32,058 bases of DNA from Legionellaceae bacterium. Its GTDB lineage: Bacteria > Pseudomonadota > Gammaproteobacteria > Legionellales > Legionellaceae. Under the pieces are notes generated by a model, which was given only the letters and a program-made list of their open reading frames with translations, had not been told where the DNA came from and did not search any database. A program made the position numbers and the translations under genes. The stretch spans positions 1-32,058 of the forward strand of contig CANJSM010000014.1 in NCBI GenBank assembly GCA_947477015.1, given 5' to 3'. This document shows, piece after piece, positions 1 to 32,058 of this stretch; position 1 is the stretch's first letter; each line of letters opens with the position of its first letter.

Positions 1-1
1 A

Positions 2-520
2 TCGCTTATTCCATCTGGTTTATATGGTGCATCTAAATTATTTTGTGAACAGATGATCATGGAATACGCATCTCAACAAGGATGTGGCTTTGCCATACTT
101 CGTTATGGCCATATTTATGGTCCTGGTGAAATGGCCTATCGCAAATTTATCCCAGAAATAATACGTAAGTTTATTGCAAATGAGTCACCTATTATCTATG
201 GTGATGGTTCAACGTTACGTGACTTTCTATACGTGGATGATGTAGTTGAAGCGACGCTAAGAGCCGCTGTTCATTCATCAAATGCATTAGGTCCCGTTAA
301 TATTGTTCGTGGTCAGTCTGTACCGTTGCACCAAATAGTGGATCACTTGTTAACGTATACGGGTCGAAAAGTACAACCCATCTATATGCAAGACAAGCCC
401 AATGGATTGTCATTGCAATTCAATAATAACTTGATGATGAGTTTATTGAAAAAATGGGAGTTTACGAGCTTATGGAAAGGATTAGAGGCTCAGTATGATC
501 AATTTAAACAACAGGTTTAA
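2..520 (+). CDS. NAD-dependent sugar epimerase/dehydratase, 5'-truncated by window edge
   Basis: This is the C-terminal part of an extended short-chain dehydrogenase acting on nucleotide sugars. The frame is open from base 2, so the gene begins outside the window; the first in-frame ATG at 53 is internal. The SDR catalytic Y-x3-K is visible as YGASK (Tyr codon 23-25, Lys codon 35-37). It is followed by the family's typical 'LRYGHIYGPGE' stretch and by 'YGDGSTLRDFLYVDDVVEA', the substrate-domain motif of UDP-glucose 4-epimerase-like and dTDP-sugar epimerase/reductase enzymes. The Rossmann NAD-binding half is missing only because of the window edge. It overlaps the next gene by 26 bases, so the two are probably translationally coupled. 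The exact substrate cannot be told from this fragment. Confidence 0.88.
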   Translation, partial: SLIPSGLYGASKLFCEQMIMEYASQQGCGFAILRYGHIYGPGEMAYRKFIPEIIRKFIANESPIIYGDGSTLRDFLYVDDVVEATLRAAVHSSNALGPVNIVRGQSVPLHQIVDHLLTYTGRKVQPIYMQDKPNGLSLQFNNNLMMSLLKKWEFTSLWKGLEAQYDQFKQQV

Positions 521-1160
521 TACAATAGTTTTCGATCTTGATGGCCCATTATTGGACGGAAAACATAGGCATTACCGTTGCTATGCTGATATTTTAAAAG
601 AACAGGAATTTATCCCTGTCGACATAGATAGCTATTGGCTCATGAAGAAAGCTCGAATAGATCGTCACAAACTGCTAGAACGTAGTAGCGCAGATACAAT
701 CTATAATTTTTTTCTACAAGAGTGGTTAGATCGTATTGAGACTCGTCCGTATTTGCAACTAGATTTTCTGCAGCCAGGTGTCCTTGAAATTTTAACCTCG
801 CTACAGAAATCAGGGATCAGATTAATACTGGCTACTATGCGCAATAATAAAGACGCGCTGTTATGGCAGCTTGAGTCTTTAAAGTTAAAATCATTTTTTT
901 CAGAAATAATTATCATAGGCAGTTTAGGTGAAAATAAAAATAAAGCGGCAGACGTAGCAAAAATTATCGAGAACCACGATTATAATAAGACCCTATGGAT
1001 TGGTGATACAGAGGTTGATATATATTCTGCTCGTGAACTAGGAGTAAAAATATGTGCCCTTAGTTGCGGTTTGCGAACAAAAGAATACTTATTAGGTTTG
1101 CAGCCAGACTACTTACATGTCGATTTAATGGGTTTTTTCAAGCAAAAGTGCCTGTATTAA
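495..1160 (+). CDS. HAD-superfamily hydrolase (phosphatase), Gph-like
   Basis: A 221-residue cytosolic HAD hydrolase. Motif I is FDLDGPLLD with nucleophile Asp14 and acid/base Asp16. Motif II is the Thr of 'ILATMRN' near residue 115. The motif III Lys lies in the 'GENKNKAADV' region, and motif IV is 'WIGDTEVDIYSA' (GD-x3-D). The layout with an inserted cap resembles phosphoglycolate-phosphatase-like subfamily I enzymes. The start overlaps the end of the upstream epimerase. In a sugar locus such enzymes usually dephosphorylate a sugar phosphate intermediate, but the substrate here is not deducible. The Asp-x-Asp-Gly-Pro version of motif I (Pro where Thr/Val is common) is still compatible with activity. 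Confidence 0.85.
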   Translation: MINLNNRFNTIVFDLDGPLLDGKHRHYRCYADILKEQEFIPVDIDSYWLMKKARIDRHKLLERSSADTIYNFFLQEWLDRIETRPYLQLDFLQPGVLEILTSLQKSGIRLILATMRNNKDALLWQLESLKLKSFFSEIIIIGSLGENKNKAADVAKIIENHDYNKTLWIGDTEVDIYSARELGVKICALSCGLRTKEYLLGLQPDYLHVDLMGFFKQKCLY

Positions 1161-1166
1161 TTTGGA

Positions 1167-1850
1167 ATGAAAATGAAACAAATACAGAAAAACATCGTTG
1201 TGCTCATACTTTTTTTGAAAAATAGTTTAATTAAAATAAAATTTGGATCAAAGGTATTGATTGGAAATAATACGAAGATTCTTGGTTCAATGCCGATATT
1301 TAAATTACCAAAAAATGGTCGGATAATTATTGGCTCAAATACAGTGATAAACTCCGATTTCATTAACACAAACACTTCGCTGACTACGCGAGTTAAATTT
1401 GTAACTGGCTATAATGGAGTCATTAAAATTGGTAACAATTGCGATTTAAATGGAACATGTTTTGTGGCTTACGAGGAAATTGAAATAGGAGATTTTTGCC
1501 AGTTTGCGTCTTCGTCTCTTATTTCAGATACAGATTTTCATCCCGTTGATCCACATCAAAGAATGCTACAAATGAAAAAAGAACAGTTTTCTTTTGACTC
1601 GGTCAACAAGAAAAAAATCAAAATAGGCAATAATGTTTGGGTCGGGTGGGGAGCAATAATTCTTAAGGGTGTAACCATAGGTGAAAATAGCATTATAGCT
1701 GCAGGTGCTGTGGTGGTCTCTGATGTACCTGCCAATGTTATCGCTGGCGGAAATCCAGCAAAAATAATTAAGCAATTATCAGCACCCTCGTTCATAGCAG
1801 CGGCCGAGACTAAAACGCCGGTCTCGCAAAAATATGATGAAGTGCATTAG
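1167..1850 (+). CDS. Hexapeptide-repeat (left-handed beta-helix) acyltransferase
   Basis: A 227-residue O- or N-acyltransferase of the maltose/galactoside acetyltransferase-like LbH class (WbbJ type). Its second half shows the hexapeptide rhythm '[22 protein letters not shown]', then '[17 protein letters not shown]' and the terminal 'GGNPAKIIK' signature. The histidine of 'DTDFHPVD' is in the position of the usual catalytic His. It lies 6 bases after the HAD gene. The N-terminal 60 residues are unusually basic and hydrophobic. Next to a sugar aminotransferase it could acetylate an amino sugar or a hydroxyl of the repeat unit; the sequence does not separate the two. A Met-Lys-Met start is chosen because no in-frame alternative has better spacing. 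Confidence 0.85.
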
Positions 1851-2066
1851 AAAAGACTGAGATGTATAGGGCATCGAATTTAAATAAAAAGCGTAATTAA
1901 ATCTGCAGTTATTCGGTAAGCTGTTAAGCGCTAGTCTAATAGCTAGTATTTTTAAAAAGATAATCATTGTCTTCTCAGAAACTGCTACTGACAGACAGTG
2001 CATATCCGTGACGAAAGCATATTTATAGTGGATATCTAGAGAAAATTGTCGAGGGATTGGCTAAAG

Positions 2067-3209
2067 ATGAGTAATGTAATTAATTTTCTTGATCTTAATG
2101 CAATAAATAAGCCTTATCGTAATGAATTAATTGAAGCTTGCGCTCGGGTTATAGATTCAGGTTGGTATATTAAAGGTTCAGAGGTTCAATCATTTGAGAA
2201 AGCATTTGCCGCATATTGTGGAGTCAATCACTGTATAGGTGTTGCGAATGGCTTAGATGCACTCACGCTCACATTACGAGCATGGAAAGAATTAGATAAA
2301 TTAAAGGATGGTGATGAGGTTATTGTCCCAGCAAACACCTACATTGCGAGTATTCTTGCTATAACTGAAAACCACTTGCAACCGATACTGGTTGAGCCTG
2401 ACATAGATTCTTTCAATGTTTGTCCAGCGAAGATTGAAGCTGCAATAACGAAAAAAACACGAGCAATTCTACCTGTACATCTTTATGGACGCTTGGCAAA
2501 TATGCCTATGATTATGGAGCTGGCTAAACAATATGATTTACTCATATTAGAGGATTCCGCTCAGGCACATGGGGCAAGTTTTCAGGGTCGTAAAGCAGGA
2601 AGTTGGGGGCACGCGAGTGGATTTAGCTTTTATCCGGGTAAGAATTTAGGTGCTTTGGGCGATGCTGGAGCGGTCACAACCAATGATGATCAATTAGCAG
2701 AAACCATCCGAGCCATTGCAAACTATGGTAGCCATGTGAAATATAAAAATATATATCAAGGTGTCAATAGCCGCCTTGATGAAATTCAAGCGGCAATGTT
2801 GAAAGTAAAACTTGAACATCTAGACGAAGACACTTTGAAGCGACGCAAGGTCGCTCATGCTTACAGAACGGGCATCATAAATCCTCTGATTGAGTTACCT
2901 ACAGCTGATAGTGACGAGCAACACGTTTGGCATTTATTTGTTATTCGAACTAGGCAAAGACAAGCGTTGCAAGATTGGCTAAGCAAAAAAAACATTCAAA
3001 CACTGGTTCATTACCCTATTCCACCGCATCAACAGCAAGCTTATTCAGATTGGAAAGATAAAAGTTATCCAATCACAGAGCAGATCCATAATGAAGTAAT
3101 CAGCCTGCCCGTTAGCCCTTTATTAACTGATAGTGAAGTAGAAAGAGTCATTGCAGCAGTCAATTCTTTTTATGGATTAAAAAATGAAACTCACTCAATT
3201 TTAATATGA
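2067..3209 (+). CDS. DegT/DnrJ/EryC1/StrS sugar aminotransferase (FdtB/QdtB-like)
   Basis: A PLP-dependent aminotransferase that would convert a nucleotide-linked keto-sugar to an amino sugar in the cytosol. The signature '[15 protein letters not shown]' carries the PLP lysine (Lys192 from the chosen start), and '[10 protein letters not shown]' carries the cofactor-binding Asp. The '[15 protein letters not shown]' form is typical of 3-amino-3,6-dideoxyhexose enzymes (FdtB/QdtB/TylB type). A TTG at 2046 is in frame, but the ATG at 2067 is preferred: it has GAGGG at 2051-2055 and begins with [10 protein letters not shown], matching the usual family N terminus. The 380-residue length is normal. 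The upstream acyltransferase may act on its product. No matching 3,4-ketoisomerase (FdtA/QdtA) is visible. Confidence 0.9.
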
Positions 3210-3259
3210 GAAAAATAATCGGTTGTTACTTTGAGTAATGATTATCAAGCAGAGAAAAA

Positions 3260-4507
3260 ATGCAACTCCTCAAAGTTAGCCTACTTAATAGTATTGCTGT
3301 AACAATTAAATTATTAACCATGTTGGGTCTTAATAAACTTCTTGCTGTTTATGTTGGACCTGCTGGCTATGCTTTAATAGGTCAATTTCAAAATGCAATT
3401 CAGTTAATTACTTCATTTTCAAGCGGCATATTTTCTACAGGTATAACAAAATATACTGCAGAATATTATGAGAGTGAGGAACGTCAATATAAACTATGGA
3501 AAACCGCAGGAACTATTGCGCTTTCAAGTTCGCTAGTAACATCCATTTTAATAGTTCTTTTCAATAAGAAATTAACATACTTCTTTTTACACGATGAATA
3601 TTATAGCTCGGTATTTATCTGTTTTTCCTTTGGTTTAGTATTTTTTGTGTTTAATGCTTTAGTTATGTCTGTAATAAATGGAAAAAAAAATTTCTATCGA
3701 TATCTTATTATAAATATTCTTAGCAGTATTTTTTCTTTATTTATCACTGTAATATTAGCTGTTGAATTTGGACTTTATGGGGTACTCATTGGGTTGGTTG
3801 TCAATCAAGCTGCCGCCTTTTGCATTACATTTATAGTTTGTTACAAAGCACCATGGTTCAACGTGAGCAACTTTCTGGGCAAGCTTAATAAAATTGATTT
3901 GATAAATTTGTCTAAATATGCGGCAATGACTATTGTCAGTGTAATTTGCGTGCCAGCAAGTCAAATGCTTGTTAGAAAGCATATTGTTGCTAATTTTGGA
4001 TGGGAGATGGCAGGTTATTGGGACGCAATGATTCGTCTTAGTGGAGCATACTTGATGTTTGTTACTACAACATTATCAGTTTATTATCTACCAAGACTAT
4101 CAGAGTTAAAAAATGCTTCAGAAGTAAGAAATGAAATAAAAATGGCGTATAAAATTCTTTTGCCAGTTACTATAGTTTCTTCCTCAGCTATTTATTTATT
4201 TCGAAATGAAATAGTGAAACTATTATTTGCAGAACCATTTATGAATATGACTATACTGTTTAAATGGCAAATGCTAGGAGATACGTTCAAAATAATTAGT
4301 TGGCTACTTTCTTTTATTTATGTAGCAAAAGGTTATACGCGCTTATATATCATATCAGAGGTAACTTTTTCATTTACATTCTATTTACTAGTGATTGTTC
4401 TTGAAAAAATAGTTGGGCTAGAGTCCGTTTCTATTGCGCATGCTATTAATTATTTTTTTTATTTAATATTTGTTTATGTCTCATTAAGATCTGTGCGGGC
4501 TATATGA
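3260..4507 (+). CDS. wzx: O-antigen/polysaccharide flippase, WzxE-like
   Basis: A 415-residue polytopic inner-membrane protein of the polysaccharide transporter (MOP) superfamily that flips lipid-linked repeat units to the periplasm. The N terminus 'VSLLNSIAVTIKLLTMLG' followed by 'NKLLAVYVGPAGYALIGQFQN' and 'SGIFSTGITKYTAEY' matches the WzxE/WzxB subgroup pattern. About ten to twelve hydrophobic helices follow. It is very AT-rich and uses many ATA/AGA codons, like typical wzx genes. It lies 50 bases after the aminotransferase and is preceded by GAGAAAAA as the ribosome site. With the polymerase at 10422 it defines a Wzx/Wzy-dependent locus. Confidence 0.88.
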   Translation: MQLLKVSLLNSIAVTIKLLTMLGLNKLLAVYVGPAGYALIGQFQNAIQLITSFSSGIFSTGITKYTAEYYESEERQYKLWKTAGTIALSSSLVTSILIVLFNKKLTYFFLHDEYYSSVFICFSFGLVFFVFNALVMSVINGKKNFYRYLIINILSSIFSLFITVILAVEFGLYGVLIGLVVNQAAAFCITFIVCYKAPWFNVSNFLGKLNKIDLINLSKYAAMTIVSVICVPASQMLVRKHIVANFGWEMAGYWDAMIRLSGAYLMFVTTTLSVYYLPRLSELKNASEVRNEIKMAYKILLPVTIVSSSAIYLFRNEIVKLLFAEPFMNMTILFKWQMLGDTFKIISWLLSFIYVAKGYTRLYIISEVTFSFTFYLLVIVLEKIVGLESVSIAHAINYFFYLIFVYVSLRSVRAI

Positions 4508-4602
4508 TCTAGAGGAAATTAGTTAGGTCACCTGTTGTGCTAGCGCTCTAAACGTGAATCTAAAATAAAATTAAGAAATAAAATGTAGAGAGCCCTATCG
4601 TC

Positions 4603-4633
4603 TTGAATTCTACGAGCATTGATGGGTTATAAA
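4603..4633 (+). promoter_or_regulatory. Possible promoter upstream of fnlA
   Basis: TTGAAT at 4603-4608 and TTATAA/TATAAA at 4627-4633 are spaced 18-19 bases, a weak sigma-70-like pair in the 193-base gap before fnlA. A hairpin with 8-base arms (TATCAAGA / TCTTGATA, 4642-4664) follows in the putative leader. It has no U-tract, so it is not a plain terminator. Support is by eye only. Confidence 0.3.
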
Positions 4634-4700
4634 ACGTTTACTATCAAGAAGATCCCTCTTGATATGAAAGGGAAAACTCTAATGTGATGGAGGTATTGAG

Positions 4701-5777
4701 ATGAATGATCAAAATAATCAGCACTACTTTGGGCCTAGTATTTTCAATAATAAAACATTGTTAATTACCGGAGGGACAGGATCATTTGGCAACGCTGTTC
4801 TTAAACGATTTTTAAATTCTGAGATTAGTGAAATACGTATTTTTAGCCGAGATGAAAAAAAACAAGACGACATGCGCAAACATTACAACAATTCCAAACT
4901 TAAGTTTTATATTGGCGATGTACGTGATTATCAAAGTGTATTGAATGCAGCTCGCGGCGCCAATTTTATTTTTCATGCTGCCGCATTAAAACAGGTACCA
5001 TCGTGTGAGTTTCATCCGATGGAGGCAGTGAAGACGAATATTCTTGGAACTGAAAATGTAATAGAGGCGGCTATTCAAAGTCAAGTAAGTAGAGTTATCT
5101 GCCTGAGTACCGATAAAGCAGTTTATCCCATTAATGCCATGGGTATATCAAAAGCAATGATGGAAAAAGTGATGGTCGCTAAATCACGAAATCTAGATGA
5201 GCAACGGATCATTGTTTGTGGTACTCGTTATGGGAACGTGATGGCTTCACGTGGTTCGGTGATTCCTTTATTGATTGACCAAATTCTTACGAATAAACCG
5301 ATAACAATTACTGATCCTAATATGACACGCTTTATGATGACGTTAGATGAAGCAGTCGACTTAGTATTGTATGCGTTTGAGCATGCCAAAAATGGAGATA
5401 TTTTTGTTCAGAAAGCACCTGCTGCAACGATTGGGAATGTAGCAAAAGCGTTGTCGTATATTTTAACAGATAGTTATGATTGTCCTATGGAAATTATAGG
5501 GACTCGTCATGGTGAAAAATTATTTGAAGCTTTACTTAGCCGAGAGGAAAGGTCTTGTGCCGAAGATCTCAATGGATATTTTCGTATTCCGCCAGATCAA
5601 CGGGATCTAAATTATGCAAAATTTGTTGAAGAAGGTGAAGAGCGGATTACAGCTGCGGTGGATTATAACTCTCATAATACAGAGCAATTGGATATGGATG
5701 CTCTTCAAAAATGTTTGTTACAGCTCGACATTATTCGAGCGGCTCAGCAAGGTAAGCAGTTTTTAGTTGAGGATTAA
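4701..5777 (+). CDS. fnlA: UDP-GlcNAc 4,6-dehydratase/5-epimerase (FnlA/WbjB/CapE)
   Basis: First enzyme of UDP-N-acetyl-L-fucosamine synthesis: it removes water across C4-C6 of UDP-GlcNAc and epimerises C5. The NAD(P) motif GGTGSFG is at residues 24-30, 'FSRDEKKQDDMR' is at about 48-59, and the conserved 'STDKA' is at 136-140. The SDR catalytic Tyr is replaced by Met (M147-x3-K151, 'MGISK'), which is normal for this CapE/FlaA1-type subfamily. The 358-residue length fits. Four bases separate it from fnlB, and fnlC follows, the order seen in Pseudomonas aeruginosa O11 wbjBCD and Staphylococcus capEFG. That order makes the assignment firm. Confidence 0.95.
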   Translation: MNDQNNQHYFGPSIFNNKTLLITGGTGSFGNAVLKRFLNSEISEIRIFSRDEKKQDDMRKHYNNSKLKFYIGDVRDYQSVLNAARGANFIFHAAALKQVPSCEFHPMEAVKTNILGTENVIEAAIQSQVSRVICLSTDKAVYPINAMGISKAMMEKVMVAKSRNLDEQRIIVCGTRYGNVMASRGSVIPLLIDQILTNKPITITDPNMTRFMMTLDEAVDLVLYAFEHAKNGDIFVQKAPAATIGNVAKALSYILTDSYDCPMEIIGTRHGEKLFEALLSREERSCAEDLNGYFRIPPDQRDLNYAKFVEEGEERITAAVDYNSHNTEQLDMDALQKCLLQLDIIRAAQQGKQFLVED

Positions 5778-5780
5778 TAA

Positions 5781-6890
5781 ATGAAAGTATTGATTACTGG
5801 AGCAGATGGTTTTGTTGCTAAAAATCTGAGAGCTCATCTTGCTGAACGTAGTGATATTAATATACTGTTGTTTTCTCGAGAAAACGAGATATTGGAATTG
5901 TATGATCTCGTGAAAGAAGTGGATTTTGTTTTTCATTTGGCAGGAGTTAATCGAACGCATACGGTGGATGACTTTAGATTGGTTAATCAAGATTTGACTC
6001 AGGCATTATGTGATGCGTTATCACTTGTCGGGAGGAAAACGCCTGTTCTATTTACCTCTTCAACACAAGCAAGTTTGCCTAATCCCTATGGTTTGAGTAA
6101 GCTTGCTGCTGAAAAAATTCTACGAGATTTTTCTGAGCAATATGCAACACCGGTTTATATTTACCGGCTACCCAATATTTTTGGAAAGTGGGCAAAGCCA
6201 AATTATAATTCAGCAGTAGCAACTTTTTGTCACAATATTGCACATGATTTACCTATTCAAGTGAACGACTCAGCCGCAGAAATGACATTAGCGTATGTGG
6301 ATGATGTTGTTACTCAGTTTATTCGAGTGATGGATGGCTTTGTTCCTGAAAATGCCTTTACCTGTATGACAGAACCTTTATACAACATCAGTGTTGGCGA
6401 GCTAGCCAATACAATTTATGCATTTCGAAATAGCCGTAATACACTGGTTACGGAGTCAGTGGGATGTGGTTTAATACGTGCGTTATATGCTACATACGTG
6501 AGTTATTTTTCACCAGCCATTTTTTCTTATCCATTGCCAAAATATGCGGATGAGCGAGGAGTTTTTGTTGAGATGTTAAAAACAAAAGAAGCTGGTCAAT
6601 TTTCTTTTTTCACGGCATATCCAGGGATTACTCGTGGAGGGCATTATCATCATTCAAAGACTGAAAAATTTTTGGTGATAAAAGGTCGGGCGCGTTTTGG
6701 TTTTCGTCATATTATATCGAGTGAATATCACGAAGTGTTGGCGTCTGGTGAGGAACCCACTATCATTGAAACGGTACCTGGTTGGGCTCACGACATTACT
6801 AATGTAGGAACAGATGAAATGATTGTCATGTTATGGGCAAATGAAATTTTTGACCGAGCTCATCCCGATACATACGTGCGAGTAGTGTAG
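5781..6890 (+). CDS. fnlB: UDP-2-acetamido-2,6-dideoxy-L-talose synthase (reductase), FnlB/WbjC/CapF
   Basis: Second step of UDP-L-FucNAc synthesis: C3 epimerisation and C4 reduction of the FnlA product. The protein has the two-domain CapF architecture. The N-terminal SDR has 'TGADGFVAKNL' at 6-16 and YGLSK with Tyr103/Lys107. The C-terminal cupin (from about residue 255) starts at 'YADERGVFVEML' and has metal-binding-type histidines in 'GGHYHHSKTEKF' (His288, His290). The 369-residue length matches. It is tightly packed between fnlA (3-base gap) and fnlC (1-base gap). Confidence 0.95.
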   Translation: MKVLITGADGFVAKNLRAHLAERSDINILLFSRENEILELYDLVKEVDFVFHLAGVNRTHTVDDFRLVNQDLTQALCDALSLVGRKTPVLFTSSTQASLPNPYGLSKLAAEKILRDFSEQYATPVYIYRLPNIFGKWAKPNYNSAVATFCHNIAHDLPIQVNDSAAEMTLAYVDDVVTQFIRVMDGFVPENAFTCMTEPLYNISVGELANTIYAFRNSRNTLVTESVGCGLIRALYATYVSYFSPAIFSYPLPKYADERGVFVEMLKTKEAGQFSFFTAYPGITRGGHYHHSKTEKFLVIKGRARFGFRHIISSEYHEVLASGEEPTIIETVPGWAHDITNVGTDEMIVMLWANEIFDRAHPDTYVRVV

Positions 6891-6891
6891 T

Positions 6892-8022
6892 ATGAAAAAA
6901 TTAAAAATAGTTACGGTTGTCGGTACTCGTCCTGAGATTATTCGGCTATCGCGAGTTATGGCGAAACTAGACGAACACTGCGAACATATTATTGTTCATA
7001 CTGGCCAAAATTTTGATTATGAGTTGAATGAAATATTTTACAATGACTTGCAATTACGACGACCAGATTATTTCTTGGATGCAGCCGGAGCAACGAGCGC
7101 TGAGACAATAGGTCGGGTTATTATTGCTGTTCATAGAGTTTTGGCTGAAAATAAGCCCGATGCATTATTAGTGTTGGGTGATACGAACAGTTGTATTGCA
7201 GTGCTGCCAGCTAAACGGCTCCAGATTCCTACCTTTCACATGGAAGCAGGAAATCGCTGTTTTGATATGCGTGTACCAGAAGAGATTAATCGACGTATTG
7301 TTGACCATACAGCTGATGTAAACCTCACCTATAGTGATATTGCTCGAGAGTATTTATTGCGAGAAGGACTGCCTCCTGATCTAGTGATTAAAACTGGAAG
7401 CCCGTTGTTTGAAGTACTTAGCTACTATCGAGATGGTATTGAGCAATCCGATATTTTGACGCGACTGGGGCTTGATGAGTATAAATTTTTTGTGATTAGT
7501 GCTCATCGTGAAGAAAATATTAGTTCTGATAAAAATTTTGATAAACTAGTTATTATATTAAATGGTCTTGCCGAGCGATATGGTTATCCTGTTATTGTGT
7601 CTACGCATCCACGTACTCAAAAACGCATCGATGATAGGGCGGTGAGTTTTGATCCGCGGATTCAGTTCCTAAAGCCACTTGGATTTAAAGATTACAATAA
7701 GTTGCAGATGATGGCAAAAACCGTTTTATCTGATAGTGGCACGATCTCAGAAGAGTCATCCATTTTAAATTTTCCTGCTCTTAATATTCGTGAGGCTCAT
7801 GAGAGACCTGAAGGTATGGAAGAGGGAGCTGTGATGATGGTTGGGCTTGAATATGATCGTGTTATACAGGGATTGGAGGTTTTAAAAAATCAACTCAGAG
7901 GTTATAAACGAACTTTACGTCTAGTTTCTGATTATAGTATGCCAAATGTTTCGGAGAAGATGGTGAGACTCATACACAGCTATGTGGATTATATAAATCG
8001 AACGATTTGGAAAAAATACTGA
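6892..8022 (+). CDS. fnlC: UDP-N-acetyl-L-talosamine 2-epimerase (FnlC/WbjD/CapG)
   Basis: A non-hydrolysing UDP-HexNAc 2-epimerase that finishes UDP-L-FucNAc. The signature 'VGTRPEIIRLSRVM' is near the N terminus, followed by 'HTGQNFDYELNEIF', 'MEAGNRCFDMRVPEEINRR' and 'ISAHREENI'. 'NRCFD' in place of the 'LRTGD' of WecB-type enzymes is typical of the FnlC/CapG subgroup. Its length of 376 residues is normal. It is the last of three genes in the expected order and is followed directly by a WbuB-like transferase, the usual partner for L-FucNAc. Confidence 0.95.
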   Translation: MKKLKIVTVVGTRPEIIRLSRVMAKLDEHCEHIIVHTGQNFDYELNEIFYNDLQLRRPDYFLDAAGATSAETIGRVIIAVHRVLAENKPDALLVLGDTNSCIAVLPAKRLQIPTFHMEAGNRCFDMRVPEEINRRIVDHTADVNLTYSDIAREYLLREGLPPDLVIKTGSPLFEVLSYYRDGIEQSDILTRLGLDEYKFFVISAHREENISSDKNFDKLVIILNGLAERYGYPVIVSTHPRTQKRIDDRAVSFDPRIQFLKPLGFKDYNKLQMMAKTVLSDSGTISEESSILNFPALNIREAHERPEGMEEGAVMMVGLEYDRVIQGLEVLKNQLRGYKRTLRLVSDYSMPNVSEKMVRLIHSYVDYINRTIWKKY

Positions 8023-8030
8023 GGATAATA

Positions 8031-9266
8031 ATGGCTGTTAAGATTATGATGTTGTCGCAATGGTTTGATCCAGAGCCGATGTTTAAGGGAGTGTATTTTG
8101 CAAAAGAGCTAATCAAACAAGGGTTTGATGTTGAGGTCGTCACAGGTTTTCCTAATTATCCAGGTGGTTCGCTTTATTCCGGATATAAGCTTCGTTTGAT
8201 TCAACGAGAAATCATTGATGGAGTGCACGTAACTCGATTGCCATTATATCCGAGCCACAATCGCTCGGTATGGGGTCGTATCGCAAATTATGGTAGTTTC
8301 GCACTCTCTAGTTTAATTTATGGGTTATTAATAGCAAAACGACCGGATGTTATTTATGCTTATCATCCGCCTTTAACAACGGGGATGTCCGCATTGCTGG
8401 TGCGTTTTTTTCGTAGGGTACCTGTGGTATATGATATACAGGATATGTGGCCCGACTCACTAGCAGCAACTGGAATGCTGACTAATAAGCGATTATTGAA
8501 TATACTGGGATCTCTATGTAAATTTATATATCAGCGTATGGATCGAATTACGGTACTCTCTCCTGGCTTTAAGCAGATTTTAATAGAGCGCGGAGTGCCG
8601 GCTGATAAAATCCATATTATTTACAACTGGTGCAATGAGCATGCGTTAAGTTCTTCGTCTCACCTTAAAAAGATAGATGAGCCAACACAACCCGTTAAGC
8701 TTCGTATATTATTTGCTGGCAATATAGGGCGGGCTCAGGGACTGGATACGGTGCTTGACGCAGCAAAAAAATTGATGGCAATAGGTTCTACGGCTTTTTT
8801 TGAGTTATTAGGTTCCGGTGTTGATAGTGAAAAAATAGCATCGAGGATTCGAGAGGAGGATATAGATAATGTGGTTTCTCTTCCTCACGTACCAATGAAT
8901 GAAGTGGGGCGTTTTTTAAAATCAGCAGATATATTGTTGGTTCATTTAAAAAAGGATCCTTTATTTAGTATTACAATTCCTTCAAAAACACAAAGTTACA
9001 TGGCTGCCGGTAAACCTATTCTTATGGCAGTGCCCGGTGATGCAGCGGATTTAATAAAGATGGCAAACTGTGGTGTGATAGCTTTGTCTGATGATGTCGA
9101 TAGTATAGTGCAGGCTGTCTTGAAACTTGAATGTATGAGTCAGTTTGAACGAAACGCAATGGGCGAAAGGGGGGCGGCATTTTATTTTGATCGCCTATCT
9201 TTAAAAGAAGGTGTCGCTCAATTTTCTGAACAATTTCATTTTATAATAAATGAATATAATAAATAG
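8031..9266 (+). CDS. wbuB: Glycosyltransferase family 4, WbuB-like (probable L-FucNAc transferase)
   Basis: A cytosolic GT-B transferase of about 411 residues. The N-terminal 'MMLSQWFDPEP', the 'VVTGFPNYPGG' motif and the donor-site 'SKTQSYMAAGKPILMAVPGDAADLI' are characteristic of the WbuB group, which follows fnlABC in several O-antigen loci and is proposed to add L-FucNAc. An in-frame TTG at 8007 lies inside fnlC. ATG 8031 is preferred because GAGG at 8021-8024 sits six bases before it and the family N terminus begins with a short basic-hydrophobic strand. The gene symbol rests on context and motif; acceptor specificity is unknown. Confidence 0.85.
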   Translation: MAVKIMMLSQWFDPEPMFKGVYFAKELIKQGFDVEVVTGFPNYPGGSLYSGYKLRLIQREIIDGVHVTRLPLYPSHNRSVWGRIANYGSFALSSLIYGLLIAKRPDVIYAYHPPLTTGMSALLVRFFRRVPVVYDIQDMWPDSLAATGMLTNKRLLNILGSLCKFIYQRMDRITVLSPGFKQILIERGVPADKIHIIYNWCNEHALSSSSHLKKIDEPTQPVKLRILFAGNIGRAQGLDTVLDAAKKLMAIGSTAFFELLGSGVDSEKIASRIREEDIDNVVSLPHVPMNEVGRFLKSADILLVHLKKDPLFSITIPSKTQSYMAAGKPILMAVPGDAADLIKMANCGVIALSDDVDSIVQAVLKLECMSQFERNAMGERGAAFYFDRLSLKEGVAQFSEQFHFIINEYNK

Positions 9267-9303
9267 TTTGTTGTTCAAATAAGCAATTACTTGTTGGGTG
9301 TCT

Positions 9304-10425
9304 ATGAAAAAAATCTTGTTCATCGCTTCTAAATATTCCACTCAGGAAAATGATCCATATTTGACGAATGATCTTGCGCTTGAGTTTTCGAGAAAGGGTT
9401 GTTTGGTGACTGTTGTTGCGTATGGTACTGAAAATGTCATAAGAGAAAAACGAAGCATCCTAGAAAATATTATTAAAGTAGATGGGATTAAAATATTAAA
9501 GTATATTTTTGTTTGGCCTCGGTTATTTTTAATTCTGCTACGATTATATCGAGACAAAGTTCAATTTGATCAAATTATCATGTTTGGACCTTGTGCGGTG
9601 ATGTGGCCTGTTATATTTTTCTTAAAACGTTTCGGCTCCTTAAAGAGAACGGCAATTATTTGTGATATCTTTCCTGCATTTCATGTTAAAAGTGGTACCT
9701 TGCCCCGTATTAGTGAGCCCATGTTAAAGTTTGTCGAAAGCACTATGCTTGTTAAGTTCACTGAAATCACAGCAATGGGAACAAATAATAAGCAATTTAT
9801 GGAGGATTATTATAAAAAAATCAGACTTGTTAATAGAGTTAAGATAGTGCCTTTATGGGGGCGTGGAGTTTTTTCTACCGATAAAAGAAAAAATTATGAG
9901 CAAGGTATTCGAGTCATATTTGGTGGTCAAATCATTAAAGGGAGAGCGATTAAAGACTTGATTTACCTGATTGAGCAGTTATCAAATAAAGGCCTGAAGA
10001 TTACGTTAGATATTTATTCAAAGGGTTTAGGTTATGATGAATTAAAATCTAATTATGGTTTCAGTTCAGTCGTTTTTTTTAAAGATCAAGTTCCCAGAGA
10101 TGAGTATATTAAACTCCTCTCCAATTATCATGTTGGAGCTGTGGTGACAGATCCTCGTTTAGATGTTCCAAGTTTTCCTTCTAAAGTTATTGATTATGTC
10201 GAAGCAGGTTTAGCTATCTATTGCTTGATTGAAAAGGTTTCTGATTTGTATGATTTAGATAATTATGACACAGTCTATTTGAATCCATTTTCTTTTTCTG
10301 AAGAGGAGATAAGTAATTCGATTCAGTTTTTTACTAACTTAAACAAATTGGATATGAAAAAAGATCTGTTGGCGTTAAGAGATTATTTTTCGGTCAGACG
10401 AGCATCTGAAAGGATTTATGAATGA
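9304..10425 (+). CDS. Glycosyltransferase, family 4-like (GT-B)
   Basis: A 373-residue GT-B-like glycosyltransferase. It starts 'MKKILFIASKYSTQENDPY' and has a donor-domain pattern 'RVIFGGQIIKGRAIKDLI' near residue 200, then 'VPSFPSKVIDYVEAGLAIYCLIEK'. This last stretch corresponds to the E-x(n)-PSK-x3-Y region of GT4 enzymes. A GTG at 9298 is also in frame. It follows the WbuB-like gene after a 37-base gap and overlaps the polymerase start by four bases (ATGA). It probably adds one sugar of the repeat unit; donor and linkage are unknown. The gene is AT-rich. Confidence 0.78.
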   Translation: MKKILFIASKYSTQENDPYLTNDLALEFSRKGCLVTVVAYGTENVIREKRSILENIIKVDGIKILKYIFVWPRLFLILLRLYRDKVQFDQIIMFGPCAVMWPVIFFLKRFGSLKRTAIICDIFPAFHVKSGTLPRISEPMLKFVESTMLVKFTEITAMGTNNKQFMEDYYKKIRLVNRVKIVPLWGRGVFSTDKRKNYEQGIRVIFGGQIIKGRAIKDLIYLIEQLSNKGLKITLDIYSKGLGYDELKSNYGFSSVVFFKDQVPRDEYIKLLSNYHVGAVVTDPRLDVPSFPSKVIDYVEAGLAIYCLIEKVSDLYDLDNYDTVYLNPFSFSEEEISNSIQFFTNLNKLDMKKDLLALRDYFSVRRASERIYE

Positions 10426-11690
10426 GTCTCCTTTCTAGATTAATATTCTGGTGGTATTTGTTCCTCACGGTGTTGGCTATTACTGCGTCTATTTCGCTTT
10501 CATTTTTTGAGTTTGCTTCAGGATTGTGCTTGGCTTGGATTGTTTGGTTTGTATTTTTTATAGGCTCTTATTCACCTCAGTGCTCTTATGATAAACAATT
10601 GGTCGTTTTAAAGAGACAAGTAATAAAGCTACCGCTTGGGCTAATAGCAATAGGAAGTCTGTTTGCAAGTGTGTATGCAACAAAATTTTATACTGGAAAA
10701 AATCCATTAGAAGTTTTGAGCTCTTTTCAATTAGGTGATTCATTGTATTATGATTATCAAGAGTATTTTAGAGAAAACAAGTTAAGCATATTCTCCTCTC
10801 TTAAAATTATCCCGATTTTTTCATTATTTTATTTGAAGCTAGCAGAACTTTATGGATTTATATCAGTTATTATTATTACTGAAAAAATAAAGCTGAAGAA
10901 TTTTATTTTTTTAATTATTATCACTTTTTCTCAGATGCTTTTTTCATTGGCAAGAGGGACATCTTTTGAGATTTTTGAATTTTTATTGCTTGTTTTTTTC
11001 TCGATTTCAATGAGAAATAGACTTTTGAATCAGAAATCCCACATAAATATATCTAAAATTTGTTTTGGTGTTCTGCTCTTTCTTGCGAGTGTATTATATA
11101 GTTTAAATCTTACTCTTCGGGGGCATGGCGCCCAAGAATTAATTTGTGCAACTAATGAGCTTTGTCTAAGCACTAATACTTTTCTTTATAAATGTTCAAA
11201 TGCACTTGCGTTATTTTCCTTTCAACTGAGTGGGTACTTTTTGTTTGGCATTTATTATACGTCTAAATTTATAGAAACATTTTGGTTGAAGAATCTATCA
11301 AACATGTCTGTTTTATTTTTTCCATTTCAAAGTCTTATGCATACTGAACTAACAGCTAATTTTCTTTGTAATGTAGAACTTGATTGTCGTGCTTGCTGGG
11401 TTCCTGATATTATTATTGATGTTTTGTCACTTGGTTTTCTTTTGTTATTTTTTGTTGTTTATTGGTTAGGAGTGTTTGCAAAATTTTTAATAAAACGAGT
11501 TTTAGTGAGTTGCCGATTCTTAGAACTTGGTTTGCTTTACTATATCTTTATTGTGTTGATTTCCCTGCCTTTTGGTAATTTATTAACCACTTCAAGTGCG
11601 AATATCTTGACTTGTATTTTTTTGATAATTTGGTTTTTGTATAAGCGAGTAATGCTTTCATTTCGTCGGGCTCTATGGGTCGATAGATAA
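10422..11690 (+). CDS. wzy: Probable O-antigen polymerase (Wzy), polytopic membrane protein
   Basis: A 422-residue, highly hydrophobic protein with roughly ten to twelve predicted membrane helices. It has a large soluble loop around residues 215-260, rich in Cys ('HGAQELICATNELCLSTNT'), the usual layout for oligosaccharide-unit polymerases. Wzy proteins share little sequence, so the call rests on topology, AT-richness, place between glycosyltransferases, and the presence of a flippase but no other polymerase. The ATG overlaps the upstream transferase stop (ATGA), implying coupled translation. Confidence 0.65.
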   Translation: MSLLSRLIFWWYLFLTVLAITASISLSFFEFASGLCLAWIVWFVFFIGSYSPQCSYDKQLVVLKRQVIKLPLGLIAIGSLFASVYATKFYTGKNPLEVLSSFQLGDSLYYDYQEYFRENKLSIFSSLKIIPIFSLFYLKLAELYGFISVIIITEKIKLKNFIFLIIITFSQMLFSLARGTSFEIFEFLLLVFFSISMRNRLLNQKSHINISKICFGVLLFLASVLYSLNLTLRGHGAQELICATNELCLSTNTFLYKCSNALALFSFQLSGYFLFGIYYTSKFIETFWLKNLSNMSVLFFPFQSLMHTELTANFLCNVELDCRACWVPDIIIDVLSLGFLLLFFVVYWLGVFAKFLIKRVLVSCRFLELGLLYYIFIVLISLPFGNLLTTSSANILTCIFLIIWFLYKRVMLSFRRALWVDR

Positions 11691-11727
11691 AAAAACGTTG
11701 TAAAAGGCCTGTTTCATTATCAAATAC

Positions 11728-12681
11728 ATGGAGAAGTTAGTGCTAAACGAAAAACCACTCATCAGTTTTATATTGCTAGCCTACAATCAAGAGAAATATA
11801 TTGAGGAAGCAATTGAGGCTGCTTTTAAACAAACGTATTCACCTTTAGAAATTATTCTGTCCGATGATTGTTCTACCGATAACACATACAATCTTATAGA
11901 AAATATGGTGCAAAATTATAGAGGTTTGCATACTATAATTCTAAATAGAAATAAAGAAAATCTAGGTATCTGTGGACATGTTAACTTTGTTTTGGAAATG
12001 ACTTCGGGCAAACTTATTGTGATGGCAGCGGGAGATGATATCTCTGATGTAGATAGGGTTACTAAAATACATGAAGTATGGCAGACCTCTGATGATAAAA
12101 CTAGAGCAGTTTTTTCGAATGCGGAAAAAATAGATGCAATTGGAACTCATTTAGGGCCGATTTTTCCCTCAAAACCTCTTTTTTCTCAAACTATTACAGA
12201 TTTTAAACAGGGTATAGAATGCTGGGCATTAGGTGCCTCATTAGCAATTGATAAAAATCTTTATAAGAAATATGGTGAAATAGATTCAAAAAATATGCAG
12301 GAGGATGGATGTTTGGCATTTAGAGCTTTGCTTGAGGGTAATATTTTATATATTGATCAATTGCTTGTTAAATATAGGCATCACGATAAGAATGTTTCTC
12401 AGACAACTAATCCTGCAAGACGATTAGTAATGCAAAAAAATGAGTATTTTTTAAAAACGGGTTGGTTGCGAGAAGCTCAACGTTTCTGTAGTGATGATCT
12501 TGAGTTGATATTGCTTTTAAAACGGTTACGTAAAATGGCCTTTATGAGAAAAGCAATATGGAATATTCCCTTTGTTGGTTATATATATAATTTTTTAAAG
12601 ATAGAAATAAAGGCATATATTGCTGTAATTCAATGCATTATTCAGAAAGTACTGCTTTGGGTGAACACTCAGCGTGAATGA
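11728..12681 (+). CDS. Family 2 (GT-A) glycosyltransferase
   Basis: A 317-residue GT2 enzyme. It begins with 'ISFILLAYNQEKYIEEAIEAAFKQTY'. The nucleotide-binding 'LSDDCSTDNT' lies near residue 50, the metal-binding D-D of 'AAGDDISD' near residue 100, and 'MQEDGCLAFRALLEG' supplies the catalytic ED region. A C-terminal hydrophobic segment ('FVGYIYNFLKI...') may attach it to the membrane. It follows the polymerase by 37 bases with only a weak AAAGG ribosome site. It adds one residue of the repeat unit; donor is unknown. Confidence 0.83.
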   Translation: MEKLVLNEKPLISFILLAYNQEKYIEEAIEAAFKQTYSPLEIILSDDCSTDNTYNLIENMVQNYRGLHTIILNRNKENLGICGHVNFVLEMTSGKLIVMAAGDDISDVDRVTKIHEVWQTSDDKTRAVFSNAEKIDAIGTHLGPIFPSKPLFSQTITDFKQGIECWALGASLAIDKNLYKKYGEIDSKNMQEDGCLAFRALLEGNILYIDQLLVKYRHHDKNVSQTTNPARRLVMQKNEYFLKTGWLREAQRFCSDDLELILLLKRLRKMAFMRKAIWNIPFVGYIYNFLKIEIKAYIAVIQCIIQKVLLWVNTQRE

Positions 12682-13014
12682 TCTTGACAATTTGGGGTAT
12701 GAAGCTGATGCTACGTTATTTCAAAAACAAATAAAATCAATGGGTGTTGTTTGTTTTTCACATCTTTCTCGGCATAAAGCTAAATGTATACGATAATTAT
12801 CAGAGAACCACCCTTAATAAATAAAGGAGCTATCTTAAGTAAAGATATATTTTTTCAAAAGCATTCTCCTGCACCACCCCTTAAATTGTTCCCAATAGAA
12901 AATCAAGTTATTTTTCTTGCACTGTTTGTAATGTTAGTTATAGTTGATGAAAGAAACGGAATTAATCAACCATGTGTATCAGATTATTATTGTGTTAATA
13001 AGGAATATAATTAA
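12682..13014 (+). other. AT-rich gap with small unassigned reading frames, possible gene remnants
   Basis: This 333-base stretch separates the polymerase/transferase block from the ACP-KAS module. A GTG-started 40-codon frame from 12674 and a 76-codon frame at 12784-13014 are the only open stretches, and neither resembles a family I recognise. It also contains AAGGA at about 12996-13000, which serves the following ACP gene. It could be a scar of a deleted gene at a recombination join between two cluster halves, or simply a long leader. Confidence 0.4.
12784..13014 (+). CDS. Hypothetical small ORF (doubtful)
   Basis: A 76-codon frame lying in the same reading frame as the ACP gene and separated from it by a single TAA that touches the ACP ATG. 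Residues 10-24 ('LINKGAILSKDIFFQ') recall the K-G-x-x-L/I-x-x-x-D pattern of SAF domains such as the NeuB C terminus. A short hydrophobic run ('FLALFVMLVIV') follows. No good ribosome site precedes its ATG. I do not recognise it. It may be non-coding or the tail of a decayed gene. Confidence 0.22.
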   Translation: MYTIIIREPPLINKGAILSKDIFFQKHSPAPPLKLFPIENQVIFLALFVMLVIVDERNGINQPCVSDYYCVNKEYN

Positions 13015-13227
13015 ATGAATAAACAAACTGTTTTACTGAAATTAGATGAAATTAATGAGCTACCACTAGGAACATTAAAAGGCCATGAAAGTACTACTGA
13101 CTGGAGTTCTATTGTACTAATTAGTTTGATTGCACTTGCGGACGAGGAATTTAACAGACCTCTTAAGGTTAGCCAGCTAACTCAAGCATCCGTCGTTGAT
13201 GATGTTGTTGCTTTATTGATAGATTAG
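13015..13227 (+). CDS. Acyl-carrier-protein-like protein, atypical carrier site (W-S-S-I)
   Basis: A 70-residue acidic helical protein. The segment 'DWSSIVLISLIALADEEFN' (residues 29-47) lines up with helix II of small locus-specific ACPs (W-D-S-L...L-I-x-A-L-E-E-E-F), and 'SVVDDVVALLID' forms the last helix. Ser32 falls where phosphopantetheine would be attached, but the almost invariant Asp before it is Ser31 and the following Leu is Ile33. The protein is a little short for an ACP. It is 7 bases upstream of a KAS III gene and has an AAGGA ribosome site. Dedicated ACPs next to KAS III genes are known in glycan loci, which supports the call; whether it is phosphopantetheinylated is uncertain. 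Confidence 0.62.
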   Translation: MNKQTVLLKLDEINELPLGTLKGHESTTDWSSIVLISLIALADEEFNRPLKVSQLTQASVVDDVVALLID

Positions 13228-13234
13228 AACACCG

Positions 13235-14290
13235 ATGCCTATTATCGAGAATGTAAATATTACCGGTATAGCCGCTTGTGTGCCGTCGTGTGAAATTGAT
13301 AACACAACGGTTCAACATTTTCCTTTGGAACAGATTAACCAAATCATTAATAACACCGGAGTGAGAACAAGGCGGGTTCTAAAATCAGCCTGCGCATCAG
13401 ATTTGTGTTACCAAGCAGCTGTTGATTTGTTGACTAGTTTAGAATGCGCTGCGGACTCCATTGATATTATTATTTTTGTATCTCAGACACCGGATTATGT
13501 TTTACCCGCAACGGCATGTATTTTGCAGAGCAAGCTGGGTTTATCAAACAATGTGATGGCCTTTGATATTAATTTAGGTTGCTCAGGTTATGTATATGGC
13601 TTGATTGTTGCCGCACAGTTATTATGTACGGGAGCTTTCAAACGAGCGTTGCTCTTAACAGGTGACACTGTTTCTAAATTGGTCTCGGAACATGATAAAA
13701 CAGTGGCGTTTTTGTTTGGCGATGCAGGTGCTGCAACGCTACTCGAATATGATAAAGATGCGCACCCGATTGTTTTTGATTATGGAACAGATGGCTCTAA
13801 TGCTGATAAATTAATGGTAGAAGCCGGTGGCTTTCGTGTTAGAACTGAAAGTAACGCTTGCCAACGATTTTATGACGACTCGGGAAATTATCGATCGAAA
13901 TCTGAGTTGTTCATGAGTGGACCAGATGTGTTTGCCTTTACAATTAAACAAATCCCAGAAACCATATTAAAAACATTAGCTGAGGCCAAATGGTCTGTTG
14001 ATGATGTAAATACCTATTTTTTTCATCAGGCCAACGCATTTATGTTGAAGTATTTGATAAAAAAATTGGGTTTGAATCCTGAAAAAGTACCCATCAATCT
14101 TGAAGGGTATGGAAATACTAGCGTGGCTTCAATTCCTCTTACAATGTGTCTTTGTGCTGATAATCTTTCATTGGCTCAACCATCTAAATTTATTTTGGCG
14201 GGCTTTGGTGTTGGATTATCGTGGGCTACGGTAGCGTGTCAACTGAATCAAACCAGAATATTGCCATTGAGTTACTATGAAAATGAATAG
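13235..14290 (+). CDS. 3-oxoacyl-ACP synthase III (FabH/KAS III)-like protein, copy 1
   Basis: A 351-residue thiolase-fold condensing enzyme. The FabH catalytic triad is complete: Cys116 in 'NLGCSGYVYG', His264 in 'FFHQANAFM', and Asn294 in 'GYGNTSVASIP'. The N-terminal 'IINNTGVRTRRV' and the C-terminal 'LAGFGVGLSWAT' are also family marks. KAS III enzymes condense an acyl-CoA with malonyl-ACP. The ACP-like gene lies immediately upstream and the SDR overlaps the 3' end by 14 bases. This context points to production of a short 3-oxoacyl or 3-hydroxyacyl chain for sugar decoration rather than bulk fatty acid synthesis. It is a paralogue of the enzyme at 16836. Confidence 0.9.
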   Translation: MPIIENVNITGIAACVPSCEIDNTTVQHFPLEQINQIINNTGVRTRRVLKSACASDLCYQAAVDLLTSLECAADSIDIIIFVSQTPDYVLPATACILQSKLGLSNNVMAFDINLGCSGYVYGLIVAAQLLCTGAFKRALLLTGDTVSKLVSEHDKTVAFLFGDAGAATLLEYDKDAHPIVFDYGTDGSNADKLMVEAGGFRVRTESNACQRFYDDSGNYRSKSELFMSGPDVFAFTIKQIPETILKTLAEAKWSVDDVNTYFFHQANAFMLKYLIKKLGLNPEKVPINLEGYGNTSVASIPLTMCLCADNLSLAQPSKFILAGFGVGLSWATVACQLNQTRILPLSYYENE

Positions 14291-15041
14291 AGCATTTAGT
14301 TTATCGGGGCAAACTATATTAGTGACGGGTGCGTCGAGCGGGATCGGTCGTGCTTGTGCGGTTACCTGCGCTAGTATGGGGGCTCGCGTCATTTTGTTAG
14401 GCAGAAATGTTGCTGCGTTGGAAGAAACAAAAACAATGATGTCAATCAACGATCATGTGATCAGTCCACTTGATCTAATGTTGTTTGACTCAATTCCAGC
14501 CAAACTTCAAGAGATTGCGCAATCATTTGGGCCACTAAGTGGTCTTGCGCACTGTGCGGGCATTCACATGACAAGACCATTACGTATGTTATCTGCGGAT
14601 AACATAGCTGATATCATCAAAATGAACGTGACGACGGGAATATTGCTTGCAAAAGCTTTTCGTCATCAATTGGTTTGTTCCAAGCCAGCCAGTGTGGTAT
14701 TTATGTCATCTGTAGTGGGACTTGTTGGGCAAGCGGCCATTACGCCCTACGCCATGAGTAAAGGTGCTCTTCTTGCTGCTACTAAATCATTAGCCATCGA
14801 GTTGGCTCCAGAGGAAATCCGCGTCAATGCTGTGCTACCTGGCGTTATCAACACTCCGATGTCAGAGCAATTATTTGAAAAAATGGGGCAAACTCAAATT
14901 GATGAGATAAAAGCGGCGCATCCATTAGGCTTAGGTGAACCAGATGATGTGGCCAATGCAGTCGCTTACTTGCTGTCTCCGGCTGCTCGTTGGATAACTG
15001 GAACCCACCTGATCGTTGATGGTGGATATACAGCAATTTAG
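14277..15041 (+). CDS. FabG-like short-chain dehydrogenase/reductase
   Basis: A 254-residue classical SDR. Cofactor motif TGASSGIG is at residues 17-24, 'HCAGIH' follows near 92, and the catalytic set is Asn117, Ser145, Tyr158 and Lys162 ('PYAMSKGAL'). The C-terminal 'ITGTHLIVDGGYTAI' is typical of FabG/3-hydroxyacyl reductases. The likely job, from its position between two KAS III genes and next to an ACP-like gene, is reduction of a 3-oxoacyl thioester to the 3-hydroxyacyl form. A sugar or other alcohol substrate is not excluded. It overlaps the upstream KAS III gene, indicating coupled translation. Confidence 0.88.
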   Translation: MKMNRAFSLSGQTILVTGASSGIGRACAVTCASMGARVILLGRNVAALEETKTMMSINDHVISPLDLMLFDSIPAKLQEIAQSFGPLSGLAHCAGIHMTRPLRMLSADNIADIIKMNVTTGILLAKAFRHQLVCSKPASVVFMSSVVGLVGQAAITPYAMSKGALLAATKSLAIELAPEEIRVNAVLPGVINTPMSEQLFEKMGQTQIDEIKAAHPLGLGEPDDVANAVAYLLSPAARWITGTHLIVDGGYTAI

Positions 15042-15051
15042 GAATGTTGTC

Positions 15052-16152
15052 ATGGATAAATCCAAAACACTAATACCGCTGAATTATTTTTACGATAATG
15101 ATTTTTTCGCAAAAGAACAAAGCAATCTTTTCTCGCGAGTATGGCAGTTTGCGTGCTTTGAAGATGAGTTGATGAATGATGGGGATTACTTCACTTTTGA
15201 GCTGTTAGGCCTTTCTATTGTTTTGAGAAATTTTGCAGGTAGCATAAAAGCGTTTAAAAATGTTTGTTTACATCGATTCAGTAAAATCTGCATTGAAACA
15301 AAGGGAAATGGACCTTTACAATGCCCATATCATGGTTGGACATACAATCATAAAGGCGAGCCTTATGCTATTCCCGGAAGAAAAACATTTCAAAATGAGG
15401 ATGTTCAAAAATCTAGACTTCAATCCTTTGATGTTGAAAAAATAGGTAAATTCATTTTTATACGATTAGGTGCAGAGGGTTTGCCAATTGATACATTCAT
15501 TGATAACCCGACAAGGGACTTATTACTTACTGTCAGTGAAGCCCTTGGGAAGAAAATAGATACAAATGAGATGTTAATCGACGCTAATTGGAAAATTAAC
15601 GTAGAAAATACACTTGAAGACTACCATGTTCGCTCCGTGCATTCTGATACTTTATGGAAAGTGGGCATTATTGACTCACAATTTGCACTGAGCAAATATC
15701 ATTCTTCAACGACCATGATGTTTGAATTGAATTTGAATAAGTCTAGTGCTCTTTCAAGCATATATGCTGATAGGCCGTGGCATGTTAAAGATTATTTTCA
15801 TCAACTCATATTTCCAAATTTAACAATAGCGTCAGCTTTTGGAACAACCATCAGTATTCAACAGTTTATTCCTATTTCCAGCGAAAAAACAAAATTCATT
15901 AGCCATGTTTTTTCAACAAATGGATCCAAAATAGGCCACCCGGTTGTTGCTGCTTTCAACGAGAATGCAACAACATTTAATCGAAAAGTATTTTCAGAGG
16001 ATAAGGTAATCTGTGAGTCGGTCCATCAGGGAATACAGCAAATGGAGAGTTCTTCTCGAGGTTATTTTTCTTCACTTGAGGAGCGGGTTTGGTTTTTTGA
16101 GCGGGTTTATATGGATTTAATTGAACTTAATGATACTTTCGAGATTATATAA
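15052..16152 (+). CDS. Rieske-type non-heme iron oxygenase, alpha subunit
   Basis: A 366-residue oxygenase with both expected metal sites. The [2Fe-2S] Rieske motif is C72-L-H74 ... C91-P-Y-H94. The mononuclear iron motif is 'NTLEDYHVRSVH' with bridging Asp190, His192 and His197, and Asp317 ('FSEDKVICESV') is the probable third ligand. Such enzymes hydroxylate or demethylate small substrates with electrons from a reductase, with or without a separate ferredoxin; no such partner is in the window. An earlier in-frame TTG/ATG (15016/15019) lies inside the SDR gene. ATG 15052 is chosen because TAGGA precedes it by eight bases. Its place in a sugar locus suggests a hydroxylation of the acyl group or the sugar; the substrate is unknown. 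Confidence 0.88.
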   Translation: MDKSKTLIPLNYFYDNDFFAKEQSNLFSRVWQFACFEDELMNDGDYFTFELLGLSIVLRNFAGSIKAFKNVCLHRFSKICIETKGNGPLQCPYHGWTYNHKGEPYAIPGRKTFQNEDVQKSRLQSFDVEKIGKFIFIRLGAEGLPIDTFIDNPTRDLLLTVSEALGKKIDTNEMLIDANWKINVENTLEDYHVRSVHSDTLWKVGIIDSQFALSKYHSSTTMMFELNLNKSSALSSIYADRPWHVKDYFHQLIFPNLTIASAFGTTISIQQFIPISSEKTKFISHVFSTNGSKIGHPVVAAFNENATTFNRKVFSEDKVICESVHQGIQQMESSSRGYFSSLEERVWFFERVYMDLIELNDTFEII

Positions 16153-16232
16153 CAAGTTTTTTCAAGGTAAATAGCTATCTAATAATGAAGGTGAAAAATG
16201 TTACTTAGATTGATGCGACAAAAGAGAACTCT

Positions 16233-16832
16233 ATGAGAGATTTAATTATTGTGGGTGCAGGAGCATCTGGTCAAGAATTATATGCATGGGCTAGTCCTTA
16301 TTTTGATAGCATGAAGTTTAACTTCAAGGGATACATAGACGATATTAATTCCCATGCTTTTTCAACAATTGTTGATTATAACCCAGAGCCAAATGATGTA
16401 TTTATTTGCTCAATAGGGTCGCCATTGGCTCGAGTAACATGCAGTGAATATTTAACAAAAAAAGGCGCAGAATTTATTAATTTAATACACCCATCAGCTA
16501 TTGTATTGTCATCCCTCAAAGGGCAAGGGATTGTTGTTGCTCCATTTGTTTATATCTCAAATGATGTAGAAATAAATGATTACGTATTTATTAATGCTGC
16601 TGCAACAGTGGGACATAATGTGGTCATTGGTAAAGGGAGTACTCTTTGCGCACAGGTTGATTTAACTGGGTATGTTGTTGTTGGGGAGAAGGTTTTTATA
16701 GGTAGCCATGCTTGCGTGATTCCAAAAGTAAATGTTGGTGATGCAGCTATTGTTGGCGCGGGTAGTGCAGTGATGCGGAATGTGCCTGCCAACGCAACTG
16801 TTATTGGTGTGCCTGCAAAGAGGTTTATTTAA
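16233..16832 (+). CDS. PglD/NeuD-like sugar N-acyltransferase
   Basis: A 199-residue two-domain acyltransferase. The N-terminal Rossmann-like part starts 'DLIIVGAGASGQELYAWA' and would bind the UDP/dTDP sugar. The C-terminal left-handed beta-helix carries the catalytic His128 in 'NAAATVGHNVVIG', then 'GSHACVIPKVNVG', and ends 'VIGVPAKRFI'. In PglD and VioB relatives this fold acetylates the 4-amino group of a UDP- or dTDP-amino sugar using acetyl-CoA. Here, sitting inside a KAS III/SDR/ACP group, it may accept a longer hydroxyacyl thioester. The probable amine supplier is the DegT gene at 18655. It is 80 bases after the oxygenase and 3 bases before the second KAS III gene. Confidence 0.88.
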   Translation: MRDLIIVGAGASGQELYAWASPYFDSMKFNFKGYIDDINSHAFSTIVDYNPEPNDVFICSIGSPLARVTCSEYLTKKGAEFINLIHPSAIVLSSLKGQGIVVAPFVYISNDVEINDYVFINAAATVGHNVVIGKGSTLCAQVDLTGYVVVGEKVFIGSHACVIPKVNVGDAAIVGAGSAVMRNVPANATVIGVPAKRFI

Positions 16833-16835
16833 ACT

Positions 16836-17828
16836 ATGTCATATGCAGCAATTAAAGCTATTGAATATTATCTTCCCTCTATGGAGCTGTCAAATGAACA
16901 GCTTGCAATAGATTTCCCTGATTTTTCAGCGGATAAAATATTTTGCAAAACAGGAATCAAAAAAAGACATATTTGTGCGAGCAGTCAATTTTCATCTGAT
17001 ATGGCCATTGCTGCTGCAAATCAATTATTTAGTAGTAATCCAAGCATTAAAGAGAAAATTGACTTTGTGGTGTTTTGTTCTCAAACTCCAGACTATTTAT
17101 TGCCTACTACTGCTTGCATAATCCAAAATGCATTAGATTTGGATATGTCGGTTGGCGCGATGGATGTTAATTTAGGGTGCTCTGGGTTCGTTTATGGACT
17201 GTCTATAGCAAAAGGTTTAATCGAGTCTAAACAAGCGAACAATGTATTGTTGTTAACAGCAGATACCTATTCAAAATTAATGCATCAGTCTGATAAATCA
17301 GTTCGAACTATTTTTGGAGATGGAGCCGCAGCCACATGGATCACTAGCGTTTCTCATCATCAGCCATGCATTTCGCCGGTTTTGTTTGGCACAGATGGTT
17401 CAGGGTGGATGAACCTTTGTGTTAAAGGCCGCGGTATGCGTACATTTGATCAAACTGATGCTGATCCATTTTTAAGAATGCAAGGGCCGGAGATTTTTAG
17501 TTTTACTCTTGATACGGTTCCCAAATCAGTCATGCAATTATTGGCACGTGAACAATTAAATCTTGATGATATTGACTTGTTTGTGTTTCATCAAGCAAAT
17601 CAATATATTTTAGAGCATTTGAGAAAAAAAATAGGTATACCTTCTGAAAAATTTTTGTTAGCAATGGATTTTTGTGGTAATACTGTGTCATCGACGATTC
17701 CTATTGCACTAAAAGAGGCACAAAACAACCGAACACTAAGCGGTTGTCAAAAAGTGATGGTGGTGGGATTTGGCGTTGGTTATTCATGGGCAGCAAGCAT
17801 TATAAATTGTGAGTATCTTATTGAGTAG
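16836..17828 (+). CDS. 3-oxoacyl-ACP synthase III (FabH/KAS III)-like protein, copy 2
   Basis: A 330-residue FabH-like enzyme with an intact Cys115 ('NLGCSGFVYG'), His252 ('FHQANQYI') and Asn282 ('CGNTVSSTIP'). It is clearly related to the copy at 13235: both share 'SQTPDY-LLP-TACI' and 'GCSGxVYGL' contexts. They differ across most other positions, so they are diverged paralogues rather than a recent duplication. Only three bases separate it from the PglD-like gene. Two condensing enzymes could run two rounds of elongation, use different starters, or work as a pair. A non-condensing acyl-transfer role is also possible, since some KAS III relatives acylate sugars or amines. Confidence 0.9.
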   Translation: MSYAAIKAIEYYLPSMELSNEQLAIDFPDFSADKIFCKTGIKKRHICASSQFSSDMAIAAANQLFSSNPSIKEKIDFVVFCSQTPDYLLPTTACIIQNALDLDMSVGAMDVNLGCSGFVYGLSIAKGLIESKQANNVLLLTADTYSKLMHQSDKSVRTIFGDGAAATWITSVSHHQPCISPVLFGTDGSGWMNLCVKGRGMRTFDQTDADPFLRMQGPEIFSFTLDTVPKSVMQLLAREQLNLDDIDLFVFHQANQYILEHLRKKIGIPSEKFLLAMDFCGNTVSSTIPIALKEAQNNRTLSGCQKVMVVGFGVGYSWAASIINCEYLIE

Positions 17829-17849
17829 GGGCTGTTTACCATTTAAATT

Positions 17850-17876
17850 TCGACGTCTCGCGGCTTGTCCGCTGGA
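17850..17876. repeat. Short hairpin, possible degenerate dispersed repeat
   Basis: The 180-base gap before the phosphoglycosyl transferase contains GCGG-CTTGT-CCGC (17860-17872). This imperfect hairpin resembles degenerate copies of intergenic palindromes of the type CCGCGG-CTTGT-CCGCGG. There is no T-run. The rest of the gap shows only a GGGAGTG ribosome site before the next gene. Confidence 0.3.
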
Positions 17877-18008
17877 TCTAAAACGATCTATTTCAGCGCA
17901 ATAAGCATGAGGATGAACTGAGATAGCTGGAATGGAAAAACGAATGATCAATAACCTATAAACAGAATTTAGTGGTTTTTAATCTATTCTCAGGGAGTGT
18001 GAGGCTAA

Positions 18009-18614
18009 ATGTTTAAACGTTTGTTTGATATCGTTGTTGCTGGGTTGTTACTAGTTTTTCTGTCTCCTGTTATGCTACTAGCATCGGGACTCATTTTTTT
18101 TCGATTAGGTTCCCCCATTTTTTTTCGCCAATCACGCCCAGGCTTGAATCAAGCACCCTTTAAAATCATAAAGTTCAGAACAATGACAGATGCTGTGGAT
18201 TCTCAAGGAAACTATTTAACAGATGAGCAACGGCTAACTAAACTAGGTCAATTTTTTCGCGCAACGAGTGTTGATGAATTGCCGGAGTTATGGAATGTCA
18301 TTAAAGGTGAGATGAGTCTAGTAGGTCCTAGACCATTGCTGATGGAGTACTTACCCCTTTATAACAAAGATCAGTTGCGTCGTCATAAAATGCGCCCAGG
18401 TATTACAGGATGGGCGCAAGTGAATGGGCGAAATGCTATGTCTTGGGAAAAGAAATTTGAGTGTGATGTCTGGTATGTTGATAACAGCTCATTTTTATTG
18501 GACATTAAAATTCTTTTATTGACGATTATAAAAGTTTTTATGCGCGAGGGTATTCATTCCGAAGGACAAGTTACAGCGGAAAGATTTGAAGGGACCGCTG
18601 CGAGCGATGTGTAA
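18009..18614 (+). CDS. Initiating phosphoglycosyl transferase (PglC/WcaJ-type, bacterial sugar transferase)
   Basis: A 201-residue monotopic membrane enzyme that moves a sugar-1-phosphate from UDP-sugar to undecaprenyl phosphate, starting the repeat unit on the inner face of the inner membrane. It has one N-terminal membrane segment ('FDIVVAGLLLVFLSPVMLLA'), then 'FRQSRPGLNQAPFKIIKFRTM', the catalytic Asp89-Glu90 pair in 'SVDELPELWNVIKGEMSLVG', and 'RPGITGWAQVNGRN'. The short, single-domain form equals PglC, which uses UDP-di-N-acetylbacillosamine or related UDP-amino sugars. The neighbouring DegT and PglD-like genes fit that donor type. It is the only initiating enzyme in the window. Confidence 0.92.
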   Translation: MFKRLFDIVVAGLLLVFLSPVMLLASGLIFFRLGSPIFFRQSRPGLNQAPFKIIKFRTMTDAVDSQGNYLTDEQRLTKLGQFFRATSVDELPELWNVIKGEMSLVGPRPLLMEYLPLYNKDQLRRHKMRPGITGWAQVNGRNAMSWEKKFECDVWYVDNSSFLLDIKILLLTIIKVFMREGIHSEGQVTAERFEGTAASDV

Positions 18615-18654
18615 GGCGTGCTTGTACTTTTTTTGATAATACGGGAGGGATAAC

Positions 18655-19875
18655 GTGTTAAATACAACCTTTTCATCATGGCCTGCTTATACTGAAGAAG
18701 AAGCAGATGCCGTTCGAACCCTTCTCTTGTCAAACAGAGTGAATTATTGGACGGGTTCAGAGTGTCAGTTATTTGAAGAAGATTTTGCTGCGTGGAGTGG
18801 AGTCGATTATGCCGTTGCATTAATGAATGGCACGGTTGCTCTTGATGTCGCTCTAAAAGCCCTTGATATTGGTGTAGGTGATGAAGTTATTGTAACGTCT
18901 CGAACCTTCATTGCGTCTGCATCATGCATAGTGCTCGCAGGCGCCACACCTGTTTTTGCCGATGTAGATGAAAACAGTCAAAACATCACGGCTGAAACGA
19001 TTAGACCTCTTTTATCACGACAAACAAAAGCCATTATTTGCGTGCACTTAGCCGGCTGGCCATGTGACATGGATCCCATTATGGATTTAGCGCGTGAACA
19101 GAATATATATGTCATTGAAGACTGTGCACAAGCTCACGGAGCTATTTACAAGGGACGCTCGGTTGGTTCCATTGGCCACATAGGTGCTTGGTCATTTTGT
19201 CAGGATAAAATTATGACAACCAGTGGAGAAGGAGGGATGGTGACTACAAATGACCCCGCCCTTTGGTCTAGAATGTGGTCGTATAAGGATCATGGTAAGT
19301 CACGAGAAGCCGTACTAAAATCAAAAAGCACATTGGAGTTCAATTGGGTCCATGATAATTTTGGAACCAATTGGCGAATGACAGAAATACAGGCGGTGAT
19401 AGGTCGAATTCAACTAAAACGCATGAAAGAGTGGCATGCTAAACGCCTTAGTAATGCTCAACGAATATGGTCTGTAGCTGAAGAACTGCCTGGTCTTAGA
19501 GTCCCTGAAATTCCACACCATAGTGAACACGCTGCTTATAAATGTTATGTCTTTGTTATTCCTGAGCAATTAGCTGTAGGTTGGAACCGGCATGGGATTT
19601 TAACGGCGATTCGCGAACGAGGTGTACCTTGTTACATAGGATCTTGTTCAGAGGTTTACCTTGAGAAAGCTTTTGATAACACCAGCTATCGGCCGAGCGA
19701 GCGTCTCACTGTTGCGCGCCGCCTTGGTGAGACTAGCTTAATGTTTTTGGTACATCCGACTTTAACCAGTGCAGAAATAGACAAGACAACTAGAGTATTG
19801 AGGGATGTCATGTTTATGGCCACTGCGCGCGTTCAATCAAGACAGAAACTTTCTTGTGAAATGGCGATTAGTTGA
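18655..19875 (+). CDS. DegT-family nucleotide-sugar aminotransferase, PglE/VioA-like role
   Basis: A 406-residue PLP enzyme. The PLP lysine is Lys185 in 'SFCQDKIMTTSGEGGMVTT', with 'IEDCAQAHGA' supplying the cofactor Asp. It starts with GTG preceded by a strong GGGAGGG site. The 'EGG' after the lysine is typical of C4 sugar aminotransferases such as PglE or Per, unlike the 3-aminotransferase-like copy at 2067. The product would be a 4-amino-4,6-dideoxy sugar that the PglD-like enzyme could N-acylate and the PglC-like enzyme could load on lipid. The matching retaining 4,6-dehydratase (PglF type) is not in the window; FnlA makes a C5-epimerised product. It ends the + strand locus. Confidence 0.87.
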   Translation: MLNTTFSSWPAYTEEEADAVRTLLLSNRVNYWTGSECQLFEEDFAAWSGVDYAVALMNGTVALDVALKALDIGVGDEVIVTSRTFIASASCIVLAGATPVFADVDENSQNITAETIRPLLSRQTKAIICVHLAGWPCDMDPIMDLAREQNIYVIEDCAQAHGAIYKGRSVGSIGHIGAWSFCQDKIMTTSGEGGMVTTNDPALWSRMWSYKDHGKSREAVLKSKSTLEFNWVHDNFGTNWRMTEIQAVIGRIQLKRMKEWHAKRLSNAQRIWSVAEELPGLRVPEIPHHSEHAAYKCYVFVIPEQLAVGWNRHGILTAIRERGVPCYIGSCSEVYLEKAFDNTSYRPSERLTVARRLGETSLMFLVHPTLTSAEIDKTTRVLRDVMFMATARVQSRQKLSCEMAIS

Positions 19876-20248
19876 TAATTATTTTTGAAAGTAAATGCAA
19901 TATACATTGATCCTGATCAAAAATAGCCCACATTTTTAGGCGGCCATTTTAACTTAAAACGAGTCATCCGATTAGATATAGCCCAACCATCTGCCAAGAG
20001 AAAATATAAGTCGATAACGACAGCTAAGTATAGCAAGCGTTCATCAGTCGAGACGTTGGATATGTTTCTCACCCACTTTTAGTTTTGTTTTGAGCGGAAA
20101 ATCCTTTTCTAACAGATTTGGACCATTGGTACTTCAGTGTTATTATTGCGCATTATTCACATCTGCTATTAGATTTTACTCTCTTAGCTAGGTGTCCGAA
20201 AAATTAGGGCAGGATCGCACTAATCTAACGATTTTCCCATTTAGCATC
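19876..20248. other. Convergent intergenic region, no gene seen
   Basis: This 373-base gap lies between the end of the polysaccharide locus and the 3' end of the oppositely oriented acyltransferase gene. It holds a perfect short palindrome TTGATC-CT-GATCAA at 19907-19920, too tight to form a good hairpin. At about 20191-20220 there is a 'GTGTCCGAAAAATTAGG' stretch that looks like a transposon end but has no partner that I can find. No convincing terminator or RNA gene is visible. Confidence 0.5.
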
Positions 20249-22276
20249 TTAAGCAACCGCGCTCATAGCCCCAATAAACATGGGCGTCAATAGCTTATTT
20301 CCATATTCACTCATATGGTCGCCATCGTAATAAATGGGGCGACCATTAGCCTGAGCTTTACAACGACCATTTGCACATAGAAAGTCTACAGGATCTAGAA
20401 CACTTGCACCGCATTGAATAGACGTTGCTGAAATTAATTTTCGAACCACGGCACTATGTTTTAAATAATTTTCATAATCCAGCGATAGGTCATCTTTTTT
20501 GTTTAATAATAGATTGCGTGCTAATGTATTTGGAATATTTCTCCCCATTTCAGGCGTGGGTTGAACCAAAAAAACTGGATTTGTTGTTGATAGTTCACAA
20601 ATGGTTTTTTTAAGATTTTCTCTCCAGTCATTAATTAGCTGAGCGTTTACGACTGGATTAGGTTTGTCAAAATAAATAGCTGGAGCAGTCTTACCTTCTA
20701 CTACTCTTTTCGGATCTGTTTGGCCATATATATAAGCTGTTGTCCTAGCGACCCAAAAAATGGGCACTCCTTTGAATTCAGTTTTAATTTGTTTTAATCT
20801 TAAGCCATTTTCTATGTAGCATGAATCAGAGTTGTATGCGCTCTTCGCCCCCATAACAAATGGGCAAGATGCTTTGGTGAAGGCAATAATACCTTCATTT
20901 TTTAAATCAAATGCGTTCGATAATGCCGTAGTCAAAGCGTCTGCATGACTATCTCCTACAATGATAGCTTTAATTTTTTCCTTATTACCAATATAACATG
21001 GTTTTAATTCCCCTTTTTCGTTTTCGCCTGTCATACATTTATATGGGTTTGTATTTAAAGCTTCTTTCGCTGCTACAATAATTTCATCCGAATAGTGAAA
21101 TTCACATCCATTCGTCAAATAGATTAAGCTACCACTCATACCTACAAGCATGGAAATGTAAACAAAATTATATCTTGATAGCAAGATATTGATATGGGTA
21201 GACCATTTGGTTATGCTTAGCGGCTTCGAATAGCTTAATAAAGCTCCGCGGCTGCCACCGGCGTCAACCTCTAACAAATGGCTCTTTACATTCTTGAGCT
21301 TAATTTTTTCTATATACTTGTTACTTAAAAAACCCATAATGACAGACATTGTTATTGCGGCATAAATCCAAATTCCAGACAGTGAATAATAATAAATAGC
21401 CACTACTAAAGGCCAATGCCAAAGGTAGATAGAATATGACCATGTCCCTATTTTTTGAAATACCAAGTTGCCAGTGATAATACTGTGCTTTTGTTGTGAC
21501 TGAATAACCAGAAAAGAACCTAGAACAGGGAATATAGCCAAGTAACCTGGCCATGAACTATTTTTTGATATAAAAATGTAGGACCCAAGGATCAGTACTA
21601 GACCAAACCACTCGAGCGTCTTCTTACTAACGTCTTTGATTTTCAATGGATACAGATACGCCGCACCACCAAACAACATTTCCCATGTTCGTGTTGGTAA
21701 TAAATAATAAGCAGCGTTTGGCCATTTAAGAGTCGTAATAATGCAAAATAAAAAGCTTAACGCGATGCCACCCAGCACCGCTAATTTCATATTTATCATT
21801 GAAGTGTACTTGCGCATTATAACAAGCACTATTGGGTATATTATATAAAATTGCCACTCTGTAGATAATGACCATGTATGCAACAACCATTTTTCATGTG
21901 ATGCCATGTCAAAATAGCCGGCTTCTCTCCAATAAATTAAATTGGAAACGAAACTCAAACTGCTAGCTACATGTTTACCTAAGCTTCTATAATCTAATGG
22001 TGTCATGTAAAACCACCCGAATATAAGTAAAGCTATACACAATACAGTTAATGCAGGTAAAATTCTTACTGCTCTGGCAAGATAAAACTCTAAGATAGAA
22101 AATTTTTTTTGCTCAATCCGCTCAAATATAATTCCAGTCATTAAAAAACCTGAAATTACAAAGAATACGTCAACACCAGCATAACCACCGGGGAGCCATG
22201 CATAATTAAAATGGAATAATACGACAGCAATTACAGCGATAGCTCTTAACCCATTAATATCCTTTCTAAATCGCAT
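20249..22276 (-). CDS. OafA/YrhL-type membrane acyltransferase with C-terminal SGNH domain
   Basis: A 675-residue inner-membrane O-acyltransferase. The N-terminal acyltransferase-3 domain begins 'MRFRKDINGLRAIAVIAVVLFHF' with the hallmark 'LFHFNYAWLPGGYAGVDVFFVISGFLMTGII', followed by about ten membrane helices. The C-terminal periplasmic SGNH domain has the nucleophile in 'IIVGDSHADAL' and the Asp/His pair in 'YYDGDHMSEYGNK'. Such fusions O-acetylate lipopolysaccharide O-antigen or other glycans. The frame is open for 33 more codons upstream to 22375, but those lack family similarity. ATG 22276 with an AGAGAAG site is the better start. It faces the polysaccharide locus and likely decorates its product. 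Confidence 0.92.
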   Translation of the reverse strand: MRFRKDINGLRAIAVIAVVLFHFNYAWLPGGYAGVDVFFVISGFLMTGIIFERIEQKKFSILEFYLARAVRILPALTVLCIALLIFGWFYMTPLDYRSLGKHVASSLSFVSNLIYWREAGYFDMASHEKWLLHTWSLSTEWQFYIIYPIVLVIMRKYTSMINMKLAVLGGIALSFLFCIITTLKWPNAAYYLLPTRTWEMLFGGAAYLYPLKIKDVSKKTLEWFGLVLILGSYIFISKNSSWPGYLAIFPVLGSFLVIQSQQKHSIITGNLVFQKIGTWSYSIYLWHWPLVVAIYYYSLSGIWIYAAITMSVIMGFLSNKYIEKIKLKNVKSHLLEVDAGGSRGALLSYSKPLSITKWSTHINILLSRYNFVYISMLVGMSGSLIYLTNGCEFHYSDEIIVAAKEALNTNPYKCMTGENEKGELKPCYIGNKEKIKAIIVGDSHADALTTALSNAFDLKNEGIIAFTKASCPFVMGAKSAYNSDSCYIENGLRLKQIKTEFKGVPIFWVARTTAYIYGQTDPKRVVEGKTAPAIYFDKPNPVVNAQLINDWRENLKKTICELSTTNPVFLVQPTPEMGRNIPNTLARNLLLNKKDDLSLDYENYLKHSAVVRKLISATSIQCGASVLDPVDFLCANGRCKAQANGRPIYYDGDHMSEYGNKLLTPMFIGAMSAVA

Positions 22277-22530
22277 AACTTCTCTTGTTTGGTGAATTAG
22301 GCAGGGGACAATAACAATATCCCTGTTCGCTGTCATTTCAGTCGCATTACAGCAGATAAACTTTGGTCTTGTCAATCTAAGTCATTAGTCCGATTTATTT
22401 TCTTAATGCATCGAGTGAACTCTTGGAGGGGTTATAGCTTTTATAAAGATTATGCTCTCTGGTGTATAAGCTGATTCTTGGTGTAGTTCCAGCTAAGTTG
22501 AGTTATATATACAAGCGCGGGATTCAGCCT

Positions 22531-22716
22531 ATGTTATTGGATAAGCTTCATGTAAAAAAACACGAAATTGCTTTATTAGCGGCTTAGTACGGTGCCCGAC
22601 GTATACGTGTTTTTGGTTCTGTTGCAAGAGGCGAGGAGAGGATGAATAGCGACATTGATTTTTTGGTCGACTTTCCCCAAGGGTATGATATTTCTAACCA
22701 TTCGATATGTGGGTAA
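22531..22716 (+). pseudogene. Broken MNT-type nucleotidyltransferase (antitoxin-like), in-frame stop and 3' truncation
   Basis: Read from ATG 22531, the frame encodes 'MLLDKLHVKKHEIALLAA', a TAG stop at 22585-22587, then 'YGARRIRVFGSVARGEERMN' and 'SDIDFLVDFPQGYD'. This is the classic minimal nucleotidyltransferase (MNT) core, G-S-x-A-R-G-E ... S-D-I-D-F-L-V, known from HEPN/MNT toxin-antitoxin pairs and DUF86 partners. The TAG falls where a Lys (AAG) is usual, so one base change explains it. After 'GYD' (about 22689) similarity ends and the frame closes at 22716; the last third of the domain and any HEPN partner are missing. The gene is therefore not functional as it stands. Confidence 0.82.
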
Positions 22717-22817
22717 TTCTTTCCCTTCAGCGTACTCATTAACAATCAGAGATTTTTCGCTCACTTGGTGTATAGGATTTGGGGGTTCTGGCTGAACGGT
22801 TTCGTTATCTATGCACC

Positions 22818-23096
22818 CTAGCGCTGATAAGGCACACAAGGAGCATCAACATATGACCCGTTTAAGGTCAGGATCATGTTTACATTGGCTCGTTGATAGC
22901 GCACCATAGTGTCGTATTGATTGGTGCTGATATACCCATATATGTCACCACAATAAACCAATGAGTGAGCGGCTGCAGTAGGTTTTATGTGCATTTTTAG
23001 CTCACTCTCCCAGGGGTAGCGGGTTAGATCGCAGTGGGCAAATGTGCCTGAGCTGGCAAAGCTTAGTGCAACGGCCAAAAGAATAGTTTGTTTCAT
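22818..23096 (-). CDS. Small exported protein, unknown function
   Basis: A 92-residue protein with a clear Sec signal peptide: 'MKQTILLAVALSFASSGTFA' followed by an A-x-A type cleavage before 'HCDLTRYPW'. The mature part is about 72 residues and has three cysteines (in 'AHCDL', 'VYCGD', 'DAPCVP') and the motif 'QRANVNMILTLNGSYVDAPC'. It probably acts in the periplasm. The ribosome site CGGAG lies nine bases before the ATG. A short palindrome CGATAC/GTATCG (23112-23132) precedes it. I do not know a function. It looks like a small exported family seen in Legionella-like genomes, but that is recollection, not a search. Confidence 0.72.
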   Translation of the reverse strand: MKQTILLAVALSFASSGTFAHCDLTRYPWESELKMHIKPTAAAHSLVYCGDIYGYISTNQYDTMVRYQRANVNMILTLNGSYVDAPCVPYQR

Positions 23097-23174
23097 GGTT
23101 GATTGCTCCGCCGATACTTTACTCTTGTATCGACGGGTTTTAGGAATTCTTTAGTTTAGCTGAGGGTGGCTGGT

Positions 23175-24317
23175 TTAGCGAAAGCTAAAAACATGTTTCA
23201 TGACATATCGGATGACCCATAACGGGTAGCAAACATAGTACATAAACGAGAAGTTCTTTGGAAACGTTATGTATGGGAATAAATAGTCTATTTTAAATAA
23301 ATCATTTAATACGGCACTAACTTTTAGATGGCGCACAGCAAGTTTGCCAAGATAAAATCTATACTTAAAAAACAGGATTGGGTTTTTAATGCCATCCGTC
23401 ATTTCATAGTCGGCTGCAATGAACTGCTGAGCCAGCCTGACTAATTGTTGGCTGCGCAGACTAGGTTGTGTGAGGGGGATCTTCACATTAAAAAAATGTT
23501 TGGCCAGCAGTAAACTTTGTTCAACGATATGCTCGCAATGAAGTTCTGAGGCTAGGGCCATAATGCGGTCAAGATCACATCTTTTTTGTTCAATAAATAA
23601 AGCAATATCTTGCAACCAACGTAGACGAATCCATCCATGAATGGCACCGTGTAGCATTAAATAGAGAAGGTGGTAGTCATCATCTGGTGCGAGAATGGGT
23701 GTATTCATTAATTGGATGGGTTGAAGAGGGGTGGATGATAACGGAAAAAATTCCATTGCAAAATAGCTGAGCCTGAAGTGTAATTCCACCAATACATGAT
23801 GGGTGGGATGATAAAAAGCTATGTCATGGTGATGCCGCAGGTAATATTCTTTTTTAAATCCCTCTAATAAATAAGTGGGGTGTTTTTTTTGATAACCTAG
23901 TGAGGTGAGGGCTTCAATTGCATTAGAATAAGTTGTATTGTCGACCCAAACATCGATGTCATTGCATGGACGTGTTATTAGTCCACCATAAAGATGCATG
24001 TTTAATAATGTGCCTTTAACAAAGCAATGCTTAATGCTTTTGGCTGAGAAGGCACGCGCAATGCGGACGGTTTCTCTTGCCATCATTAAAATTCGGTGCT
24101 TGTCTTGTTGACATTTTTTTGTTAGAGCCAGCATCGTTTTGTTTTGAATATTCAGTGGAAGCAGGGCGTTGTGTACTTGATGCCAAACACGATGACGCAA
24201 TATGTATTTGTAAAATAAATCCCAATTGATTGTTGGATCAATATAGATAGTTGTGTCATGAGTTGATTTCGATTGTAGCGTTCGAAGAAGCAATGCTTGC
24301 TCGATATTTCCCTGCAT
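23175..24317 (-). CDS. NTP_transf_5-type nucleotidyltransferase family protein
   Basis: A 380-residue protein matching the pattern of the 'uncharacterised nucleotidyltransferase' family (PF14907 type). 'HCFVKGTLLNMHLYGGLITRPCNDIDVWVDN' carries the K-G anchor and the D-I-D metal motif of the nucleotidyltransferase fold. 'LLEGFKKEYYLRHHHDIAFYHP' and 'VELHFRLS' supply the third acidic strand, and 'HGAIHGWIRLRWLQDIALFIEQ' is the typical later motif. The substrate of most members is unknown; some phosphorylate or nucleotidylate peptides in RiPP loci. There is no RiPP precursor or maturation gene nearby. It lies alone between the exported protein and rplS. Confidence 0.8.
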   Translation of the reverse strand: MQGNIEQALLLRTLQSKSTHDTTIYIDPTINWDLFYKYILRHRVWHQVHNALLPLNIQNKTMLALTKKCQQDKHRILMMARETVRIARAFSAKSIKHCFVKGTLLNMHLYGGLITRPCNDIDVWVDNTTYSNAIEALTSLGYQKKHPTYLLEGFKKEYYLRHHHDIAFYHPTHHVLVELHFRLSYFAMEFFPLSSTPLQPIQLMNTPILAPDDDYHLLYLMLHGAIHGWIRLRWLQDIALFIEQKRCDLDRIMALASELHCEHIVEQSLLLAKHFFNVKIPLTQPSLRSQQLVRLAQQFIAADYEMTDGIKNPILFFKYRFYLGKLAVRHLKVSAVLNDLFKIDYLFPYITFPKNFSFMYYVCYPLWVIRYVMKHVFSFR

Positions 24318-24413
24318 TTGTAAAGTCCTTTTATATTACTCTGGTTCTCACGTCATGCAGAACTGTATATGTTTAACTGAATGTTTGGAAGTTCGAATTT
24401 GAATAGGGGGAAT

Positions 24414-24464
24414 GCTGGGCCTAGGCCCAGCCTACATGTGTTTGTAGATAGGGCCTTGGTCCAA
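24414..24464. repeat. Palindromic repeat pair between rplS and the nucleotidyltransferase gene
   Basis: A perfect 18-base palindrome, GCTGGGCCTAGGCCCAGC (24414-24431), is followed by CTACA-TGTGTT-TGTAG and a degenerate second unit TAGGGCCTTGGTCCAA (24449-24464). The same TTGGGCC-NN-GGCCCAA core occurs at 30397, 30439 and 32037, so this is a dispersed intergenic palindrome family (REP/BIME-like). It lies just past the 3' end of rplS. It lacks a U-tract, but a strong hairpin there could stabilise the transcript end. Confidence 0.75.
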
Positions 24465-24472
24465 TGATTGAA

Positions 24473-24838
24473 CTAGATAACTTTTCTAGCAACCAATTTT
24501 TCTTTGATGCGTGCAGCACGACCAGCTAAGTTACGCAGGTAATACAGTTTAGCACGACGTACGTCACCACGACGTTTAACAGTGATGCTGTCTACAACTG
24601 GGCTGTAGGTTTGAAAAACGCGTTCTACACCGACGTTATGAGAAATTTTACGCACGGTGAAAGCAGAGTTCAGACCACGGTTACGTTTAGCAATGACAAT
24701 ACCTTCAAATGCTTGTAAACGCTCACGTGTGCCTTCTTTTACTTTAACTTGAACTAACACAGTGTCGCCTGGATTGAATTCAGGAATAGTTTTGCCTTGC
24801 ATTTGCTCAGCGTTGATTTGGTCAATAATATTGGTCAT
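24473..24838 (-). CDS. rplS: 50S ribosomal protein L19
   Basis: A 121-residue L19, normal in length. It begins '[13 protein letters not shown]' and carries '[20 protein letters not shown]', then '[23 protein letters not shown]' and '[15 protein letters not shown]', all diagnostic. It sits at the 30S-50S interface in bridge B8. It is the last gene of the rpsP-rimM-trmD-rplS operon, three bases after trmD. Confidence 0.98.
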
Positions 24839-24841
24839 TGC

Positions 24842-25585
24842 TCACTCCTCGTGTTCATATTTAAATTCAACAAGCAGTTGCTTGTCTGTATCAGTCAATT
24901 GCATTTGCTCTAATAAATCAGGTCGTTTCAACCAAGTTATTCCTAGCGCTTGTTTTCTTCGCCAGCGCTCGATGTCTCGATGGCTGCCACCTAGTAATAC
25001 GTCCGGCACTCGTCCACTCGGTAAAACAGCTGGACGTGTATAGTGGGGGTGATCCAGCAATCCATCCATAAATGAATCTTGCTGTGCCGATCCCGCGTGT
25101 CCAAGACTGCCCGGCAGTAGACGCACTATGGCATCTATAAATACCATCGCGGCTAGTTCGCCACCACTTAAAACAAAATCGCCTAACGACCATTCTTCAT
25201 CGACATGATGGGTAATGATGCGCTCATCAATGCCCTCATAGCGTCCCGCTAAAAAAATCAGTCCTTGCTCATTGACGGCAATTTCATTTAATTTAGCTTG
25301 CTGAATCGTTTTACCCTGCGGACTTAAATAAATTGTCTTGCAGTTTTTTGGCATATGACTTTTAGCGTGCAAAATTGCAGCATGCAAAGGTTCATACATC
25401 ATAACCATGCCCGGGCCGCCACCATATGGCCTGTCATCCACTTGCCGATGAGCATTGCTGGCCCAGTCACGTGGATTCCAGCAGTCTAGCTTAGCGAGAC
25501 CTTGTTGAAGGGCTCGCCCAGTGATGCCATGGTTCAGACTGGCAAACATCTCGGGCATAATACTAATTACGCCTAAATGCAGCAT
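24842..25585 (-). CDS. trmD: tRNA (guanine-N1-)-methyltransferase
   Basis: A 247-residue SPOUT methyltransferase that makes m1G37 in tRNAs reading CNN-type codons and so prevents frameshifting. The trefoil-knot SAM site shows 'YLSPQGKTIQQ', 'LAGRYEGIDERI' and 'WSLGDFVLSGGELAA'. 'DDRPYGGGPGMVMMYEPL' is the N-terminal family mark. Three-base gaps to rimM and rplS indicate one transcript. Confidence 0.98.
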   Translation of the reverse strand: MLHLGVISIMPEMFASLNHGITGRALQQGLAKLDCWNPRDWASNAHRQVDDRPYGGGPGMVMMYEPLHAAILHAKSHMPKNCKTIYLSPQGKTIQQAKLNEIAVNEQGLIFLAGRYEGIDERIITHHVDEEWSLGDFVLSGGELAAMVFIDAIVRLLPGSLGHAGSAQQDSFMDGLLDHPHYTRPAVLPSGRVPDVLLGGSHRDIERWRRKQALGITWLKRPDLLEQMQLTDTDKQLLVEFKYEHEE

Positions 25586-25588
25586 GAA

Positions 25589-26098
25589 CTAAAAATCCGG
25601 ATCCCAGTCGACGGTGATTAATCGTTGGCTGGAATTGATTTGCAGAATCACATCGTCTGGCAAAAAGGGTATCAAGTAGCGTTGCTCACCCATGACAACC
25701 AGAACATCGTTTGAGCCTGTTTCAATGATTTCACTGACAGAACCCAGCTCAATGCCTTCCTGAGTAACAACAGCCATACCCACAAGTTCATGCCAGTAAT
25801 ATTCATCTGGTTTCAGCGTGGGCAGTTGTTCGCGTTTGATAGCGATCTCATGATTGGTTAGTCGTGCAACGTCTTCTCGTTCAGTGTAACCCTCAACTTG
25901 TGCCAAAATAAACTTATTATTTACTGTGGTGTTCACAAGGTTCAGTGGTTGCCATTGATTATTGATGCTGACATGCCAGTGCGTGTAGTTCAATATGTTT
26001 TCGCGGGGTTCTGTAAAAGATACAACCGTGATAAAACCTTTGATCCCATGGGGGCGACCAAATCGACCAACAACCAACCATTCAGAGTTCGTATTCAA
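25589..26098 (-). CDS. rimM: 16S rRNA processing / ribosome maturation factor RimM
   Basis: A 169-residue RimM. The N-terminal beta-barrel starts 'WLVVGRFGRPHGIKGFITV', and the C-terminal PRC-barrel includes 'EYYWHELVGMAVVTQEGIELGSV' and 'NDVLVVMGEQRYLIPFLPDDVI'. It helps assemble the 30S head by acting with S19 and 16S rRNA helices. It is one base after rpsP in the conserved operon. Confidence 0.97.
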   Translation of the reverse strand: MNTNSEWLVVGRFGRPHGIKGFITVVSFTEPRENILNYTHWHVSINNQWQPLNLVNTTVNNKFILAQVEGYTEREDVARLTNHEIAIKREQLPTLKPDEYYWHELVGMAVVTQEGIELGSVSEIIETGSNDVLVVMGEQRYLIPFLPDDVILQINSSQRLITVDWDPDF

Positions 26099-26099
26099 T

Positions 26100-26366
26100 T
26101 TACGCTGCTACTGCAACAACAGCAGTTTTCTTAAATTCTTTAATTAAGGAAGCAACGCGATCAGATAATTGAGCGCCTTGTCCTTGCCAGCTAGATACTT
26201 TTTCGATATCCAAGTGCAGGCGAATTTCTTGTCCACGCGCAACAGGATTGAAATAACCAATGCTTTCAATGTAGTTTGCGTCCCGACGTCTGCGACTATC
26301 AGTCACAACGATATGATAAAAAGGGCGCTTCTTGGCGCCGGCTCGTGCTAAACGTATAACGACCAT
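26100..26366 (-). CDS. rpsP: 30S ribosomal protein S16
   Basis: An 88-residue S16. '[20 protein letters not shown]' and '[19 protein letters not shown]' are diagnostic. The C terminus ends in a short Ala/Val tail ([10 protein letters not shown]). It is the first gene of the operon, with a GAGGAAAC ribosome site ten bases or less before the ATG. Confidence 0.98.
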
Positions 26367-26394
26367 TGTTTCCTCTGCTTATAACGTGATTACG

Positions 26395-26433
26395 TAAAAA
26401 TGCCGTGTATTGTACGAAAATTAACTCGGCATT
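26395..26433 (-). promoter_or_regulatory. Inverted repeat with T-run and possible -10 between ffh and rpsP
   Basis: On the - strand, AATGCCG and CGGCATT (26427-26433 and 26399-26405) form 7-base arms around a 21-base loop and are followed by TTTTT (26396-26400). This could be a weak terminator for ffh. The loop also contains TACAAT (26409-26414), a fair -10 for the rpsP operon, although no good -35 is seen. The two readings compete and I cannot choose. Confidence 0.35.
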
Positions 26434-26464
26434 GGAAGTGTTTGTATTAATTTTTTTACATTTG

Positions 26465-27841
26465 TTAGTTAAAGCCGCCTGGCAGCATCCCTTTTAAGCC
26501 AGCCATTCCACCTATTCCGCGCATCATTTTTTGCATGCCGCCCGGTTTGGTGAATTTTTTCATCATTTTTTCCATTTGAGTAAATTGCTTGAGTAAGCGG
26601 TTAACATCTTGTATTTGTGTACCCGATCCCATAGCAATACGTTTTTTTCTGGAGCCAACAATCAGTTTTGGAATACGTCGTTCTTTAGGGGTCATGGAAT
26701 TAATGATGGCAACGGTTTGCGCGATACTTTTATCATTAATCTGGCTCATCGCTTGTTGTGGCAATTGCCCCATGCCGGGTAATTTGCTCATCATGCCGCT
26801 GATGCCGCCCATGTTGTTCATTTGCAGTAATTGTTGTCTGAAATCTTCCAAATCAAAGCCATTGCCTTTTTTAATTTTTTTAGCTAATTTTTCACTAGCG
26901 GCTTTGTCTGTTTTGCGTTCAACTTCTTCAATCAGGGTTAGAATGTCGCCCATGCCCAAAATTCGAGAGGCAACGCGTTCAGGATGAAACGGTTCAAGCG
27001 CTTCTATTTTTTCACCGGTACCCATGAATTTAATGGGTTGGCCTGTGATTTGTTTCACTGAGAGCGCAGCACCGCCGCGGGCATCACCGTCTGTTTTTGT
27101 TAAAATAACACCGGTGAGCGGCAGTGCATCATGAAACGCTTTGGCAGTATTGGCGGCATCTTGACCGGTCATGCTATCGACAACAAACAAGGTCTCTGCA
27201 GGTTTGATGGCTTGATGAATCGCTTTGATTTCAGTCATCATGTCGGTATCAATGTGCATTCGCCCCGCGGTATCAACAATCAACACATCCATGAATTGTT
27301 TTTTAGCGGTATCAAGGGCTTTTTTAACAATATCCAGTGGTTTTTCTTGGGCGTTCGCCGGGAAAAAGGCGACATCGAGCTGTGTGGCCAGTAGTTTTAA
27401 TTGTTCGATTGCTGCGGGTCGATACACGTCAGCACTGACCATCATGACTTTTTTATTTTCTGTATCTTTCAGATATCGAGCTAGTTTTGCAGCACTGGTT
27501 GTTTTACCAGAGCCTTGCAATCCGGCCAATAAAAACACGGCGGGTGGTTGCGTTTTAAAATTTAATTCACTACGCTCATTGCCCATTAAATGAATTAATT
27601 CGTCATGAACAATTTTGATGAGCGCTTGATCAGGTTGTAAACTAGTGACAACATCTTGGCCTAGCGCTTTTTGTTTGACTTGATCGATAAAGTCTTTGAC
27701 AACGGGCAGAGCAACATCGGCCTCAAGGAGAGACAACCTAACTTCGCGAAGCGCGTCTTGCATGTTGTCTTCGGTCAGGCGTCCTTTCCCACTGATGTTT
27801 TTAAAGGTTCGCGTTAAGCGCTCAGTTAAGTTTTCAAACAT
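26465..27841 (-). CDS. ffh: Signal recognition particle GTPase Ffh (SRP54)
   Basis: A 458-residue SRP protein that binds 4.5S RNA and signal sequences of inner-membrane proteins and docks with FtsY. The N domain is residues 1 to about 90. The G domain shows G1 'GLQGSGKTTSAAKLARYL', 'VSADVYRPAAIEQL', 'IVDTAGRMHID' and 'LTKTDGDARGGAAL'. The M domain has the RNA-binding 'MGSGTQIQDVNRLLKQF' and a Met-rich tail ending 'GGMAGLKGMLPGGFN'. It starts 98 bases upstream of the rpsP gene, the common gammaproteobacterial order. Confidence 0.98.
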   Translation of the reverse strand: MFENLTERLTRTFKNISGKGRLTEDNMQDALREVRLSLLEADVALPVVKDFIDQVKQKALGQDVVTSLQPDQALIKIVHDELIHLMGNERSELNFKTQPPAVFLLAGLQGSGKTTSAAKLARYLKDTENKKVMMVSADVYRPAAIEQLKLLATQLDVAFFPANAQEKPLDIVKKALDTAKKQFMDVLIVDTAGRMHIDTDMMTEIKAIHQAIKPAETLFVVDSMTGQDAANTAKAFHDALPLTGVILTKTDGDARGGAALSVKQITGQPIKFMGTGEKIEALEPFHPERVASRILGMGDILTLIEEVERKTDKAASEKLAKKIKKGNGFDLEDFRQQLLQMNNMGGISGMMSKLPGMGQLPQQAMSQINDKSIAQTVAIINSMTPKERRIPKLIVGSRKKRIAMGSGTQIQDVNRLLKQFTQMEKMMKKFTKPGGMQKMMRGIGGMAGLKGMLPGGFN

Positions 27842-27929
27842 GATTTTGCCTTTTTTGTTTTAATATTCGATGGGGTAAATGATACCACAGAGTGAATATA
27901 TAGGAAGGTATTAAATCTCCCCCTTGTCT

Positions 27930-27957
27930 TTGCGAATGCTGTGAACCCAGTTATACT
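27930..27957 (+). promoter_or_regulatory. Probable sigma-70 promoter of the CorC-like gene
   Basis: TTGCGA (27930-27935) and TATACT (27952-27957) are spaced 16 bases. They lie 27 bases before the GTG start and upstream of a TAAGGAT ribosome site, in the divergent gap between ffh and the CorC-like gene. It matches the consensus well enough to report; not tested. Confidence 0.55.
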
Positions 27958-27984
27958 CGTATCAATCAAACACTAAGGATAGTC

Positions 27985-29244
27985 GTGCATCCCTCTATAA
28001 CTTTTCTAATCTTACTAGTACTTTTTTTAATTGTGTTAGCCGCCTTTTTTTCAGCGTCTGAAATAGGCATGATGTCGCTAAACCGCTATCGATTACGTTT
28101 TTTAGTGAAAAAAAATGACATACAAGCGATACGCGTAAATCAGTTATTAGCTCATCCTGAGCGCTTGTTAAGTGTGGTTCTGATTGGCAACACCTTGGCC
28201 AACATTATCGCATCGATGGCCGCGACCTTGATAGGTCAGCATTTTTATGACGAATTGGGGGTTTTGGTTGCGACCGCCTTATTGACTGTTATTATTCTAG
28301 TTTTTTCTGAAATGACCCCTAAAACGTTGGCTGCATTGTACCCACAGCAAGTAGCGTTTGCCTGTTCTTTACCGTTAAAAATATTATTGATAATTTTTGC
28401 GCCATTGGTCTATTTGATCAGCAGCGTGGCGAATGGTCTTTTGCGTTTGTGCGGCGTGTCTCTTGATAAAGGCTTGCGTGAGGCACTTACGGGAGAGGAG
28501 TTACGTTCGGTGGTTCATGAGGCAGGGGGATTGTTGCCTGTTGAGCATAAGAGCATGTTAATTAGTTTATTGGATTTAGAGCAGGCGCGCGTTGAAGACA
28601 TCATGGTGCCCATGTCTGAAGTAGTAGGGATTGATTTGGATCAACCTTGGAGTCAGTTACTTGAGCAATTAGAAACAGCTCAGCACACTCGATTGCCTCT
28701 TTTTAGAACCAGCATTGATAATCTAGTTGGTATGGTGCATTTGCGAAGTGTATTGAATCTTGTTCTAGAGCAGCGTCTTGATATGGATAGCTTGTTAAAA
28801 ATTGCTGAAGCACCCTACTTTATTCCTGAGGCTACTCCGTTAAATGTGCAAATTCTTAATTTTCAACGAATGAAGCGGCGTAGTTGTTTTGTCGTCAACG
28901 AATACGGTGACATACAGGGCCTTGTGACCATGGAAGATATTCTTGAGGAAATTGTAGGTGAATTTACAACAGACATTGCGGCTTTCAGCAAAGACATTAC
29001 GCCCGAAGACAATGGTTCTGTGATTGTCGATGGCAGCATTACCTTGCGTAATTTAAATCGATTATTAAATTGGCATTTGCCATTGTTGGGCCCTCGTACG
29101 CTCAGCGGATTGATCATTGAATATTTAGGTTATATCCCTCCGGCTGAATGTTGCCTTTGCATTGAGAATTATCAAATTGAAATTTTGAAACTGAGTGAAA
29201 ATACTATTAAGAGTGTGCGAATTAATAGAAAAAGGGCTGGGTGA
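27985..29244 (+). CDS. CNNM/CBS/CorC-HlyC family membrane protein (YfjD-like)
   Basis: A 419-residue inner-membrane protein. An N-terminal CNNM (DUF21) domain has about three to four helices ('AAFFSASEIGMMSLNRYRLR', 'VVLIGNTLANIIASMAATL', 'FSEMTPKTLAALYP'). A CBS pair follows at about residues 200-320 ('VEDIMVPMSEVVGID', 'FVVNEYGDIQGLVTMEDILEEIVGEF'), and a C-terminal CorC_HlyC transporter-associated domain ends the protein. Members are linked to Mg2+/Co2+ export or resistance. It starts with GTG after TAAGGAT. A yfjD-type gene next to ffh and divergent from it is a frequent gammaproteobacterial arrangement. Confidence 0.95.
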   Translation: MHPSITFLILLVLFLIVLAAFFSASEIGMMSLNRYRLRFLVKKNDIQAIRVNQLLAHPERLLSVVLIGNTLANIIASMAATLIGQHFYDELGVLVATALLTVIILVFSEMTPKTLAALYPQQVAFACSLPLKILLIIFAPLVYLISSVANGLLRLCGVSLDKGLREALTGEELRSVVHEAGGLLPVEHKSMLISLLDLEQARVEDIMVPMSEVVGIDLDQPWSQLLEQLETAQHTRLPLFRTSIDNLVGMVHLRSVLNLVLEQRLDMDSLLKIAEAPYFIPEATPLNVQILNFQRMKRRSCFVVNEYGDIQGLVTMEDILEEIVGEFTTDIAAFSKDITPEDNGSVIVDGSITLRNLNRLLNWHLPLLGPRTLSGLIIEYLGYIPPAECCLCIENYQIEILKLSENTIKSVRINRKRAG

Positions 29245-29251
29245 AATGTCT

Positions 29252-29303
29252 TCTTTGGGAACGACGTGAAACAATCTGGATTATTTCACGTCGTTCCCAA
29301 AGA
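29252..29303. repeat. Perfect 20-bp-arm inverted repeat between convergent genes
   Basis: The two arms, 29252-29271 and 29284-29303, are perfect reverse complements over 20 bases around a 12-base loop. They start 7 bases after the CorC-like stop and lie 24 bases before the omptin stop. The core reads GGGAACGACGTGAAA. There is no T-run on either side, so it is not a classic intrinsic terminator. It may act as a two-way transcript barrier, an RNA 3'-end stabiliser or a protein site. Confidence 0.85.
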
Positions 29304-29327
29304 CCGTATATTGACTAAAAGTAATAA

Positions 29328-30272
29328 TCAACCCGCAGCATATTTTAATCCCAACGCGAGCGTATAGTTGGTGTTGCCCAGTCCTGCGCTGTTATTGATA
29401 AGAAAATAATCGCCATTATTGTCATTAATCACAGTATCTGCTTTACCATTGGAAAATTGATTATACGCGGCTTCAACAAACACTTGTGAGAACGGGCTAA
29501 GAAAATACCCTGCACCTACTGTGACCGATGAAAAAGTAGATTGTAGGCCCTCTTCGGTAAACGTTAGGTTGCGTGCATAATGTTCGTCAACGTCATTGGA
29601 ATGGACCCAAGGACTGAACTTGACCGTAGCATTTAATTCAAGGTTATTCATCAGGTATTTCCCTGTGAGCCCCAAATAAGTTGCTTCAAAGTTTTGTTGA
29701 TAATCAATCATGGCTAGACCGTTTTGAAAACAGCCACTATACAAGCCATTGGCATATTGATAGCAACCGCCTTTCGCTGAAAAATCAAACTGTTCTTGTT
29801 GGTAGCCACCCGTTAAGCCTATTTTGTACTGCTGACTTTGTAGAAACCATCCGCGCAAATTAAGGTCAAAATTATACGCATTGTTCAGATCGGTATCTTC
29901 ATGATGAGACCAATGGGTCCATTTTGACTGCGAAGGATTCATCCAGTCGTAATCATCCATTTTGGCTTTACCCGTGTCCATGGTGCTCCATCCATTCACA
30001 TTGCCTGAAAGCCACGGTAAGAAATCCATATTGATTTCACCTTTGACAATCGGTGCGCTGTTAATGTGCCAATTTAATTGACTCAGTGTTTGACCATATT
30101 GAGTATAGACGTATTCATTTGATTCACCGCCCAGGTAACCCAATGCACCATTTATGGAGAATTTATCCATTCGATAAAGGCGATATTCAGGGGTAGGGTA
30201 TTGATACGAGAAGGCATTGATTGAGCTAAGCACAAGAAGACAAGAAAAAAACGATATTATTTTTATTTTCAT
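29328..30272 (-). CDS. Omptin-family outer-membrane aspartyl protease
   Basis: A 314-residue ten-strand beta-barrel protease of the OmpT/Pla/PgtE family, facing outside the cell. The signal peptide is about residues 1-22 ('MKIKIISFFSCLLVLSSINA'). Close OmpT parallels are 'LNWHINSAPIVKGEINMDFLP', 'DDYDWMNPSQSKWTHWSHHEDTDLN' and 'YLGLTGKYL'. The catalytic residues are all present: Asp107 and Asp109 (OmpT D83/D85) and the Asp229/His231 pair in 'DVDEHY' (OmpT D210/H212). Omptins usually need rough LPS contact, so activity may depend on the polysaccharide made nearby. It is preceded by an upstream stretch with no clear promoter. Confidence 0.95.
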   Translation of the reverse strand: MKIKIISFFSCLLVLSSINAFSYQYPTPEYRLYRMDKFSINGALGYLGGESNEYVYTQYGQTLSQLNWHINSAPIVKGEINMDFLPWLSGNVNGWSTMDTGKAKMDDYDWMNPSQSKWTHWSHHEDTDLNNAYNFDLNLRGWFLQSQQYKIGLTGGYQQEQFDFSAKGGCYQYANGLYSGCFQNGLAMIDYQQNFEATYLGLTGKYLMNNLELNATVKFSPWVHSNDVDEHYARNLTFTEEGLQSTFSSVTVGAGYFLSPFSQVFVEAAYNQFSNGKADTVINDNNGDYFLINNSAGLGNTNYTLALGLKYAAG

Positions 30273-30392
30273 TAACGATCCATTCGGTTGAATTTGACGG
30301 GCGCAAACATAACCCAGGGCGTCTCAAAAAGCAAGCAGGTAAGCGATATTGTATTATCTAAGATTAAACTTGAAGCATCTTGGTGAGGAGGG

Positions 30393-30454
30393 TAGGTTGG
30401 GCCTTGGCCCAACGGCAGTATTCAATCCAGGATCGTTGTTGGGCCAAGGCCCAA
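30393..30454. repeat. REP/BIME-like pair of palindromes
   Basis: Two nearly identical palindromes, TTGGGCCTTGGCCCAA (30397-30412) and TTGGGCCAAGGCCCAA (30439-30454), face each other. Extending them (ending AACG / starting CGTTG) makes a larger imperfect inverted repeat around 20 bases. The left unit begins GTAGG, the same prefix that ends the window in reverse complement. The second unit is shared with the left inverted repeat of the insertion sequence. Confidence 0.75.
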
Positions 30455-30523
30455 TGGCGCTTCCAAGAGGCGCCTATTTTTTTAACAATTCATAAGCAAC
30501 AACTTTTCTTGTTCACTTTTTCT
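30439..30523. repeat. Left inverted repeat of the IS
   Basis: It reads outer palindrome, terminator hairpin, T-run, then AACAATTCATAAGCA and the transposase 3' end. It is the reverse complement of 31968-32052 apart from four positions. Confidence 0.85.
30456..30483 (+). terminator. Inward-facing intrinsic terminator in left IS repeat
   Basis: GGCGCTTC-CAA-GAGGCGCC (30456-30474, one G-T wobble) is followed by TATTTTTTT. It would stop + strand transcription entering the IS from the omptin side. On the - strand the U-tract is missing, so it is not a proper terminator for the transposase gene itself. Confidence 0.8.
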
Positions 30524-31858
30524 ACTTTGTTTTAAAACAGGAAACGACTTAGGCCTTTGCCTAACAGCTCTAGGCTCAACTCTTCCTGGCCTATTACTGA
30601 CTTTGTTTTTAGCAATATAATCCAATAAATATTCATATAAGATGATTTTTTGTTGTTTTTTCACATTGTGAAATAGTAGCGTAAATTGATTTAATAATTG
30701 AATAGTGCCTTTAAAGCTTATTTGAGTTGGGTGAAGTTTATGTTTAACACTTGCTTTTACCATAAGATTTCTAATCATATTGTAAGCTAAAAAATGAATG
30801 CCGATCTCTTTCTCAATCATAGCAGGTGTTTTACAAGTAAGCCGATTCATTGCCATGACTGTTTTGATGAAATTCAGATTCGTTTCCACCTCCCATCTTC
30901 GCTTATAAAGCAACCTTAGTTCTTTTTTAGTGTATTTTTTGGAATCTAAAAAAGTTGTCACATAAATTACACCTTCCTCTTTAAACTCCCTTATGTCCAA
31001 GGTATCAGGGTAAGACTTATACTCCTCAGTACTCATCCACTCAGGTTTTATAGGTTTTTTCCATGCTGCAATATGGTCATACTTTCCTAAACGTTTTCCT
31101 TGACGAAAATCATAACATCGTTGAGCCGCGCCACGAAAAACACCATCTACGCCTTTACGTTTTAAGTCGCACATCAAGAAAAAATGAGGATAGTATCGAT
31201 CACCTAATACAATGTCATTTGTTTGAATGCAATCTAAAATACCTCTGAGTAATGATGATTCACCAGTGCCTTTTCCTTTACATGGGCCTATCGCATAATC
31301 AATAACACTACCCGTCGTTAATGACATCACTGCCACAAGGCGTGCTAGCGGGAAGCCTACATTTTTATTTTGATTACTGTGTTTAGAAAACTGTGCGACA
31401 TTAGCTTCCGTATCCGGCATTGTAATCGTTGTTCCATCAAATACTTTTAAATCACGACCGTATGGCTTCCATTCATCAGGAGATTGTTTAACAAGCGTTG
31501 TCCCAACAAGCTTTACAAGCTCATGCACAACTGTACCTGGCAAACGTTGCCTAGCTTTAACATAAGCCCCGGTTGAGTTGCCAACCAACACGCCCGACTT
31601 TGATAATTCATTTACTATGACACTGCAAACGGCATTTTTGCATGATTTATCACTAGAGAGGACTTGCTTAATAAATATCAATAATGTTTTTAATGGGTTG
31701 TATAGTGTCTGTGCTTGAAGTGACCAACAAGACTCATTTATTAATTGTTTACAACCTTCAGAGTTAAATACGTGTGATAACGTTTCTATTGAACCTTGGT
31801 CCAAGTATTGTTTGTAATTATTAAATTGAATGATTTGATAATTTTCTTTAAACTTCAT
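30482..31858 (-). CDS. IS4-family transposase (DDE)
   Basis: A 458-residue transposase. The DDE triad is Asp141 ('FDGTTITMPD'), Asp220 ('LGDRYYPHF') and Glu325 in 'LYKRRWEVETNLNFIKTVM'. This last stretch also holds the IS4 signature Y-x2-R-x3-E-x6-K (Tyr318, Arg321, Glu325, Lys332). The gene is full length and uninterrupted, so the element may still be active. The C terminus is very basic. The start ATG directly abuts a hairpin whose 3' arm contains the AAGGA ribosome site. The stop codon lies in the left inverted repeat. Confidence 0.95.
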   Translation of the reverse strand: MKFKENYQIIQFNNYKQYLDQGSIETLSHVFNSEGCKQLINESCWSLQAQTLYNPLKTLLIFIKQVLSSDKSCKNAVCSVIVNELSKSGVLVGNSTGAYVKARQRLPGTVVHELVKLVGTTLVKQSPDEWKPYGRDLKVFDGTTITMPDTEANVAQFSKHSNQNKNVGFPLARLVAVMSLTTGSVIDYAIGPCKGKGTGESSLLRGILDCIQTNDIVLGDRYYPHFFLMCDLKRKGVDGVFRGAAQRCYDFRQGKRLGKYDHIAAWKKPIKPEWMSTEEYKSYPDTLDIREFKEEGVIYVTTFLDSKKYTKKELRLLYKRRWEVETNLNFIKTVMAMNRLTCKTPAMIEKEIGIHFLAYNMIRNLMVKASVKHKLHPTQISFKGTIQLLNQFTLLFHNVKKQQKIILYEYLLDYIAKNKVSNRPGRVEPRAVRQRPKSFPVLKQSRKSEQEKLLLMNC

Positions 31859-31922
31859 AAATCAGTTTCCTTTTTAATGACATGTTCGCAAAACAAATCA
31901 TACAAAAAATGGAAACTGATTT
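31859..31922 (-). promoter_or_regulatory. 5'-leader hairpin masking the transposase ribosome site, with a -10 in the loop
   Basis: AAATCAGTTTCC (31859-31870) and GGAAACTGATTT (31911-31922) are perfect 12-base arms around 40 bases. In the transposase mRNA the 3' arm is GGAAACTGATTT directly before ATG, so the AAGGAAA ribosome site would be paired. A TATGAT on the - strand (31897-31902) lies between the arms. A transcript begun there would lack the 5' arm and remain translatable, whereas a read-through transcript would fold and be silent. No good -35 is evident. Confidence 0.65.
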
Positions 31923-31967
31923 CAGCATGAAATCATCGAGTTAAAATAAAATACCGCAAATTACAAC

Positions 31968-32052
31968 AGAAAAAGTGAACAAGAAAAGTGCTTGCTTATG
32001 AATTGTTAAAAAAATAGGCGCCTCTTGGAAGCGCCATTGGGCCAAGGCCCAA
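31968..32052. repeat. Right inverted repeat of the IS
   Basis: Reverse complement of the left repeat with four differences. It therefore carries a mirror of the transposase 3' coding end on the + strand, with no longer gene attached to it. Confidence 0.85.
32008..32035 (-). terminator. Inward-facing intrinsic terminator in right IS repeat
   Basis: The same hairpin as in the left repeat (32017-32035), followed on the - strand by TATTTTTTT (32008-32016). It lies upstream of the transposase gene and would stop outside transcription from running into it. Confidence 0.8.
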
Positions 32053-32058
32053 CCTACG

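Follow-up and report, generated by a model that had tools for sequence, protein, structure and literature searches.

The window analysed here is the whole stretch of 32,058 nucleotides read from Legionellaceae bacterium (GCA_947477015.1, contig CANJSM010000014.1, positions 1-32,058, forward strand); the contig begins within the locus, inside an epimerase gene. Between positions 13015 and 17828, six open reading frames, all on the + strand, encoded in this order an acyl carrier protein (ACP), a type A KAS III (KASA), a FabG-like SDR, a Rieske oxygenase, a PglD-type acyltransferase and a type B KAS III (KASB), confirming in place and strand the six-gene module proposed from the sequence alone. 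Four of the five junctions were tight, as had been claimed: gaps of 7, 10 and 3 bases separated ACP from KASA, SDR from Rieske and PglD from KASB, respectively, and KASA overlapped the SDR by 14 bases, the 80-base gap between Rieske and PglD being the exception. The two genes said to follow the module, a PglC-like initiator (18009..18614, +) and a DegT aminotransferase (18655..19875, +), were likewise located, and both assignments were backed by PDB matches.

Pfam searches confirmed both KAS III proteins, the SDR and the hexapeptide transferase, and every residue of the catalytic sets claimed for these enzymes and for the Rieske protein was found. KASA (13235..14290, +; Pfam ACP_syn_III/C; nearest PDB entry 4efi) possessed its Cys-His-Asn residues in GCSG, FHQAN and GNT at 115, 263 and 293, and KASB (16836..17828, +) at 114, 251 and 281; in the tree the two types formed two clades, each separate from the housekeeping FabH. 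The SDR (14277..15041, +), a 3-ketoacyl-ACP reductase by Pfam and NCBIfam, kept the TGxxxGIG motif, the Ser and the YxxxK. The PglD/VioB-type N-acyltransferase (16233..16832, +) scored 160.6 bits against TIGR03570 (NeuD/PglB/VioB), 0.2 bit under the cut-off of 160.8; its best PDB matches were PglD and VioB, and the catalytic His of this type of left-handed beta-helix acyltransferase was present in GHN (127).

The 70-residue ACP (13015..13227, +) gave no match of its own in the Pfam search, and its putative identity as a dedicated carrier is supported by homology. It shared about 54-56% identity with the ACP of a genome from another family (G133), whose PP-binding score was 19.5 bits, and 28% with the B. 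glumae ACP, a protein above the PP-binding cut-off. The attachment residue Ser32 was invariant in 12 cassette homologues; the preceding Asp was replaced by Ser in the window ACP only, which reads SSI in place of DSL/DSI. This substitution, together with the partial state of the locus at a contig edge, could be read as the mark of a decaying or inactive cassette, the polysaccharide then carrying another acyl group. Such decay is very improbable given six intact frames, the retention of the catalytic residues and of the ACP serine, and 53-65% identity to the distant, intact cassette of G133.

The Rieske non-haem iron oxygenase (15052..16152, +) most likely starts at the ATG at 15052 and not at the TTG at 15016 where its reading frame opens, because the former is close to the start of the nearest homologue. 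It possessed the Pfam Rieske and Ring_hydroxyl_A domains and the motifs CLH (72), CPYH (91), EDYH (189) and a second ED (316). The residues C72, H74, C91, H94, H192, H197 and D317, corresponding to CxH...CxxH and the His-His-Asp iron site, were invariant in 16 sequences. The structure predicted from these, with the plasmid-record rows (3 of 16) left out, had a pLDDT of 89.5, and the folds nearest to the model were stachydrine demethylase and CntA, two alpha-only monooxygenases acting on aliphatic C-H bonds. The likeness extended to the fold, the alpha-only domain make-up, the Glu at the bridging position and the iron ligands, whereas identity by fold was about 18-20%, the substrate class is another one, and no FMN/ferredoxin reductase gene was present next to the Rieske gene or elsewhere in the window. 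Compared with the GbcA/CntA family of quaternary-ammonium monooxygenases, the protein scored 111 bits where the GbcA model requires 670, and so falls outside that family by score. In the genome, NAD_binding_1 proteins, which are candidate reductases, occurred only on three contigs (C8, C11 and C12).

The six-gene set is a recurrent, transferable cassette, present in at least 26 other bacteria and mostly located beside flagellin genes. The gene-neighbourhood search suggested by the sequence-only reading, for KAS III pairs together with Rieske and PglD genes, found the set in G133, B. glumae and 24 Burkholderiaceae; the locus is not a one-off, and recurs in other families and on the plasmid pBGF3. 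A chance neighbourhood was rejected on the same ground, the intact set having been found again elsewhere. The KASA query covered 369 genomes of the window's class. G133 possessed the complete ACP-KASA-SDR-Rieske-PglD-KASB series in the order of the window, with identities of 53-65% (KASA 60%, SDR 65%, Rieske 53%, PglD 54%, KASB 64%); the taxonomic order to which G133 belongs was represented by only 2 genomes. Since the 56 other genomes of the window's own genus and family held no close relative of its Rieske, the cassette was probably gained sideways. A scan of genome contigs with the window Rieske returned generic GbcA-like genes only.

Among plasmid records, B. glumae pBGF3 carried the series VioA-KASB-ACP-KASA-SDR-acyltransferase-Rieske next to flagellin and fliD; in this record KASA reads as two overlapping frames. 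The Burkholderiaceae counts come from one sample of 343 genomes, drawn from the family to which a Massilia locus belongs. In 20 of these genomes a Rieske shared 44-62% identity with the B. glumae protein. Each of the 20 neighbourhoods fetched for these close relatives combined two KAS genes with ACP, SDR, PglD and Rieske, and most also included VioA, a TPR glycosyltransferase and flagellin. At one locus (L121) the second KAS was a long-branched relative of type A. In the same sample, the KASB query identified two-KAS cassettes with remote Rieskes (27-32%; G440, G752, G564, G686) and one with five cassette genes and no Rieske (G623, L159); overall, the Rieske was present in 24 of 25 two-KAS cassettes. 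At locus L112 (in G758) the cassette lay between a PglC (59%) and a DegT (65%) homologous to those of the window.

Smaller sets were also encountered. The KASB query of the phylum sample gave few matches, among them a single-KAS set of KASB, ACP and SDR (G881), and G071 possessed KASA only, with ACP and SDR. Azospirillum loci and two genomes of the family sample (G607, G481) combined a related Rieske with a KASA-type KAS, SDR, GNAT and nonulosonic-acid genes, in the absence of KASB; the Rieske is therefore not tied to a six-carbon chain or to two-KAS sets. In the tree the cassette Rieskes corresponded to one change, with a support of only 78% for the branch uniting them and with three or four subclades. 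Repeated recruitment is possible on this topology, and because of the weakly joined subclades the cassette Rieskes need not share one reaction.

Concerning the acceptor sugar, the DegT protein matched 7l7x (Pcryo_0638) with an E-value of 8.7e-165 and kept D156, S180, Q183 and K185 in the numbering of that enzyme. Pcryo_0638 is an aminotransferase shown to make UDP-QuiNAc4N, and its Q183 contacts the C-2 acetamido group (PMC8040287). As a close homologue with the same contact residues, the window DegT likely yields the same product, although in the Psychrobacter cryohalolentis Pcryo_0638/0637 system the group on N-4 is a plain acetyl (PMC8040287). The PglC-like phosphoglycosyl transferase (59% identical to the L112 PglC) had as best PDB match an N,N'-diacetylbacillosaminyl-1-phosphate transferase (E-value 1.5e-71). 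The supply of a 4-amino sugar is thus linked through the adjacent DegT and PglC genes, the membrane-type 4,6-dehydratase being encoded on another contig (C69). Homologues of FnlA, FnlB and FnlC suggest L-FucNAc in the same repeat unit. Judging from these homologies, the acceptor is more likely UDP-QuiNAc4N, of the bacillosamine series, than viosamine. Of the viosamine-island chemistry first ascribed to the locus, the acylated 4-amino sugar was retained and viosamine itself was not, as Q183 of the DegT and the PglC favour UDP-QuiNAc4N. The cassette seems to be combined with more than one sugar, since the VioA of most Burkholderiaceae loci provides a 4-amino sugar lacking the acetamido group.

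The sugar itself could also be the target of the Rieske. CMP-Neu5Ac hydroxylase is a Rieske enzyme converting N-acetyl to N-glycolyl, and the window enzyme might similarly oxidise the sugar ring or the C-2 acetamido group, the other five genes making and attaching the acyl as proposed below. Such a role would suit the position of the Rieske gene next to the acyltransferase gene in many cassettes, as well as the Azospirillum Rieskes found with nonulosonic-acid genes, GNAT and a KASA-type KAS only. It is nonetheless unlikely, since a Rieske accompanies the KAS pair in 24 of 25 cassettes, irrespective of whether VioA or a Pcryo_0638-type gene provides the sugar; moreover, the VioA sugar has no C-2 acetamido group, and an N-acetyl target therefore does not fit the flagellin islands.

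Three known systems resemble the cassette. In the Pseudomonas syringae viosamine island (vioA, vioM, vioT, vioS, vioB, vioR, acp), a KAS III, an SDR, an ACP and a VioB-type enzyme also acylate a 4-amino sugar with a hydroxyacyl group, but the island possesses one KAS III and no Rieske, places 3-hydroxybutyryl on dTDP-viosamine, and belongs to a flagellin and not an O-unit locus (PMC3927599). Single-KAS vio sets give 3-hydroxybutyryl (PMC3927599), and the flagellin of B. cenocepacia carries Qui4N(3-OHBut) (PMC12355684). Closer is the R1 O-polysaccharide locus of Flavobacterium psychrophilum, where wfpC and wfpE (KAS), wfpD (ACP), wfpF (ketoacyl-ACP reductase) and wfpG (PglD homologue) are the predicted makers of the 3,5-dihydroxyhexanoyl that NMR revealed on QuiNAc4N (PMC6519341). 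There the acceptor is UDP-QuiNAc4N and the O-unit holds L-FucNAc, likewise suggested here by FnlABC, whereas the genes named for R1 include no Rieske oxygenase and the product, 3,5-dihydroxyhexanoyl, is known (PMC6519341). The third comprises the Burkholderiaceae flagellin islands, with all six parts in B. glumae pBGF3 and two KAS, an SDR and a Rieske named for B. pseudomallei; they differ from the window in their order (KASB-ACP-KASA-SDR-PglD-Rieske) and in the sugar, supplied by VioA. The statement that no pathway with this combination had been described therefore stood for the Rieske-containing set and fell for the combination of ACP, two KAS, reductase and PglD, already described as wfpC-G (PMC6519341). 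Relative to known sets, the Rieske is the only new element, the other five genes having been described (PMC6519341). The literature on Rieske enzymes in flagellin or O-antigen loci and on trihydroxyhexanoyl yielded no description of this pathway, and the BPSL3323-3329 and pBGF3 islands were not found described there as an acyl pathway.

Taken with the gene content, these parallels favour, at a probability of roughly 0.6, a cassette that builds a polyhydroxylated six-carbon acyl group and attaches it to a 4-amino sugar. Comparative genomics supports the earlier proposal that a custom hydroxyacyl, made longer or more hydroxylated than that of the viosamine islands by a second KAS III and an oxygenase, would be formed on its own ACP and moved to a sugar amino group. 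What the analysis itself shows is the gene content, the residues, the orthology, the recurrence and the predicted fold; from these we infer which chemical steps take place and in what sequence, how long the acyl chain is and how many hydroxyls it carries, as follows. One KAS III would condense acetyl-CoA with malonyl-ACP, and the SDR would reduce the product to 3-hydroxybutyryl-ACP; the other KAS III would add a second malonyl unit, reduced by the same SDR to give 3,5-dihydroxyhexanoyl-ACP. Drawing electrons from a general reductase, the Rieske would then hydroxylate a further aliphatic carbon of the chain, bound either to the ACP or to the sugar, most likely giving a trihydroxyhexanoyl group; that the oxygen goes to the acyl is proposed by extension, because the wfpC-G set, without a Rieske, goes with 3,5-dihydroxyhexanoyl (PMC6519341). 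The PglD-type enzyme would move the acyl to N-4 of what is most likely UDP-2-acetamido-4-amino-2,4,6-trideoxyglucose (UDP-QuiNAc4N), formed by the C69 dehydratase and the DegT at 18655, and the PglC-like enzyme would transfer the acylated sugar phosphate to undecaprenyl phosphate as the first sugar of the repeat unit.

Fixed first-round and second-round roles for KASA or KASB were rejected, either type occurring singly with ACP and SDR elsewhere. The same single occurrences, KASA in G071 and KASB in G881, imply that each may start a chain, and the two enzymes could then be alternatives with different starters, yielding a branched or C4-C5 acyl that the Rieske would convert to a dihydroxy short acyl. 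This seems quite unlikely: the KAS pair is kept in 25 cassettes, and the Rieske-less two-KAS set (wfpC, wfpE) goes with the six-carbon 3,5-dihydroxyhexanoyl (PMC6519341).

In B. pseudomallei K96243, BPSL3324 and BPSL3326 are KAS, BPSL3327 an SDR and BPSL3329 a Rieske, near the flagella genes BPSL3319-3321 (PMC4855414); BPSL3325 and BPSL3328, absent from the table of that study, would be the ACP and the acyltransferase. The same study files BPSL3323-3329 under fatty acid biosynthesis and reports their co-change with a metabolite locus (PMC4855414), as would be expected if the genes formed a diffusible-metabolite or fatty-acid pathway unrelated to glycans. This is highly improbable, as every six-gene cassette includes a PglD/VioB-type sugar acyltransferase and the neighbours are mostly VioA, PglC, DegT aminotransferases, glycosyltransferases and flagellin; an unrelated metabolite pathway was accordingly rejected on these glycan neighbours.

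For the polyhydroxyhexanoyl cassette, computed residue masses on Qui4N were 231.11 (hydroxybutyryl), 275.14 (dihydroxyhexanoyl) and 291.13 (trihydroxyhexanoyl). A review (PMC3958885) gives the B. pseudomallei flagellin glycan as 291.1 Da, a suggestive match to the 291.13 of trihydroxyhexanoyl-Qui4N. Other compositions could explain this mass: Qui4N plus a deoxyhexose has the identical formula (isobaric) and Neu5Ac a mass of 291.095, and the match was rejected as proof on account of such isobaric alternatives. Furthermore, the same review ascribes acetyl, formic acid and acetamidino features to the glycan, unlike the predicted acyl (PMC3958885). The extended proposal is a tentative one, with odds somewhat short of even: that the Rieske hydroxylates the acyl-ACP or the N-acyl-nucleotide sugar, that this defines a three-hydroxyl C6 pathway of O-antigen and flagellin loci across the Proteobacteria, and that the 291 Da glycan of B. 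pseudomallei is N-trihydroxyhexanoyl-viosamine.

If true, the proposal would give bacterial sugar tailoring a further class of enzyme, a Rieske that hydroxylates acyl chains bound to a carrier or to a sugar, and would account for why the KAS III pair and the Rieske gene stay together across flagellin and O-antigen loci. It would also set exact residue masses for such glycans, 291.13 on Qui4N and 332.16 on QuiNAc4N, and the acyl group, placed at the cell surface, would have a bearing on serotype and host recognition.

The polysaccharide locus of the Legionellaceae window possessed, besides the C4-aminotransferase gene of the Pcryo_0638 type, genes encoding a second DegT aminotransferase (window 2046-3209) and a WbbJ-like acetyltransferase (window 1167-1850), which suggests that the same polysaccharide unit contains a further amino sugar. 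The second DegT protein lacked the SFxQDK motif and shared 30% identity with the first. As the contig begins within a partial epimerase gene (window 1-520), the upstream end of the locus is absent from it.

Directly past the locus and on the opposite strand, an OafA-like AT3-SGNH O-acyltransferase (window 20249-22375, minus strand) was encoded, a candidate polysaccharide O-acetylase. Approximately 11 kb downstream of the locus, an intact-looking ORF of 458 aa encoded a putative IS4-type transposase (window 30482-31858, minus strand).

On the contig of the same genome that carries the 4,6-dehydratase gene, ACP-like, FabZ-like and two FabF-like synthase ORFs adjoined this gene (L165, contig C69, 3093-7874); read by eye only, they look like a separate type II fatty-acid-like cluster.

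Among the related loci, KASA of Burkholderia glumae plasmid pBGF3 was unannotated and spread over two overlapping frames (L080, 13263-14364), so either the gene is a pseudogene with a frameshift or its sequence contains an error. In Azospirillum sp. TSH100, a Rieske oxygenase gene within the KAS III/SDR group was split into two overlapping ORFs (L077, 21574-23219), and an intact Rieske gene was also present. In the Burkholderiaceae-sample genome G623 (L159), the cassette was accompanied by VioA and flagellin genes and had no Rieske gene, offering a natural comparison without the oxygenase.
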